Assembly: GCF_000327485.1 (NCBI RefSeq)
Contig: NC_019943.1
Location: 372,001 to 436,000 of the forward strand
Length of the DNA stretch: 64,000 nt
Direction: 5' to 3'
Origin: Methanoregula formicica SMSP
Lineage (GTDB): Archaea; Halobacteriota; Methanomicrobia; Methanomicrobiales; Methanospirillaceae
The notes below the pieces were generated by a model. It was not told the DNA's origin. It did no database searches and saw nothing but the letters and a program-made list of their open reading frames with translations. Shown piece after piece: positions 1 to 64,000 of this stretch. How positions within the stretch are numbered: the stretch's first letter is position 1; each line of letters starts with the position of its first letter. The translations under genes were made by a program, and so were the position numbers.

Positions 1-2691
1 CCCGATGAACTGGGACGTCTGGTTGGTAATTGCCCTGAACTTCGCCTCGCTTTCCTGGAGGGCCTGGCTGATCCCGATTCGGTCCGTGACATCTTGGAGG
101 ACGCCGGAAAAGACCAGTTCATCGCCATGCCGGACCGGGCTTGCCATCCCCCGGAACCAGATCACATCTCCCGAAGGTTTGACAAATTTTCCGGTAAAAT
201 CCCAGAGGGCTTCGGAATCTGTCGCGGTATGGACCGAATCCATGAACCTGGCCCTGTCTGAAGGGTGTACCGCGCTCGTGAACGCCAGGAAGAACTTCGA
301 AGGATTGTTGTCGATGCCAAGGATCTCACGCGATCTCTCGTTTATGTAGTAGAATCCCATGCTGCCGTCGAATCGGGCATAGAACTGGAAGACGACTCCC
401 GGCACTGTTGTGGCGATCTCTTCCATCTGCTGCGTACGGGTGCGGATCTGCTCCTCAGCATCGGCAAGCTCGTCATACTGTTTTCTGAGTTTCTCCTCGG
501 CATTGGCAAGCTGCTCGTACGCGGCCTGCCGTTCAGCCTCCATCCGCTGTTTCTCCGTTACATCGTGGATGATCCCGAGCAGCGCCGGCTGGTCCTGGTA
601 CGTGATGAGGGTTACGGTAAACTCGCAGATCCTGACCTCCCCGTTCCGGGTAACGACACGGGCGGAGAACGAATGCGGGATATCTTCCCCCGCCGTCCTC
701 CGGTCCCGTGCTTCCTGCAATCGTGCGCGGTCATCGGGATAAACGAGATCCCAGATGTTTTTCTTTTGGAGTTCTTCTTCGCTGAACCCGGTGAGTTCCG
801 ACACTCTCCTGTTGGCAAAGAGGAGCCGGTCGCCACGGTAGATGTAGATAGCATCGCTGCTGTTCTCAACAACTGTGCGGTACTTCCGTTCGTCTGCCCG
901 GCGTTCGGCTTCCATCCGCTTTGCCTTTAAAAGGCTCCAGAGCCCCTGCATCAGGAGGAGCAGCTCGTTTGCATCGTTCCCGGAGTAATCGGTTGCCTTG
1001 TTGGCCACACCAGCCACGAGAACAACCCGGCCCTCCTCAATCACCGGCACGTTCATGTGCCGGATGATGTGGGGATGGCCGTCCGGGTATCTTTTCTTTG
1101 CGGGATTCGGGACGAGATAATCGTTCGTGATGACCGGCCGGCGCTGCCTTACTGCCTCTCCCCATAGCCCGGTTTTCTCAGTCTTATAGATGATTGGCTT
1201 CTCCACCATCGTGCATTCGGCCATCACGGATCTCGACCAGGCGTACATGGTGAGCTCGCTCTCGTCCTCGTTCATGAAGGCGAGGTACGCAAGCGGGCTT
1301 GCGGTGATGATGCAGGCGCCTTCAACTGCATAAGAACGGAGGTCTTCATCGCCCTTTTCGGCATGCTCGTAGAAGCCGAGCATATACTTGAGGCGCTGTT
1401 CGCTCTCGCGGATCCTCCGCCCGCTTGCGGCAAGTTCCTCGTACTGCTCCCTGAGCTCGTCACCAGATGCAGCGAGTTCCTCGTTGACCGCCCGAAGGTT
1501 CTCCTCCTCCTTTTTCCGGCCGGTGATATCGACAATGATACCCCGTGTCCCGGTAACCCTGCCGTTCCTGAGAACGGTAGAAGAAAAGATCAGGATGGGA
1601 AAACTCGTGCCGTCTTTTCGTAAAGCGGAATATTCCCGTCCGGCATTCTCGCTGATCCCGGTTTCCAGGATCGTCTGAAAAAACGCGGAGGCACGGTCCC
1701 GGTCTGCAGGTGCAATCGCAGTGCGAAAATCCACTCCCCGGGCGAAGGTGTCCGCTGTATACCCGAACATATCCAGTGCACGGCGGTTGACATAGGTCAG
1801 TCTTCCGGTTGCATCGGATTCATAAATCCCCAGGGGCAGCAGTTCGGCAAGTTCGCGGAACCTCTTCTCGCTCTCTCGTTGGGCTTCCTCAGCTTTTTTC
1901 CGGTCGGTGATGTCCCGGATCGATTCGATCGCACCGGTAACATTCCCCCCCTTGTCATACAGGGGGCTTGCTTTCGCAATGACATAGATCTGTTTTCCTT
2001 TCGGCGTTGGCAGGTCGGTCTCTGCGGAAAGGATATTCCCCTCCCTCCGGATATTGGAATAGCGCCTTGAAACCTCGTCATCTGGCTCGAAGATCAAGTC
2101 GATCAGGATCGGGCGGCGTTCACCATAGAACGGTAGTGCATACTCGTACTCCCCTTTCCCGAGCATAGCAGAAGCAGCAATACCTGTCATTTCCTCGATG
2201 GCCCGGTTCCACGCGATCACCCTCCTGGCCGTGTCGATGGCAAAGGTGGCATCCGGGAGGAAGTTGATGAGGTCAGAAAGGCGCCTCTCGGAGTCCATGA
2301 GGGCGTACTCGGCCTGCCGTTTGCTGACGGCCTGCCGGATCTTGTGGGCAAGTTCGGCGAACTGTGCTTTGGGATCGCCCCCTTTCTGGAGGTAGAAGTC
2401 CGCCCCGTTGTTGATCGCCTCGATGACGACCTCCTCGCGCCCCCTGCCGGTGAAGAGGATGAAGGGGATGGAGCCATGGGACTTCCGCACGGCCTTTAAC
2501 AATTCGATACCGTTCATCTCCGGCATCTGGTAGTCCGAGACGATAGCATCGAAAGAGTGGGCTGCCAGCGCCGCAAGACCTTCACTGCCGGATAATGCTG
2601 TCGTTACGGCAAAGTCCCCGCTGGTCTCGAGGAAGAGTTTTCCGATATCGAGCAGCCCCGGCTCATCGTCGACATAGAGAAGTGAAAGCAT
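1..2691 (-). CDS. Receiver-PAS-GAF-PAS sensory protein (partial, C-terminus outside window)
   Basis: The frame is open from an ATG at 2691 to the left edge (897 codons), so the protein is cut at its C-terminus. It starts with a CheY-like receiver domain (about residues 3-115; acidic pair D8/D9, likely phospho-acceptor D53 in SDYQMP). PAS domains follow at about 130-250 and 265-380, then a GAF-like domain (about 420-570), PAS domains at about 590-700 and 740-850, and the start of another at the edge. The PAS modules are joined by charged coiled-coil linkers. No transmembrane segment is seen, so it is probably cytoplasmic. A kinase domain could lie beyond the edge. The receiver closely resembles that of the protein at 30188-32569. 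A T/A-rich promoter-like stretch lies about 45-55 bases upstream of the start. The ligand is unknown. Confidence 0.88.
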   Translation of the reverse strand, partial: MLSLLYVDDEPGLLDIGKLFLETSGDFAVTTALSGSEGLAALAAHSFDAIVSDYQMPEMNGIELLKAVRKSHGSIPFILFTGRGREEVVIEAINNGADFYLQKGGDPKAQFAELAHKIRQAVSKRQAEYALMDSERRLSDLINFLPDATFAIDTARRVIAWNRAIEEMTGIAASAMLGKGEYEYALPFYGERRPILIDLIFEPDDEVSRRYSNIRREGNILSAETDLPTPKGKQIYVIAKASPLYDKGGNVTGAIESIRDITDRKKAEEAQRESEKRFRELAELLPLGIYESDATGRLTYVNRRALDMFGYTADTFARGVDFRTAIAPADRDRASAFFQTILETGISENAGREYSALRKDGTSFPILIFSSTVLRNGRVTGTRGIIVDITGRKKEEENLRAVNEELAASGDELREQYEELAASGRRIRESEQRLKYMLGFYEHAEKGDEDLRSYAVEGACIITASPLAYLAFMNEDESELTMYAWSRSVMAECTMVEKPIIYKTEKTGLWGEAVRQRRPVITNDYLVPNPAKKRYPDGHPHIIRHMNVPVIEEGRVVLVAGVANKATDYSGNDANELLLLMQGLWSLLKAKRMEAERRADERKYRTVVENSSDAIYIYRGDRLLFANRRVSELTGFSEEELQKKNIWDLVYPDDRARLQEARDRRTAGEDIPHSFSARVVTRNGEVRICEFTVTLITYQDQPALLGIIHDVTEKQRMEAERQAAYEQLANAEEKLRKQYDELADAEEQIRTRTQQMEEIATTVPGVVFQFYARFDGSMGFYYINERSREILGIDNNPSKFFLAFTSAVHPSDRARFMDSVHTATDSEALWDFTGKFVKPSGDVIWFRGMASPVRHGDELVFSGVLQDVTDRIGISQALQESEAKFRAITNQTSQFIG

Positions 2692-2800
2692 GCAGGTCGT
2701 TCCGTGCAGGCAGGTGATAGTAAAGATTACTTAAATAAAATGAGTTGTCCGCAGGAAAGATGAATGTTACGTGGTTTCCGGAGTGCACTCCTGTACCCCA

Positions 2801-5620
2801 TCAGGAGATGAACCGGTACCCGTCTTTTGGCACCACCATCTCAAACCGTGCGCCCTCTCCCGGCACCCCGTTCTCGATGATGCCGATCCCGGTGATCGCA
2901 AGGATCTCGCGGGAGAGATAGAGACCCAGGCCGGTGTTCTTGCCAACCCCCTTGTCGAAGATCACCTTCTTGTCCCATTCGGGAATCCCCCCGCCGTCAT
3001 CCTCATAGACCAGAACCAGTAATGGACCCTCGACACGGCTGGTGACGCGGATCGTGGTCATCTTCTCACCCCCGTACCGCAGGGAGTTGTCGATGAGGTT
3101 ATAGAACACTTTCTCCGCCAGAGGGTCAGCGAACACTTCAAGGCCGGTAACTTCCTTGTCAACCCGGATATTGCGCATCGGGAGTAACGCAACCGCAGCA
3201 TCAATGCTGGCATTCACATCCTGCCACAACGGGGCGTTCAGGCCAAGGTCTTCGTAGTCCTTGGTGAAGGTGATCTGGCGGGTGATGGTCTCGGCAATCT
3301 TCTGGTTCTTTTTCAAAAATCCGATAAGTTCTTCCGGTTTGTCGATGGAATCCTTGCTCAGTTCGATGAACGCCATCAGTGCCATCAGCTGGTTGCGGAT
3401 ATCGTGCCGGGTAATGCTGGACATGAGGTGGAGTTTCTTGTTCGCAATGCGGAGGGCTTCCTCCGCCCGCCGCTGCTCCGTGATGTCATGGATAACTCCT
3501 TCCACGCCCAGGACATTCCCGTCAGCATCGCGATAGAAATGACTACTCGTGGTCACATGTCGGATCGATCCGTCACGTACCTTCAAATCCAGCGCAAAAG
3601 AATCGACGGATCCTTTTTCCTTGAGGATTGTCAGGAGTTTCTCGCGGTCATGAGGATCGGCATAGACCCGTGCGACATCCTGCCCGATCAGCTCGTCTCT
3701 TGTGTACCCGGAGATGGTAAAGGCAGACGGGCTGAGCATCGTGATCTTCCCGCTGATGTCCGTCCGGTAGAAGAGGTCCTGCATCTCTTCGATGATTGTC
3801 CGGTACTTCTCCTCGCTCTCGCGCAGGGCGCTCTCCATCCGTTTCCTCTCGGTAATATCGAGGAATGCACCGATGATCCCTCCTGTGGCCCCGCGATGGT
3901 CCAGATAACAGGCCTTGTAGTAGATCACGTCATGCAGGGAACCATCTGCATATCGGACCTGCGCTTCATAGGTCTGGAAACCGTTATTTTTTAGCAGCTC
4001 CAGGTCAGCCGCGAAATACACATCTGCAAGTTCTTTTGGGGCAATGTCGTACACGGTCTTCCCGATCAACGCAGATCTCCCGATACCGAGATACTCCTCG
4101 AACGGCCGGTTGCACCCGAGGTATTTTCCTCCCGCATCCTTGTAGAAAAGGGGGAGGGGGAGCGTGTCGATCAGGGTTGAGAGGAAGCGGGTATGGTCTG
4201 CAAGCTGCTGCTCGGCCAGCCGGCGTTTGGTGATATCCCGGGCTGCGGCAAAGATACGGTCACCCTTCGGGAACGACCGCCATTCGATCCACCGGTAACT
4301 GCCGTCCCGGTGCCGGTATCGGTTCGTGAAGTTGAGGACTTCTTTCTGGGCGCTGAGGGTGCTGATGGCATCGAGGGTTGCCGGGACGTCATCCGGGTGA
4401 ACAAAGTCCAGGAAACGACGGCCTTCGAGGTCGCCAAGCGAATATCCAAGCGTCTTTTCCCACTCCGGGTTCAGCCGGCGGAAATACCCTTGGGAATCCG
4501 CGATACAGAACAGGTCGAGGCTTGTTGAGAAGTACTGATCCAGTTCTTCGGTTTTCTCCCGCAGGGCCTCCTGGGCCCGCTTCAGGTCCGTAATATCCTG
4601 CAGGAAGACAAGGTGGCCTTCGGGAACGCCATTGATACCGAGAAGCGGTTCAACAGAACCGATATAATGGAAAACCTCCTTGTTGCGAGTCCTGACAAGA
4701 TCCTTCTTCATCGTGGTTTTTTCCCTGCACAGGGAAAGGAAGTCCGGCCAGTCCGGCACAATCTCTTCAATGGTTTTCCCGAGTGCGGCAGCCGGAGTGA
4801 GGGAGAAGAGCGAGCATGCAGCCGGGTTGATATCAATCACCCGGTCCGCTGTGTCCAGTACCAGTACCGGCTTGCTCAGGGCCTCGATGAGCCGCCCCCG
4901 TGCAATGGGAATTATATCGAGGAAATGATACCGGAAGAGGGCAATGGCATAGAGAATGGCTGCAATCCAGAGAAGCGCAGGGGTCGGGTTGACACCGGGG
5001 AACGGAAACCTGGTGGTCTCGGCGAAATAATCGAGTACCGTCGGGAATGTAAGGGCGATAAGCAGGAGGATCGTGGAAGTTTCCCAGAGCGTGCCCCGCT
5101 TCCGTGTCTCATGGATGAGCAGGATGATGGCGATTGCGAGGAGGACAAATGAATACAGGAAATAGATCTGGTAAAAGAAACTCTCGGAATACACAAGGAC
5201 CGGGACCGGGCCGGCAGTATTGATGGAGAAATTATAGCGGAAGAACGTGTGGAACGGGCTTGTTACCGCAAGGAGTGCTGACAGGACGGGGATGATCAAT
5301 ACGATTGCCGCCAAGTCCCTGCGGATCCATTCGGTCCTGTTGACGTAGGCAAGTACGAGCCAGAGTTCGAGAACGGAAATGAACGGGAGGTACAGGAAGC
5401 GGAGGTTGTGGTAAAAGATCCTCAGCGGGAGGGACATGGTGAGCAGATCGAGAATATAGAGAAACGCCCAGGCCGCTGCACAGAGCATCAGGAGAACAAA
5501 GGGTGCTGCCGCGGGAACTCTCCCGACAAACCTCCGCGTATACCAGCCCACGGCGGCCATACTGACACCGGAGATAAAGAGCATCACGATGAGCAGGTCG
5601 AAAATAAGGTCGCTGGTCAT
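2801..5620 (-). CDS. 7TM-type membrane PAS histidine kinase
   Basis: I chose the ATG at 5620 (939 residues) because the first membrane helix follows directly; an in-frame codon at 5740 would add 40 polar residues. The N-terminus has about seven hydrophobic helices (residues 1-240), like the archaeal and bacterial 7TM histidine-kinase sensor region. Four or so PAS domains follow (roughly 245-720), then a dimerisation helix with SSITRHDIRN, where His739 is the likely phospho-acceptor. The ATPase domain has an N-box (IDNSLRYGG), a G1 box (DDGGGIP) and a G2 box (TGLGLYL). It is therefore expected to be an active membrane sensor kinase. The kinase module is a close paralogue of that at 33187-35343. 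No dedicated response regulator lies beside it, though the receiver-PAS protein downstream could be a partner. Confidence 0.9.
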   Translation of the reverse strand: MTSDLIFDLLIVMLFISGVSMAAVGWYTRRFVGRVPAAAPFVLLMLCAAAWAFLYILDLLTMSLPLRIFYHNLRFLYLPFISVLELWLVLAYVNRTEWIRRDLAAIVLIIPVLSALLAVTSPFHTFFRYNFSINTAGPVPVLVYSESFFYQIYFLYSFVLLAIAIILLIHETRKRGTLWETSTILLLIALTFPTVLDYFAETTRFPFPGVNPTPALLWIAAILYAIALFRYHFLDIIPIARGRLIEALSKPVLVLDTADRVIDINPAACSLFSLTPAAALGKTIEEIVPDWPDFLSLCREKTTMKKDLVRTRNKEVFHYIGSVEPLLGINGVPEGHLVFLQDITDLKRAQEALREKTEELDQYFSTSLDLFCIADSQGYFRRLNPEWEKTLGYSLGDLEGRRFLDFVHPDDVPATLDAISTLSAQKEVLNFTNRYRHRDGSYRWIEWRSFPKGDRIFAAARDITKRRLAEQQLADHTRFLSTLIDTLPLPLFYKDAGGKYLGCNRPFEEYLGIGRSALIGKTVYDIAPKELADVYFAADLELLKNNGFQTYEAQVRYADGSLHDVIYYKACYLDHRGATGGIIGAFLDITERKRMESALRESEEKYRTIIEEMQDLFYRTDISGKITMLSPSAFTISGYTRDELIGQDVARVYADPHDREKLLTILKEKGSVDSFALDLKVRDGSIRHVTTSSHFYRDADGNVLGVEGVIHDITEQRRAEEALRIANKKLHLMSSITRHDIRNQLMALMAFIELSKDSIDKPEELIGFLKKNQKIAETITRQITFTKDYEDLGLNAPLWQDVNASIDAAVALLPMRNIRVDKEVTGLEVFADPLAEKVFYNLIDNSLRYGGEKMTTIRVTSRVEGPLLVLVYEDDGGGIPEWDKKVIFDKGVGKNTGLGLYLSREILAITGIGIIENGVPGEGARFEMVVPKDGYRFIS

Positions 5621-5818
5621 GAATAGCCCCGATTCTCCGTGTTTACCTTGATTATCAATGACAGTCTCCCTGTTCTTTGGTAATAAAGTTACAGGGTACC
5701 CCACAGGAATGATAGGTCCGTGATGCAGTCCCATCATCATGGAATCAGGAGATACAAACCAGACAGAGAGAAGAGCCGGATCGCAGCGTACTGCACAGAA
5801 CCTGTCTGAAAAGGGAAC

Positions 5819-5891
5819 GGGCCTGAAGGGATTTGAACCCTTGACCTGCGGATTAAGAGTCCGCCGCTATGCCGAACTAAGCTACAGACCC
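5819..5891 (-). tRNA. tRNA-Lys (anticodon CUU)
   Basis: The minus strand folds as a full cloverleaf. The 7-bp acceptor stem pairs 5885-5891 with 5819-5825, with one G-U pair. The anticodon arm has a 5-bp GCGGA/TCCGC stem and the loop CTCTTAA, giving anticodon CTT (codon AAG). The T-arm contains GGTTCAAATCC. No intron is visible and CCA is not encoded. Confidence 0.95.
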
Positions 5892-5948
5892 GCTTACTTA
5901 GGCCTAATAATGTGGTTTATGATTGCGAATAAAGGTTTGGGTTAGCGA

Positions 5949-6189
5949 GGGGTCGCAAGACCCCGGGATCGAGAAGAATTGCGCAGCAATTCTTCGAGTT
6001 GCTGAGGGTCCGAAGGACCCGAAGTAGGAGAAGACCCCGAGAGGGTTCTTCGCGTTGCTGAGGGATCCTATGGCCTATCGTGAGTCGAAGATTTTCCTGA
6101 TGGAAAATCGTCTCCTGCTCCTGGCCTGACGGCCTATCGTGAGTCGAAGAAGGCTTCGCCTTCTTCTCCCACTTACGCCCTGAAGGGCG
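5949..6189. repeat. Cluster of short perfect hairpins with repeated linkers
   Basis: About eight inverted repeats follow one another between the tRNA and the next gene. Arms: 5949-5954/5959-5964 (GCAA loop); 5973-5982/5986-5995 (10 bp, 3-base loop); 6006-6011/6015-6020; 6030-6037/6043-6051 (one bulge); 6090-6097/6102-6109 (TGAT loop); 6123-6126/6131-6134; 6146-6154/6158-6166; 6176-6180/6185-6189 (TGAA loop). The word GGCCTATCGTGAGTCGAAG occurs at 6072-6090 and 6131-6149. GTTGCTGAGGG occurs twice after the second and fourth hairpins. Stem sequences differ while linkers are shared. No open frame fits. The function is unknown. Confidence 0.85.
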
Positions 6190-6238
6190 CTCGTGTTTGC
6201 AATTGCTTATTATCCAAAACGGATACATCTTCTGTAAC

Positions 6239-7711
6239 ATGCCACTGGATTCGCCGGTTGAACAACAGGGGCCGGTCAAATACGGGATCTTCGGATGCGG
6301 GACCAATGGGTTCAATATCATCCTTGAACTGGCAAAGGACCATGAGCGGGTGATGGTTGTTGACCGGGACGAGTCCCGGGTCAGGAGCCTCAAAGACCAG
6401 AAGTTCGAGGCGTACCAGCGCGACATCACCTCGTCCGAGATGCTTGCAGGGCTTCCCCCGTTCGAGATCGCGTTCGTCATGACCGGAGACGGCGATACGA
6501 ACCTTGCTGCCGTACTCGCGATTAAAAAGCGGCTCACGTCCGTTCAGGTGGTTGCCCGGGCAACCGACCCGGTGATCGGACAGAAGCTGACGGCGGCCGG
6601 CGCTGAGGTCGTCCTCTACCCGCAGGAGGTCGTGGCCCGGTCCGCGGTTCTCCAGATCAAAAAGCAGCACTCGAGCCGGATCGCGCAGCGGCTTTTCACG
6701 ATGATTGCCGGTTGGGAGGGGACGCTTGGGATCATCACCCACAAGAACCCTGATCCGGACGCCATCTCTTCTGCTATGGCCCTTGCCGAGATTGCAAAAA
6801 AGGCGAACAGCAAGTCCCTTACCGTCCGCATTTATTACGAGGGCAATATCGGGCACCAGGAGAACCGGACCTTCGTGAACCTGCTGGACATCAAGATGGA
6901 GCGCCTGACACCCGACGCGCTCGCGAAGTGCACCTACCTCGCCCTCGTGGACTGCTCGGGTCCCGGTGCCAACAACGACATCCCGCACGAGACAAAGATC
7001 AACATCATCATTGACCACCACAAGGAGGGCAGGCACACTACAGGCCAAGGCAGTTTCATCGATATCCGGCCCGGGGTCGGCGCGACCGCAAGTATCATGA
7101 CCCAGTACCTGCAGGAGCTGGATATCCCCGTGGACAAGCGAGTCGCGACCGCCCTGCTCTACGGTATCCGGACCGACACCAAGGAGTTCAAGCGCAACGT
7201 CACCCCACAGGACCTGAGCTACGCGGGCTTCCTGTTGCCCCTGACGGACGCTGAACTGCTCGACAAGATCATGTCGCCCTCCATGTCGCAGGAGACCCTC
7301 GACGTCATGGGAAAGGCAATCCACGAACGGAAGATCCAGAGCGGGTACCTCTTCGCGAACGTCGGGTACGTAATGAACCGCGACTCCCTCCCGCAGGCAG
7401 CCGATCTCCTGATCACGCTCGAGGGTGTGAACACGGCGCTCGTGTACGGGATCACCGACACCGCGATTGTCATCTCGGCACGCAACCGGGACATACGGCT
7501 CCACATCGGCAATGCCCTTGCGGAGGCGTTCGGGGACATGGGCGATGCCGGCGGCCACCCGAATATGGGGGCTGCAAGCCTGCCGCTGAGCTACTTCGGG
7601 AAGGTGGAGGACAAGGAGAAGCTCCTCGGGATCGTGATCGAGCCGGTGCTCCAGAAGTTCAGGACTCTTGTGGGCCTTGAGAACGAGGGGAAGAAGAACG
7701 GCGCCCCGTAG
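6239..7711 (+). CDS. RCK (TrkA-N)-DHH/DHHA1 phosphoesterase
   Basis: The start at 6239 places the Rossmann motif YGIFGCGTNG near the N-terminus; an upstream in-frame start would add 14 residues. The N-terminal 130 or so residues are an RCK/TrkA-N nucleotide-binding domain. A DHH phosphoesterase domain follows, with NPDPDAISSA and IDHHKEG as metal-binding motifs. The C-terminal DHHA1 part carries GDAGGHPNMGAA. Related DHH proteins hydrolyse nano-RNA, pAp or cyclic dinucleotides; the RCK fusion suggests control by a nucleotide or cofactor. The substrate cannot be read from sequence. No membrane segment is present. Only 47 bases separate it from mptE, so co-transcription is possible. Confidence 0.88.
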   Translation: MPLDSPVEQQGPVKYGIFGCGTNGFNIILELAKDHERVMVVDRDESRVRSLKDQKFEAYQRDITSSEMLAGLPPFEIAFVMTGDGDTNLAAVLAIKKRLTSVQVVARATDPVIGQKLTAAGAEVVLYPQEVVARSAVLQIKKQHSSRIAQRLFTMIAGWEGTLGIITHKNPDPDAISSAMALAEIAKKANSKSLTVRIYYEGNIGHQENRTFVNLLDIKMERLTPDALAKCTYLALVDCSGPGANNDIPHETKINIIIDHHKEGRHTTGQGSFIDIRPGVGATASIMTQYLQELDIPVDKRVATALLYGIRTDTKEFKRNVTPQDLSYAGFLLPLTDAELLDKIMSPSMSQETLDVMGKAIHERKIQSGYLFANVGYVMNRDSLPQAADLLITLEGVNTALVYGITDTAIVISARNRDIRLHIGNALAEAFGDMGDAGGHPNMGAASLPLSYFGKVEDKEKLLGIVIEPVLQKFRTLVGLENEGKKNGAP

Positions 7712-7758
7712 GGCGCGGGCACTCGCTTTTAAAAAGCCGGCAGGACCAAGCGAATCTG

Positions 7759-8379
7759 ATGCAGTACGCTGAATGGGAACCCCACTACCGCGAGATCCTT
7801 GAGTACTTCGGGTTCGACCGGGCAGGAGACGAAGAGGCAGCCCGCATCCTCGCGTCGCTCCTCGACTGCGACAACCTCATCTCGCTTGTCACGATAGCGG
7901 ACGGCAACGAGGTGACGGTCTGCGGAAACGCCCCGTGCCTCAAAAAGGATCTTGACGCAATCCATGGCGTGGTCTTTGCAGCCGATGCCGCGGCGGAAGT
8001 GCTGGACGATGCCGGTATCCTGCCGGATGCGGTATTCACGGATCTTGACGGGGCGACAGACCGGCTCATCGAGATGAACCGGCAGGGAACGATCGTGGTG
8101 GTCCACGCCCACGGCGACAACATCCCGCTCCTGAAACACTGGGTCCCGCGTTTCCCGGGCAGGATCGTGGGGACAACGCAGGCTGCTCCCCTGCCGCACG
8201 TGCACAACTTCGGCGGGTTCACGGACGGCGACCGGGCGGCGTTTGCAGCACACGAACTCGGGGCAGCGCGGATCACGCTTGCCGGGTTCGACCTGGATGA
8301 CAAGGATGTCGACCCCCTGAAACGCGGAAAGCTCTTCTGGGCACGGAAGCTCCTTGCCCTGATTGGGATCACGGCATGA
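7759..8379 (+). CDS. mptE: 6-hydroxymethyl-7,8-dihydropterin pyrophosphokinase (archaeal MptE)
   Basis: This 206-residue protein matches the archaeal MptE (DUF115) family. Visible landmarks are CGNAPCLKKD, FTDLDGATD, VHAHGDN, GGFTDGDRA and LAGFDLDD. The family transfers pyrophosphate from ATP to 6-hydroxymethyl-7,8-dihydropterin in tetrahydromethanopterin biosynthesis, the C1 carrier of methanogens. It is soluble. Its stop overlaps the start of the radical SAM gene by four bases (ATGA at 8376), which indicates translational coupling. Confidence 0.92.
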   Translation: MQYAEWEPHYREILEYFGFDRAGDEEAARILASLLDCDNLISLVTIADGNEVTVCGNAPCLKKDLDAIHGVVFAADAAAEVLDDAGILPDAVFTDLDGATDRLIEMNRQGTIVVVHAHGDNIPLLKHWVPRFPGRIVGTTQAAPLPHVHNFGGFTDGDRAAFAAHELGAARITLAGFDLDDKDVDPLKRGKLFWARKLLALIGITA

Positions 8380-10019
8380 CCCTCACCGCGTTCATCCTTG
8401 ACGGGTACGTGGACGAGCCCGCGTGCCTCGGCGTCCCCCCCTACATCTCCCCGTATGTCCGCACCGTGGCTGGAGCGCTGCTTGCCCACGGCTATTCCAT
8501 CCGGTATCTCACCATCGACCAGCTGCGTAAAGAGCCGCTGCGTGCTGGTGATCTGAACAAGGCGGAGCTGCTGGTCATGATCGCGGGGGTGACGGTACCG
8601 GGGAAATACCTCGGGGGCACCCCGGCAACGCTCACTGAGATCCAGCAGGTCGGCCACATGGTGAAGGGGCCAAAGAAACTGATCGGGGGCCCCATCGGCT
8701 TTGGGTATGCCGGGAAGGGTGGGCAGAAAGCGGTCCGGCAGGTGATCAGCGGATTTGATGCCCTCCTTTCCGGCGAACCGGCGGTTGCGCTGGACAACTA
8801 CCTGGACGGGAACGAGCCTGAGGGAGTACTGGATTATTCCCGCACCGATCCCTGGAGCATCACAGGGAGCAGTATTGTCGCACAGCATCCCGACTTCCCA
8901 TACGTGATGTGCGAGCTGGAGACTGCCCGGGGCTGTCCCCACGGGGCAACGGGCGGCTGTTCGTTCTGCACAGAGCCGTTCTACGGGATGCCGCGATACC
9001 GGACCATTGCCGCAGTTGCCGGGGAGGTTGCCGCACTCCATGCCCACGGTGCCCGGCACTTCCGGGTAGGCCGGCAGCCGGATGTCCTCGCGTATGGAGC
9101 CGGGCCGGGGGAGTATCCCGCACCGGAACCGGAGAAGATCGAGGCCCTCTTCTCCGCGATCTGTGCTGCCGCCCCGGAACTCCGGACGCTGCATATCGAC
9201 AACACCAACCCGCAGACCATTGCCCGGCATGAGGATGCGGCCCGGGAAGCGCTCCGGGCAATCATCCGTCACCACACCCCGGGCGATGTTGCCGCGTTCG
9301 GGATGGAGACAGCCGATCCTGTGGTTGTCCGGGCAAACAACCTGAAAGCGCTGCCGGATGAAGTCTTCCGGGCCATCGAGATCGTGAACGAAGAGGGGGG
9401 GAAGCGCCGGGACAATGTGCCCGAGCTGCTCCCGGGCCTCAACTTCGTCTGCGGGCTTGCCGGGGAGACGGAAGAGACCTATGATCTCAATGAGCAGTTC
9501 CTCGCCCGTGTCCTGGATGCCGGCCTCTCGGTGCGGCGGGTGAATATCCGGCAGGTGATGCCCTTCGAGGGCACTCGGGCTTATACGGAGAACACGCTTG
9601 GGAAGCACGAACGGAGGTTCCGGCAGTTCAAGGAATATGTCCGGAACCGGATCGACCTGCCGATGCTCCAGCGTGTATTCCCGATTGGCACGGTTCTCCG
9701 GGATGTGCGGGTCGAAGTATCGGGGGACCTCTCGTTCGGGAGGCAGCCGGGCTCTTACCCGATCCTTGTTGGCATCCCGCTCCACCTCCCTGAAAGGACG
9801 GTTACCGACGCCGTTGTCGTTGACTGGGGGATGCGATCGGTCACTGCTTTCCCTGTCCCGATCGTGATCAATACCCTGCCGGCATCTGCGATCAAGTGGC
9901 TGCCGGGCGTGGGGAAGAAGAAGGTGGCAGCTGTTATCGCGAAACGGCCGTTTAAAGACCTTGCAGCATTCCAAAAGGTGGCGGGAAACTCTCCGGTGGA
10001 TGGCCAGCTGAAATTCTGA
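8376..10019 (+). CDS. Radical SAM protein with C-terminal helix-hairpin-helix (COG1031-like)
   Basis: This 547-residue protein has a cobalamin-binding-like N-terminal region (1-165) and a radical SAM core. The cluster cysteines are C187, C195 and C198, a C-x7-C-x2-C spacing instead of the usual C-x3-C-x2-C. FGMETADP and FVCGLAGETEETYD are typical later strands of the barrel. The last 50 residues form a helix-hairpin-helix (WLPGVGKKKVAAVI), a nucleic-acid-binding motif. The combination matches the archaeal COG1031 family, whose reaction is not established. The start codon overlaps the mptE stop. The helix-hairpin-helix suggests a nucleic-acid substrate; that is inference. Confidence 0.88.
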   Translation: MTLTAFILDGYVDEPACLGVPPYISPYVRTVAGALLAHGYSIRYLTIDQLRKEPLRAGDLNKAELLVMIAGVTVPGKYLGGTPATLTEIQQVGHMVKGPKKLIGGPIGFGYAGKGGQKAVRQVISGFDALLSGEPAVALDNYLDGNEPEGVLDYSRTDPWSITGSSIVAQHPDFPYVMCELETARGCPHGATGGCSFCTEPFYGMPRYRTIAAVAGEVAALHAHGARHFRVGRQPDVLAYGAGPGEYPAPEPEKIEALFSAICAAAPELRTLHIDNTNPQTIARHEDAAREALRAIIRHHTPGDVAAFGMETADPVVVRANNLKALPDEVFRAIEIVNEEGGKRRDNVPELLPGLNFVCGLAGETEETYDLNEQFLARVLDAGLSVRRVNIRQVMPFEGTRAYTENTLGKHERRFRQFKEYVRNRIDLPMLQRVFPIGTVLRDVRVEVSGDLSFGRQPGSYPILVGIPLHLPERTVTDAVVVDWGMRSVTAFPVPIVINTLPASAIKWLPGVGKKKVAAVIAKRPFKDLAAFQKVAGNSPVDGQLKF

Positions 10020-10095
10020 TCCCGACCTCTTTTACTCTGGCAGTACCGTGCAGGCGTCTCCCGAAGCGATAATGGTGGGGGTCAAATGATGTACT

Positions 10096-11229
10096 TCAGA
10101 CCTGCCGGAGCTCGGTGACCTTCAGGATATCCGTCCGGGTCACGATGCCGACGACCTTCCCGTCCGCGACAACCGGGATCCGGCCGATGTCCTTTGTCGA
10201 CATAATTCGGAGGGCGTCGAGGACCGGTGCTTCCGGGGGGAGCGTGATGATCTCCCGTGTCATGATGTCCCGGACCTGCATGGCCTCGCGGTCGATGGGG
10301 GAGGTCCTGTTGATGTCCGCGAGCGTGATCATGCCGACCAGTGTATCGCGTTCGATGACCGGGAAACCGAGGTGTTTGCTCGTGTACATCATCGTGATGA
10401 CCTGGCTCACCGGCACTGTAGGCCCTACGGTTGCAACCGGGCTTGACATCATGGATCCGACCGTGACGTCCTGCAGGAGGTGGCTGTATTTCACGGCGCT
10501 CGACTCCATGTTCGCCCCGATATAGATGAAGAGGGCTATCAGGATCAAAAACGGTGAGAACGCAAAGAGGCCGATGATGCCAAAGAGGATGGCAAAACCC
10601 TTGCCCACATCCGCTGCAATCTGGGTTGCCCGGTGGAGGGGCATCCGCCCTGCCAGCCATGCCCGGAGAACCCTGCCCCCGTCCATGGGAAATGCCGGGA
10701 TGAGGTTGAAGAGACAGAGGATGATGTTGAGTACCCCGAGGTAGCCGAGCGTGAAGACAAGGACACCGGCCATGCCCGGGTCCGTGGTGACGGACGGGAC
10801 GGCATAGATCAACAGCGAGCAGATGATGCCGAAGATGAGGCTTGCAATCGGCCCCACAAGAGCCATCGGGAGCTCCGCCTTCGGGTCGGGTACTCCCTCT
10901 TCCATGGTCGCGATGCCCCCAAAGATCATCAGCGTGATGCTGTTGATCCCGATCCCCTTGGCCCGGGCGACAAGGGAGTGGGCGAGTTCGTGCACGAGCA
11001 CCCCGAAGAAGAGGCCCAGGGCCACGATCGCGCCGAGCACGTAGGGCATATATCCCGCAGTTGCAAGCGTAGTGTCAATGGGGACCCGGTAGATCTCCTT
11101 CAGCATGTCGATGGTCAGGGGGATCTGGCTCCCGATGATCCAGGCAAAGAGGGGGATAACAAGCAGGAACGTGTAGTGGATCAGGATCGGAATCCCGAAA
11201 ATTCGCCCGATCCGGAAAGATCCGTCCAT
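10096..11229 (-). CDS. Site-2-type membrane metalloprotease with CBS pair (M50)
   Basis: The protein is 377 residues long with six or so membrane helices. The zinc motif HELAH lies at residues 80-84 inside a helix, and the third ligand region NLIPAFPMDGG has Asp183. The C-terminal 120 residues (about 255-375) are two CBS motifs, expected to bind adenine nucleotides on the cytoplasmic side. Such proteases cut transmembrane substrates within the bilayer; the CBS pair probably senses energy state. The ATG at 11229 directly precedes the amphipathic start seen in the family. It diverges from the PRC-barrel gene, sharing a 51-base AT-rich promoter region. Confidence 0.92.
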   Translation of the reverse strand: MDGSFRIGRIFGIPILIHYTFLLVIPLFAWIIGSQIPLTIDMLKEIYRVPIDTTLATAGYMPYVLGAIVALGLFFGVLVHELAHSLVARAKGIGINSITLMIFGGIATMEEGVPDPKAELPMALVGPIASLIFGIICSLLIYAVPSVTTDPGMAGVLVFTLGYLGVLNIILCLFNLIPAFPMDGGRVLRAWLAGRMPLHRATQIAADVGKGFAILFGIIGLFAFSPFLILIALFIYIGANMESSAVKYSHLLQDVTVGSMMSSPVATVGPTVPVSQVITMMYTSKHLGFPVIERDTLVGMITLADINRTSPIDREAMQVRDIMTREIITLPPEAPVLDALRIMSTKDIGRIPVVADGKVVGIVTRTDILKVTELRQV

Positions 11230-11280
11230 AATAAAGGGTTATCTTTTTAACTCTTAAGTATATACTTTCATCTGATAACG

Positions 11281-11553
11281 ATGGAAACCCAGATTACCGA
11301 GTTGTTCGGGCTTCAGATTTACACGGACAAGGGCATGTTCATTGGCGAAGTCGAGGATGTTGTCCTCGACGTGGACTCCAAGAAGATGGAGGCGCTCGTC
11401 GTCGGCAAGGTCAACGACCAGCTCTTCGAGCTCAAGAATTACAAAGGCCTCAAGATCCCGTACCGGATCATCAGCGCCATTGACGACATCGTCCTGATCC
11501 GCCACCTGCCGGGAGCCTTTGCCGGGGGAAGCGGCAGCGGCGACATGGAATAA
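11281..11553 (+). CDS. PRC-barrel domain protein
   Basis: This is a 90-residue protein with one PRC-barrel, running from ELFGLQIYTDKG through VEDVVLDVDSKKMEALVVG to YRIISAIDDIVLI. It ends in a Gly/Ser-rich tail. Stand-alone PRC-barrel proteins are common in methanogens; some have been linked to cell division or RNA metabolism, but the role of this one is not shown. The ATG at 11281 immediately follows a TATA-like ATATAC stretch, so the mRNA may have little or no leader. Confidence 0.88.
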   Translation: METQITELFGLQIYTDKGMFIGEVEDVVLDVDSKKMEALVVGKVNDQLFELKNYKGLKIPYRIISAIDDIVLIRHLPGAFAGGSGSGDME

Positions 11554-11617
11554 TCTTATCCTAACCTTGAGGACAGCGGGAGATCCCCTATATTTTCTGC
11601 TCCCGCATGGTACTCCT

Positions 11618-12343
11618 ATGGAAAACCGGGAAATCTTCTCCACGATCACCGCCCTTCCTCCGGTTTTTGTGCGGCTTGACGGGCGGGCATTCCACCGTCT
11701 TTCTGATGTGCTGGGTCTCGAGCGGCCGTTCGACGAGTTCTTCCACAAGGCGATGGTGACGGCCTGCACTTCGCTGGTTGCCGGCAGCGGCCTCAATCCC
11801 GATCTCGCGTACACCTTCTCGGACGAGATCAGCCTGTATTTCACAAAACTCCCGTTCTCCGGCCGGGTGGAGAAGCTTGACTCGGTTTCAGCATCCTATG
11901 CCGCCAGTTCGTTCACGCTTGCGCTGGGAGGCACCACGCTTGTCGCATTCGATGCCCGGGTGATCCCGGCAACCCCGGGGTACGCGAAGGAGTACCTGGC
12001 AAACCGGCAAGCCGAGGCCTGGAGAAACCACATCAATGCCTACTGCCAGCAGGCCCTCATCGAGGAAGGGATGGACCCGAAAAAGGCGCAGGAGCGGCTT
12101 ACGGGCCTCCCGGCAAAAGCCCTTCACGAGATGATGCACGAGCGGGGCTTCAATCTCGCCACCACCCCGGCATGGCAGCGCAGGGGGACGCTCGTGTACA
12201 AGAAACTCACGGAGAAGGAAGGATTCAACCCGATAACAAAAGAGACGGTAATAACAGAGCGCAGCGCCGTGGTTGCGGAATCCGATCTCCCCCTTTTCAC
12301 GAGTCCCGACGGACTGGCGTTCCTCGCTGCGATCGTGAAATAA
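11618..12343 (+). CDS. Thg1-like 3'-5' nucleotidyltransferase (tRNA-His guanylyltransferase family)
   Basis: The start at 11618 gives 241 residues beginning MENREIF; an upstream frame extension lacks similarity. The metal-binding residues of the Thg1 palm are visible: RLDGRAFH (Asp21) and YTFSDEIS (Asp69, Glu70). RNHINAYCQQ matches the conserved helix of the family. Eukaryotic Thg1 adds G-1 to tRNA-His; archaeal relatives add or repair 5' nucleotides in a template-dependent way. Which activity applies here is not decidable. It lies 64 bases after the PRC-barrel gene on the same strand. Confidence 0.9.
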   Translation: MENREIFSTITALPPVFVRLDGRAFHRLSDVLGLERPFDEFFHKAMVTACTSLVAGSGLNPDLAYTFSDEISLYFTKLPFSGRVEKLDSVSASYAASSFTLALGGTTLVAFDARVIPATPGYAKEYLANRQAEAWRNHINAYCQQALIEEGMDPKKAQERLTGLPAKALHEMMHERGFNLATTPAWQRRGTLVYKKLTEKEGFNPITKETVITERSAVVAESDLPLFTSPDGLAFLAAIVK

Positions 12344-12550
12344 CCTGCATCCCGATCCCCAATCTGTTTTCCCGGAACACGCCCGGTATCCGCCCACAGG
12401 GTTTTGTGGATTTCAGGATATCGTTTTTTCTGTGGTTTTCTCATATCTTTGCACGGCATTAGATTCATATAAGTTGTTGCGGCAATCCCTCAAATTGTGC
12501 CACAAAACTAAACTCCGACCTCAATATGTTCGTATTTTTAATTAAAAAAC

Positions 12551-12557
12551 TATAAGT
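12551..12557 (+). promoter_or_regulatory. TATA box for the small ORF at 12606
   Basis: TATAAGT preceded by an A/T-rich stretch (12531-12550). The expected start of transcription, about 26 bases downstream, falls near 12580. That leaves a leader of about 25 bases containing the GGAGGTG ribosome site. Confidence 0.5.
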
Positions 12558-12605
12558 ATGACTACGGTACACTATCACCTATCCACAACGTGAGGAGGTG
12601 AAAAT

Positions 12606-12680
12606 CTGTTCGACTGGGCCTTGTTCCTTAAGATTGTGATTGCAGTCCTCCAGGCAATCGTACAGAATCTGCCCGCGTAA
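12606..12680 (+). CDS. Possible 24-residue hydrophobic peptide with CTG start
   Basis: The frame is closed upstream by TGA at 12591. The only start with a proper ribosome site is CTG at 12606: GGAGGTG at 12594-12600 is almost fully complementary to the archaeal 16S tail, with seven bases between GGAGG and CTG. The peptide is one amphipathic or membrane helix (FDWALFLKIVIAVLQ then AIVQNLPA) with a single Lys. It is preceded by a TATA box and followed by a CCGGC/GCCGG hairpin (12682-12695). It resembles no family I recognise; possible roles are a membrane-acting small protein or a leader peptide. A TTG at codon 6 is the only alternative start and lacks a ribosome site. Confidence 0.55.
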   Translation: MFDWALFLKIVIAVLQAIVQNLPA

Positions 12681-12681
12681 C

Positions 12682-12695
12682 CCGGCAATCGCCGG
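12682..12695 (+). terminator. Hairpin after the small ORF
   Basis: CCGGC, loop AATC, GCCGG: a perfect 5-bp stem two bases after the stop. It is not followed directly by a T-run, so termination or RNA stability are both possible. Confidence 0.4.
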
Positions 12696-12779
12696 ACACG
12701 GGGGATGACCTTACTCCTTTTATACATGGACAATAAGGGAATTATCACACCCTGATACGGGAAAAAAGAGAAGGAAGGC

Positions 12780-12786
12780 AAAAAAA
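12780..12786 (-). terminator. T-run after ileS
   Basis: Seven T residues on the minus strand about ten bases after the ileS stop, the usual form of an archaeal termination signal. Confidence 0.5.
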
Positions 12787-12796
12787 GCCGGGAACG

Positions 12797-15700
12797 TTAT
12801 CCCGTCTTCACAATACCAATCGTCATGGAGACGCCTTCCACATCCCACTCCTTCACGGATGCAAAGTGCGATGTATCAGGTGTTGTCCCGTCCTTACTGA
12901 ACCCGAACGCCATTGCCCGCACCTCGTCCCCGATCAGGGCGATCATCTGGTCGGTATGGAGCAGGGCAAGGACGCGCTTGTCGCTGACCGAAACCTCGGC
13001 AGAGATGGTGTCCTCCACCGCAAGGTCGAGCTGTTTTCTCATCTCTTGGATCCGCCGGATCACCTCGCGGGCATAGCCCTCCGCCTCGAGGTCCGGTGTC
13101 AGTGCCACGTCCACGTAGACGGTGGCGTCGGTCATGGGCGCCGAGAAGATGTCAGCGGGGAGCTTCTCGGTGAAGGTGACATGCTCTGCCCCGATCTCGA
13201 AGGAGGCAGCGCCGTCTTTGAGGGAGAATTTTTGGCCGGCATCGACCGCTGCCTTGATGGCGTTCCCGTCTGCGGCCTCGATGAGCCCCTTGACCTTGAA
13301 CGAGTCCTTCCCGAATCCTTTTCCGAGCGCCTTCATGACCGGCTCGGCATGCCAGCCGATCCGCTCCCAGCGGCCCATGACCACGGAGACCTTCCGGGAA
13401 TTGGCCCGGTCCATACAGACCGCATTGAGACGCTCGATTGCGTCCTTCACCGGCTGGGCACTGGTCACGACCACAACCTCGGCAACCGGCCAGCGGAGTT
13501 TCCGTTTTCCGGTCTGCCGGGCATTGGCCTGTGCTTCGTCGAACGATCGGACGAGCTCGACCGCATGTTCCAGCTCCCGGTCAATAAGCGTGGATTCCCC
13601 CGCATCCCAGTCGAGCATGTGGACGCTCTCCCTGTCGTTTTTGCACCGGAGGTTCCCGTAGATCTGCTCGGTGAGGTGCGGGCAGAAGGGGGCAAGGAGC
13701 CCGATAAGCCGGCGCATGACATAGTACATTGTCTCGTACGCAAAGATCTTCTGTTCCGACTCGCCCTCAAGCCACATCCGGGGCCGGACCAGCTGGACGT
13801 ACCAGCGGGAGAGGTCTTCTAAGATGAAGTTGACGAGTTCCCGGGTTGCCCGGTGGATCTGACACTCCTTTGTAGCGCTGTCGACAAGCGAGGCCACCGT
13901 GTTGACCCGCGAGATGATGAACCGGTCCTCGTCCGGCATCTGGCGGATGTGTGCCCGGATAAAGGAGTCGTCCCAGGCACCGCTGTTCGTGGCAGGCTCG
14001 AACTTGTCGAGGATCATGTACGGGAGCGGGAAGCGGTACACGTTCCAGAGGATGTTGACCGCACGGTTGATGGTGCCGACCCCTTCCCAGTTGAACTTCA
14101 GGTCGTCCCAGGGCGCAGAGGAGGAGAGGACATAGAGCCGGAGCACGTCCACCCCGACTTTTTCAACAACATCGCCGGGGTTCACCACGTTCCCGAGGCT
14201 CTTGGACATCTTCTTGCCCTCCGCATCGAGGGCAAAACCATGCATGCAGACGCTTTTGTACGGCGCCTTGCCAAACGCGATGGTGCTGGCGCCCAGCTGT
14301 GAGTAGAACCAGCCCCGGGTCTGATCCTGCCCCTCGGTGATGAAGTCGGCCGGCCAGAGGGCTTCGAAGTTCTTTGTTTCCTTCGGGAACCCGAGCGTCG
14401 CCCACGATGCTACTGCCGAGTCGAACCAGACATCGAAGATGTCCGCGACACGCTTCATCGTGCCGCCGCAGGAGCAGGTGAAGGTCACTTCGTCCACGTA
14501 CGGGCGGTGGGGGTCAGGCAACGGTTTCCCGCTCAGTTTTTCGAGCTCCGCGATGGTGCCGACAACGTGGTACTTATCGCATTTGCCGCAGACCCAGACC
14601 GGTATCGGGATGCCCCAGTAGCGCTGGCGGGAGATGCACCAGTCGCGGGCCTCCTTGATCCAGTCGTAGAACCGGGCGGAGCCTGCCCACTCGGGGTACC
14701 AGGTCACCTTCTCCACTTCGGTGAGCATCAGGTCCCGCATCTCGGATGCCTTCAGGAACCACTGCGAGGTTGCCCGGAAGATGATGGGCGTCTTGCACCG
14801 CCAGCAGTGGCCGTAGCGGTGGGTGACTTTCTCCTGTGCCAGGAGATGGTTGCCCAGTGCAACGAGCACGTTTTCGTTTGCGTCCCGCACAAACTGCCCG
14901 GCAAACTGCCCGGCATTGTCCATGAACTTTCCTGCCCCGTCAACCGGACAGACGATCTGCAGGCCCTCTTTTGTGCCGAGCACGAAGTCGTCCCAGCCGT
15001 GGCCGGGGGCGATATGCACCATACCGGTGTTCTCGAGCGCAACGAAATCGGCTGCAACGACCCGGTGCTGGATCTCCTTCTGGAGCGGGACCTGCTCTTT
15101 TAACGGGGAGTCGTAGGTCCAGCCGACCAGATCAGTGCCTTTCTTCTTCTCCAGCACCGAGAAGTCCTGGTACCGGCCCTTCTTCAGCACAGCCTTGACA
15201 AGGGGTTCTGCGATCCAGAGGAGTTCCTCCTTGCTGTCCTTCTTTGCCAGCACTTTTGCGTACTCGAACTCCTTTGAGACCGCAACCGCGACGTTCGCAG
15301 GCAGGGTCCAGGGGGTCGTGGTCCAGATGACGAGGTATTCACCGGTCTTTCCGGTGAGGGGGAACTTGACGAAGATCGAGGGGTCGCTCTCGTCCCAGTA
15401 CTCCACTTCGGCGTCCGCAATCGCCGTCTCGCACCGGGGGCACCAGTTCACCACGCGGTGGCCGCGTTCGAGCATGCCCCGCTCCTGTGCCTTTGCAAGC
15501 GTCCACCATGCCGCCTCAATATACTCCGGTTTCACGGTCTGGTATGCATCGGCGAAGTCCAGCCAGACACCGAGGGCCAAAAACTGGTCGTCCATCAGCT
15601 TCTTGTTCTCCACCGCGAACTCCCGGCACTTCTCGATGAACGGCTGGATGCCGAACTTCTCGATGTCCTTTTTGGAGGCAAACCCCAGCGCCTGCTCGAC

Positions 15701-15982
15701 CTTCACCTCGATGGGGAGGCCGTGCATGTCGTACCCTGCCCGGTCGATGACGTTCCGGCCGTTCATGCGCTGGTAGCGCAGGAGAGAGTCCTTGATGATC
15801 TTGTTCCACGCGGTCCCAAGGTGGATATGCCCCGTGGTGTAGGGCGGCCCGTCCACGAAAAAGTACGGTCTGCATGCCGCCCGCTGCTGTCTGACTGTCT
15901 GGTAGGTTCCGTGGGTGCGCCAGTATTCCTGCACCTCACGCTCGATCTCCTTTGCACTGAAGTTCGCGGTGACTTCCTTCAC
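12797..15982 (-). CDS. ileS: Isoleucyl-tRNA synthetase
   Basis: The full-length 1061-residue class I synthetase charges tRNA-Ile with isoleucine in the cytoplasm. The HIGH motif is present as HIHLG near residue 54 (PPYTTGHIHLGT) and KMSKS at about residues 590-594 (EGKKMSKSLGNV). The editing (CP1) domain lies between them, with WTTTPWTLPAN and GMVHIAPGHGWDD. The C-terminal third is the anticodon-binding and archaeal/eukaryal-type extension. The start MKEVTANFSAKEIE fits the family. It is transcribed alone, diverging from the aldehyde dehydrogenase gene. Confidence 0.97.
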   Translation of the reverse strand: MKEVTANFSAKEIEREVQEYWRTHGTYQTVRQQRAACRPYFFVDGPPYTTGHIHLGTAWNKIIKDSLLRYQRMNGRNVIDRAGYDMHGLPIEVKVEQALGFASKKDIEKFGIQPFIEKCREFAVENKKLMDDQFLALGVWLDFADAYQTVKPEYIEAAWWTLAKAQERGMLERGHRVVNWCPRCETAIADAEVEYWDESDPSIFVKFPLTGKTGEYLVIWTTTPWTLPANVAVAVSKEFEYAKVLAKKDSKEELLWIAEPLVKAVLKKGRYQDFSVLEKKKGTDLVGWTYDSPLKEQVPLQKEIQHRVVAADFVALENTGMVHIAPGHGWDDFVLGTKEGLQIVCPVDGAGKFMDNAGQFAGQFVRDANENVLVALGNHLLAQEKVTHRYGHCWRCKTPIIFRATSQWFLKASEMRDLMLTEVEKVTWYPEWAGSARFYDWIKEARDWCISRQRYWGIPIPVWVCGKCDKYHVVGTIAELEKLSGKPLPDPHRPYVDEVTFTCSCGGTMKRVADIFDVWFDSAVASWATLGFPKETKNFEALWPADFITEGQDQTRGWFYSQLGASTIAFGKAPYKSVCMHGFALDAEGKKMSKSLGNVVNPGDVVEKVGVDVLRLYVLSSSAPWDDLKFNWEGVGTINRAVNILWNVYRFPLPYMILDKFEPATNSGAWDDSFIRAHIRQMPDEDRFIISRVNTVASLVDSATKECQIHRATRELVNFILEDLSRWYVQLVRPRMWLEGESEQKIFAYETMYYVMRRLIGLLAPFCPHLTEQIYGNLRCKNDRESVHMLDWDAGESTLIDRELEHAVELVRSFDEAQANARQTGKRKLRWPVAEVVVVTSAQPVKDAIERLNAVCMDRANSRKVSVVMGRWERIGWHAEPVMKALGKGFGKDSFKVKGLIEAADGNAIKAAVDAGQKFSLKDGAASFEIGAEHVTFTEKLPADIFSAPMTDATVYVDVALTPDLEAEGYAREVIRRIQEMRKQLDLAVEDTISAEVSVSDKRVLALLHTDQMIALIGDEVRAMAFGFSKDGTTPDTSHFASVKEWDVEGVSMTIGIVKTG

Positions 15983-16208
15983 TTACAACCCCTCTTCGTA
16001 CCCCACGCCTCCGCTTTGAGCCGGTGGAATATGCGATAGTTACGTTAGCGCCACTGCACAAAGTAGTTTTTCTCCGTTTGCCATCTCCCGCCCAGCTGGT
16101 GCAGGCTGCACCACGACGGGAGGGATCCTGCCTTCTGCCGGCCTTTTGCCGATGGTGCTATGTAGATCCTGCCGCCCATACTGGATTAAGAACAAACGGA
16201 GCATCCCG

Positions 16209-17645
16209 ATGGCCGAGACATACCCGCTCCTCTTGGGAGGAGAGAAGAAGAAGACGAAGGAGACTATTCCCGTACGGTTCCCGTACACGGGTGAACTGTA
16301 CTGCACGGTCAGCCAGGCAACGAACAATGACCTGAAGGCGGCAGTGACAAAAGCCGTGTCCGGGTTTGAGAAGACACGCCGTCTCCCCTCGCATGCAAGA
16401 GCCGGGATCCTGGAGAACCTCGCGGACACAATCCACCGGCGGGCAGCCGAGCTGATCGATGTCATGGTCATGGAAGGCGGCAAGACCCGGAAGTTCGCCA
16501 CCACCGAGGTTGCCCGGGCCGAAGTGACGGTCAGGACATCGGCAGAAGAGGCAAAACGGGTCTATGGCGAGATCATCCCCCTGGATCTGAGCAGGGATAC
16601 CGAGGGCAGGACTGGGATCCTCCGGCGCTTCCCCCTTGGTCCCGTTGCCGGGATAGTCCCGTTCAATTTCCCGCTCAACCTTGCCTGCCACAAGCTTGCG
16701 CCCGCCCTTGCTGCAGGGAACTCCGTTATCCTCAAACCGGCATCCGCCACGCCGCTTTCAAGCCTCCTTCTCGGGGAGATGGCTCTTGATGCAGGAGTAC
16801 CCCCTGAAGCGGTCAGCGTTGTGCCCTGCACGGGAGCACGTGCAGAGGTGCTTGCCCGGGACCCCCGGGTTGCATTCCTCTCCTTTACCGGCTCCTGTGC
16901 AGTCGGCTGGCACCTGCGGGAGATCGCGGGGAGGAAGAAAGTGGGGCTTGAACTGGGCGGGAACGCAGCGGTGATCGTGCACGAAGACGCAAACCTCCCG
17001 TATGCTGCCCAGCGGATCGTGACCGGCGGGTTCACGAATGCCGGGCAGGTCTGCATATCCGTCCAGCGGGTTCTCGTCCACCGGAAAATATACGAGGAAC
17101 TCGTGGAGATGATCGTTGCCGGGACAAAGGCCCTGAAGGTTGGCGACCCCCGCGATCCGACAACCGATCTGGGCCCGATGATCGACCGGCTGAAAGCGGA
17201 GGAAGCCTATCGGAAAGTGCAGGAAGCAATCCGCCAGGGTGCCCGGGCCCTCATCGGGGGGACGCTCGAAGGAACGATGTTTGCCCCGACGGTCCTTGAA
17301 GGGACGACACCGGCAATGCGGGTGAACTGCGAGGAAGTCTTCGCCCCCGTCATCTCGGTTGTGCCCTACGATGATTTCGACGAGGCGCTCCGGATCGCAA
17401 ATACCGGTGAGTACGGGCTCCAGGTCGGTATCTTCACGCAGAACCTCAACCGGGCCATGCGGGCTTACGCAGAGATGGATGTTGGGGGCGTGATCGTGAA
17501 TGACATCCCGACGTTCCGCACGGACCAGATGCCCTATGGGGGAGCCAAGGGATCGGGGCTTGGCAGGGAAGGGCCGCGGTTCGCAATCGAGGAGATGAGC
17601 GAGCTCCGGCTGATGGTCATCAACCGCGATGGCGGGATAGGATAA
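16209..17645 (+). CDS. NAD(P)-dependent aldehyde dehydrogenase (possible lactaldehyde dehydrogenase CofA)
   Basis: The start at 16209 (MAETYPLLLGG) gives 478 residues, the normal size. The active-site Cys282 lies in NAGQVCISVQRV, the general-base Glu in LELGGNA, and the cofactor site in PFNFPLNLACHKLAPALAAG and FTGSCAVGW. Methanogen homologues include CofA, which oxidises L-lactaldehyde to lactate for the side chain of coenzyme F420. Assignment to CofA is inference from organism type; other aldehydes are possible. It stands alone and diverges from ileS. Confidence 0.85.
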   Translation: MAETYPLLLGGEKKKTKETIPVRFPYTGELYCTVSQATNNDLKAAVTKAVSGFEKTRRLPSHARAGILENLADTIHRRAAELIDVMVMEGGKTRKFATTEVARAEVTVRTSAEEAKRVYGEIIPLDLSRDTEGRTGILRRFPLGPVAGIVPFNFPLNLACHKLAPALAAGNSVILKPASATPLSSLLLGEMALDAGVPPEAVSVVPCTGARAEVLARDPRVAFLSFTGSCAVGWHLREIAGRKKVGLELGGNAAVIVHEDANLPYAAQRIVTGGFTNAGQVCISVQRVLVHRKIYEELVEMIVAGTKALKVGDPRDPTTDLGPMIDRLKAEEAYRKVQEAIRQGARALIGGTLEGTMFAPTVLEGTTPAMRVNCEEVFAPVISVVPYDDFDEALRIANTGEYGLQVGIFTQNLNRAMRAYAEMDVGGVIVNDIPTFRTDQMPYGGAKGSGLGREGPRFAIEEMSELRLMVINRDGGIG

Positions 17646-17762
17646 ATTCACTCTACTTTTTTCAATGCTAATCAACGTTCAAACTTCATGGATTTTTAAA
17701 AAAAGGTAATTCATCATTTGTGTCACTAATTTTTAATACCCCTCTTGCGTTATCGGAGTTAA

Positions 17763-18120
17763 AGAGCCTGATGGCTCTTCTCCAGACTGCCCTTCCTGAT
17801 AGAACGGTAGTTTTCCCTCCAGGGGGACTGGACGCATTGCGATTGTGCCGTAGTACCTGTTCCCTGAAATGCCGATGACTCCCGTACAGATAATGGGGAG
17901 GCTTCGCCTGCGCCCCCGAGTCGAAGAACGCTGATGCGTTCTTCTCCTGCTTCAGGTCTGACGACCTTCAGCACCCCCATGGGCGGGCTGGCGCAAGGGG
18001 GGCGATCATGAGACGGGTCCAGGGTTTTCCCGAGTACACTGTTTCCATCACATGTCGTTAAAATGCATGAAAACGCTTCGCATTTTCAGCAGCCTCACAT
18101 GAAAGTCCTGCGGACTTTCA
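17763..18120. repeat. Second cluster of short hairpins
   Basis: Perfect or near-perfect inverted repeats lie at 17763-17778 (TGAT loop), 17899-17909, 17923-17944 (9-bp stem, TGAT loop), 17954-17967 (TGAC loop), 18069-18087 (one mismatch) and 18100-18120 (9-bp stem, TGC loop). The word GAGTCGAAG precedes the third stem, exactly as it precedes two stems in the cluster at 5949-6189, and TTCTCCTGC follows it. TGAT and TGAC loops recur in both clusters. No coding frame fits. Function unknown. Confidence 0.8.
17985..18001. repeat. 17-base repeat, copy 1
   Basis: GGGCTGGCGCAAGGGGG, identical to 43235-43251. Both copies follow a run of C residues that can pair with the terminal G-run. Confidence 0.75.
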
Positions 18121-18162
18121 CGCTCGTCTTTTTCAAACGCGATCACAAGGTGTAAGTTAGTC

Positions 18163-18187
18163 AACCGATTATCGGTTAATTAACCGA
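18163..18187. promoter_or_regulatory. Overlapping palindromes, operator-like
   Basis: AACCGAT-T-ATCGGTT (18163-18177) overlaps the 12-base palindrome GGTTAATTAACC (18174-18185). A further TTACCGATAA lies at 18201-18210. The repeated ACCGA half-site suggests a dimeric DNA-binding protein. The regulated gene is uncertain: the next start on the plus strand is at 18451. Confidence 0.5.
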
Positions 18188-18450
18188 CAAAACTATTCCC
18201 TTACCGATAATTTTTCTTGCGTTCCGGCGTGAGTGGTCCGGTCACTCAACCGGATCGCGATGAAAAATGTTCAGGCACGAAATTAGGGGGCGATGAAAAT
18301 TTTCTGTTGCGATCTGCCGGAAAAAATTAAAGGGTGCTCCAGATGATAACGAACGAGTTTCTTTATTGAACTGCACAAATCAGCATCCTCTTCTGCCAGG
18401 CGATCCCAGAATACCAGAAGAGACATTATCGAACTGACTGGTGAACACGA

Positions 18451-18873
18451 ATGAAACCTGAAAACCAGAGAGCACTGGACGATTTTCTCTCCCGTGCGGA
18501 CGAGATCAGCGAAGACATCCTTGAAGATACCCGGGAGATGCTCGGGAGCATGCCGTTCATCTTCCCGGTCCTGAAGGAGCGACCGGAGTATTTTGCCCTG
18601 TCGGGGCTCGCCGACGAGATGGTCTGCCGGCCCCCGCACATCCCGGCAAAAACGGCTGAACTCATTGCCATTGCTGCTGCAGCAGGTGCCGGGGCAGAGA
18701 GCTGCCTGCGGGTGCACATCAGGGCGGCCATGAAGGAGGGAGCGAACCGGGACGAGATCTACGATACCATCCTTATCGCGTCCCTGATTGGGAAAACACG
18801 GGTGCTGGCTCCTGCCCTCCGGGAATTCCGCAGTGCCTTCCCGGATGCGACCGGCAGCAGCAGGAAAACCTGA
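18451..18873 (+). CDS. Carboxymuconolactone decarboxylase/AhpD-like protein
   Basis: The 140-residue protein has the all-helical AhpD/CMD fold signature: KTAELIAIAAAAGAGAESCLRVHIRAAMKEGA followed by EIYDTILIA, given here in parts only for identification: SCLRVH holds the Cys and His. AhpD-type members use C-x2-C-x3-H; here only the second Cys and the His remain, with Ala in the first Cys position. Disulfide-based peroxide reduction is therefore doubtful. The ATG has GGTGA seven bases upstream. It is followed after 54 bases by the SLOG-family gene. Confidence 0.8.
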   Translation: MKPENQRALDDFLSRADEISEDILEDTREMLGSMPFIFPVLKERPEYFALSGLADEMVCRPPHIPAKTAELIAIAAAAGAGAESCLRVHIRAAMKEGANRDEIYDTILIASLIGKTRVLAPALREFRSAFPDATGSSRKT

Positions 18874-18927
18874 CACTGGTGGCGGGACGAATCCACCTTT
18901 ATCTTCCGGCAGGACAACTGATCTTCC

Positions 18928-19371
18928 ATGCAGATCGCTGTTGCCGGTGGAGCCCAGGCATCGCCGCAGGAGTACGAAACCGCCCGGGCGGTTGGCCGGC
19001 TCATCGCGGAGAACGGGGCGGTGCTGCTCTGCGGCGGGCTGGGCGGCGTGATGGAGGCCGCGTGCCGGGGTGCACAGGAGCAGGGCGGGACAACCGTGGG
19101 GATCATATCGGGGACTGGCGACGGAAACCCGTTCCTCTCCATCGTTATCCGGACCGGCCTCGGCCACGGGCGTAATGTGCTCGTTGCCCAGTCGGGGGAT
19201 GCCCTGATTGCGATTGGCGGCAGCTACGGGACGCTCTCGGAGATCGCCATTGCACTGAAGACCGGCTGCCCGGTCTTCGGCCTGTCGTCCTGGAAGATTG
19301 AGGGTGTGGTCATGTGCAAAACCCCGGAGGAAGCAGTGAAACGGGCGCTGGAAGGGAAAGGCAGTGGCTGA
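18928..19371 (+). CDS. SLOG/LOG-like nucleotide-binding protein (TIGR00725-like)
   Basis: The 147-residue Rossmann-like protein carries LLCGGLGGVMEAACRGA and AIGGSYGTLSEIAIALK, the two conserved segments of the LOG/"lysine decarboxylase" superfamily. Members bind nucleotides or nucleotide-derived ligands; LOG enzymes release cytokinin-type bases from nucleotides. The PGGxGTxxE motif appears as IGGSYGTLSE, as in the TIGR00725 group, whose substrate is unknown. It probably forms an operon with the CMD-family gene. Confidence 0.83.
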   Translation: MQIAVAGGAQASPQEYETARAVGRLIAENGAVLLCGGLGGVMEAACRGAQEQGGTTVGIISGTGDGNPFLSIVIRTGLGHGRNVLVAQSGDALIAIGGSYGTLSEIAIALKTGCPVFGLSSWKIEGVVMCKTPEEAVKRALEGKGSG

Positions 19372-19450
19372 TACTATTCGCCCGACATTTCGACCATCAG
19401 GATTTCTAAAAGGACTCCATCCGGATATAGCGGATCTGTAACAGTAAGAG

Positions 19451-19477
19451 AGAGATTTCCTATCAGATCTCTTTTTT
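19451..19477 (+). terminator. Hairpin plus T-run
   Basis: AGAGAT (19451-19456) pairs with ATCTCT (19467-19472) and runs into six T residues (19472-19477). It sits after the SLOG gene and before the convergent regulator. Confidence 0.6.
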
Positions 19478-19535
19478 CCGGATGGGAAATTGCCATGGTT
19501 CCGGATTAATATAGTGTCGTTTTTCAGGACATGGT

Positions 19536-19914
19536 TTACCGGTGAATGGTGTCTGCCATCTTCCGGACCAGCCCGGGGATATTATCCGCTTTCTTTTGCT
19601 GCCGGGCGCCGATATCAGTAACGATCTCTGCAAGCAGCCTGGCCAGGTAAAGTACCTTCGTCTTCCGTCCCGGGCCGGAATTTTCCTGATCCCGTTCCGA
19701 GATCCATCCCTGTTCATCCAGTTCCTTGAAAATCAGGCTGGCCTCCGGCTGCCGGAGGTTCGACCCGCGCTCGATATCCCGGGGACGTGGTCTCCCCGAC
19801 ACCGGTCAGGAATGCCAGCACGCTGGCAGTGGTCCGCCGGAATCCCAGTTTCCGGAGGATAGTTACAAGTTTGTATTCCTTTTCTGAAAGATAATTCACG
19901 TTCTTGGTTCGCAT
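19536..19914 (-). pseudogene. wHTH transcriptional regulator with frameshift
   Basis: Two overlapping frames form one recognisable winged-helix protein. The first (from ATG 19914) reads KEYKLVTILRKLGFRRTTAS and then LAFLTGVGETTS before losing similarity. The second continues RDIERGSNLRQPEASLIFKE through to GARQQKKADNIPGLVRKMAD and the stop at 19536. The join needs removal of one base in the G-run at 19781-19784 (TCCCCGGG on the coding strand where TCCCGGG would keep the frame). The whole would be about 125 residues. It could be a true lesion, a sequencing error in a homopolymer, or a programmed shift. The protein would bind DNA; its target is unknown. Confidence 0.75.
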
Positions 19915-19966
19915 ATGGTGATCCCTCCTTGTTTCCTGTCCCGGCCCTTCAGCATCTTATAGAATG

Positions 19967-21439
19967 TTATGTCCATTTTTCCAGTCTTCTGACAACCAGT
20001 GCCGCACCTGCGATACCAGCAACGGATATCCACACCGGCAGCGGCGCATGTGTTTTTGTTGGCGTAGGTTTCGTCGTAGGAATTGTCGCGGTCGTTGTCG
20101 GCAGCGTTGTGATTGTTGTCGGAGGAGGGGTTGTCACGATAATATACACCGGTTTTGTTATGGTATTCGTCCCATCTTCGTTCGCGACATCAAGCGAGAC
20201 GGTGTAATTGCCCGGTGTGGAATACGTGTGCACCGGGTTCTGGACAGTTGTATTCGTCCCGTCTCCGAAGTCCCAGAGCCAGATGGTCGGGATATTCATC
20301 GACGTGTCGTTGAACGATACCATCAGTGGTGCGGGGCCAGTGGCCGGAGAACCGGTGAAGTTCGCGACCGGCGGGGCCGGGTTGCGAACCGTGATATAAG
20401 CGGCCTTTTCCATCGTATCGCTGCCGAGCTCGTTCCATGCAACGAGCGAGACATTGTAGGTGCCCGCGGTAGAGTATGTATGCGCCGGGTTCCGTTCCGT
20501 TGCGTTGGTGCCGTCGCCAAAGTCCCAGAGCCACTGTTTCGGGGGTATATCCGAAGTATCCGTGAAGTTGACCGTTAACGGGACTTTACCGGATGTCGGT
20601 GAGGAGGTGAAGTTGGCGAACTGCCGGGCATAGACTTCGAACACTGCAAGTTTCCCGGATCCGGTTTTTCCAATGAAGAACCAGCAGGGTTCCGTAACAC
20701 TCCCCTCTTCGCCATACAAGTGATAACCGGGAGTGATATTGTTTATATAAACAACATCGTCAAAACTATTCCAGGATCCAACGATATCCCCAAGCTGGAG
20801 TTTTTCAACTGCCTCTTTTGCCGGGATTATCGGAATATTCTGAACATAGGTCAGGTTACTCCAGCTCTTGTAGATATTCAGGAGTTGTCCGTTTTCGCCA
20901 AGCTCCAGATTGATTTGATCTTTATCACCACTTACCGGCCTCCCATCGATTAATTTCCGGTAATAGACATTTATCATAACAGGTTCTTTCCGGATTAATT
21001 CCCCGGAACGGGTTTGGTGCTCAACATATTCCGTATAACTACCAGCATATTGGGCATCCGGTGGCAATCCACCAAATTGTTCCATAACTTTTTTTACAAC
21101 TTCTGGTGCATCCTTCTCAGAAGTCACATTCGGTCGAGGATCCCAATTATCGCCAAATCGTTTACTAAATTTGTCTCCCTCCCGGTAATGCTGTTGATAA
21201 ATGGGTAAAGTTGAGGGGCTGGTGGGAACAGTTGTGTTGATTATGATCGATCCGATAAAAGAACGTTCATCCGATTGAACATTTCCTCCTGGAATTGTAA
21301 GGGGAGTTCCCTTATCGATCAGAGAAGAATTAACTTGTTCATTTTCGACGAATCGAAAATTTACACCAATGAGTAGTAGTACGGCACTTATTCCAATGAG
21401 CAAAATCAACAACAGAGCTTTTTTTACATTCGAATTCAT
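19967..21439 (-). CDS. Membrane-anchored PKD protein with PepSY-like N-terminal domain
   Basis: The start at 21439 (MNSNVKKALLL) has GGAG eight bases upstream, inside the end of the preceding gene. An N-terminal membrane helix (residues 7-28) is followed by a domain of about 160 residues with YTEYVE, VYYRKLIDGRPVSG and LGENGQLLNIYKSW, which reads like a PepSY/propeptide-type fold; that is inference. Two PKD domains follow (WLWDFGDGTN twice), then a Thr/Pro-rich stretch and a C-terminal helix (VWISVAGIAGAALVV) with a basic tail. The protein is expected to face the outside, anchored at one or both ends. It is translationally coupled to the NHL/caspase-like gene upstream. Confidence 0.85.
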   Translation of the reverse strand: MNSNVKKALLLILLIGISAVLLLIGVNFRFVENEQVNSSLIDKGTPLTIPGGNVQSDERSFIGSIIINTTVPTSPSTLPIYQQHYREGDKFSKRFGDNWDPRPNVTSEKDAPEVVKKVMEQFGGLPPDAQYAGSYTEYVEHQTRSGELIRKEPVMINVYYRKLIDGRPVSGDKDQINLELGENGQLLNIYKSWSNLTYVQNIPIIPAKEAVEKLQLGDIVGSWNSFDDVVYINNITPGYHLYGEEGSVTEPCWFFIGKTGSGKLAVFEVYARQFANFTSSPTSGKVPLTVNFTDTSDIPPKQWLWDFGDGTNATERNPAHTYSTAGTYNVSLVAWNELGSDTMEKAAYITVRNPAPPVANFTGSPATGPAPLMVSFNDTSMNIPTIWLWDFGDGTNTTVQNPVHTYSTPGNYTVSLDVANEDGTNTITKPVYIIVTTPPPTTITTLPTTTATIPTTKPTPTKTHAPLPVWISVAGIAGAALVVRRLEKWT

Positions 21440-21444
21440 AAACA

Positions 21445-23580
21445 TCACTCCCCATTTTTCTTTACACAATCCCAAGATTTTACGACAATATCGTCTGGAT
21501 TCACATCCGGTTCGACAATTCCGTAACCAGGCAAGTGATCATTATTATACTGAGATTCATTAGCGAAACGTACAGTTGCGGTTATAGGAATTCTGGTGAC
21601 AGTAAAACTAGAACCATCAGGTGATATAATTACAGGACCTTGTACATCCTTCCCGTTATAAACATCAATGGTTGCATTTCTCCACGCTTTTGCTAGTGGA
21701 AGACGGTCTTCCATTGCATATTTGAAAAACTGGTAAGACAATGAAGGATCTGCAATAGAGTCGGTAGAGAAACCAAAAATACCGTGAGTAGTACCTAATG
21801 CGCCATTCCAACGATCATCTTGTAAAACCTGACACGAACTTAATACAACCCATTTATTGTTTTTATTCCACTTCCCTGCAATTTCCTGAGGTGTCAGAAT
21901 ATCGGTATAATCACTTATCGCACAGGTGGTTCGTTTGTATTCACAAATTGAATGTCCGTTAATTCCGATAGTGCAATCCTTTGATTGATTAACCTTGCAT
22001 TCCTCAAGTTTGACGGTGTTAATTATCGCAAGTCCACTTTGATCAAGATGCTGCGGGTCGTAACCTCCATGACCAGTATGCCAGTGTAACGTAGCATTAT
22101 TCAGACCAGCGCCAAGTGTTCCAAAATCTTCGCTGTTTACATCGGTATCATTTTTTGAAAAAATGAGTTTCCATCTTGCATCCTTGCTAATCCACAAGGA
22201 TACATTTTGCATCTCAGCGTCGCTACGGATGAAATGAGGTGGTTGATCATATTTCGAGATAGTATTCGTCATCGAATACGTGAACCGCTCCGGTTGCACA
22301 CCCGGCAGCTTGAAAACCTGGACCCGGTCGTTATCATCGCCGACATATACATAGCCCCGGGTATCGACAGCAATAGCATAGGGAAAATTAAACTCCCCGA
22401 TACCATTGCCGTACGTTCCCCACTGGGTCACATAGGTACCGTCGGATTTGAACTTCTGGACCCGTGAATTCCAAGTATCCACGACATATACATTTCCTGA
22501 TGTATCCGTTGCGATACCGTAGGGACGGTTGAACTGGCCGTTACCTGTACCTCTCGTCCCCCATTGGGCGATATATTTACCGTCAGAGGAAAACTTCTGG
22601 ACACGGTGGTTCGATGAGTCCGCGACATAAACATTACCAGAGGTATCTGTTGCAACGCCATGCAGATAGTTAAACTGTCCATTGCCTGTACCCTCCGTTC
22701 CCCATTGGGATATGTACGAACCACCGGAACTGAATTTCTGGACTCGTTCATTCGCAGAAGATTCCGTTACGTAAACATTACCTGGCGTATCTGTTGCGAT
22801 GCTCCGGGGGAAGTAAAACTGCCCGTTTCCGGCACCTTGCGTTCCCCAATGGGTGAGGAATGTACCATTGGGACCGAACTTCTGGACACGGGAGTTTCCC
22901 ATATCCACGGCATAAATATTGCCCGATGGATCTACAGCAATGCCACTGATCATATAAAATTGTCCGGTGCCTGAACCGTTCGTCCCCCATTGGGCGAGGT
23001 ATGTGCCATCGGACCTGAGCTTCTGGATACGGGAGTTTTTCCCATCCGCGACATATACATTGCCCGATCCATCCTCCGCCATCCCTTCGATATTATTAAA
23101 CTGCCCGGTACTCGTGCCGGATGTTCCCCACTGCATTGCATAGACATAGGATTCAGGGTCAGGACTTCCCGATGCGCTGACGCCGGCCTTCATGAGGCTG
23201 TTACCTGGATGAATGTCACTGGCAGGTTCATCCGTTCTGGCAGGGGGATAACCGGCTCTCAGTGCAAGCCGCTGTGCCATCAGCGAACGATTTTCTGGAC
23301 CGCCAGAGGTTATGATTGTCGGGGCCGTCGCATTATTCTCCTGCGGGGATGTTTGCACTGCCACAGAACTATCGCCAGCATTGCCGGAGGTAATATTGAG
23401 AAACCCGGTCTCATTGCTGTCGTGAGCAGCATCCGGTAAAATGCTGACAGTCTGGTTCACATGCCCTGTTTCTATTACTGCAATATCCGATTCGTTTCCT
23501 GCACTTGCTGTCGGCAAGCCGATGATTATCACGCACACCAGGCACAGGCAGATCCGGTTCCCGATTATGGCTTCTTCCAC
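21445..23580 (-). CDS. Secreted NHL beta-propeller fused to a caspase-like (clan CD-like) domain
   Basis: The GTG start at 23580 has GGAGG eight bases upstream. A signal peptide (about residues 8-28) is followed by a Ser/Thr/Asn-rich linker and six NHL repeats (about 145-425) of the type GNGQFNxPxGIATDTSGNVY. The C-terminal domain (430-711) contains HWHTGHGGYD (His504) and KWVVLSSCQVL (Cys583) followed by LGTTHGIFGFSTDS. A His-Gly and a strand ending in Ser-Cys are the dyad pattern of clan CD peptidases, and from memory the region resembles DUF6345-type domains. Peptidase activity is not proven. The stop overlaps the PKD gene start (TGATG), so the two proteins are probably made together. Confidence 0.85.
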   Translation of the reverse strand: MEEAIIGNRICLCLVCVIIIGLPTASAGNESDIAVIETGHVNQTVSILPDAAHDSNETGFLNITSGNAGDSSVAVQTSPQENNATAPTIITSGGPENRSLMAQRLALRAGYPPARTDEPASDIHPGNSLMKAGVSASGSPDPESYVYAMQWGTSGTSTGQFNNIEGMAEDGSGNVYVADGKNSRIQKLRSDGTYLAQWGTNGSGTGQFYMISGIAVDPSGNIYAVDMGNSRVQKFGPNGTFLTHWGTQGAGNGQFYFPRSIATDTPGNVYVTESSANERVQKFSSGGSYISQWGTEGTGNGQFNYLHGVATDTSGNVYVADSSNHRVQKFSSDGKYIAQWGTRGTGNGQFNRPYGIATDTSGNVYVVDTWNSRVQKFKSDGTYVTQWGTYGNGIGEFNFPYAIAVDTRGYVYVGDDNDRVQVFKLPGVQPERFTYSMTNTISKYDQPPHFIRSDAEMQNVSLWISKDARWKLIFSKNDTDVNSEDFGTLGAGLNNATLHWHTGHGGYDPQHLDQSGLAIINTVKLEECKVNQSKDCTIGINGHSICEYKRTTCAISDYTDILTPQEIAGKWNKNNKWVVLSSCQVLQDDRWNGALGTTHGIFGFSTDSIADPSLSYQFFKYAMEDRLPLAKAWRNATIDVYNGKDVQGPVIISPDGSSFTVTRIPITATVRFANESQYNNDHLPGYGIVEPDVNPDDIVVKSWDCVKKNGE

Positions 23581-23723
23581 TTTGGAATCCTCCAGCAGAT
23601 TTTCTTGTGACGGAGAACTGACTGCAAGATATTTGCAGCACCGGGTCGAACCAATGCTGGCCTCCGGGCAGGATCCGGTTCTTCACGTTGCTAATCTCAA
23701 GTGAGCCGGATCTTTTCGCCAGT

Positions 23724-23731
23724 TTTATAAA
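23724..23731 (-). promoter_or_regulatory. TATA box for the NHL/PKD operon
   Basis: TTTATAAA on the minus strand in an A/T-rich stretch. Initiation is expected near 23700, giving a leader of about 120 bases before the GTG at 23580. Confidence 0.5.
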
Positions 23732-23993
23732 TACATTTTATTCTGCTGCCTTGAGGATTCTTGATTTATATCATTAAAAATATTCCTTATCTATAGAAAT
23801 CCTAATCTAAAACGGATTGTATCGACGATTAAAAGATCTAGGTACAGTGTCTCCTTGCTTTGATGTATCGTCACATAGTAAGGAGATGATTAAGAAATCA
23901 GCGAGCCGGAATATCGGCCCATGAGCCCATCAGTGAATGACCCCTGTTTTTCCCCAGCCACATTCGCCTTGACCGCTATCCTTAATCCCCTTC
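23732..23993. other. Intergenic region upstream of dtdA
   Basis: AT-rich DNA between divergent genes. No coding frame of note. Short T/A-rich stretches near 23760-23800 could serve a plus-strand promoter, but none is clear. Confidence 0.5.
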
Positions 23994-25325
23994 ATGGCAA
24001 ATGATCAGCCGATGCGGATAGCGCTCATCAACTCCCGGCAGGACAAGGCCGGGCTGAATATCCGGCACCACATCGAACGCATACTTGATGGAAATGAGAA
24101 AGCAGCAGTGGAGAACGGCCACGTATACGATTTTTACGACGTGGAAGAGCGCCTGATCCATACCTCGGCAGTCGATGCACGGATCGATTGTGATCTGGTG
24201 ATCTTCCTCTCCCGGCACTCCAGCGTGAACCCGGTCCCGGTCCTGACCGTGCATGTGACCGGGAACTACCGGGATGCAGAACTGGGAGGCAGCCCGCGGA
24301 CGCTTGCCCCGGCAGCGCCTGCCATGATGCAGGCAACCCTCCGGGCACTTGCCCGGCACTGCCCGGAAGGCTACCGGGTCTCGTACGAAGTGACCCACCA
24401 CGGGCCGACGGACCTTGTCCACCCTTCGTTCTTTGTCGAGATCGGGAGCACGGAGAAGGAATGGACCGACCCGGAGGCGGGACGGGCGGTGGCAGAGAGC
24501 GTGCTCTCCGCCGTGCCGCAGGACCCGGTGCCTCTGGTAGGGTTTGGCGGGACCCACTATGCCGCCCGCCAGACAGAGATCGCCCTGACCTCGCGGGGTG
24601 CGTTCGGTCACATCGCCCACACCCGCGAGATTGCCACGCTGGACGAGGCGATGGTAAGGTCCATGATGGACAAGAGCGGGGCTGTTGCCGCCTATATCGA
24701 CCGGAAAGCACTCGACAAGGCGGATCTCAACCGGGTATCCGGGATGCTTGACGCACTCTCTGTCCTGCGGCTCTCCGAGAGCGAGATCACTTCACTCGGG
24801 CACCTCTCCTGGGACACATACTGTACCATCCGGAAGATGGCCGGGGCTGTCTCGCCCGGTGCCCGTTGCTTCATCCATGCCCTCAGCGGGTCCGGTACAC
24901 CGGTCCTCGTACGGGCAAATCCGGTTTTGCTGGCCGAAACCGCCAAAACAAACGAGCCGGACCTGTTAAAAAATCTTGACGATCTGCCCGTGGTTCACCT
25001 ATCCACGCACGATAACCGCCTGCTTCCCGAATTCATCACCGTTGCGGAGAATTCCTCGGAAATCATACATGCTTTAAATACATTGTGCGTAAAAATCATA
25101 CGTAGAGAAGAGATCACTGCAACGGAGAACGATTGCCTGATCATCACGAAGGTCCGGTTCGACCCCCAAAAGGCGCGCAAACTGGGAGTCCTGCCCGGGC
25201 CTTCCTACAAAGAGCTGGCAGGGGGCCGGCCGGTAGTTGCTGATGGGAGGACAATCACACCGGACATGGTGTCCACCCGCAGTGAGATCCGAGTCCACAT
25301 CCCGGGGTTGGAGAAGATTTCATGA
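23994..25325 (+). CDS. dtdA: D-aminoacyl-tRNA deacylase (archaeal/plant type)
   Basis: The 443-residue protein matches the DtdA (GEK1) family: [64 protein letters not shown] and [13 protein letters not shown]. The family hydrolyses D-amino acids from mischarged tRNA, using zinc. The C-terminal third (from about residue 270) is the lineage-specific extension. ATG at 23994 or 24012 are both possible. The stop overlaps the ftsZ start by four bases. Confidence 0.93.
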
Positions 25326-26413
25326 GGTCCATTGTTGAAGAGGCACTCACCAAGGCAAGGGACGAGACAGTGTCCCCTATGCAGAATAACGAAGACCTTG
25401 ACCAGATTCTTGCGGAGCTCAAGACCGAGATTGCGGTGATCGGCTGCGGAGGCGGCGGATCGAACACGATCTCCCGCATGACGGAGGAGGGGATCCATGG
25501 CGCCAAGCTCATCGCCATCAACACGGATGCCCAGCACCTGATCCGCACCCGTGCCGACCAGCGTATCCTTGTCGGCCGGCAACGGACCCGCGGCCTTGGC
25601 GCCGGTTCCATCCCGCAGATCGGCGAGGAGGCGGCCCTTGAGAACGAGCAGGAGATCCGTACCCTCGTCTCCGGCTGCGACATGGTCTTCATCACGGTCG
25701 GGCTTGGCGGCGGCACCGGCACCGGCGTTGCGCCGGTTGTTGCCAAGGCTGCCCGGGAGGAAGGGGCCTTAACCATCGTGATCGTCACCCTGCCGTTCGC
25801 CGCAGAGGGCTCGATCCGGATGGAGAACGCAGAAGCCGGCCTCGAACGCCTTCGGGACGTTGCCGACACCGTTATTGTCGTGCCCAATGACAAGCTGCTC
25901 GAAGTGGTCCCGAAACTCCCCCTGTATGCCGCGTTCAAGGTTGCCGACGAAGTCCTGATGCGTGCGGTCAAGGGCATCACGGAACTCATTACGATGCCGG
26001 GTCTTGTCAACCTTGACTTTGCCGATGTCCGTACAGTCATGGAACGTGGCGGTGTTGCCATGATCGGTATGGGCGAGAGCGACTCCGAGGACAAGGCGGC
26101 AGACTCGGTCAAGAAGGCGATCCGTTCCCCGCTCCTCGACGTGGACATCAGTGGCGCAACCGCTGCGCTCGTCAACGTGGTTGGCGGCCCGGACATGACC
26201 ATGGAAGAGGCCGAAGGCGTTGTCCAGGAAGTCTACAACCGCGTTGACCCGAACGCCCGGATCATCTGGGGTGCGCAGATCGACCCGGCCATGGAGGACA
26301 AGATGCGGACCCTCCTGGTCGTGACTGGCGTACGGTCGCCACAAATATATGGTCGTAGTGAGAAGCTTACCCCCAAAGTACAGAAACAGTTTGAGATCGA
26401 TTTTCTCAAGTGA
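25322..26413 (+). CDS. ftsZ: Cell-division GTPase FtsZ (FtsZ1 type by context)
   Basis: The 363-residue tubulin-like GTPase polymerises at the division site. The GTP-binding signature GGGTGTG is present in [15 protein letters not shown], and the catalytic T7 loop appears as [19 protein letters not shown] is the N-terminal nucleotide loop. An N-terminal extension of about 35 residues precedes it. The C-terminus ends [13 protein letters not shown]. The gene lies directly before secE and spt5, the arrangement of ftsZ1 in Methanocaldococcus. Confidence 0.97.
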
Positions 26414-26419
26414 TTAAAT

Positions 26420-26629
26420 ATGGAAATTTCCAAGCCAGAAATCAAAACGGACGTCATCCATGAGGAATTGTTCCGCAAGTACCTCAGGGTCCTCAAACTC
26501 GCGCGCACTCCCACCCGGGAAGAGTTCACGAAGATCGCCACCGTTGCGGCAGCCGGCATCCTCTTGATCGGTATGATCGGGTTCCTCATCTTCATCGTGT
26601 TCGAACACAAGCTGATGCTGGGATTCTGA
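26420..26629 (+). CDS. secE: Preprotein translocase subunit SecE/Sec61-gamma
   Basis: The 69-residue protein has a polar amphipathic N-terminal half (KYLRVLKLARTPTREEF) and one C-terminal membrane helix (ATVAAAGILLIGMIGFLIFI), as expected for the clamp subunit of the SecYEG channel. It starts six bases after the ftsZ stop and ends six bases before the spt5 start. Confidence 0.93.
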   Translation: MEISKPEIKTDVIHEELFRKYLRVLKLARTPTREEFTKIATVAAAGILLIGMIGFLIFIVFEHKLMLGF

Positions 26630-26635
26630 TCCCCG

Positions 26636-27172
26636 ATGTCTATGACCCAGCCCCAGACCCCCACCGCAACCGATGCTCCGGTTACCCCGGCCGCCCCCGA
26701 GGTCTTCGTTAACCGGATCTTTGCGATCAAGACCACCTCCAAGCAGGAACGGACGGTTGCGGACAATATCTTAAAGGCCATCGATACGAAGGCGACCGAC
26801 ATCAAGGTGACTTCGATCATCGTCCCGAACGAACTGCAGGGCTATGTCCTCGTGGAGACGCCCGAGCAGCGGAACCGGATCGAGCAGCTCGTCGAGATGA
26901 TCGCCCACGCCCGTGTTGTCACCAAGGGCGAGACCAACCTTGCCGAGGTAGGCCATTTCCTGATCCCGAAGCCGGTTGTATCGGGTATCGAAGAAGGCAC
27001 CATCGTTGAACTGATCGCCGGGCCCTTCAAGGGAGAGAAAGCCGTGGTCAAGCGCGTCGACTCCGGCAAGGAAGAGATCACGGTCGAGCTCTACGAGAGC
27101 GTTGTCCCGATCCCGATCACGGTCCGCGGCGACAATGTCCGCGTGGTCGAGAAGTTCTCCGACCAGCATTAA
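26636..27172 (+). CDS. spt5: Transcription elongation factor Spt5 (NusG-like)
   Basis: The protein has an NGN domain (FAIKTTSKQERTVADNI to LVETPEQRNRIEQLVE) and a C-terminal KOW domain (EGTIVELIAGPFKGEKAVVK). It binds the RNA polymerase clamp with Spt4 and aids processivity. At 178 residues it is longer than usual because of a Pro/Thr/Ala-rich N-terminal tail of about 22 residues; an internal ATG at 26642 is also possible. L11 usually follows in archaea; here a T-run and a 16.6-kb block intervene. Confidence 0.95.
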   Translation: MSMTQPQTPTATDAPVTPAAPEVFVNRIFAIKTTSKQERTVADNILKAIDTKATDIKVTSIIVPNELQGYVLVETPEQRNRIEQLVEMIAHARVVTKGETNLAEVGHFLIPKPVVSGIEEGTIVELIAGPFKGEKAVVKRVDSGKEEITVELYESVVPIPITVRGDNVRVVEKFSDQH

Positions 27173-27190
27173 CCCGCCCTTTTTTTTCAA
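27173..27190. terminator. T-run terminator between convergent genes
   Basis: Directly after the spt5 stop lies CCCGC, a run of eight T residues (27180-27187) and GCGGG. The T-run should end spt5 transcription. Confidence 0.65.
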
Positions 27191-29889
27191 GCGGGATTCC
27201 GCTGCCCCTTCCCCCGGGTGCAGTCATCCTCCTGCGGTGTGTCTTCCCTTACCGTACCCGCCGTCTCCCCGGTACCCTTCCTGAAATTCTGCGGGAGCGG
27301 GACGGACCCGATCCCGGCAGCAGCCTTGACAGCGATAATGTCAATGATCTGGCGGGCGGAAGGGGGAAGGTCGAGGGGCTTCCGCGTCATGATGCAGATG
27401 ATGCCGACAACCTCCCCGTCGGAATTCCGGAGCGGTGTCCCGGCATACCCCCGGATCCCGAATTCCTGCAAGTCCCTGCTTTGCGGGAAGGCCTGTGCCA
27501 CATTGTCAGTGTAGAGACAGAATCCTTTCTCACCTGCATCCTCGCACGGTGTCCCTTCCAGGGCATAGCTGAACCCCGCGATCCGTTTCCCATCACGGAT
27601 CATGGAGACAACCTCGACGTGTTCCCGGTCCGGCAGAATCCTGCCAATCATGACGCAGTCTGCCCGGAGCCAGGTGGCAAGGTTTTCGGTGATCCGGTCC
27701 AGCGCTTCTAAGCCGGATGTGCCGAGCATGCTCGAGACCATGGTCTGGAACGCGATATCGGCAGCCCTGCGTTCTGAGATGTTCTCAATGGTCGAGATGA
27801 TATGGGGTCGACCGGCCGTCAGGATGATCCGCGATGAGAAGCGACAGGTCGCAAGATCGCCGTTCTTCTTCCGGCACTGCATCTCCAGTCCCTGGACCTG
27901 CTTCTGCTCTCCTAGCCGGGCTACCATGCCGGCATAGGCATCAGGATCGGAAAACAGGTTAAGTTCCGTCGCAGTCCTGCCGATCACCTCCTGCCTGGAG
28001 AAGCCGGTACCGTTCAGGAAGGCTTCATTGACGTCCACAAACCGGCCTTCTTCCGCAGAGACGAGCGTGAGCGGGACGGGATTGTTCTCGAACAGGGTGG
28101 AGAACTTCTGCTCCGATTCCCGCAATTCCTCTTCTGCCTGTTTCCGCCCCGTGACATCCCGGAACGAGATCAGGACAGCCGGAGTGCCCCGGAACGTGAT
28201 CTTCTTCCCGATGCAGGCAGCCCATTTCTCGTTCTGTTCCACGGTGAGAAACTTGTAGTAGACTTCGTAGCTTTCGATCCCGCGGGAGATCTGCTGGAAG
28301 TCGCGTACCGCATTCTCCTGGAAGTCCCTGCTTACAAGATCGAAGACGTTGAAGCTCCTGGTCATGCGGAGATCCGGCGGGCATTCTGCAATGTCAAGTG
28401 CCCGGCGGTTGGCAAACAGGACATTGCCGGAGAAGTCCACAATGATGATCCCCTCCATGGACTGTTCGACCAGGGCCCGGAAGGTCTCCGCGTTCTCGCG
28501 CAGCACCTGCTCGTTCCTGCGCAGCAGGTCATTGTTGCGCCGGAGTTCCCGGTCTATTGCCATCAGTTCCCGGTATGCGGTGTCTAAGTCCTCCGTCTTT
28601 TTGAGTAGTTCTTCCTCGACCCACTTTAACCGGGTCACCTCCACGGAAACGGTCAGATGGGCGGACCGGCCGGCAATAGTGACCGGGATGGAAGAGAAGA
28701 TGACATGGATCATTCTCCCCTCCTTTGCCCTCAGGGCAAGGGGCACATTTTCCAGCCTGCCCAAAAGCAGGGAACGCGCTGCCAGCTTTGTGGCATCCGC
28801 AAGGGAGAGGAACCCCGCCTCGGTCGGGTTTTTCCCCAGCAGCTCTTCTTCCGTGTACCCGCTGGCCTTCAGGAAAGCAGGGTTGACTGCCAGGAATTTC
28901 TGTTCCGGTGCGCTGTTGATCGCAATAGGATACGGGCTGTGCTCGAAGATTGTCCGGAACTTATCCTCGCTCTCCCTGATTTCGGTCTCAGCCCGTTTCC
29001 GTTCAGTAATATCCGTTGCGATGCTGACAATAACATCCCGGTCACCCCATTTCACCACCTTTGCGTGGACTTCCAGCGGTATCAGGTGACCATCCTTGTG
29101 GACGTGCTCCACTTCGAATGAGAGTTTTCCCCTTTCCATGAGGGATTTCATACGCATGGCAATACCCTCCCGGGAATCCGGTGTGTCAAGATCCATGAGG
29201 GTCTTTTTGAGGAATTCCGCGGACGAATAGCCGTGGAGTTCGAGGGTCATCTTGTTCGTGTAAAGGAGGTTGCCAGAAAAGTCCGCAACGGTGATTGCCA
29301 CCGGGGAATCGTTGAGCATATCGGCAAGGAAGGAATTTTCCTCGCGTGCCATGAGCTCCCCGGTCTGGTCTTCCAGCCGCACGGCAACGCCTTTTGCCCC
29401 CCAGCCAAAGACAAGGGGGACGATCCGAATGCGGAAGGCCCGCCACTCCTTCCCGATAGGGATCCACGCATCCACCACCGACTCGCTTCCTGCCAGCGCC
29501 TGTTTTACAGAATCGCGGATCCGTCCGATGAAACCGGGGCCGATGGCGGTTCCGGCAACATCCCGTCCTGTCAGGTCCTCCCTCCTGATCCCGAAGGTAT
29601 GGAGGAACGATTCGCTTGCCTCCCGGACCGTATACGCGTCATCGAGGATCAGGACCGGACCGGAAGACTTGCTCAAGACCTGGTCGGCCGGCAGTCGTGC
29701 GGAGAGGGAGTACACTTTGGCAGGGCCGGACTTCCGCATATTGATCTGGCCCGAGACAAAGAGGGAATTAAGGTACTTTGTTGCGGTAGTCCGGCTCAGG
29801 TGTGCGGCCCGGGCGATCTCCTCGATGGTAAGCCCATTAGGGGTATCGCGCAACAGGCCGATGATCCTCCGGTAGTAGTCTTCGTCCAG
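27187..29889 (-). CDS. wHTH-PAS-GAF sensory regulator
   Basis: The protein starts with a winged helix (DYYRRIIGLLRDTPNGLTIE, then ARAAHLSRTTATKYLNSL), followed by four or five PAS domains (about 70-680) with coiled-coil links, and a C-terminal GAF domain (about 700-860; CEDAGEKGFCLYTDN). There is no kinase or membrane segment, so it may be a one-component regulator. The start is uncertain. CTG at 29889, with GGAG four bases upstream, keeps the first helix of the wHTH whole; the next normal start, TTG at 29853, would cut it. An in-frame TGA at 29905-29907 rules out anything further upstream. Length is 900 residues from CTG. Confidence 0.82.
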   Translation of the reverse strand: MDEDYYRRIIGLLRDTPNGLTIEEIARAAHLSRTTATKYLNSLFVSGQINMRKSGPAKVYSLSARLPADQVLSKSSGPVLILDDAYTVREASESFLHTFGIRREDLTGRDVAGTAIGPGFIGRIRDSVKQALAGSESVVDAWIPIGKEWRAFRIRIVPLVFGWGAKGVAVRLEDQTGELMAREENSFLADMLNDSPVAITVADFSGNLLYTNKMTLELHGYSSAEFLKKTLMDLDTPDSREGIAMRMKSLMERGKLSFEVEHVHKDGHLIPLEVHAKVVKWGDRDVIVSIATDITERKRAETEIRESEDKFRTIFEHSPYPIAINSAPEQKFLAVNPAFLKASGYTEEELLGKNPTEAGFLSLADATKLAARSLLLGRLENVPLALRAKEGRMIHVIFSSIPVTIAGRSAHLTVSVEVTRLKWVEEELLKKTEDLDTAYRELMAIDRELRRNNDLLRRNEQVLRENAETFRALVEQSMEGIIIVDFSGNVLFANRRALDIAECPPDLRMTRSFNVFDLVSRDFQENAVRDFQQISRGIESYEVYYKFLTVEQNEKWAACIGKKITFRGTPAVLISFRDVTGRKQAEEELRESEQKFSTLFENNPVPLTLVSAEEGRFVDVNEAFLNGTGFSRQEVIGRTATELNLFSDPDAYAGMVARLGEQKQVQGLEMQCRKKNGDLATCRFSSRIILTAGRPHIISTIENISERRAADIAFQTMVSSMLGTSGLEALDRITENLATWLRADCVMIGRILPDREHVEVVSMIRDGKRIAGFSYALEGTPCEDAGEKGFCLYTDNVAQAFPQSRDLQEFGIRGYAGTPLRNSDGEVVGIICIMTRKPLDLPPSARQIIDIIAVKAAAGIGSVPLPQNFRKGTGETAGTVREDTPQEDDCTRGKGQRNPA

Positions 29890-30187
29890 TTCTCTCCCCC
29901 CGCATCACCCGTCAAGGACCTGCAAAAGGAAGTGTGCAGGATATACATGTGGCAGTTTTTCTTTGAAATACCTACGGATTGCCTATGGCATACTCCTATT
30001 ATGGTAATCAAATCTCATAAAGTTTAAATACCTTTTCGACAATTTTTCATAAACAAGAGACCGCTACAGCTTTACCGCTCGCAATTCAGTACCCTGCAGA
30101 ACGATGACGAAACAAGAATCCATGTCGTCATGGCACCATGACAGGCACCCGATGAACTGAAGGTTTTTCTCATACTCAGGTGTAACC

Positions 30188-32569
30188 GTGCCGTTACGAC
30201 GTAATACCATCTCCGTTCTGTACATCGACGACGATCCTTCCCTGCTCGAGATTGGCAAGGCTTTCCTTGAGCTGAGCGGCCAGTTCTCCGTTGCGACAAC
30301 GGAGTATCCCCTCTCCGTCATGGACCTGCTGGAAAACCAGGAATATGACTGTATCATCTCCGATTACCAGATGCCCGTGCTTGACGGGATCGGGCTCCTG
30401 CAGCAGATCCGCAGGCAGTACGCCGAATTGCCGTTCATTCTTTTTACCGGGAAAGGCCGGGAGGAGGTTGTCATCCAGGCGTTCGATGCCGGGGCCGACT
30501 ATTATGTCCAGAAAGGGCGGGATGTCCAGTCCCAGTTTCGCGAGCTGAGCCACAAGATCCGTCTTGCAGTCGAGAAACGCTATGCCGACCGGGCACTCCG
30601 CGAGAGCGAGGAGCGGTACCGGAATGTTGTGCAGGACCAGAATGAGTTCATCTGCCGGTTCCGCCCGGATGGGACATACATCTTTGCGAACAACGCCTTC
30701 TGCCGGACCTTCGGGGTGGATGAGGATGCTGTCATCAACCGGCGGTTCACGCCCCTGATGCCCGCGGAGGACGCCCGGGCTATCCGAAAGCACCTTGCCT
30801 CGCTGATGCGGGATTACCCCCAAGGGACGATCGAGCACCGCATCTTGTTCCCGGACGGGTCCGTGCGGTGGCACCAGTGGATCGACCGGGCCATCTTCTC
30901 GGAGACTGGGGCCCTCGTGGAGTACCAGTCAGTGGGCAGGGACATCACCGAGCAGAAGATCGCCGAGATGAACCTGATAAAGACAAACGATGAACTCCGG
31001 AGCGCGTTTGAACAGCTGACAGCAACGGAAGAGGAGCTCCGCACCAGCTACCTGGACCTTGCACAAAGCCAGCACCAGCTTGAGGAGCGTGAGATCATCC
31101 TCAACGCCATCATCCAGGCATCCCCGATCCCGCAGTTCGTGATCGACAAAAACCACCGCGTCCTGTACTGGAACCAGGCGCTCGCCGCGTACAGCGGGAT
31201 AGCGGCGCACGAGATTGTCGGGACAGACCAGCACTGGCGGGCGTTCTATAAGGAAAAGCGCCCGTGCATTGCCGACCTTCTTGTGGACAAGGCAGAGGAC
31301 CAGATGCCGGAGTGGTATCTCGACCGGCTGGAAAAGTCCCGCCTGATCGACGGTGCCTATTCCGCCACGGATTTCTTCTCCCACATGGGCTTTGAGGGGA
31401 AGTGGCTCCATTTCACGGCCGGGCTTATACGCGACAGGAACGGCGCGATCATCGGCGCGGTCGAGACCCTCGAGGATGTGACGGACCAGAAGCTGAAGGA
31501 GGCGGAACTGGCCCGCGAGCACCAGGAGCTTGCCGCCTCCTTTGAACAGCTTGCGGCAACAGAGGAGGAGCTGCGGAACAACTACGAGCAGCTCAGGCTC
31601 CTTGAGGGGGACCTGCGGAGGAGCCATGAGCTGTACCGCGGGGTTGTCGAGGACCAGACCGAGCTCATCTGCCGGTTCCGCCCCGACGGGACGATCGTCT
31701 TTGCCAACAACGCGTACTGCCGGTACTTCCACACATCGCAAAAGGAGATCACCGGCCGGATCTTCCGGCCGGAGGTCTTTGTCGATGAGCGCGATAAGGT
31801 ACGGGAAACGTTCCGGGCTCTCATGCCGGATAATCCCGTTGCCTCCGTAGACCAGCGGACCGTACTTCCCGACGGCACCATCCGCTGGCAGCACTGGGTG
31901 GACCGGGCGATTTTTGACGCGAGGGGGATGCTCGTGGAGTACCAGTCGGTGGGCCGGGACATTACCGATGTCAAGATGGCGGAGCTCAAGCTCCAGAGAA
32001 AGAACGAGATGCTGCATGCCGCGTACGAGCAGCTCGCTGCAGCCGAAGAGGAGCTCCGGGCAAGTTTTACGGAACTGGATGAGAGCCGGCAGCGGATCCG
32101 GGAGAGCGAGGAGCGGTACCGGGCGGTTGTGGAGGGCCAGACCGAGCTCATCTGCCGGTTCCGCCCGGACGGGACATTTGTCTTTGTCAACGAAGCCTAT
32201 TGCCGGTACCTGAAGATGTCAAGGGAGGAGATTATCGGCCGCGCGATCCTGCCGGAGATCCCCGCGGAGGAACGCGAACGCCTGGCACGCCATTTCAAGG
32301 GGCTGACACCGGAGCATCCGGTCGGGCGGATCGATCACCAGACCATCCTGCCGGGCGGAGCGGTCACCTGGCAGAGCTGGGTTGACCAAGCGATCTATGA
32401 CGAGAATGGCAGGCTGGTGGAATACCAGTCGGTAGGCCGGGACATCAGCGATTACAAAAAGGCGGTCCGGGAACTCCGCGAGAGCGAGAAAAAATACCGG
32501 GAGAAGATCGCGGAACCAACAACAACCAGCGGGAACGGGCACCCGGCGGATCAGCGGCCGGGGGCATGA
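30188..32569 (+). CDS. Receiver domain protein with three or four PAS modules
   Basis: The GTG start at 30188 has AGGTG six bases upstream. A receiver domain (residues 8-125; D14-D16, phospho-acceptor D59 in SDYQMP) is followed by three very similar PAS domains (YRxVVxxQxELICRFRPDG) and one different PAS domain (about 290-430). Coiled-coil linkers with TEEEL or AEEEL separate them. There is no kinase domain. The C-terminus ends abruptly after RELRESEKKYRE, a motif that normally leads into another PAS or kinase domain, so the gene may be shortened. It could receive phosphate from a nearby kinase. Confidence 0.88.
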   Translation: MPLRRNTISVLYIDDDPSLLEIGKAFLELSGQFSVATTEYPLSVMDLLENQEYDCIISDYQMPVLDGIGLLQQIRRQYAELPFILFTGKGREEVVIQAFDAGADYYVQKGRDVQSQFRELSHKIRLAVEKRYADRALRESEERYRNVVQDQNEFICRFRPDGTYIFANNAFCRTFGVDEDAVINRRFTPLMPAEDARAIRKHLASLMRDYPQGTIEHRILFPDGSVRWHQWIDRAIFSETGALVEYQSVGRDITEQKIAEMNLIKTNDELRSAFEQLTATEEELRTSYLDLAQSQHQLEEREIILNAIIQASPIPQFVIDKNHRVLYWNQALAAYSGIAAHEIVGTDQHWRAFYKEKRPCIADLLVDKAEDQMPEWYLDRLEKSRLIDGAYSATDFFSHMGFEGKWLHFTAGLIRDRNGAIIGAVETLEDVTDQKLKEAELAREHQELAASFEQLAATEEELRNNYEQLRLLEGDLRRSHELYRGVVEDQTELICRFRPDGTIVFANNAYCRYFHTSQKEITGRIFRPEVFVDERDKVRETFRALMPDNPVASVDQRTVLPDGTIRWQHWVDRAIFDARGMLVEYQSVGRDITDVKMAELKLQRKNEMLHAAYEQLAAAEEELRASFTELDESRQRIRESEERYRAVVEGQTELICRFRPDGTFVFVNEAYCRYLKMSREEIIGRAILPEIPAEERERLARHFKGLTPEHPVGRIDHQTILPGGAVTWQSWVDQAIYDENGRLVEYQSVGRDISDYKKAVRELRESEKKYREKIAEPTTTSGNGHPADQRPGA

Positions 32570-32618
32570 CTGCGGGCCTGTTCACCACTCGCATACCCTG
32601 GGCCTGTGTCTGCGGGTA

Positions 32619-33119
32619 TTACCGCGCCTGCTTCCGTGCTGCGTTTGCCGCGTCCCGCTTCTTTGCTGCTGCGGTATAAATCGTGGCCAGCGTCCGGATA
32701 TCTTCTGCAACCTCAGCCATATCGGTCTTTCTGCCATCGATGCTGGCAGGGGAGTACGGGATGTCCCCGGCCGCGGAAAAATCGTCTTCTGCCACCCGGA
32801 GGGTAAATGACCTGCCGATTGCCGGCTCGATCACCTCGTCCAGCGGATTCTCACCCCGGACGTTCACGTCAATGTCCAGTGCATCCTTCAGCTGTTCCAG
32901 CGTTGTCGTGGCAAAACCCGGCACGATGATCTCCCGCGGGTCGAATAGGTTGATAAATGTCAGCAGCTGTGCCCTCCCGCTGCCCGCATCCTTTCCTTTC
33001 ACCGCGAAACCCGTGGTATGGAACCAGGCCCTGCGGAAATCTTCGTAGGTCTTTCCCGCTCGTAACCGTCTTGTCAGGATGGAGACGGTCCTCACGATTT
33101 TTTGTTGTTCTTCCGGCAC
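32619..33119 (-). CDS. Conserved hypothetical protein
   Basis: I chose GTG at 33119, which has AGGG six bases upstream; a longer frame would run back over the end of the neighbouring kinase gene. The 166-residue product contains TVSILTRRLRAGKTYEDFRR, AWFHTTGF, FDPREIIVPGF, EVIEPAIGRSF and AEDDFSAAG. Its start resembles small alpha/beta-barrel monooxygenase-like proteins, but I do not recognise a defined function. It ends in a basic Ala/Lys/Arg helix. The 67-base gap to the kinase upstream on the same strand allows co-transcription. Confidence 0.65.
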   Translation of the reverse strand: MPEEQQKIVRTVSILTRRLRAGKTYEDFRRAWFHTTGFAVKGKDAGSGRAQLLTFINLFDPREIIVPGFATTTLEQLKDALDIDVNVRGENPLDEVIEPAIGRSFTLRVAEDDFSAAGDIPYSPASIDGRKTDMAEVAEDIRTLATIYTAAAKKRDAANAARKQAR

Positions 33120-33186
33120 CGGTATCCCTATGGCAATAATAGCAACGGGAATACTAAAGGATTGGCAGAATTGTGTAGTCCGCCTC

Positions 33187-35343
33187 TTACGGGGAAGAGA
33201 AGCGGTACGCGCCTTTCGGTACGTGGATCTCGAACCGGACACCGGAACCCTGCGTCCCGGTCTCGCTGATAGTGATCCCGGTGATCGAGAGGATCTCGCG
33301 GGAGAGGAAGAGGCCAAGGCCGGTATGTTTTCCAAATCCCTTCTGGAAGAGGTTCTTTTTGTCGGCATCGGAAATGCCGACGCCATTATCGCGGTAGGTG
33401 ATGGTCAGGCCGGAAGGCCCCTCGCATGCCGAGAGCCCTATTGCCGTCACCTGTCCCCCATGGCGCAGCGAGTTCTCCGCAAGGGTATAGAAGACCTTGA
33501 TGATGAGGGGATCGGCATAGACAGAGATCCCGCGGACCTGGACATCAACCGCTATCCCTGACAACGGCAGATTGGCAACGGCCGACCGGAACACCTCCCC
33601 CACATCCTGCCACGTTGGCTCTTTTACCCCGAGGTTCTCGTAATTACGGGTGAACTCGATCTGCCTCTGGATCGCTTCGGCCGCATCGTCTGCTTTTTTC
33701 AGGAATTCGGCCTTCTCCGGGTCCGTTACCTGCCCTTTTGTCAGCTCGATGAACGCCCGCAGGCCCATGAGCTGGTTGAGGATGTCGTGGCGGGTGATGG
33801 ACGAGAGGGTGTTGAGCTTTTTTAAGGTCAGCTGGAGGGCCTGCTCGGTCTTTTTCCTCTGCGTGATATCCCGGATAACCCCGACAATAAACTCTTCCTG
33901 GGAGGCATTGACGTACAGGGCTTTCTTGGTCACGATCGTATGGGACTTACCCTGCGAATCGGTGAGGAGCTCCTCGTTCTCGTCCTCCTGCCGGGTCCGG
34001 AACACGCCACGGTCTTTCTCCACGAAGACCGCAGCCTCCGCCTCAGGGAAAACATCATGGTCGGTCTTCCCCACCAGATTCTCCCGGGAATGGCCGGTGA
34101 ACTCGCAGAAACTGTCATTGACCGTGACAAAGCGGTGATCGTGGTCCTTGATGAAGAGGGGGTCGGGCATGGTGTTGATGATTGCATCAAGGTACCGGCG
34201 CGACTCCTTGAGGGCCCGCGCAATCTTCTTCTGGTGGGTGACATCCCGCACCGACTCGATTACCCCGGTCACTTCCCCCTCCTCACCGAAGATCGGTGTC
34301 GCGCTTACCCAGAGTGAGAATGACTTGCCGTCAGTGCGGGTGATTTCGGTCTCGGTCCGGACCGTGTTGCCCTCGAAATAGGCATGCGGGTACGTTCTTG
34401 TTATCGCGTCTTTATCCTGGTGGAGGACGAACAGGATCAGGCCGAAACCGGAGGTCCCCCGGACCCAGCTGGTGTAGACATCCCCTCCCTTTCCCATAAC
34501 CGCAGATGCCGGAAGACCGCTCAGCACCTCCATGGCCCGGTTCCAGGCAACAACCGATCCCGTCTTATCGATTGCCATTGTCGGATCCGGAAGGAGGTCG
34601 ATGATCGTTGCCAGGCGAAGGTTTGCCTGGCGGTACGTGTCGGCCACAATGAGGTGTTCTGTGATGTCCCTGCCCGTGATCTGCATGCCGGCAAATTCGC
34701 CATTCTCAAAGAACCGTGTCCCATGGAAATTGATGAAGATGTACTCCCCGTCCTTTTTCCGGATCCGGACGGTGAAATCCATGAACGGTGCTCCTTTTTT
34801 GAGGGTCTCAATCTTCTGCCATACCACATCCATATCATCGGGATGGACATAGTCCGCAGGTCCCTTTCCCACGACATCGGCCGCCCCGATCCCGAGGGAC
34901 CGGCTCACGGATGGGGAGACGTAGGTGGCCTTCCCGGTTGTATCCGTCAGCAGGATGATATCGGAGCTGCGCTCGATAACGCCGCGGTACTTCTCCTCGC
35001 TCTCGTTGAGCCGCAGGGTGAGCAGGGAGACGACAGCTGCGACAAGGACGAAGAGGATGACCTGCCCGACCGCAAGAAGGATCGCGTAGTGTGCGCCCGG
35101 CTCGAACCAGAGGACCAGGGAGAAATAGGTGAGCGAGAGGGTACAGGAGAAGAGGATGCCGCGGCGGGGGAAGAAGTACGCCATGAGGATGATGGGGATG
35201 TACAGGAGATGCGGGAGGATCCCGGGTTTCCCGACAGAGAATCCGAGGCCATTCAGGATAAGGACGGCCAGTGCCAGAAGAAGGATGCCGAGTGCCAGGA
35301 GCCGCGGCCTCATTTTTATCCTTGTGATAAGGGAACGGTCCAT
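33187..35343 (-). CDS. Membrane PAS histidine kinase
   Basis: The 718-residue protein begins with about four membrane helices (residues 15-110), then three PAS domains (about 118-235, 245-370, 375-500), and a kinase module. The dimerisation helix reads SSITRHDILN with phospho-acceptor His519. The ATPase domain has ENSLRHGG (N-box), RDNGVGIS (G1) and TGLGLFL (G2). It should be an active sensor kinase at the membrane. Its kinase module is close to that at 2801-5620. No output regulator gene is adjacent on this strand. Confidence 0.91.
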   Translation of the reverse strand: MDRSLITRIKMRPRLLALGILLLALAVLILNGLGFSVGKPGILPHLLYIPIILMAYFFPRRGILFSCTLSLTYFSLVLWFEPGAHYAILLAVGQVILFVLVAAVVSLLTLRLNESEEKYRGVIERSSDIILLTDTTGKATYVSPSVSRSLGIGAADVVGKGPADYVHPDDMDVVWQKIETLKKGAPFMDFTVRIRKKDGEYIFINFHGTRFFENGEFAGMQITGRDITEHLIVADTYRQANLRLATIIDLLPDPTMAIDKTGSVVAWNRAMEVLSGLPASAVMGKGGDVYTSWVRGTSGFGLILFVLHQDKDAITRTYPHAYFEGNTVRTETEITRTDGKSFSLWVSATPIFGEEGEVTGVIESVRDVTHQKKIARALKESRRYLDAIINTMPDPLFIKDHDHRFVTVNDSFCEFTGHSRENLVGKTDHDVFPEAEAAVFVEKDRGVFRTRQEDENEELLTDSQGKSHTIVTKKALYVNASQEEFIVGVIRDITQRKKTEQALQLTLKKLNTLSSITRHDILNQLMGLRAFIELTKGQVTDPEKAEFLKKADDAAEAIQRQIEFTRNYENLGVKEPTWQDVGEVFRSAVANLPLSGIAVDVQVRGISVYADPLIIKVFYTLAENSLRHGGQVTAIGLSACEGPSGLTITYRDNGVGISDADKKNLFQKGFGKHTGLGLFLSREILSITGITISETGTQGSGVRFEIHVPKGAYRFSSP

Positions 35344-35508
35344 AGGTGGATCAGCAACGGAGTGCTGAGAGTTCTGCCTGGTTTCTGGTCACGGTGATCA
35401 CAAAAAGCTGGTGATTGAATGGCAACAGTTCGCCGGAATTATAGACTTCCTGCAAGCGGTCTCCCTGCGGGCAGCGGGAGTATAGGGGACGGCCGCTCGC
35501 CAGCCCGG

Positions 35509-37269
35509 TCATGACTGGCCGCCCTTCCGGTACCGGCTCTCCGGAACAACAATCTCGAATCGGGTCCCATTGCCCGGCACACCGGTCTCCCGGATGGAGA
35601 TCCCTGTAATCGAGAGGATCTCGCGGGCAAGGAAGAGGCCGCTGCCGCCTTTCATCGCCTTGTAGTCCCGGCCGAAAATCTTCTCCTTGCCTGCCTCCGG
35701 GATGCCGGGACCGTTGTCCTCGATGGTGATGGTGAGTTTTGCGGCCTCCTCGCGGTACCCGATCCGGACCTCCGTTGCCCCTTTTCCATGGTGGAGGACG
35801 TTCTCCATCAGGATGAAGAAGACATCCTCGAGGAGCGGATCGGCAAAGATCTCCAGTTCGTCAAGCTCCGTGACCCGGGAGATTTCGGAAAAGTCCAGAT
35901 GGGAGAGGGCATTGAGCAAGACGATCTTCACGTTCTGCCACCGGGGCGGGTTGATTCCCAGTTCCTGGTATTTCTTTGCAGCTTCCATGGCATGCCGGAC
36001 CGCGTGGAGGATCCCCTCGCTCCTGCCAAGGTAGGTTCCCACCTTCTCCCCCGCGGGATCCTGCCGGGCAAGCGAGAGATATCCCTCCAGGGAGAATACT
36101 GCGTTCCGGAGATCCTCGAAGGTGAGGGCGTTTAAGGAAGTCAGTTTCCGGCGTGCCTGCATCAGTGCCTGCTCGCTCCTGTTCAGTTCCTCGTATTTCT
36201 CCCTGAGCTCCTCTTCGGCAGCGGTAAGCTGGGCGTATGCGGCATTGATCTCCTGGTAGTTCTCCTGAAGCTCTTCCTCGGTTGCCGTCAGCTGCTCGTA
36301 GGCAGCACTGAGTTCCTGGTTATTAGCCACCAGCGCCTCCTCCGCCCGCGTGCGGTTTTTCACCTCGGCCTGCAGGCTCTCGTTCTGCTGCGAGAGTTCG
36401 GCAGTCTTTTTGCGGATCTCCCTCCTGAGGATAACGCTCATGATCACAAAGAGACCGGCAAGGACGGCGACTGCTGCGAGGCCCCACAAGACCCGGGCCG
36501 GGATAACCTCGCCGGTCCCTTTCGTGCCAAACCACTTCTGCATCGCATTGTTGTACGTGGAAGCGGGATCGGCTTTTCCTTTGGCAAGGTAGCGGTCGAT
36601 GACGGGAAGGAGATCCTGGTTTTTTCCTTTTTGAACGGCAAAACCGAACTGGGTGGGATTGAACATCACGGGAGTTGCGACAAGGCCGTATGTTTTTGCA
36701 TCTTCGTGAGCTCCCGTGTTGTAGACAACGAGGGCATCCACCTCTCCTTTTACTGTTGCAGAAAATATCTCAGCCGGTGTATCTTTTTCCAGCAGGGTCA
36801 CATTCACATTGAACTTTCCTGCATAATCCCGGAAGCCGATCCCGCTTGCCGCTCCCCTGACCGAAGTGATTTGTTTGCCGTCAAGGTCAAGGATCGTATT
36901 GATTCCGGACCCGGGACGGGCATATACCTGCGACCATATGGAAAGTGCTGATTCATTGTTGAAATCATACGTTTTCAGGCGCTCCGGCGTGCTGGTCACT
37001 CCCGGCAGAAGATCAATCTCGCCCGAAGACAGGCGCCCCCAGCTCTCTGAGAGCGTTCCGGGAACCCAGATGACATTCCAGCCTTCCTGTGTGGCAATGT
37101 CCTCGATGATATCAACGAAAAAACCCGATGGCTTTCCCTGCTCATCGGTAAACAGGGTGGGCCTGAGATCTGTATTGGCTATCCTGACGTCGCGTGCAGA
37201 GGCTGACGGTATGATAAGCTGGCTGAAAAGCAGGATCACTGCCGATAGGATAAGCGCCTGTTTCAGCAC
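35509..37269 (-). CDS. Substrate-binding-domain sensor, kinase-like, with phospho-acceptor His replaced by Glu
   Basis: GTG at 37269 gives a normal signal or anchor sequence (MLKQALILSAVILLFSQL). GTG 37326 is an alternative; TTG 37386 lies almost on a TATA-like sequence and is unlikely. Residues about 25-245 are a family-3 periplasmic solute-binding domain, followed by a membrane helix (about 258-282) and a long coiled coil with repeated TATEEEL/TAAEEEL units. The dimerisation helix reads NALTFEDLRN, so Glu385 (codon 36115-36117) stands where paralogues have the phospho-accepting His. The ATPase boxes (MENVLHHGKG, EDNGPGIP, GGSGLFL) look intact. It may bind ATP without autophosphorylating. 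Confidence 0.87.
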   Translation of the reverse strand: MLKQALILSAVILLFSQLIIPSASARDVRIANTDLRPTLFTDEQGKPSGFFVDIIEDIATQEGWNVIWVPGTLSESWGRLSSGEIDLLPGVTSTPERLKTYDFNNESALSIWSQVYARPGSGINTILDLDGKQITSVRGAASGIGFRDYAGKFNVNVTLLEKDTPAEIFSATVKGEVDALVVYNTGAHEDAKTYGLVATPVMFNPTQFGFAVQKGKNQDLLPVIDRYLAKGKADPASTYNNAMQKWFGTKGTGEVIPARVLWGLAAVAVLAGLFVIMSVILRREIRKKTAELSQQNESLQAEVKNRTRAEEALVANNQELSAAYEQLTATEEELQENYQEINAAYAQLTAAEEELREKYEELNRSEQALMQARRKLTSLNALTFEDLRNAVFSLEGYLSLARQDPAGEKVGTYLGRSEGILHAVRHAMEAAKKYQELGINPPRWQNVKIVLLNALSHLDFSEISRVTELDELEIFADPLLEDVFFILMENVLHHGKGATEVRIGYREEAAKLTITIEDNGPGIPEAGKEKIFGRDYKAMKGGSGLFLAREILSITGISIRETGVPGNGTRFEIVVPESRYRKGGQS

Positions 37270-37532
37270 GCGGGCCGTCCTGGAATAGGGCAGGGGCCGT
37301 ATTGTTGCACGGGGGCCGGTCAGCACACGTTTACCCTCGGGAGTGCCTTGTTGCACACACCATGAATGCTGTGAGGTAGCCTGCAATCTTTAAAACTCTT
37401 TTGGGAAGCCTTGCCTTTATCCGTCCCCCTGAACGAACAGGGTTCCGGGTGTTCCGGGGTACCCTGTGCGCTCAGCTTTTTTAGGAGATGCATGGCAGAA
37501 AGTGCCCGGGCTGCACCCTAGGATACAAAAAA

Positions 37533-38165
37533 TTATTTTCGTTTTGCGAGCAGGCAGATCATGCTGTGCGGGCCGTATTTTCCGGTAACTTCGCGGGTCG
37601 CCAGTTCGCGGATGGTAAAATACGGTGCAACGAGATCGCGGATCTCGTCCTCGGACGAGAAGTAGAGTGTTGTCCCGATCCCCGTTTCGCGGTATTTCCC
37701 GGTACCGCCAAACTGTGGATCACTTTCAGCAAAACAGGCCGAGAAATATGTCGCATCTGGCCTCAGCAACCGGTGGACATTCTTGATGTAGGTCTCGCGG
37801 TCTTCAGGGTAAATATGGTGCAGGAGTTCCCAGTCAAAGGCGAACTCAAAGGTTCCTTTCACTTCGTGGACATCCCCGAGGAGATCGGCAACGATGAACC
37901 GGCACATGGCACCCCGCTGCATGGCCTGGTTCCGGGCAAGGGCGATTGCCGTTTTCGAACTGTCAACCCCGATGATATCGAAGCCCATCGCTGAAAGGCA
38001 GATCGTGTAGTTACCCGCTCCGCACCCGAGATCAATGGTCCTGCAGGGGGCAACCGTATCCTCTTCGAGAAGGCGCGTGATCGGCCCGGGCAGCGCCTCG
38101 AGGTTCCACGGGATCTTCTCCAGCGGCATGGTACGGTAGATTTTGTCGATGTCGGGATACTTCAT
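37533..38165 (-). CDS. Class I SAM-dependent methyltransferase
   Basis: The 210-residue single-domain protein has motif I TIDLGCGAGNYT, an acidic residue at the end of strand 2 (GVDSSKTAIA), motif II region FIVADLLGD, and FDWELLHHIYPE. It resembles the TehB/thiopurine-type group. The acceptor is unknown. It follows 31 bases downstream of the secreted protein at 38197-38994 on the same strand, so the two may be co-transcribed. Confidence 0.87.
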   Translation of the reverse strand: MKYPDIDKIYRTMPLEKIPWNLEALPGPITRLLEEDTVAPCRTIDLGCGAGNYTICLSAMGFDIIGVDSSKTAIALARNQAMQRGAMCRFIVADLLGDVHEVKGTFEFAFDWELLHHIYPEDRETYIKNVHRLLRPDATYFSACFAESDPQFGGTGKYRETGIGTTLYFSSEDEIRDLVAPYFTIRELATREVTGKYGPHSMICLLAKRK

Positions 38166-38196
38166 GCAGAAAACTCCAAAAAAGAATGGTTACGGA

Positions 38197-38994
38197 TTAT
38201 TTCCCCAGCCAGCCGAAGATCCCCCGGCTCTGCTGCTCAGCAGATGAGACCTGGCCAAGACGGGTGTTCTCCAGCTCCATGATGGCAAGCTGCTCCTGCA
38301 GCATGGCCCGGGTCTCTTCATCGAGCGACTCGTTTGCCATGAGCTGCTCGATCTGGCGGATGCGGTTCTGGTTCTGAACACTCAGGTTGGCAAGTTCTGC
38401 TGCAGAAGTCTGGTCGCCGCCAAAGAAGAACCGGCTCACTGCGTCCCGGTTCCGGATCCGCTCCTCGAGCTGCCATGACTGCGAGGCGGAGTTGTTGAAC
38501 TCGCGGGCAACAGCGGATACCTGCGACCCGATCCCTCCCGTGATGTTCTCCATGGCAAGGAGCGTGTGGACCGCAAGCCGGACCTCGTTGGTTGTCGTGG
38601 ACCACCCGGCACGGACCGGGGTTGCGTTGCGGAGCGTTGCATTCAGGGCGTTCCGGTCACTCCGGATCTTCTCCCGCACCTGTGCGGTATTCCGGCCGGG
38701 TGTTCCATTGGTTATTACCATGACGTGAATCTGCTCCCGGTCCTGGGTCCGGTTGAGCACGGGCACACCGGACTGGTTGCCGGTCTGGTCCCGGAGCCGG
38801 ATCTGCTCCTGCAGGGTCTCGCGCACCTGCATGACCGTATCGTTGATCTCACCGGCAATTCTTCCGATGGCTGCACCCTGGCCCGGCCCGGCATCTCCGG
38901 CATTTTTTCCGGCGCCCTCATTTGCTGCGCCCGCAGGCAGCGCCATGGCAGACAGGCACAGGCAGATGATGAGGAAAAGGGTAATGCGTTTCAT
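38197..38994 (-). CDS. Secreted helical hypothetical protein
   Basis: ATG at 38994 has GGAGG eight bases upstream. A clear signal peptide (MKRITLFLIICLCLSAMALP ending AGAA) is followed by a Gly/Asn-rich segment, then mostly amphipathic helix with many Asn-x-Thr/Ser sites (NRT, NAT, NIT, NES). This suggests an exported glycoprotein. It ends FGWLGK, without a clear anchor; VSRFFFGG is too short for one. Similar proteins are frequent in Methanomicrobiales but have no known function. Confidence 0.75.
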   Translation of the reverse strand: MKRITLFLIICLCLSAMALPAGAANEGAGKNAGDAGPGQGAAIGRIAGEINDTVMQVRETLQEQIRLRDQTGNQSGVPVLNRTQDREQIHVMVITNGTPGRNTAQVREKIRSDRNALNATLRNATPVRAGWSTTTNEVRLAVHTLLAMENITGGIGSQVSAVAREFNNSASQSWQLEERIRNRDAVSRFFFGGDQTSAAELANLSVQNQNRIRQIEQLMANESLDEETRAMLQEQLAIMELENTRLGQVSSAEQQSRGIFGWLGK

Positions 38995-39155
38995 GAACAA
39001 TCCCTCCTTTTTTAGTAATAGCACCATTATGCATCCGGATTATTAATGTTCTTCCGGAAATCCCGGGGGGGAAACCAAAACGGGAAAATCCTTTCAAAAG
39101 ATGTTTCAGCAGTTCCGGCAAACAGGATGGTATACATGACCGGCAGGGAAAAGCC

Positions 39156-39710
39156 ATGAGATTCTGTCTTTCCACAACGCGGCTCATCCTTGACGATCTC
39201 ACGGCTGCCGATCTCGCCAATATCCAGGCGATCGCCCGCGACCCGGATTTCCGGAAATATGTGCTCATCTGGCTTGACACGGACGAACAGATCGCAGCGT
39301 TCCTGCAGCACGCGATGGAAGGGGCGAAGAAAACGGAAGGCCGGCTCGACTACGTGCTCGCAGCACGGGACCGGACAACGCGGGAATTTGCCGGCCTCAC
39401 GTTCATCGAGATCGATCCGGCACAGCGGAGCACTGCTGAGATCGGGATTGTCCTCCTCCCGGCGTTCTGCCGGAATGGGTACGGCTCGGAGATCCTCCGG
39501 GCGTTTCTCAAGTTTGGTTTTGAGACGCTCGGGATGCACCGCGTGTATGGGAAGTGCGACGAGCTGAACCGTGCCTCGGCCCGGCTTATGGAGAAGTGCG
39601 GCCTTGTGTACGAAGGCACCCTCCGCGAGCATGTCTGGCTCCGCGACCACTGGCGCTCGACCCGGTATTACGGGATGCTGGCGGGGGAGTACGCGGCCGG
39701 GAGAGCCTGA
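39156..39710 (+). CDS. GNAT acetyltransferase (RimJ/RimL-like)
   Basis: The 184-residue protein shows the GNAT fold: TTRLILDDLTAADL at the N-terminus, GLTFIEIDP, the acetyl-CoA loop as CRNGYGSEILRAFLKFGFE, and HRVYGKCDELNRASARLMEK near the end. The RimL-type order suggests acetylation of an N-terminus or a small molecule. The substrate is unknown. It is transcribed alone. Confidence 0.88.
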   Translation: MRFCLSTTRLILDDLTAADLANIQAIARDPDFRKYVLIWLDTDEQIAAFLQHAMEGAKKTEGRLDYVLAARDRTTREFAGLTFIEIDPAQRSTAEIGIVLLPAFCRNGYGSEILRAFLKFGFETLGMHRVYGKCDELNRASARLMEKCGLVYEGTLREHVWLRDHWRSTRYYGMLAGEYAAGRA

Positions 39711-39764
39711 TCCGGAAATTACCTACACTCTTTTGCCATAATGAGTGGACGGGGATTTCTTGTA

Positions 39765-41348
39765 CTACTCTCCTGCCTGTGATATTACCCTGAGGGTAAA
39801 CGGTGCATATTCGCTCCCCCCATGCGGTGTCTGTGTGACTGCGCTGAAACAGTAATCGCCGGGTTGTACGGTGGGATCAACCGTAAACGCCATGTCTGGC
39901 AGAAAACTGGCAAAGCTCCTGACCGTGAAGTTCGCCGGGGTGACGGTTGCGTGGATCCCTGCAGGCCATGGGGGGCCTTCATCCTGCCTGAGCGGGCGGT
40001 GGTCCGGGTGGCAGGGTGCCGGAATAAGGGAGAGCGTTGCCGTTCCGGTATCGAGCTCCCCCGTCCGGATGGCGAACGGGGCATGGCCGGACCCGCCCTG
40101 TGGGATCACGAGCACATCCTGGCAGTAGCCCCCCCCGGTCTGGTAGAAGTGCCACAGACCTGCGCCACTCATCGGGCTCCCGTCATCGAGGGCTAAGCGG
40201 ACCCAGTCGTCTGTAATCGCATCCGGTGCCCCCTCAACATCGGCATGGATATGGATCCAGAAGTTCTCGTGAAGTTTTATGCCGGGCTTCACCCGTGCAG
40301 TTAGCTCCGCTTCGTATACACGATTCGGTTCTGCACTATACTCCCCGGGTTCGATACTGATGCTGACGTTTCCCCCTGTTGACAATGGTTCGGTACTGTA
40401 TAGTCCGCTGACCCGGGAGATTGTATACCTGACCGTACCTTTGCTCATGTTCCGTGAATAGTATGTATAATTGATTGATTGCCAGGGGTCGGGATTGGGA
40501 ACGCTCTTGGATCCCTGGTAATCGAGCATGCCCACCAGCAGGTAGTCCCCGCTGAATCCACCGACAGGTTCTGTCAGCAGGGCCTCTGTGCAATCAAGGC
40601 AGCCGGGCTTCAGTGCAGGTGAGAGCTTGCGGGGATCGTACTGGTCCGTGTTTGAGATGCCGGAGCCTGATCCGCACTGGACTTCGGTCTCCTGCGGGAC
40701 GCTGAAGACAAAATGGCTGTCCGGAATTCCGGTATTTACTTCAATCGTATCATACCGGATAATCCGGCTCACCTTGTCTGAAGGGTAATACGTTGAGATG
40801 TTCCATGCAAGGCCGGTCCCGGGATCGACCCAGGCCTGTATCCTGGAGGTTACAACCCCTGAGTACTCTGCTGACCATGGTTCCGTCACGATCTCGATAC
40901 CATAAAGCGTGCGGCCGTTCTCCGTCATAGTCCCGATAACAGAGTAATTCCCGGACTTTATCATCCGCTGCACCATGTCCTGGTAATCATATCCGTTGAG
41001 AAATTTCCGGTCAGGATGGATTTGGTACTTCTTCTCGACCGGGTTGTAATCGATGGCCATTGTCCGGTTAACGAAATACTGTGTTCCTGACGGGGGGCTC
41101 CCGGATTCGATGAACTCCATCCGTATGCTGCCGGGAGCTTTCCACTCATACCTGACTCTTCCGTCCGGTTTTATCATATGGTATTCCGAACGGTAATCCT
41201 GGATCTTCTCCGCATTCGTAAGAAAGGTTGTCTGGAGATCAACCGGTCTGGGGTTTGTTTCCGGGCCGGTCGTACAGCCCGGAATTGTTACGCAGATAAC
41301 AATGAGGAAAAAAACGGTGAAAATGAAGGGCGGAAGATGCGAAACCAT
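39765..41348 (-). CDS. Lipoprotein with LolA-like domain
   Basis: The 527-residue protein has a signal peptide and lipobox TIPGC (Cys25). Residues about 35-220 (LQTTFLTNAEKIQDYRSEYH, YFVNRTMAIDYNP, VIRYDTIEVNTGIPDSHF in outline) fit the LolA/outer-membrane-sorting fold known from archaeal lipoproteins. The C-terminal half is beta-rich and carries many N-glycosylation sites. It should be anchored outside the cell. An A/T-rich stretch at about 41355-41375 serves as a likely promoter close to the start. It diverges from the propeller gene at 41448. Confidence 0.8.
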   Translation of the reverse strand: MVSHLPPFIFTVFFLIVICVTIPGCTTGPETNPRPVDLQTTFLTNAEKIQDYRSEYHMIKPDGRVRYEWKAPGSIRMEFIESGSPPSGTQYFVNRTMAIDYNPVEKKYQIHPDRKFLNGYDYQDMVQRMIKSGNYSVIGTMTENGRTLYGIEIVTEPWSAEYSGVVTSRIQAWVDPGTGLAWNISTYYPSDKVSRIIRYDTIEVNTGIPDSHFVFSVPQETEVQCGSGSGISNTDQYDPRKLSPALKPGCLDCTEALLTEPVGGFSGDYLLVGMLDYQGSKSVPNPDPWQSINYTYYSRNMSKGTVRYTISRVSGLYSTEPLSTGGNVSISIEPGEYSAEPNRVYEAELTARVKPGIKLHENFWIHIHADVEGAPDAITDDWVRLALDDGSPMSGAGLWHFYQTGGGYCQDVLVIPQGGSGHAPFAIRTGELDTGTATLSLIPAPCHPDHRPLRQDEGPPWPAGIHATVTPANFTVRSFASFLPDMAFTVDPTVQPGDYCFSAVTQTPHGGSEYAPFTLRVISQAGE

Positions 41349-41447
41349 AAAGTATTTTTTAATTTATATTTAATATGGTTTGTGTTGCCGCTTTCCGGGC
41401 ATCGTCCGGGCCGGGAAGGAGTATGATGATTACGGGAAGGTAATGGA

Positions 41448-42641
41448 TTGGAAAGAAAACCTCACCGGACACCGGCCAGGAGATGGCTCTCCGCGATCCT
41501 CATCGGCATTGCGTGCGGGGTTGCGGCGTACCTGTTCATTGTCAATTTCACGACAGCATTCTCTACAGCGCAGTGCGGGCTCCCGCCCATGGATATCCAG
41601 GTCATGAAGCTTGGGCCGGATGGTACCGTGCAATGGAAGAGCCGGATCGACAGTGGCGAAGACGACCCGGCGTACGAGATTGTCCCTGTTTCCGATGGCG
41701 GGTATGTCCTTTCAGGACGAAACGATTTCCGGATCCACCTTCCGGCAGCCCGGCTCATCCGGCTCAACAGCAGCGGAGGTGTGGTATGGGACCGGTCCTA
41801 CCCGGAGTACCAAGGGGCGTTCCACGGTCTCTTCCCGGGCCCGGCCGGAGGGGTTGTAACCGGGGCGATCTCTCCCGGGAAAATCCTTGTCCTGGATGCG
41901 GACGGGAATGTCAGCCGTGAAATACCCTTTGCAGGCTATGAGTACTCCTCGATCATTGCACCCGATACCGATGGCGGGTACTTTGTGCTGGCAGAGAATT
42001 TCAGCCGGAGAGACTCCTCGCTTAAGAGCCTTGGTCCCGATGGCCGGGAACGCTGGAGTCGCGATGCCCTCCCTCTTATCGCTCTTCACGAACGTTCGAT
42101 CCTCCCGGTCTCCGATGGCGGCTGCCTTGTCGCGGGATACGCGGATGATGTGCAGGAACTCAATTACTTACGGTTCGATAGCAGCGGCAGGGTCGTGTGG
42201 AATGCAATGCTCGGGAAATCGTGGGACAACCGGCCAATCCTGATGGCCGAGATCCGGCCGGGAACGTCCGAGATCCTGTACGAATCGGCCCGGCAGTCTG
42301 GTCCGCCTCCAATAAATATCCTGGAGACATTTTCCGCAACGTTCGATGACAACGGTACGCTCGTGCAGCAGTGGATGCCAGACATTTCCCCGCCAATAAC
42401 AAAGACTCCCGGGCAGGATTACCTTGCTGTCCGGTTCCGCGAGAAAGATGCCGGGTCGTCGTACGGCTACGGCACCCCGCACCTTATCGTGAGGATGAGG
42501 GAAGACGGGATGTTTGTGTGGCAGACACCGGTCCCTTCCGACTGGCGTGCGGTCATCCGGATCGTCCCGACCCGTGACGGGGGTTGCGTGGTCCTGGGAT
42601 CCAGTATCCAGAAGTCGGGGGTATTCTCTTGCTCCGGGTGA
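41448..42641 (+). CDS. Membrane-anchored beta-propeller protein
   Basis: TTG at 41448 has AAGG seven bases upstream; a nearby ATG (41443) is in another frame. After a basic N-terminus a membrane helix (WLSAILIGIACGVAAYLFIV) anchors the protein. The rest repeats units such as PVSDGGYVLSG, PDTDGGYFVLA, PVSDGGCLVAG and PTRDGGCVVLG with GPDGTVQW or SSGGVVWD strands, typical of a PQQ- or WD-like propeller facing outward. The last blade ends shortly after VLGSSIQKSG, so the C-terminus may be trimmed. Confidence 0.78.
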   Translation: MERKPHRTPARRWLSAILIGIACGVAAYLFIVNFTTAFSTAQCGLPPMDIQVMKLGPDGTVQWKSRIDSGEDDPAYEIVPVSDGGYVLSGRNDFRIHLPAARLIRLNSSGGVVWDRSYPEYQGAFHGLFPGPAGGVVTGAISPGKILVLDADGNVSREIPFAGYEYSSIIAPDTDGGYFVLAENFSRRDSSLKSLGPDGRERWSRDALPLIALHERSILPVSDGGCLVAGYADDVQELNYLRFDSSGRVVWNAMLGKSWDNRPILMAEIRPGTSEILYESARQSGPPPINILETFSATFDDNGTLVQQWMPDISPPITKTPGQDYLAVRFREKDAGSSYGYGTPHLIVRMREDGMFVWQTPVPSDWRAVIRIVPTRDGGCVVLGSSIQKSGVFSCSG

Positions 42642-42714
42642 GGGCGGAGGTCTGCGGGAAATGATCCGTGGGCGCCCATTCAACAACTGTTTCTTACGCA
42701 CCGTTCTCTCATGT

Positions 42715-42743
42715 TAATCCGGGTCCTTTACGGCCCCGGATTA
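42715..42743 (+). terminator. Hairpin terminator after propeller gene
   Basis: TAATCCGGG (42715-42723) pairs with CCCGGATTA (42735-42743), a 9-bp stem, followed by GCTTTTC. Confidence 0.6.
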
Positions 42744-43234
42744 GCTTTTCGGAGGGTCGTTTTCCGGAATTATCTGCAAAAACGGGTGCACTTTTGCTCA
42801 GGATTTTCAGATTCCTGCGTATATTCGTTTTTACGCAAATCGGACGAAAATGCGGGCATAAAATCAAACGCTAATGTACGCTTTTGGATAGCGAAAGTCC
42901 AGCCGGATCGGGCTGTCCTGAAACCACGAAATTACCGGCCCGCCAAACGCATCTACGGGCGTCTTTTTGCAGGGTGACTTTTGGCAGTTTTCCGTACCTG
43001 CAGGGTTGGGTGGAGATGGGGGAGATCGTGCGCTGGAATGTTGCTAAATATGGTGGGTATTATTCCCGTCGGAGAACGGGGATTTATTCCCTGAATTAGT
43101 GCTGTTTTTCTGCGAAATAGTGTTACTCCGGCGGGAAAAGAGGGAAAACGGAGGCTGAAATGGGGCCGGATTGGGGACGGTCATCAATTATTGGTTATTG
43201 ACCTCCCAACAAATCGCCCCCCTCTTTGGGGGCA
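42744..43234. other. Non-coding stretch
   Basis: Short frames on both strands here have no family resemblance and no ribosome sites; I see no gene. The segment ends in a C-run/G-run hairpin that leads into the 17-base repeat. Confidence 0.5.
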
Positions 43235-43251
43235 GGGCTGGCGCAAGGGGG
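43235..43251. repeat. 17-base repeat, copy 2
   Basis: GGGCTGGCGCAAGGGGG, identical to 17985-18001, again after a C-run (43216-43222). Confidence 0.75.
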
Positions 43252-43310
43252 AAGAATCGTTGAAACTACGACAATGAGCAAATTGTGGCAATCATGAAAC
43301 TGCTATCAAT

Positions 43311-43580
43311 TTATTTATACAAAATTTTTGGAAATTCTTTTTGCAAAACTCTGAAAATATCACCAACACTTTCGATAAAACTGATTAAAAACAAACGCAT
43401 CATCAAAACGATCAAACAGCAATTGTCAATGAAAAGAACGCAATCAAATGTGAAATCGTCATAGGGAAGAATTAGTGTTTTCAAAATTCTAATCATTGTA
43501 CCGATTAATATCAGGGAGATGATGACAATCGCTGAACCAGAAACATCCTTGAGAATTTTTTGAACTCGCTTGTTGTTCAT
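43311..43580 (-). CDS. Small hypothetical membrane protein
   Basis: About 89 residues with two hydrophobic helices (SGSAIVIISLILIGTMIRIL and CVLFIDNCCLIVLMMRLFLI). The base composition is much more AT-rich than the neighbours, which suggests transfer or a non-conserved gene. ATG at 43595 would add five residues. No family is recognised. Confidence 0.5.
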   Translation of the reverse strand: MNNKRVQKILKDVSGSAIVIISLILIGTMIRILKTLILPYDDFTFDCVLFIDNCCLIVLMMRLFLISFIESVGDIFRVLQKEFPKILYK

Positions 43581-43653
43581 CCCTCTCTGGAACATTATTC
43601 ACTTCTTGGGAGGGCGGATCAGGATTGACCCACTCAACTATCTTTTTATTTCC

Positions 43654-43663
43654 AATATAAATA
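43654..43663 (+). promoter_or_regulatory. TATA box of the L11-L1-P0-L12 operon
   Basis: AATATAAATA in a T-rich context. Initiation is expected near 43685, leaving a leader of about 120 bases before L11. This gives the ribosomal genes their own promoter. Confidence 0.55.
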
Positions 43664-43769
43664 GGAACGTTTACCTGGCTTTATGTGGCTTCATGTGGAT
43701 TTTGCTTGAATCATCCCACGATCACCTTTATCACCCTTCCCATCAATAGTTACAGACCCAAGCTTGGAC

Positions 43770-43785
43770 CCCTCTGTACAGAGGG
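43770..43785 (+). promoter_or_regulatory. Palindrome in the L11 leader
   Basis: CCCTCTGTACAGAGGG is a perfect 16-base palindrome ending 19 bases before the L11 start codon. In RNA it forms a stem beside the ribosome-binding region, a possible translational control element. Confidence 0.45.
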
Positions 43786-43804
43786 ACGGCATGGTGCAAA
43801 GACT

Positions 43805-44281
43805 ATGGCAGAAGTGGTCGAGGTTTTAGTACCCGGCGGAAAGGCAACAGCTGGTCCACCCCTTGGACCTTCGCTCGGACCCCTCGGTATCAACGTGAAG
43901 GCCGTAGTCGACGAGATCAACAAGAAGACCGCATCCTTCAACGGCATGCAGGTCCCTGTCAAGATCGAAGTCGACGCAAAGAAGAACTTCACGCTGACAG
44001 TCGGCATTCCGCCGACAACGGCACTCATCAAGAAAGAGGCCGGTATCGAGAAAGGTTCTGCAGAGCCCAACGCCAAAGTGGCAGGCAACCTGCCCTTCGA
44101 GGCCGCTGTAAGAATTGCCAACATGAAACTCGAAGGCATGCTCTCCTACGAGCTCAAGACTGCCGTCAGGGAAGTCGTGGGCACGTGCGTGAGTGTCGGA
44201 GTTACGGTCGATGGCAAGAAACCAAAAGAGGTTTTGAAGCTCATCGCCGAGGGCAAGTACGACAGCCAACTCGCGAAATAA
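43805..44281 (+). CDS. rpl11: 50S ribosomal protein L11
   Basis: The start at 43805 gives 158 residues beginning [17 protein letters not shown]. The family hallmark [20 protein letters not shown] is present, as are [13 protein letters not shown] and [18 protein letters not shown]11 forms the stalk base with 23S rRNA and helps elongation-factor GTP hydrolysis. It is the first gene of a four-gene ribosomal operon. Confidence 0.96.
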
Positions 44282-44341
44282 ACGCGTGAAAACCATAGGA
44301 GATCGGGAGAGAGTCCGGTCGCAGAACTATGGAGGAATCAG

Positions 44342-44986
44342 ATGGTTGATAGGGCCAAGATTTTAGACGCCGTGAAAACGGCGATTGAGAAGGCGCCAAA
44401 ACGCAAGTTCTCTGAGAGCATTGACATAACCATCAATCTCAAGAACATCGATATGGCGCAGCCGAAGAATCGTATCGACGAGACGGTTCTTCTTCCCCAC
44501 GGTTCCGGCGAGAACGTCGGCATCTGTGTTATCGGGAAGGGAGACATCGTCACGCAGGCAAAGGATGCCAAAGTCGACCTGATCATCGGCCCTGAAGAAG
44601 TTGAACGGCTCGGGGGCGCACCCCGCGAGGCCCGGAAGGTAGCAGGCAAGTACCGCTACTTCCTGGCAGAGACCGCGGTCATGCCCCAGGTCGGTCGGTA
44701 CTTAGGTCCCCGGCTCGGTCCGCGGGGCAGGATGCCGATGCCGATCCCGGGCGGGCAGGATATCCGCCCGATCGTCGAGCGTCTGCGCAACTCGGTGAAG
44801 ATCCGTACAAAAGACAAGACAGTCTTCTCCATGAAAGTAGGGTCAACGGCAATGAAGCCGGAGCAGGTCGCTGAGAACATCGAAACGGTCGTCAAGAGGG
44901 TCGAGTCTGTCCTTGAACAGGGCCCGCTCAACGTTCGTTCCGTCTTCGTCAAGACCACGATGGGTCCCTCCGTGAGGCTGGAATAA
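44342..44986 (+). CDS. rpl1: 50S ribosomal protein L1
   Basis: The 214-residue protein carries the L1 signature LGPRLGPRGRMPMPIPGG, together with IDITINLKNIDMAQPKNRID near the start and KVGSTAMKPEQVAENI. It binds 23S rRNA at the L1 stalk. In methanococci L1 also represses its own mRNA through a site early in its coding region; a hairpin at that place exists here. GGAGG lies seven bases before the ATG. Confidence 0.96.
   Translation: MVDRAKILDAVKTAIEKAPKRKFSESIDITINLKNIDMAQPKNRIDETVLLPHGSGENVGICVIGKGDIVTQAKDAKVDLIIGPEEVERLGGAPREARKVAGKYRYFLAETAVMPQVGRYLGPRLGPRGRMPMPIPGGQDIRPIVERLRNSVKIRTKDKTVFSMKVGSTAMKPEQVAENIETVVKRVESVLEQGPLNVRSVFVKTTMGPSVRLE
44368..44383 (+). promoter_or_regulatory. Hairpin early in the L1 coding region
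   Basis: CGCCGT, loop GAAA, ACGGCG, starting 26 bases after the A of the L1 start codon. The position matches the known autoregulatory site of L1 in Methanococcus vannielii, about 30 bases inside the gene. The fold differs from the classic asymmetric-loop motif, so the link is inference. Confidence 0.4.
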
Positions 44987-45834
44987 TGGCGCTCTACACG
45001 CACCACCTCCCCTCGTGGAAGAAGGACGAAGTCGCTGAGATCAAGAAGAACGCAAAGGAGTACAAGCTCATCGGGCTTGTCGACATGTACGGTATCCCCG
45101 CCCAGCAGGTGCAGCAGATCCGCCGGAACCTCCGCGGAAAGGCTGTCATCAAGATGACGAGGAACACCCTCATTAAGCACGCGTTCGACGAGATTGGCGG
45201 GGACTTGAAGAACCTCACGAAGTACCTCTCCGGTCACTCGGCGATCATCTTCACGAACGACAACCCCTTCAAGCTCTACAAGCAGCTTGAGAAGACCAAG
45301 ACCAAGATGGCGGCAAAAGCGGGCGAGAAGGCACCCGAAGACATCGTCGTCCCCGCGGGGCCCACGAGCTTCAAGCCCGGCCCGATTGTCGGTGAGCTCC
45401 AGCAGGCCGGTATCCCGGCAGCCATCGAGGGCGGCAAGGTCAAGATCCGCGAGACCAAGACGGTCGTCAAGAAGGGCGCCGTCATCAACCCCAAGCTTGC
45501 AGCAGCACTCGTCAAGCTCGACGTCAAGCCGATGGATGTCGGCCTGATCCTCCAGGCAGCCTTCCACGAGGGCAGCGTGTACGAGCCGTCGGTGCTGGCA
45601 GTTGACGAGACGGTCATCCTCGGACAGATCGCGCTCGCAAGCCGGCAGGCAACTGCCCTCTCGATCGAGGCAGCGTACCCGACGAAGGACACGGCAGCAG
45701 CGGTCCTTACAAAGGCAGTCAGGGATGCACGTGCGGTTGCGATCGAGGCAGCGGTCTACGAGAAGGATGTTGTCGATGCGATTATCGGCAAAGCGCAGAG
45801 AGAAAGCCAGGTCCTCAAGAACCTGGTAAAATAA
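44986..45834 (+). CDS. rplP0: Acidic ribosomal protein P0 (L10)
   Basis: The start overlaps the L1 stop by one base (TAATG). The 282-residue protein has the L10 RNA-binding part (GLVDMYGIPAQQVQQIRRNL, KMTRNTLIKHA) and the archaeal P0 insert. It lacks the usual acidic C-terminal tail and ends in a helix (ESQVLKNLVK) that would anchor L12 dimers. Confidence 0.95.
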   Translation: MALYTHHLPSWKKDEVAEIKKNAKEYKLIGLVDMYGIPAQQVQQIRRNLRGKAVIKMTRNTLIKHAFDEIGGDLKNLTKYLSGHSAIIFTNDNPFKLYKQLEKTKTKMAAKAGEKAPEDIVVPAGPTSFKPGPIVGELQQAGIPAAIEGGKVKIRETKTVVKKGAVINPKLAAALVKLDVKPMDVGLILQAAFHEGSVYEPSVLAVDETVILGQIALASRQATALSIEAAYPTKDTAAAVLTKAVRDARAVAIEAAVYEKDVVDAIIGKAQRESQVLKNLVK

Positions 45835-45863
45835 TATTTGAGATAACTAACAGGTGATTCACG

Positions 45864-46172
45864 ATGGAGTATATCTATGCAGCACTTCTCCTCCACAAGG
45901 CAGGAAAGAAGGTCGATGAGAACGGCGTCAAGGCAGTCCTGACCGCCGCAGGTGTAGCAGCAGACGAAGCACGCATCAAGGCACTCATTGCCGCCCTCGA
46001 CGGCGTCAACATTGAGGAAGCCATCAAGGCAGCCGCAGCAGCACCGGTCGCCGTTGCAGCAGCAGCACCCGCAGCAGCCGCAGCAGCACCCGCCAAGGAA
46101 GAGAAGAAGGAAGAGCACAAGAAGGAAGACGAAGAGAGCGGCATGGCAGGGCTCGGTGCCCTGTTCGGCTGA
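45864..46172 (+). CDS. rpl12: 50S ribosomal protein L12 (archaeal P1-type)
   Basis: The 102-residue protein has the helical dimerisation domain ([20 protein letters not shown]), an Ala/Pro hinge, a Glu/Lys-rich stretch and the conserved end MAGLGALFG that contacts elongation factors. The repetitive GCA/GCC codons at 46026-46095 only encode the hinge. T-rich sequence at 46178-46200 probably ends transcription. Confidence 0.96.
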
Positions 46173-46291
46173 AACTCCTCTTTATTTTTCTTTGTTTTCT
46201 TACAATCTCTGAATTATTATCATTCTGTGATTTCAGAGTAATTGTTTTGTTCCTTTGTTTTTATCAAGGATTATGACCTATTGGAAATCAA

Positions 46292-46310
46292 ATTCCCGGT
46301 TACTGGGAAT
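46292..46310. promoter_or_regulatory. Inverted repeat upstream of cysC
   Basis: ATTCCC (46292-46297) and GGGAAT (46305-46310) form a perfect 6-bp inverted repeat with a 7-base centre. It could be an operator or part of the L12 terminator region. Confidence 0.35.
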
Positions 46311-46350
46311 GCATCTTCCGGTAATTAAAATCTGATCATTTTAGCCCAAT

Positions 46351-46379
46351 TCTCTGGTTATCTCTGGTTATTTTATATT
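46351..46379 (+). promoter_or_regulatory. Tandem repeat plus TATA box of cysC
   Basis: TCTCTGGTTA occurs twice head to tail (46351-46360, 46361-46370) directly before TTTTATATT (46371-46379). Initiation is expected near 46400, about 40 bases before cysC. The tandem repeat sits where archaeal activators or repressors bind. Confidence 0.5.
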
Positions 46380-46440
46380 GATAACGAAAGATTGAGTATT
46401 TGGAATTTACATTATCCATATATAAGACAGGAATATACCA

Positions 46441-46971
46441 ATGAACGATGGGTTCACGCTTTGGTTTACAGGATGGTCGGGCTCAGGAAAGACAACACTT
46501 GCCATCGAAGTAGAGAAGTCCTTGAAGAAATATGGTATTCCATACGTCCAGCGGCTTGACGGGGATATTGTCCGTCGGGATCTTTCCCGGGATCTTGGCT
46601 TTACAAAAAAGGATCGTGACGAGAACATCCGGCGGGTAACATTTGTTGCCGAATTGCTTAGCAAAAACGGTGTTGCAACACTGGTCTCCTTTATCTCTCC
46701 CTATCGTGAAGCACGTGCAACCGCAAGGTCCAGATGTCATAATTTTATCGAAATTTTCATGAAATGTGATCCAGAGATCCTGAAAAATCGTGATGTAAAA
46801 GGGTTTTACCAGAAGGCAAAAAACCAGCAGATACATAATTTTACTGGTGTCAGTGATCCTTATGAAGAACCACTGGATCCTGAGATCACCATCGATTCAG
46901 GCAGATTATCTGTTGCAGAGGCGCGGGATCTGATTATTCAGCATCTAAAAAATAAGGGATTGATGGGGTAG
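46441..46971 (+). CDS. cysC: Adenylylsulfate (APS) kinase
   Basis: The 176-residue enzyme phosphorylates APS to PAPS. The P-loop GWSGSGKTT is at residues 11-19, LDGD at 39-42, DLGFTKKDRDENIRRV follows, and VSFISPYREAR is the conserved mobile region. All key residues look intact. It is the first of three sulfate-activation genes, with cysD 131 bases downstream. PAPS serves sulfotransferases or sulfate reduction; no PAPS reductase is in the window. Confidence 0.95.
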   Translation: MNDGFTLWFTGWSGSGKTTLAIEVEKSLKKYGIPYVQRLDGDIVRRDLSRDLGFTKKDRDENIRRVTFVAELLSKNGVATLVSFISPYREARATARSRCHNFIEIFMKCDPEILKNRDVKGFYQKAKNQQIHNFTGVSDPYEEPLDPEITIDSGRLSVAEARDLIIQHLKNKGLMG

Positions 46972-47102
46972 TGCGGTTTCGCATGTATTCTGCCTTATCT
47001 TAGAACAATTAATAAAACTCTCTGCAACTAAGTCTGTTAACACGATCATGATGATAATCGGATCCGATGTCCGGTTTTTCATAAGAAGGTGCGCTTCACG
47101 CC

Positions 47103-48017
47103 ATGACCAACGGTGAACGATATACTCTTTCAACAATTCAGGCATTAGAAGCTGAGAGTATCCATATCATCCGTGAGGTTGCCGCCGAGTTTGAGAACCC
47201 GGTCATGCTCTATTCCGTGGGAAAAGATTCATCGGTCATGGCTCATCTTGCCATCAAGGCATTTTATCCTGAGAAAGTGCCTTTTCCTTTTCTGCATGTT
47301 GATACCGGGTATAAGTTTCCGGAAATGTACCAGTTCCGGGATGAATTTGTCAGGAAGAACAATCTCCGTCTTGTAGTATACCGGAATGATGCGGCATTCA
47401 ATTCCGGGATGAATCCACTTGAGTTCGGCACGGTCAGATGCTGTGCAGAACTGAAGACAAAAGCACTGCTGGATGCCTTGGCGAAAGGGGGCTACGACGC
47501 GGCTTTCGGGGGATCGCGACGCGATGAGGAGAAGTCCCGTGCAAAAGAGAGAATATTCTCTTTCCGTGACCAGTACGGACAATGGGACCCGAAAAACCAG
47601 CGGCCGGAACTCTGGGATATTTATAACGGAAAAATCAACAAGGGAGAGTCAATCCGTGTTTTTCCCCTCTCGAACTGGACGGAACTTGATATCTGGACAT
47701 ATATCCACCACGAAACTATTTCAGTTGTTCCGCTCTATTTTGCGAAAAAGAGGCGGATTATCCGGCGCGGCGGGCAGATAATACCGGTATACCCCGATAC
47801 AAAAATCCTGAATGGCGAGGAAATTACCGAATGCATCTGCCGATTCAGGACGCTCGGCTGCCATTTCTGTACCGGGGCTGTGATGTCTTCTGCATCAACG
47901 TTACCGGAGATTATCGAAGAGATGATGGCCGTGCGACATTCCGAGCGGATCACCCGGATTATCGACCATGACCAGGACAGTTCAATGGAGCAGAAGAAGC
48001 GGGAGGGATACTTCTGA
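47103..48017 (+). CDS. cysD: Sulfate adenylyltransferase subunit 2
   Basis: The 304-residue PP-loop protein makes APS from sulfate and ATP, driven by the GTPase CysN. The PP-loop is [51 protein letters not shown] and [12 protein letters not shown] are family motifs, as is the C-terminal [14 protein letters not shown]. The stop overlaps the inferred cysN start (CTGA at 48014). Confidence 0.95.
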
Positions 48018-49621
48018 CAACGCTCGAAGTTTTACTCGAACGCAACGAGAAGAATGATCTTCTTCGGTTTGCGACTGCAGGCAGTGTGGATGATGGGAAA
48101 TCAACCCTGATTGGCCGCCTCCTCCACGATTCCAAGTCAGTCTATGAAGACCAGCTTGATGCGATAAAGCAATATTCTTCTAAAAACCGCGAATCAAAAA
48201 TAGACTTCTCTCTATTTACGGACGGCCTCAAATCGGAGCGCGAGCAGGGCATCACTATCGATGTAGCTTACCGGTATTTCTCCACTCCCAAACGACGTTT
48301 TATTATCGCCGATACCCCCGGGCACGAACAGTATACAAGAAACATGGCAACCGGGTGTTCGACATCATCGCTTGCCCTGATACTGGTTGACGCAACAAAA
48401 GGGATTGTTACCCAGACGCGGCGACATTCATTCATCTCCTCGCTCCTCGGCATTAAACATTTTATCGTTGCTATTAACAAGATGGATCTTGTCAGTTACT
48501 CAGAAGAGGTCTATACCCGGATAACAGACGATTTCCGGGCATTCTCTGATAAGCTTCCTGTTGAGTCTATCCAATTCATCCCCATCAGTGCACTTAACGG
48601 GGATAATGTAATCACGCGAAATGGGAAGATGCCATGGTATCAGGGCCCGGCTCTCCTGGATTATCTTGAGACAGTAAATATCTCAACGTGGCGGAACCTG
48701 ATCGATTTCCGGTTTCCTGTCCAGTATGTCAACTGGGGTGGCAAGGGAAGCGGGATGCGAGGGTACTGTGGGACGATTGCGTCTGGGATTATCCGGCCCG
48801 GAGAAATCATTGTGGTTCTGCCTTCAGGCAGGGAAAGCCGGGTGAAGAAGATCCTTACGTTCGAAGGCGATCAGGCATATGCTTATGCACCTCAGGCGGT
48901 TACTCTGTATCTTGAAGATGACATCGACATCAGCCGCGGGGATATGATCGTCCGGAAGAAGAATCTCCCGCTCCTCACAAGGAATATTGAGGCGAATGTT
49001 GTCTGGATGGATTTAAAACCTCTGGAGATGGGGAAGACTTACCTCATCAAGCATACGACCCATAGCGTCAAGGCGACACTCCGCACGATAGTTTACCGAT
49101 TCGATCCGGAAGATCTTCACCGGAAATCTGCGGAAGTTCTTAATCTTAATGAGATAGGCAGGGTTACGTTCAGTCTCATGAATCCGATCTATGCCGATAC
49201 TTATATGCACAATCGGCAGACGGGATGTTTCATTCTTATCGATCCAGTAAGCAATCTGACCGCAGGTGCAGGAATGATAACAAGGCGGCAGTGCAGGGAT
49301 GATAGTGTGGCAGATAATCGTCGGACCACTAATCGTACATACTGGATTGTTGGCAATTATGAACGCGCTCAGGAGATATATTACCGGAAAAAAGAATCGG
49401 GTGAGAGTTGCATGTTTCTTGATGACGCGCTGCTGGCAGGCGGGATATGCGCGGATCTGTGTCTGCCGGGACAAAAGAATGCGTGGCTGTCGCGTGTTGC
49501 CCATGTATGCAGGGCTGCGAACGCGTCCGGCGTTTCCGTAGTTGTCGGGTCAGTGCATGCTCCTGATGACTCTGTCCGGAACATTATCGGAATGGGAAAG
49601 ATGGATATTGTCAAAATATGA
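48014..49621 (+). CDS. cysN: Sulfate adenylyltransferase subunit 1 (GTPase), with CTG start and degenerate APS-kinase-like tail
   Basis: EF-Tu-like GTPase with G1 [21 protein letters not shown] (G3) and NKMD (G4), then two beta-barrel domains. The frame has no ATG, GTG or TTG between an in-frame stop (47969) and the GTG at 48086, which lies inside G1 and cannot be the start. CTG at 48014 has GGAGG (48002-48006) seven bases upstream and overlaps the cysD stop; it yields [19 protein letters not shown], as CysN proteins begin. Length is 535 residues. Residues about 442-530 align in outline with APS kinase (TYWIVG, then CMFLDD, then [20 protein letters not shown]) but lack the P-loop, LDGD and the SFISPYR motif. 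Confidence 0.9.
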
Positions 49622-49672
49622 ATCAGGATTCCCCTGAGAAAGGATTGCGAATATATCGGCTAAATAACCAAA

Positions 49673-49873
49673 TCAATCTGCCAAATCCTGTGCCGGCACT
49701 TTCCGGATATATACCGTGCCGTCTTTTAAGGCAATCCACCGCAGCGTATCGCCCTGTTTCAGGTCAAGGAATTTGAACACTTTGGAAGGGACCGTTGTGC
49801 GGTGACGGTAGGATCGGACCGTGATACTTGTTTCTTCAATGCAGACAATTTCGTCAGATATCTGATCTCCCAT
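49673..49873 (-). CDS. AbrB/SpoVT-like small DNA-binding protein
   Basis: The product has 66 residues from the second of two adjacent ATGs (49876 is the first). The C-terminal part, RTTVPSKVFKFLDLKQGDTL then YIRK, is a swapped-hairpin AbrB-type domain as found in antitoxins and small regulators. GAGGAG lies a few bases upstream. There is no toxin gene beside it. It diverges from pstS and could regulate the phosphate operon, but nothing proves that. Confidence 0.7.
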   Translation of the reverse strand: MGDQISDEIVCIEETSITVRSYRHRTTVPSKVFKFLDLKQGDTLRWIALKDGTVYIRKVPAQDLAD

Positions 49874-50000
49874 CATTCTCCTCAGGCTGATTCTCTCTTG
49901 AAGTGATACTACGTTGTAGAATTATTTCACGTTTTTGTCGTCATATCCGCAAACTGTAGACCTACGTTATTTTCAGAAGAGTCATATTGGCCCACCCAAA

Positions 50001-50048
50001 TTACCAATAGGTATTGGTAATATACCAATACATTTTTTATTTTATATA
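50001..50048 (+). promoter_or_regulatory. Palindromic operator and TATA box of the pst operon
   Basis: TTACCAAT-AGGT-ATTGGTAA (50001-50020) is an inverted repeat with perfect 8-base arms, followed by a third half-site ATACCAATA (50022-50030). The TATA stretch TTTTATATA covers about 50040-50048. The expected initiation site coincides with the pstS ATG at 50070, so the mRNA may be leaderless. Confidence 0.65.
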
Positions 50049-50069
50049 GCATACACTTCTGTGGGATTT

Positions 50070-51035
50070 ATGAAAGTTGTTCTGGGTTTGCTTGTGCTTT
50101 TCCTGGTTATGGTGGCTCTTGTTGCAGCTGGCTGCACTATCCCGCATCAGGATACAAATGTCGCGGGTAGTGGGAAAATAACTGTTTCGGGAGCGTTTGC
50201 ATTGTATCCGATGATGGTGAAATGGGCTGAGGAATACCAAAAATTGCATCCTGATGTAAAGATCGAGATATCTGCCGGTGGTGCAGGTAAAGGTATGACC
50301 GATACGCTCTCAGGTATGGTTGATCTTGGTATGGTCTCCCGTGACATCTCATCGGATGAAGCAAACCAAGGGGCAGTCTGGGTTGCGGTAACTAAGGATG
50401 CTGTAGTTCCGACGGTCAGTTCGGATAATCCTGTACTTGCCGACCTCCAGTCAAATGGAGTAAAACAATCGGTTTTTCGAGAAATTTTCATCAATAAATC
50501 TACGACAACCTGGGGACAGGTAGCCGGCCGGCCAGGCATTACCGATCCGGTTAATGTGTATACCCGCTCCGATGCCTGCGGTGCTGCGGATGTCTGGGCA
50601 AAATACCTGGGATACAAACAGGAGAATCTGCAGGGTGTTGGGATCTATGGTGATCCGGGGCTCGCCGATGCAGTAAAATCGGATCGACTGGGTGTCGGTT
50701 ATAACAATATCGGCTTTGCCTATGATGCAGATACTGGAAAACCACTTGATGGACTCGCCATTATTCCTCTTGATATCAATGAAAACGGGAATATCGATCC
50801 CAACGAGCAGGTATATGCAACACGCCACGAGATTGTGAATGCAATAAATACCGGCAAGTATCCCTCACCTCCAGCCCGCGAACTGAACATTGTTGCCAAG
50901 ACACGCTTCTCCGGTCCCACGAAAGAATTCGTGCAGTGGATCCTTACCGACGGGCAGCAGTATGTCGAAGGATCGGGATACATAGCTCTGCCAAAAGAAC
51001 GTGTAAATGAGCAACTGGTGAAACTGGACAGGTAA
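50070..51035 (+). CDS. pstS: Phosphate-binding lipoprotein of ABC transporter
   Basis: The ATG at 50070 starts a signal peptide with a lipobox ending AAGC (Cys22). ITVSGAFALYPMMVKWAEEY and EISAGGAGKGMTDTLSGMVD resemble the phosphate-contacting segments of PstS-family proteins, with TRSDACGAADVW further on. The 321-residue protein should sit on the outer face of the membrane and pass phosphate to PstCAB. No Shine-Dalgarno sequence precedes it, consistent with a leaderless message. Confidence 0.93.
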   Translation: MKVVLGLLVLFLVMVALVAAGCTIPHQDTNVAGSGKITVSGAFALYPMMVKWAEEYQKLHPDVKIEISAGGAGKGMTDTLSGMVDLGMVSRDISSDEANQGAVWVAVTKDAVVPTVSSDNPVLADLQSNGVKQSVFREIFINKSTTTWGQVAGRPGITDPVNVYTRSDACGAADVWAKYLGYKQENLQGVGIYGDPGLADAVKSDRLGVGYNNIGFAYDADTGKPLDGLAIIPLDINENGNIDPNEQVYATRHEIVNAINTGKYPSPPARELNIVAKTRFSGPTKEFVQWILTDGQQYVEGSGYIALPKERVNEQLVKLDR

Positions 51036-51100
51036 GAACACCATTCGTTTTCTGCCCACCTTTTGAAACAGGATATAAGGAAAAACCGGAGTGATTCGCT

Positions 51101-51985
51101 ATCACAGAGGACATCAGGGACAGGATTATCAGCAGTGTTCTTTCGGTACCGGCTCTCATATCCGGTGTCGTTCTCGTCTCAATGGTACTGCTGATTTTCC
51201 AGAAGTCCTCACAGATTCTTTCAACCCAGCCCCTCACCGACCTCCTCTTCTCCTCTTCATGGCAACCTATCGCCGGTAACTTTGGCTTTTTACCGTTTAT
51301 CATGGGGACGATCTGGGTTACCGGGCTTGCGATGATCATTGCTGTCCCGGTCTCCCTGCTAACTGCGATCTATCTCTCGGAATATGCCCATCTTTATATC
51401 AGGAGCATCATCCAGCCGGTAATCGACCTCCTGGCCGGGATCCCTTCGGTTGTGTACGGATTGTTTGGTATCCTTCTTATCGTTCCTCTTATAAAAAATT
51501 CCATCGCACCTCTCTTTAGTATAACAACTTCGGGATACTGCATCCTCGCAGGGGGTCTGGTTTTAGCAATTATGGTCTTCCCCATTCTTATCTCGATCTC
51601 GTATGAGGTTATTAGGACAGTCCCGGTAGAGATGAGGGAAGCGTCACTGGGGCTCGGTGCCACCCGGTGGGAGACGGTAAAGCATGTTGTCATGAAAAAG
51701 GCATTTCCCGGGATTGTTGCAGCTGTCATCCTTGGCTTCAGCCGGGCATTCGGGGAGACTATGGCAGTCCTCATGGTTGTAGGAAATGTTGCCCGCGTGC
51801 CAGAATCGGTGTTCGATCCTGCTTACCCGATTCCGGCCCTGATTGCGAATAATTATGGCGAGATGATGTCGATCCCCCTGTATGATTCCGCGCTCATGTT
51901 CGCTGCGTTTCTCCTCCTTATTATTATCGTAGCCTTCAACCTCGCGGCAAAGTATGTTCTTGTCAGGCTCTCGGTGGTGACATAA
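51101..51985 (+). CDS. pstC: Phosphate ABC transporter permease PstC (probable ATC start)
   Basis: The permease has six membrane helices and the EAA loop EASLGLGATRWETVKHVV. The first normal start, ATG 51182, would delete most of the first helix (IISSVLSVPALISGVVLVS). Between the in-frame TGA at 51092 and that ATG there is no ATG, GTG or TTG. ATC at 51101, with GGAGTGAT at 51088-51095, gives TEDIRDRIISSVL, which fits PstC N-termini. A conventional caller would use 51182. The protein pairs with PstA as the membrane channel. Confidence 0.88.
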   Translation: MTEDIRDRIISSVLSVPALISGVVLVSMVLLIFQKSSQILSTQPLTDLLFSSSWQPIAGNFGFLPFIMGTIWVTGLAMIIAVPVSLLTAIYLSEYAHLYIRSIIQPVIDLLAGIPSVVYGLFGILLIVPLIKNSIAPLFSITTSGYCILAGGLVLAIMVFPILISISYEVIRTVPVEMREASLGLGATRWETVKHVVMKKAFPGIVAAVILGFSRAFGETMAVLMVVGNVARVPESVFDPAYPIPALIANNYGEMMSIPLYDSALMFAAFLLLIIIVAFNLAAKYVLVRLSVVT

Positions 51986-52833
51986 TGGATCGGAGACTGT
52001 ATGAAGAACATATCTTCCGGGGGCTCATGTATGTCTCTGTAGCCATAGTCCTCTGCAGTCTTCTGGCAGTGTTTGCGATCGTTGTCATCAAAGGTGCATC
52101 CGCGCTTAATATCGCCATGGTGACCCAGACGCCCCAGGGAGGATATTACCTGGGAAAGCAAGGGGGCATCCTGAATGCAATCATTGGTTCGGTCTATCTC
52201 TCGGTTGGTGCGATCCTCCTTGCAATTTCTATCAGCCTCCCTGCAGCATGGTATCTTCAGAAGTTTGGCAGGGCCTCAAAAATTGCCCATGCTATACGGA
52301 CGATGCTTGATATCGCTTCGGGGATTCCGTCCCTCCTTTACGGGGCATTTATTTTCTTGATCATGATCATGTTCCAGGCGCGTGCTTCGCTACTCTGGGG
52401 GATCATTACTGTGGGAATTTTTATTGCTCCCCTCCTGACCCGTGCCTTTGATGAGGTTATGCAGATGGTACCGGAAAAATTGAAGGAGGCCTCGTACTCG
52501 CTTGGTGCAACCCGGTGGGAAACGGTATTCCGGGTGGTGACACGGCAGGCGTTCCCCGGGCTCATCACTGCAGTTCTTGTCTCATTTGGTCGTGCAATCG
52601 GGGATGCAGCATCGGTGTTGTTTACTGCGGGGTATACAGATTCAATTCCCACATCCCTGGGCGACCCTGTCGCAACGCTGCCGCTTGCTATCTTCTTCCA
52701 GCTGTCTACACCTTTTCCCCAGGTGCAGGAACGGGCCTATGCATCTGGGATTATCCTGCTGGCCATCGTCCTGATCATCAGCCTCGGTTCACGATACCTT
52801 TCGAAAAGAATGGCACATTATAGCATCAAATAG
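51985..52833 (+). CDS. pstA: Phosphate ABC transporter permease PstA
   Basis: The ATG overlaps the pstC stop (TAATG). The 282-residue protein has six membrane helices and the loop EASYSLGATRWETVFRVV that docks PstB. GIPSLLYGAFIFLI and DAASVLFTAGYTDSIP are conserved PstA segments. Confidence 0.95.
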   Translation: MDRRLYEEHIFRGLMYVSVAIVLCSLLAVFAIVVIKGASALNIAMVTQTPQGGYYLGKQGGILNAIIGSVYLSVGAILLAISISLPAAWYLQKFGRASKIAHAIRTMLDIASGIPSLLYGAFIFLIMIMFQARASLLWGIITVGIFIAPLLTRAFDEVMQMVPEKLKEASYSLGATRWETVFRVVTRQAFPGLITAVLVSFGRAIGDAASVLFTAGYTDSIPTSLGDPVATLPLAIFFQLSTPFPQVQERAYASGIILLAIVLIISLGSRYLSKRMAHYSIK

Positions 52834-52844
52834 GATCTGAAGAT

Positions 52845-53603
52845 ATGTCTGAAACCGGAATTTCTGTGAAAAACCTGAACGTATCTATCGACAACCGCGA
52901 AATATTGAAAAACATTTCCACGGAGATCCCAAAAAACCAGATCACAGTCATCATCGGACCTTCGGGATGTGGGAAGTCAACACTCCTGCGCAGTATAAAC
53001 CGGATGACTGACCTTGTCGAGAACGTGAAGACCGAAGGTGAGATCCTCATAAATGGGAATAATGTTCTGGATCCGGCAACAAACCTCTCCGATCTCAGGA
53101 AAAATGTCGGAATGATTGCACAGGCCCCCAATCCCCTGCCAATGTCTATCTATGATAATGTTGTGTATGGGCCGAAGATCCATGGGATGAGAGATCCGGC
53201 GATCCTCGACGAAAAGGTTGAATTGAGTTTAAAGAGAGTCGGGCTCTGGGATGAGGTCCATGATCGCTTAAAGGATCCGGCATCTGCGCTCTCTCTGGGT
53301 CAGCAACAGCGGCTGTGTCTTGCCCGGGCTCTTGCTGTAGGGCCAAAAATCCTTCTCTGCGATGAAACAACCTCTGCACTGGATCCCCTCTCTGCAAAGC
53401 ATATTGAAGATGAACTGATCAGCCTAAGAAACGATTACACGATTGTATTTGTCACTCATATCCTGAGGCAGGCTAAACGGCTTGCGGATTATGCGGTTTT
53501 CTTATATCTCGGGGAAGTTGTCGAGTGCGGGCCGGCACATGAAGTATTTACCTCCCCGAAGGATCCCCGGACAAAGGCGTATCTTGAAGGGGTGTTTGGA
53601 TAA
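52845..53603 (+). CDS. pstB: Phosphate ABC transporter ATPase PstB
   Basis: The 252-residue ATPase has Walker A GPSGCGKST, the signature LSLGQQQRLCLARAL, Walker B ILLCDETTSALDP and the switch His in FVTHILRQ. It drives phosphate import. No phoU follows; 250 bases downstream a NAD synthetase gene begins. Confidence 0.96.
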   Translation: MSETGISVKNLNVSIDNREILKNISTEIPKNQITVIIGPSGCGKSTLLRSINRMTDLVENVKTEGEILINGNNVLDPATNLSDLRKNVGMIAQAPNPLPMSIYDNVVYGPKIHGMRDPAILDEKVELSLKRVGLWDEVHDRLKDPASALSLGQQQRLCLARALAVGPKILLCDETTSALDPLSAKHIEDELISLRNDYTIVFVTHILRQAKRLADYAVFLYLGEVVECGPAHEVFTSPKDPRTKAYLEGVFG

Positions 53604-53855
53604 CGTCTATTTCAGAAATCAGCATATTTTTCAATTTTCCCAATTGCAACGTTTTCTTAACCTTTTTCCACAGTATTCAGTATTTCCTATGCTACCCAGA
53701 AGACACCAACACTATTGCAGTTCAGAATACTCTTCAACGGCATATGTCATTTTTGAGCAGTATCGTTACCGCGATAAACCAATTTCCGATGGTTTAAGCA
53801 TGAAATACTATCAAATCTTATCCACGATAATGCGTTTATTTAGAGAGTGTGCGTC

Positions 53856-55511
53856 ATGAAAATCTCGCTTCTTCAACTTAACCCGACCGTCGGAGATCTT
53901 GAGGGAAATGCTGAGAAGCTCCAGAGTGGGATCCGGGAAACTGCCACCAACCGCCCGGATCTAATCGTTACATCAGAACTTGCATTGCCAGGCTATCCTC
54001 CGCGCGATCTGCTCCTGCAAAAAAAATTCATTGAGAGAATGTGGGAGACCGCAGAGGGAATTGCGGAAAAATGCGCATCGGCACCTCCCGTTCTCCTAGG
54101 TCTTGCGCAACGGAATGATGCAGACACCGGAAGACCGCTGTATAATGTTGCAGCCCTGCTTGACAAAGGACGTATAGTGAGTTGTTTTCCCAAGACATTG
54201 CTCCCGACGTACGATGTTTTCGATGAAGACCGGTATTTTGAACCTGCACACGGATCCCAGATTCTCACTCTTGGCAACAACTCTGTGGGGATTTCCGTAT
54301 GCGAGGATATCTGGAATGACCGGGATTTCTGGAACAAACGCAGGTACCAGATTGATCCTATCGACACTCTGGTGAAATTGGGAGCAGATCTTATTGTAAA
54401 CATATCCGCATCGCCCTTCACAGCGGGAAAACAACCGGTGAGGGAAAAGATGCTGGCAGGTATAGCAAAAAAATACCGGGTTCCTATCGTGTATGTCAAC
54501 CAGGTTGGTGGTAACGATGATCTGATCTTTGATGGGAGGAGCTGTGTGTATGACTCTTCTGGAGCACTGATTGCCCGGGCGAAGGCATTTCAGGAAGATT
54601 TCCTGACCGTTGATCTTGCAAATCCTGGCTCCGCCATTATCTTCCCGGACGATTTTACACCGGAATCTGAGATATGGCACGCCCTGGTTCTCGGAACCCG
54701 GGATTATGTCAGAAAGACCGGTTTCAAATCAGTGCTTCTCGGGTTGTCCGGGGGGATTGACTCGGCACTGGTTGCTGCGATCGCCACAGACGCACTGGGG
54801 AAGGAGAATGTACTCGGTGTGATGATGCCCTCCCCCTACTCAAGCCAGGGCAGCATCGACGATTCACAGGTACTCGCTGCCAACCTTGGCATCCGGGTGA
54901 TCTCCCTGCCCATCGGAACAATCATGACGGAGTACGAATCCGTTCTTGCTCCTGAATTCTCCGGCCGATCCCGGGATATCACCGAGGAGAACCTTCAGGC
55001 CCGGATCCGGGGAACTCTTTTGATGGCGCTTTCGAATAAATTTGGATCCCTCCTCCTTACAACCGGAAATAAATCGGAGATCTCGGTAGGGTACTGTACC
55101 CTTTATGGCGATATGTGTGGTGCCGTGGGAGTTATTGCGGATGTTCCCAAGTGCATGGTCTATCGTATCGCCCGGTGGCTGAATGAGCGGTACAGGAGGA
55201 ACATTATACCGGAACCAATCCTGACAAAGGCCCCCTCGGCAGAACTGCGTCCTGACCAGACCGACCAGGACTCGCTGCCGCCCTATGATGTCCTTGACGA
55301 GATCCTCTGCCGCCATATCGAGCACCACGAGTCCCCTGATGAAATTTGTACACAAGGTTATCCGAAAGATACGGTAAATTCCGTTGCCCATCGTGTCAAA
55401 ATCGCAGAGTTCAAACGGAAACAGGCAGCGCCCGGCTTCAAGGTTACCGACAGGGCATTCGGTACCGGGTGGCGGATGCCAATAGCGTCACGGGAATGGT
55501 ACCGGGGATAG
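53856..55511 (+). CDS. nadE: Glutamine-dependent NAD+ synthetase
   Basis: The 551-residue enzyme converts deamido-NAD to NAD with glutamine. The N-terminal nitrilase-type amidase has the Glu (SELALPGYPPRDLL), Lys (FPKTLLPTYDVFDEDRYFEP) and Cys (SVCEDIWND) triad. The C-terminal synthetase has the P-loop LGLSGGIDSALVAAIATDA and ATP-site residues near TTGNKSEISVGY. ATG 53856 is preferred to codons just upstream. It is not obviously linked in function to its neighbours. Confidence 0.95.
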   Translation: MKISLLQLNPTVGDLEGNAEKLQSGIRETATNRPDLIVTSELALPGYPPRDLLLQKKFIERMWETAEGIAEKCASAPPVLLGLAQRNDADTGRPLYNVAALLDKGRIVSCFPKTLLPTYDVFDEDRYFEPAHGSQILTLGNNSVGISVCEDIWNDRDFWNKRRYQIDPIDTLVKLGADLIVNISASPFTAGKQPVREKMLAGIAKKYRVPIVYVNQVGGNDDLIFDGRSCVYDSSGALIARAKAFQEDFLTVDLANPGSAIIFPDDFTPESEIWHALVLGTRDYVRKTGFKSVLLGLSGGIDSALVAAIATDALGKENVLGVMMPSPYSSQGSIDDSQVLAANLGIRVISLPIGTIMTEYESVLAPEFSGRSRDITEENLQARIRGTLLMALSNKFGSLLLTTGNKSEISVGYCTLYGDMCGAVGVIADVPKCMVYRIARWLNERYRRNIIPEPILTKAPSAELRPDQTDQDSLPPYDVLDEILCRHIEHHESPDEICTQGYPKDTVNSVAHRVKIAEFKRKQAAPGFKVTDRAFGTGWRMPIASREWYRG

Positions 55512-55605
55512 CAACCACGGCCGATACCGGTATTTCGTGATTATTTCCTCCTCTTTCTGTTATAATACGAAATCATTATTGAGAATCCGCCCCCATGAAT
55601 ATTTC

Positions 55606-56646
55606 ATGAGTCAGAAAAAGGTGCTTGTTACCGGTGCCGGCGGATTTATTGGGCACCACCTGGTCACTGAACTAAAAAAGAAAGGATACTGGGTACGGGG
55701 TGTTGACTGGAAATACCCGGAATTTCAGCAAAGTGCTGCAGATGAATTTGAACTGCTGGATCTTCGCCGCTGGGATAACTGTATCCAGGCCACCCGGGGT
55801 GTTGATGAAGTATACGCACTGGCTGCGGATATGGGAGGTATGGGTTTTATCTCGTGCCACCATTCCGAGATCCTGCACAATAATTCCCTGATCAATATCC
55901 ACACCCTTGAAGCAGCACGGATTCAGAATGTAGAACGATATTTCTATACTTCCTCTGCCTGTATTTATCCCGAATATAAACAGACGGACACGAATGTCAC
56001 TCCCTTAAAGGAATCGGATGCATACCCGGCGATGCCTCAGGATGCCTATGGCTGGGAGAAGCTGATCGCCGAGCATCTCTGCACGCATTACCGGGAAGAC
56101 TATGGTATGAATACCCATATTGTCAGGTTCCACAATATTTTCGGGCCGAATGGCACGTGGATCGGCGGCAGGGAGAAGGCTCCTGCGGCACTCTGCCGGA
56201 AAATCGCTGTGGCAAAACTGACAAATGATCCGGTTATTGACCTGTGGGGTGACGGGGAACAGACACGATCGTTCTGTTACATTGATGACTGTGTGAAAGG
56301 GATTTATAAGCTGATGCAGTCCGACTATCACGAGCCCCTGAACCTGGGCCAGGATCGCATGGTCAGCATTAACCAGCTCGCGGACATCATAGCGGATATT
56401 GCGGGGTATCCTGTTGAGAAAGTACACATTCTCGGTCCTATGGGTGTGCGGGGCCGGAACTCGGATAATACGCTCCTCAGGAACGTACTGCAGTGGGAGC
56501 CGGAGATCTCGCTTGAGGACGGGCTTGCCCGGACCTATTCCTGGATAGAAGGTCTCGTGAAAGAGAGGCTGGCCTCTGCTCCGGATAAAAAGCAGGCAAT
56601 CGAGGAATTGAAAACGAGTAAAATCTTTTCCGCTCCCTGTAAGTAA
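55606..56646 (+). CDS. GDP-mannose 3,5-epimerase-like NAD-dependent epimerase
   Basis: The start at 55606 gives 346 residues of the extended SDR type: GAGGFIGHHL binds NAD, SSACIYPE and YGWEK hold the catalytic Ser/Tyr/Lys. AADMGGMGFI, NGTWIGGREKAPAALCRK and RSFCYIDDCVKG are strikingly like GDP-mannose 3,5-epimerase, which makes GDP-L-galactose and GDP-L-gulose. Another nucleotide sugar is possible. A 30-residue tail follows the normal end. It leads a cluster with a NUDIX hydrolase and a nucleotide-sugar dehydrogenase. Confidence 0.86.
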   Translation: MSQKKVLVTGAGGFIGHHLVTELKKKGYWVRGVDWKYPEFQQSAADEFELLDLRRWDNCIQATRGVDEVYALAADMGGMGFISCHHSEILHNNSLINIHTLEAARIQNVERYFYTSSACIYPEYKQTDTNVTPLKESDAYPAMPQDAYGWEKLIAEHLCTHYREDYGMNTHIVRFHNIFGPNGTWIGGREKAPAALCRKIAVAKLTNDPVIDLWGDGEQTRSFCYIDDCVKGIYKLMQSDYHEPLNLGQDRMVSINQLADIIADIAGYPVEKVHILGPMGVRGRNSDNTLLRNVLQWEPEISLEDGLARTYSWIEGLVKERLASAPDKKQAIEELKTSKIFSAPCK

Positions 56647-56656
56647 TCCTTTTTTT

Positions 56657-57208
56657 ATGAAATCCTGGGATGTTATCGACCGGAATTTACTGGTTGATGC
56701 CAGTCCTTACCTGAAACTCCACCGTGAGGCCGTCCGACTGGAAAATGGCACAATTGTGGATGACTATTACACAATCGACCAGCCGGACTTTGTTGTCGTT
56801 TTTGCTCTGGTGAGACCGGATACGATCCTGGCAATCCGCCACTATAAACACGGCGCGAAAAAGATCAATCTCGGGCTGCCAGCCGGCTATGTTGAGAACG
56901 AGGAATCGCCAGTAGATGCCGCACGGCGGGAACTTCTTGAAGAGACCGGTTACCGGGCGGAGTCAGTCCGGCTTCTGGGCAGTTATGTTGTGGACGGCAA
57001 CCGGGGATGCGGCCATGCCCATGTGGCCTTTGCTACCGGGCTCACCCGCCAGCAGGATGCCGACCCCGATGATCTTGAGACGATCGTCCTGGAAGAGATA
57101 CCTCTCAGCGACCTGCCGGCACTGCTGGCAGGAGGGGAAGTCGCAACGCTTGGGGCCGCGATTGGCATAGCTTTAGGTTTATTGGAAGTAAAAAATATAG
57201 GAACATAG
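56657..57208 (+). CDS. NUDIX hydrolase (ADP-ribose pyrophosphatase-like)
   Basis: The 183-residue protein carries the NUDIX box GYVENEESPVDAARRELLEE then TGY, with all metal-binding Glu residues. The layout resembles ADP-ribose or sugar-nucleotide pyrophosphatases. It lies 10 bases after the epimerase and overlaps the next gene by one base, so a role in nucleotide-sugar housekeeping is likely. Confidence 0.9.
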   Translation: MKSWDVIDRNLLVDASPYLKLHREAVRLENGTIVDDYYTIDQPDFVVVFALVRPDTILAIRHYKHGAKKINLGLPAGYVENEESPVDAARRELLEETGYRAESVRLLGSYVVDGNRGCGHAHVAFATGLTRQQDADPDDLETIVLEEIPLSDLPALLAGGEVATLGAAIGIALGLLEVKNIGT

Positions 57209-58590
57209 TGGTTGCGATGGTCGGGAAAACGATATCGGTTGTAGGGCTGGGAAAACTCGGAGCGAGCATGGCAGCGGCCATGGCGGACCGGGGTTTTGAC
57301 GTTATCGGTGTGGACGTCTCCCGGGCTGCCGTTGAGAATTTGAACGCCGGCAAGGCACCGGTCCAGGAAACAACCCTGCAGGAGTATATCGATCGTAACC
57401 GGCAGAGGCTGTCGGCAACCCTCGAGCACCGGGACGCGGTCATGAAGTCCGATATTACGTTTGTCATTGTTCCCACCCCGAGCGATAAGAACGGTGCGTT
57501 CTCGATCAAGTATGCTGCAACCGCTTTCAGGGCTATCGGCAAGGCCCTGAAAGAGAAGAAAGGATACCACACGGTTGTGCTGACGAGTACGGTCCTTCCC
57601 GGTGCCACACGCTACGGGCTTCTTCCCCTCCTGGAACAGGAGTCCGGGAAAAAATGCGGGAAGGATTTTGGCCTCTGCTACAGCCCGGAGTTTATCGCCC
57701 TTGGCAGTGTCATCCGTGATTTCCTCAACCCGGACTTCCTGCTTGTCGGAGAATTCGATAGAAAATCCGGCGAGACTCTCGAATCATATTATGAAAAAAT
57801 CATGGAGAACCATCCTCCGTGCAAACGGATGAGCATTGAAAATGCCGAGCTGGCAAAGGTCTCCCTCAACTCGTATGTTACGATGAAGATCACCTTTGCA
57901 AACATCCTGACCGAACTTTGCGAGAAGATTCCCGGCGGGGATGTCGATGCCGTGAGCGATGCCATTGGCCTTGACAGGAGGATCGGGCGGAAATATCTCA
58001 CTGGCGGGCTCGGTTTTGGCGGCCCCTGCTTCCCGCGGGATAATGTCGCCGTAAGTTTCCTTGCCCGTGAACTTGGTGTACGCAATGAGATCGCAGAAGC
58101 CACCGACCGGTTCAACCGCACGATCCCGGCCCGGTTTGTGGAAAAGATCTCCCGTCATATCCCCTCGGGGTCCACCGTTGCTGTCCTTGGCCTGTCCTAT
58201 AAGCCATATTCCTGCGTTGTTGAAGAGTCGCAGGGGATTCTCCTTGCGCAGGCCCTTTCCAAGCAGAATTATACGGTAACCGGTTATGATCCGCTGGCAA
58301 ATGACAATGCCAGGCATATGCTCGGGGATGATATCCAGATCAAGGAGTCCGTGCAGGACTGTATCGCAGGTGCCGATGCCGTTCTCATCACCACGCCGGA
58401 TCCTGCGTTCACTGCGTTAAAACTCGGTGATTTCCGCAAGGGGAAAGAGGATATGCTGGTCGTGGATTTCTGGAGGGTGCTTGCGGGTGAGTTATCCGGT
58501 AAGCCCGGGATTCGGTATGTACCGGTCGGGCAGGGGAGCAGGATCCGGGATGCGGAAAATGTGCTGGAGATGATGTGGAGGGATGCATAA
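57208..58590 (+). CDS. Nucleotide-sugar dehydrogenase (UDP-glucose/GDP-mannose family)
   Basis: GTG at 57208 (AGGA five bases upstream) is preferred; ATG 57217 is the alternative. The 460-residue protein has an N-terminal NAD site (VVGLGKLGASMA), the helical middle domain with the catalytic Cys in GFGGPCFPRDN, and a UDP-binding-like C-terminal domain (GLSYKPYSCVVEESQGILLA). The family oxidises a nucleotide sugar to a uronic acid in two NAD-dependent steps. Which sugar is used is not clear. Confidence 0.92.
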   Translation: MVAMVGKTISVVGLGKLGASMAAAMADRGFDVIGVDVSRAAVENLNAGKAPVQETTLQEYIDRNRQRLSATLEHRDAVMKSDITFVIVPTPSDKNGAFSIKYAATAFRAIGKALKEKKGYHTVVLTSTVLPGATRYGLLPLLEQESGKKCGKDFGLCYSPEFIALGSVIRDFLNPDFLLVGEFDRKSGETLESYYEKIMENHPPCKRMSIENAELAKVSLNSYVTMKITFANILTELCEKIPGGDVDAVSDAIGLDRRIGRKYLTGGLGFGGPCFPRDNVAVSFLARELGVRNEIAEATDRFNRTIPARFVEKISRHIPSGSTVAVLGLSYKPYSCVVEESQGILLAQALSKQNYTVTGYDPLANDNARHMLGDDIQIKESVQDCIAGADAVLITTPDPAFTALKLGDFRKGKEDMLVVDFWRVLAGELSGKPGIRYVPVGQGSRIRDAENVLEMMWRDA

Positions 58591-58777
58591 CAATGCAATT
58601 ATTAAATCTCTACACTCTTTTCCTGATTTTATTATAGTCTCAGTAGATTTTTTTTGCAAAAAAAATGAAATGTTTTGGTTTTTCTATCATGAATAGACGT
58701 TAAAGAAAAGGAATAGTTTTACCCTTTTTTAATTCGGAAGAAAACGCTGAAAGATGGATTGAGTCGATAGAGTATTT

Positions 58778-59560
58778 TCAATCTCTACCCCGATAAATAA
58801 GATCGAACCAGATACAATCACTGTTGTTGAATTCTTTGCATAAAACGACATCAAATTTTGCTGGTTCAAGCAATTTTAAGAGCTTGGGGATATCATACCA
58901 CTCGGCCCATGGGGTACCGAAGCCATCTGTTTTTTCACCCCATTTGTTGAAAGGCAATTCTCCTTCTTTTAACCACCGGGTGTATGGGTATGCGAGCTGA
59001 ATCCACCTCCCCCCACACCTCAGATGTTTCAACAACTCCATAGCTTCCGGTTTGATAACCGATGAGGGGGCATGATGCAATGAACCTGCGGCATAGATAA
59101 CATCGTAGTCATAATCTAAATCTTTTAATGAATCGATATCCTTAAGGAAAAGAAATTCAACATTAGCAAGCTCAAGGAATTCACAGAGACGTCTGACAAC
59201 ACGGAGGTTGTCCTCAACTATATCAACAAACGTTACCTTTGCTCCATTCTGTGCATAAGTAATACCATCAAAAGCAAAACCGCTGCCAACATCCATTACC
59301 TTCTTTCCTTTTAATATATCTGAATACAAAACATGATACCACCCCCGGATGTCAAATTCTGTATCCGTCGTTCGACTGAGCTTGCCGCGGGACCATTCCT
59401 TAAGGAGATCTTTATCTGATAACTTGAGAAGTTCCGTTGTTTTCATCCTTCCATCTCTCGTTGTTGGGATCTCACCCCACTTTTCTCTTAAGGTTTCAAA
59501 AGGTCGTTCCCATTTTGGCGATCTGTTTTTAAAAAGTTGGTTTTTATCCAAAATAGACAT
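58778..59560 (-). CDS. Class I SAM-dependent methyltransferase
   Basis: ATG at 59560 has GGAGG six bases upstream. The 260-residue protein has motif I VMDVGSGFAFDGI, TFVDIVEDNLRVV, and AAGSLHHAPSSV before the later strands. The acceptor is unknown; position among glycan genes suggests sugar O-methylation. It is AT-rich compared with the genes to its left and is the only gene of this group on the minus strand besides the sulfotransferase. Confidence 0.85.
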   Translation of the reverse strand: MSILDKNQLFKNRSPKWERPFETLREKWGEIPTTRDGRMKTTELLKLSDKDLLKEWSRGKLSRTTDTEFDIRGWYHVLYSDILKGKKVMDVGSGFAFDGITYAQNGAKVTFVDIVEDNLRVVRRLCEFLELANVEFLFLKDIDSLKDLDYDYDVIYAAGSLHHAPSSVIKPEAMELLKHLRCGGRWIQLAYPYTRWLKEGELPFNKWGEKTDGFGTPWAEWYDIPKLLKLLEPAKFDVVLCKEFNNSDCIWFDLIYRGRD

Positions 59561-59738
59561 CAATACCCTCCAATAGTTCTCCGTGTTCAATGAATAATTT
59601 TTTTCAATGACAGGGTATATTTCTTGAATTGACTAGTAATATGTGTGTCGCAGTTCCATTAGACGATATAAAATTAATCGTGGGAAAATTTAATGACGCA
59701 TAATTCAGATATAATGATGAATTTTATTGAGAGTTCTA

Positions 59739-60779
59739 ATGACGAAGAGAGATCCCTATCTAAGTATCGTCGTCGTTTCAAGGAATGATGATCATGGAGG
59801 TAATCTCCTTCAGCGAATGCAGTTGTTTGTTGATTCACTCTATGAACAGTGCAACCAATATAAATTAAAAACGGAATTGATTATTGTTGAATGGAATCCT
59901 CTTCCTGATAAGGCGAGTCTGAAGGAAGCTCTTTCTTGGCCCGTGGAACGTGAATATATGGTTACCCGCATTGTCACCGTCTCTCCGGAAATCCACGCTA
60001 CCTTCAAGCATGCAGACAAAATGCCGATCTTCCAAATGATTGGGAAGAATGTGGGAATAATCCGAGCAAAAGGAAGGTTTATCCTTGCGACAAATATTGA
60101 TATTCTTTTCTCTGATGAATTAATTCAATTTATATCCAAAAAGAAACTTAAGGAAGGCTGCCATTATCGTGTTGATCGTGTGGATGTGGACACCTGTGTT
60201 TTAATGAGGCGTGCAAAAGATAACCTCCTTTCGTTGTGTGGTAAAAATATCATAAGGTATAATAAAAAATATGGTACGTATGATTATAGAGAGTTAAAGG
60301 GTGCAATTCCGGTTTTTGTTAAGCGCACCCAGGATTTTGTCTCTCGAATAAAGGTTTTTTTATCAGATGGTTATCCATTAATCCATTCTAATGCCTGTGG
60401 CGATTTCGCGTGTATGGCAAAAAAAAATTGGATCTCCCTTGGTGGATATGCCGAACTCGAAATGTATTCTTTTCATATAGATAGTATAATCTTAATACTT
60501 GGGCACTATTCCGGGATTCGTGAGATAGATCTTCGTTCGCCGATGGAGATCTATCATATCGAGCATAGTTCCGGTTCTGGTTGGACTCCAGGAGGAGGCG
60601 AGCAGAAATTGTTCGAGCGGCTTAAAAGTGATAGCATACCCTATCTTGTTTGGGAAGATCTACTCCAATATGCCCGTGACCTAAGACATACTCGAGATCC
60701 TACCAAGACCATTATTGGGAATAATAAACCATCTTGGGGCCTTGGAGATCGGGCATTGCCCGAAACGATAATCCGATGA
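59739..60779 (+). CDS. Glycosyltransferase-like protein (GT-A fold)
   Basis: ATG at 59739 gives 346 residues. YLSIVVVSRNDDHGGNLLQR is the family-2-type nucleotide-sugar strand, and ILATNIDILFSDELI holds a possible DxD-like metal site (NID). CGDFACMAKKNWISLGGYAE resembles the acceptor-loop region of such enzymes. I cannot assign donor or linkage. It runs directly into the double methyltransferase gene. Confidence 0.72.
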   Translation: MTKRDPYLSIVVVSRNDDHGGNLLQRMQLFVDSLYEQCNQYKLKTELIIVEWNPLPDKASLKEALSWPVEREYMVTRIVTVSPEIHATFKHADKMPIFQMIGKNVGIIRAKGRFILATNIDILFSDELIQFISKKKLKEGCHYRVDRVDVDTCVLMRRAKDNLLSLCGKNIIRYNKKYGTYDYRELKGAIPVFVKRTQDFVSRIKVFLSDGYPLIHSNACGDFACMAKKNWISLGGYAELEMYSFHIDSIILILGHYSGIREIDLRSPMEIYHIEHSSGSGWTPGGGEQKLFERLKSDSIPYLVWEDLLQYARDLRHTRDPTKTIIGNNKPSWGLGDRALPETIIR

Positions 60780-60833
60780 TAAGGTAGTGGTTGATGTGTA
60801 TCAATAACGATTTGCTTACAGGAACGAAATTAT

Positions 60834-62339
60834 ATGATTGCTGAAACATGTAAAACAATCGAATTAGAAAAATCTTTATCCAATATTGAATTATTTGAGG
60901 AATTTGATTTGACCGATGGTCACCCATGGGTATCCAATATCAATTCCAATCACGCGAATTATTACAACTGTTTGTATAAAATCGCGAATCGTGAAAAACC
61001 GCGACGAATTCTGGAATTAGGTACGGCGTTTGGTTTAAGTGCTGCAACTATGCTGAAGGCATCCCCTAATATCGAGTTATTCGTTTCCCTCGATCTCGGA
61101 ATTTATGGAGAGCAATTAGGTTTTTCCCAGAATAATATTGATTTTGCACGTACACGGATTCACCAATGGTGCTGTCACAGGAAGATCCCTCTTAACCGGA
61201 TACGGTTCTATCGTGCCAACAGCCAGCCAGGAGTGGTTGGGGATAATGAGAATTTTGGTGTAGAAATTCGCAAATGGTATGATATACCCGATCTTGTCCG
61301 TCTTTTAACGCACTATGAGTTTGATGTCATTTTTGTTGATGGAAAACACACGGACGACGGATTGTATAATGATTTTGTTACGGTCTGGCAGTTGCTTCGT
61401 GATGGCGGGCTTATAATTTGCGATGATCTGCATGATGAAAAAACTTATGGAAAGATTTTTTCCTGGGCGGGCCAGACATTGGAGTCATTTCATCGATTTA
61501 CTAATGAGCATAAAGCGGAGATAGATGATCAGTATATCTGGAATTATCCTCGCGTTATGCCCATGGATTATACCGGCTTGCGTCCTTTCGGTTTAATCCG
61601 AAAGAAAAAAAGGATGATTCTGGAATTAACCAAAAAATGGTTTGATTTTTTTAATAAGCAAGAATCTCTTGCGATTATTCAGGCACGGCAGGATCACTTG
61701 GCATCACTCGGCTTAGATCTTTCATATAAATCCGTTCTTGAAGTTGGATGTGGCATCGGGAAAGATACCTGCTTTTTCGAAAAACTTGGATGTACGATTC
61801 ACTCGACAGATTCCCGTCCAGAAAACGTGGCAGAATATTTACGTCGCCGCCCAGATAGGAAAGGCTTTGTGGATATCGTAGATCTGAATTGTTCCAACAG
61901 TCATGTAAAATTTGGGAAATTCAATATTGTGTATTGTTATGGAACATTACATCAGCTTGAGAATCCATCACAATGTCTTAAAGAACTATCGAAAAATTGC
62001 AAAGATCTCTTTTTATTGGAAACTTGTGTGAATTCATTGGATAATGGGAATATTAATAGTGTATATGCAGATGATCAAGGGGAAGATAAGCCATTCAATG
62101 AAATCAAATGTAGACCAGCACGGGATTGGATTATGCAGGAATTAAAAAAATACTATCCTTACGTATATTGTACTCGTACTCAGCCTGCTCATTCGGATTA
62201 CCCCATAATCTGGCCTGCAAACAGAGAAGAATTTATAAACACACGTTGTGTTTTTGTAGCATCAAAGCGTGTGCTTTGTCATCCTACCCTTATTCCTGAT
62301 ATTCCGCAATCTCAAGGAAGACTTGAACCGATAATATAA
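60834..62339 (+). CDS. Two-domain SAM-dependent methyltransferase
   Basis: The 501-residue protein carries two Rossmann methyltransferases in tandem. The first (about 45-235) has RILELGTAFGLSAATML, FVDGKHTDDGLYND and LIICDDLHDE, like the Methyltransf_24 family. The second (about 290-400) has SVLEVGCGIGKDTCFFEK and YCYGTLHQLENPSQCLKEL, like Methyltransf_11. Two-site methylation of a glycan or lipid head group is one reading. It begins 55 bases after the glycosyltransferase-like gene. Confidence 0.82.
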   Translation: MIAETCKTIELEKSLSNIELFEEFDLTDGHPWVSNINSNHANYYNCLYKIANREKPRRILELGTAFGLSAATMLKASPNIELFVSLDLGIYGEQLGFSQNNIDFARTRIHQWCCHRKIPLNRIRFYRANSQPGVVGDNENFGVEIRKWYDIPDLVRLLTHYEFDVIFVDGKHTDDGLYNDFVTVWQLLRDGGLIICDDLHDEKTYGKIFSWAGQTLESFHRFTNEHKAEIDDQYIWNYPRVMPMDYTGLRPFGLIRKKKRMILELTKKWFDFFNKQESLAIIQARQDHLASLGLDLSYKSVLEVGCGIGKDTCFFEKLGCTIHSTDSRPENVAEYLRRRPDRKGFVDIVDLNCSNSHVKFGKFNIVYCYGTLHQLENPSQCLKELSKNCKDLFLLETCVNSLDNGNINSVYADDQGEDKPFNEIKCRPARDWIMQELKKYYPYVYCTRTQPAHSDYPIIWPANREEFINTRCVFVASKRVLCHPTLIPDIPQSQGRLEPII

Positions 62340-63723
62340 GTACGTAATTAAGATATGACAAATGGATTATCAGAAATCGCTAAGCAGGAAAGTATATTCC
62401 TGACGATTAAACTGTATTTTCTACCATATCATACCAGTACGATTTAATCGAAAATGATGTACATTACTTAACTTATTTCATGTGATTTTTTTTCAATGGA
62501 CATATGGATGAGATGTTAACGAAATTTGAGCGTGCAATCTCTTTCGTTCTAATAAATATCAAAAATTTTCCCGCGATCCCGGCAATCCAAGTATTTCCGG
62601 AAAAATGAATTCGAAGGTAACTACGATCGGGATCTGTTTCGTATATTAGTAAAATGGTTTTCTACAGAGCGAAGAAATTTGTAATTTTGACAAAAACGCT
62701 CATGCATCTACTATCTTTAAAACAGTTTATTAAGCGCACTATCGGAATAAAAATACAATCCCTTATGCGATTCAATTAATGTAATTGTTTAAAAAAGATC
62801 TGAAATCATAATGCTGAAAGAAATCACTTTTACAAATCAATTCCTTTCTCTCAAAGATGCATTATTAATATTGGAGAAATCATGAAGATATAACTTTCTT
62901 TAAACACAATTGCATGGGACCTCTAGAACTACTCAACTCACAGAAGTAAAAATCAGACCATACAATTATCTGTTATAGTACAACCTTACATCGTTATGCT
63001 ACCTACGACGAAGGAAGTAGAAACGTGTCAGCAAACCGATGTACCAGGTTTGTTGAATCAACCATCGCCACATTTACCACTTACAGAATCGGCCTACGAA
63101 AATGTTGTAATATGACTTGGGAGAGAAAATAATGACTTGGGAGAGAAAATATCCTGTACCATTATCGATTCATCAGGATTCATCAGCTTATAAGCCAGCC
63201 ACTACTTTTCATAGAGAATCGGGAACCAAGTATAAATGCTCCTGAAGTCATTTATTTCCGTCAATACGGATCACCAGATTATTATAGGTCTGAAAATCAT
63301 CCATCATCCAGTGCATAACATTCCTCACGTTGAAAAGACTCCTCAAACAATGTCACTAAACTAGGTGTTTTAATCTCTATGTCATGAACAAAGAATACGA
63401 TTCCGAAGAGATTCTGTGAATTAATTCATGAGACCCACAACTCTTGTTCCTTCATTCCAATCAGAAACAAAAAACTGAAACGGACCTTATGATACAATCG
63501 GAGACGGTTCGTTCTGTCGTTCGATGATGACAGAAAACACCAGAGAACCATCATTAAACGATATTCTCAATTAAAAAAAGTTCGATGAAGTCCAGAAAGA
63601 TCGAAATTATCGATTCCAGATCACGGAAATCAAAGTCAATCTATTAAATCACTCTAGATTGTTCTCTGCACAATCATTCCTAATTCTTATTGAGGAATAC
63701 TACAGTATCTATAAATCCATCAT
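62340..63723. other. AT-rich stretch without intact genes
   Basis: All frames are broken by stops. Pieces around 63000-63240 and 63400-63650 read as short peptides of transposase-like or random character, but I cannot name a family. A 20-base tandem duplication lies inside. It may be a decayed gene or mobile element. Confidence 0.5.
63112..63151. repeat. 20-base tandem duplication
   Basis: ATGACTTGGGAGAGAAAATA occurs twice head to tail (63112-63131, 63132-63151) with no mismatch. Confidence 0.85.
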
Positions 63724-64000
63724 TCAAATCCCAAGGGAGGAAAAGTCAATCTTTGGATAGTAACTTGCCATTTTTTTAATTCTTTGTTTTTGTTCAATGG
63801 TTAACACCGTTCCTCTACCTACGATCCCAACGTTTTTCATAGTAAATTGGTCCTTTGTTGAAAAAATTGCGGAGTTAATCTCCTCATCGCTTTTCTGTAT
63901 TCCAATCCAGTCAATTATTTTTTTTACTTCGTTATAGGGATTAGATAAGAGGCTTTCATATGATATCAATAAGATCTTTCCTTCTTTTACTAAATCTGAA
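63724..64000 (-). CDS. Sulfotransferase (partial, N-terminus outside window)
   Basis: The frame is open to the right edge, so only the C-terminal 91 or so residues are seen. LISYESLLSNPYNEVKKIID then WIGIQKSDEEINSAI is the conserved C-terminal part of PAPS-dependent sulfotransferases, including the 3'-phosphate-proximal helix. The end (IEQKQRIKKMASYYPKIDFS) is family-like. The PAPS site itself lies outside. Together with cysC/cysD/cysN this suggests sulfation of a surface glycan. Confidence 0.78.
   Translation of the reverse strand, partial: SDLVKEGKILLISYESLLSNPYNEVKKIIDWIGIQKSDEEINSAIFSTKDQFTMKNVGIVGRGTVLTIEQKQRIKKMASYYPKIDFSSLGI

Follow-up and report, generated by a model that had tools for sequence, protein, structure and literature searches.

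The question raised by this locus of Methanoregula formicica SMSP (NC_019943.1) is whether two adjoining genes, one encoding a secreted propeller protein and the other a membrane-anchored PKD protein, specify an extracellular peptidase together with the protein that controls it, as a sequence-only reading had proposed. All coordinates below are within the window, the whole stretch of 64,000 nucleotides that was analysed, and both genes lie on its minus strand.

The gene pair

Gene A (21445..23580, minus strand) begins with a GTG preceded by GGAGG and encodes 711 residues, consisting of a hydrophobic N-terminus that forms a signal peptide by hydropathy (residues 1-30, 23491..23580), an NHL beta-propeller (about residues 150-425, 22306..23133; Pfam NHL, E 1.3e-39) and a C-terminal DUF6345 domain (residues 434-711, 21448..22281), abbreviated here as D. 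It is the single DUF6345 gene of this genome. Gene B (19967..21439, minus strand) encodes 490 residues from the ATG at 21439 and has a hydrophobic anchor at its N-terminus (21344..21433), followed by a first domain, referred to as the B domain (20606..21268), two PKD domains (20414..20614, Pfam PKD; 20138..20377, Pfam PKD_4) and a C-terminal transmembrane segment (19991..20047), the two membrane segments being identified by hydropathy. Long Thr-rich linkers occur in gene B of the window type. Both open reading frames are as they had been described from the letters alone.

The same reading had the two genes overlapping, and this depends on the start codon of gene B. The TTG listed at 21475 is an unlikely start, leaving the ATG at 21439 and the GTG at 21448, of which the ATG is the better, with GGGGAG 8 bases upstream. 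A start at the GTG would make the two genes share 4 bases, GTGA, at the stop of gene A, but with the preferred ATG the genes only abut. Whichever of the two is used, the genes are abutting and co-directional.

The DUF6345 domain and its His/Cys pair

The C-terminal domain of gene A matches DUF6345 (PF19872) with E 1.4e-8 and 34.9 bits, over the curated Pfam cut-off of 26.9, and so belongs to a family that is described only as being of unknown function. DUF6345 domains were gathered across the order (199 genomes) and the phylum (393 genomes), and 59 distinct ones were aligned. The genetically tractable methanogen Methanosarcina acetivorans is among the species with a DUF6345 gene that passes the cut-off. 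His504 (codon 22069..22071), in the motif HTGHGGY, and Cys583 (codon 21832..21834), in VVLSSCQ, are kept in 59/59, most of these domains being about 20% identical to that of the window, and the loss of both residues in relatives, which had been named as a result that would speak against the proposal, is not observed. They are also the only invariant columns of a 58-sequence alignment in which identity to the window domain runs from 16 to 41%; the subfamily of the window protein, 30-41% identical, has the motif HxHxGHG. The domain thus possesses the strictly conserved His-then-Cys dyad that marks clan CD. Two further residues are nearly invariant, His599 (codon 21784..21786; 57/59) and Asp681 (codon 21538..21540; 58/59).

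Structure prediction, suggested earlier as a check on the C-terminal domain, was run with AlphaFold2 on residues 434-711 using the domain alignment, and it returned a clan CD fold (pLDDT 85, pTM 0.86). In the model, His504 lies 2 residues past the strand at 65-69 and Cys583 2 residues past the strand at 144-148, an order and placement that fit the definition of clan CD, in which the His precedes the Cys and the two stand at the ends of b3 and b4 (PMC4357240). Among solved structures, the top Foldseek match was the SAVED-CHAT protease 8tl0 (E 2e-5 to 8e-5, prob 1.00), and the next were caspase-4, MALT1, caspase-6 and C11 peptidases. From the strand positions and these structural matches, His504 and Cys583 are predicted to be adjacent. 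Profile comparisons point the same way. In profile-profile alignment the domain matched CHAT with P 1.1e-4, GHG falling on GHG and SSC on SAC, and, in its N-terminal part alone, C14 with P 3.6e-6; the positive control (CHAT with C14) gave 6.9e-7 and the negative control (the B domain with CHAT) 0.26. A search of PDB sequences with the D profile placed 8tl0 near the top with the GHG and Cys aligned, a match that we treated as a lead and not as proof at E 1.8. Pfam CHAT (PF12770) and the caspase/metacaspase family C14 (PF00656) gave no match to gene A at E<=1, and neither cut-off was reached. The invariant dyad, the predicted fold and the profile comparisons therefore agree with the clan CD pattern first noticed in the two motifs.

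It can be argued that A is not a peptidase at all, and that DUF6345, with its clan CD fold, serves in binding or has a structural role, or is some other cysteine-dependent enzyme. The TM-scores of the model to clan CD structures are only moderate (0.43), and the conservation of His599 and Asp681 comes close to that of the dyad, so that the active site may comprise more than those two residues of the dyad. Nevertheless, we find this reading quite improbable, since a His and a Cys as the sole invariant columns in very divergent sequences form the pattern expected of catalysis, and their order and strand positions are those of clan CD. Taken as a peptidase, the domain stands nearest to the CHAT proteases of type III CRISPR systems (SAVED-CHAT 8tl0, TPR-CHAT/Craspase), which provide the best structural match, share the GHG and SC motifs and are similar in the region after the Cys. 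Those proteases, however, are cytosolic and work with CRISPR partners and SAVED or TPR sensors, whereas gene A encodes a secreted propeller protein with no CRISPR link. The possibility that the pair belongs to a CRISPR or other defence system was dropped, as no such genes were recognised nearby in a non-systematic look.

The B domain, its adjacency to DUF6345 and its fusions

The first domain of gene B had been guessed to be of the PepSY type, and this proved right at the level of the fold. By itself, the window domain had no match in Pfam or NCBIfam, and the B profile retrieved no sequence from the PDB, so the assignment rests on the homologues and the fold. Of 93 homologues searched against Pfam at E up to 1, 33 matched YycI (best 8.8e-9), 35 matched FTP (best 1.4e-5) and 39 matched DUF4901/YcdB (best 1.5e-4). 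The AlphaFold2 model, made of the domain alone in answer to a second suggested check, had a pLDDT of 93.4 and found 11 chains of YycI 2o3o by Foldseek (E 2e-6 to 3e-5, prob 1.00), followed more weakly by the propeptide chains of vibriolysin MCP-02, 3nqz/3nqy (E 4.5e-3 and 8.1e-3, prob 0.98 and 0.97). The domain therefore has the fold of the PepSY/FTP/YycI superfamily. There was no catalytic signature among the Pfam matches of B, and the idea that B is itself an enzyme was abandoned.

PepSY and FTP propeptides inhibit M4 peptidases in cis, YpeB acts in trans as both localiser and inhibitor of SleB (PMC4282423), and in DPANN archaea a protein with two PepSY domains is predicted to inhibit proteases that are yet to be identified (PMC6393860). 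The M4 propeptides, such as that of vibriolysin MCP-02 (3nqz), resemble B in fold and as regulator modules placed beside a peptidase, but their partner is a metallopeptidase, while that of B has a cysteine peptidase fold and B is usually a separate membrane-anchored protein. YpeB is comparable in being a PepSY protein that inhibits a hydrolase and determines its location (PMC4282423), although SleB is a cortex-lytic enzyme of bacterial spores and not a clan CD peptidase. The nearest relative is YycI, the WalKR/YycFG regulator, which provides the closest fold and the best Pfam match of the B family and shares the N-terminal membrane anchor; YycI acts jointly with YycH on a histidine kinase, whereas B adjoins a caspase-fold gene and no histidine kinase partner was identified. 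Since YycI, structurally the nearest protein to B, has a histidine kinase and no protease under its control (PMC4282423), this kinship counts against a role of B as protease regulator.

A survey of co-occurrence in archaea, also proposed earlier, revealed a strong pairing of D and B. A search for related loci with the single window protein found nothing, while alignment A4 led to 12 named loci. Profile searches for both domains were applied to the 199 genomes of the order, where a B domain lies 72-280 bases downstream of D, or is fused to it, at 60/64 D places; this count leaves out genome G042, which has ten D places. Contig breaks account for 2 of the 4 places without B. Both domains were mapped on the fetched loci, and B follows directly after D on the same strand; once those at contig ends are set aside, 63 distinct D-selected domains are left, of which 56 adjoin a B domain and 4 are fused with one. 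At the level of genomes, B is present in 41/43 with D and in 24/156 without it (Fisher p 4e-23), and chance adjacency was rejected on this ground. G042 appeared as a counterexample, as its ten DUF6345 genes had no B by HMM. Seven downstream neighbours were checked, of which L067 has four and L107 three, and these proved to be relatives of B that have diverged (HMM E 2e-4 to 4e-10; prob 97.8 by hhalign for the four of L067). The association extends to other families of the phylum (L100-L105, L110 and L128-L130) and to an Archaeoglobaceae locus (L131).

The pairing is not always one to one. At some loci a single D is followed by 2-5 B copies in tandem; in the large arrays, with 4-5 copies each at L062, L096 and L099, the copies are 65-84% identical. 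Within the order there are also about a dozen B genes that lack an adjoining DUF6345 gene. Neither the arrays of up to five B per D nor the B genes without D follow from a simple model with one inhibitor for one enzyme. An alternative interpretation is that B is a substrate or signal transducer, and that A cleaves B, or the linker to its PKD or transmembrane part, thereby releasing or altering it. Caspase-like systems of bacteria are known elsewhere in which adjacent substrates are cleaved. An array of B copies behind a single D is easier to reconcile with multiple substrates than with multiple inhibitors, the B protein is anchored in the membrane and, in the window type, has long linkers rich in Thr, and YycI-like domains act in transmembrane signalling (PMC4282423). 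Many B proteins, however, stop right after the B domain and have an N-terminal anchor only, and the occurrence of fusions and the propeptide-type fold suit a regulatory subunit at least as well. We therefore regard cleavage of B as possible but on the whole unlikely, although a role of B as substrate or receptor still draws support from the tandem copies and from its closeness to YycI.

The sequence-only reading had stated that some DUF6345 proteins have both modules in one chain, and such chains were indeed found: in the order D-B at L051 (twice), L056 and L069, and in the order B-D in a Deinococcus plasmid protein (L090), which recalls the arrangement of M4 propeptides and comes from the one plasmid that made up our bacterial sample. 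In the L051 protein of 1862 aa, Pfam DUF6345 and FTP are both over their cut-offs. The two domains have also diverged together, the distances of D and B being correlated with r 0.83 over 65 pairs and with r 0.96 (permutation p 5e-4) for paralogues within genomes. Co-divergence is expected from linkage alone as well, so that it supports a lasting partnership and does not prove contact.

The remaining parts of these proteins are modules typical of the cell surface. The caspase-fold domain is joined to an NHL propeller in the window and in L050, to Kelch in L052, to RCC1 in L054 and to PKD domains in other proteins of the A type, and the two PKD domains of the window gene B become ten or eleven in L111, L113 and L126. 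Together with the co-divergence, and with a division of labour in which A has a signal peptide only and B one or two membrane segments, these surface modules are what would be expected if B were an anchor, localiser or folding chaperone of A in the manner of YpeB and SleB but without inhibition, in which case A may hydrolyse S-layer or envelope protein. This hypothesis leaves the propeptide or inhibitor type of the B fold unexplained, and we consider it rather unlikely.

A candidate peptidase-regulator module and its meaning

Considering these findings together, we judge it an even call that the two genes constitute an extracellular protease module in which B holds A latent, folded and at the surface. 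Based on the folds, the invariant dyad and the adjacency, we infer the following pathway. A would be secreted, and its DUF6345 domain would act as a cysteine peptidase of clan CD, with a caspase/CHAT-type fold, using His504 and Cys583 as putative catalytic His and nucleophile, while the NHL propeller would recognise or position the target. B, probably made from the same transcript, would display its double PepSY/FTP-type (YycI-like) domain from the membrane, and this domain would bind the DUF6345 domain and hold it at the cell surface in a folded, latent state, from which a signal or target would release it. The analogy is with the FTP/PepSY propeptides that serve thermolysin-type metallopeptidases in cis, and with YpeB, which serves SleB in trans.

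A broader and slightly more tentative proposal is that these pairs represent a widespread and so far undescribed class of extracellular caspase-fold peptidases, present in archaea and some bacteria and run by a separate membrane partner of PepSY/FTP fold, in which NHL, Kelch and RCC1 propellers are interchangeable recognition heads and the peptidase-propeptide pairing of metallopeptidases has been moved to clan CD. The component parts are of known kinds; what appears to be new is their combination, together with the assignment of DUF6345. In the open-licence papers searched, DUF6345 was not mentioned, an absence that is not proof, and nothing relevant was found on PepSY domains with caspases or cysteine peptidases, or on caspase-like proteins with propellers or in methanogens.

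For DUF6345, these results provide a concrete and testable chemistry, in the form of a clan CD fold with an invariant His and Cys, and an obligate-looking partner. If the proposal is true, the enzyme served by a regulator of PepSY/FTP type would here have a caspase fold and not be a metallopeptidase. To our knowledge, little has been learned of how methanogens carry out and control proteolysis outside the cell, and roughly one in five of the genomes sampled from the order carries the pair (43/199 with a DUF6345 domain, 41 of those with B). The single-copy locus of the window, together with its multi-copy relatives, allows one to ask whether it is the propeller that chooses the target.

The cysteine-rich insertion and the gene downstream of gene B

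Gene A carries a cysteine-rich insertion at about residues 525-560 (window 21895-22010, minus strand), which lies between the His strand and the Cys strand and contains C528, C536, C546 and C553. In the family alignment nearly all other aligned DUF6345 members lack this insertion, and the confidence of the AlphaFold2 model is low across it. Gene B is followed immediately downstream by a gene for a small HTH-like regulator (window 19536-19925, minus strand), the coding sequence of which is spread over two frames, with MRTKNVNYLSEKEYKL...LTGVGETTS in one and RDIERGSNLRQPEASLIFKELDEQGW... in the next; it therefore appears to be frameshifted.

Repeated and additional domains in related loci

In the genome G042, ten DUF6345 genes cluster within about 58 kb (C1:1403701-1461439; loci L067 and L107), some of them within near-identical repeated blocks spaced about 10 kb apart, and the neighbours checked in these two loci are diverged B relatives. 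In each of three other loci (L099 4362-9243, L096 3515-7510 and L062 7269-12234), a single DUF6345 gene is followed by 4-5 tandem B genes, which share 65-84% identity with one another. In locus L061, a PKD protein (8666-9820, plus strand) adjoining the D-B pair (DUF6345 gene, then B gene), for which the Pfam search gave no name other than PKD, ends in another GHG...SGC domain (YFAGHGSAG ... VYSGCETG), possibly a second caspase-like domain.

B domains without DUF6345

Five loci (L114 and L116-L119) have B-domain genes without DUF6345, whose neighbours are further genes of the secreted or lipoprotein-like type. A conserved protein of 730-770 aa, with FA.KEY.. as its C-terminal end, accompanies the B-domain gene in L114, L118 and L119. 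In these loci the B domain may have a partner different from DUF6345.
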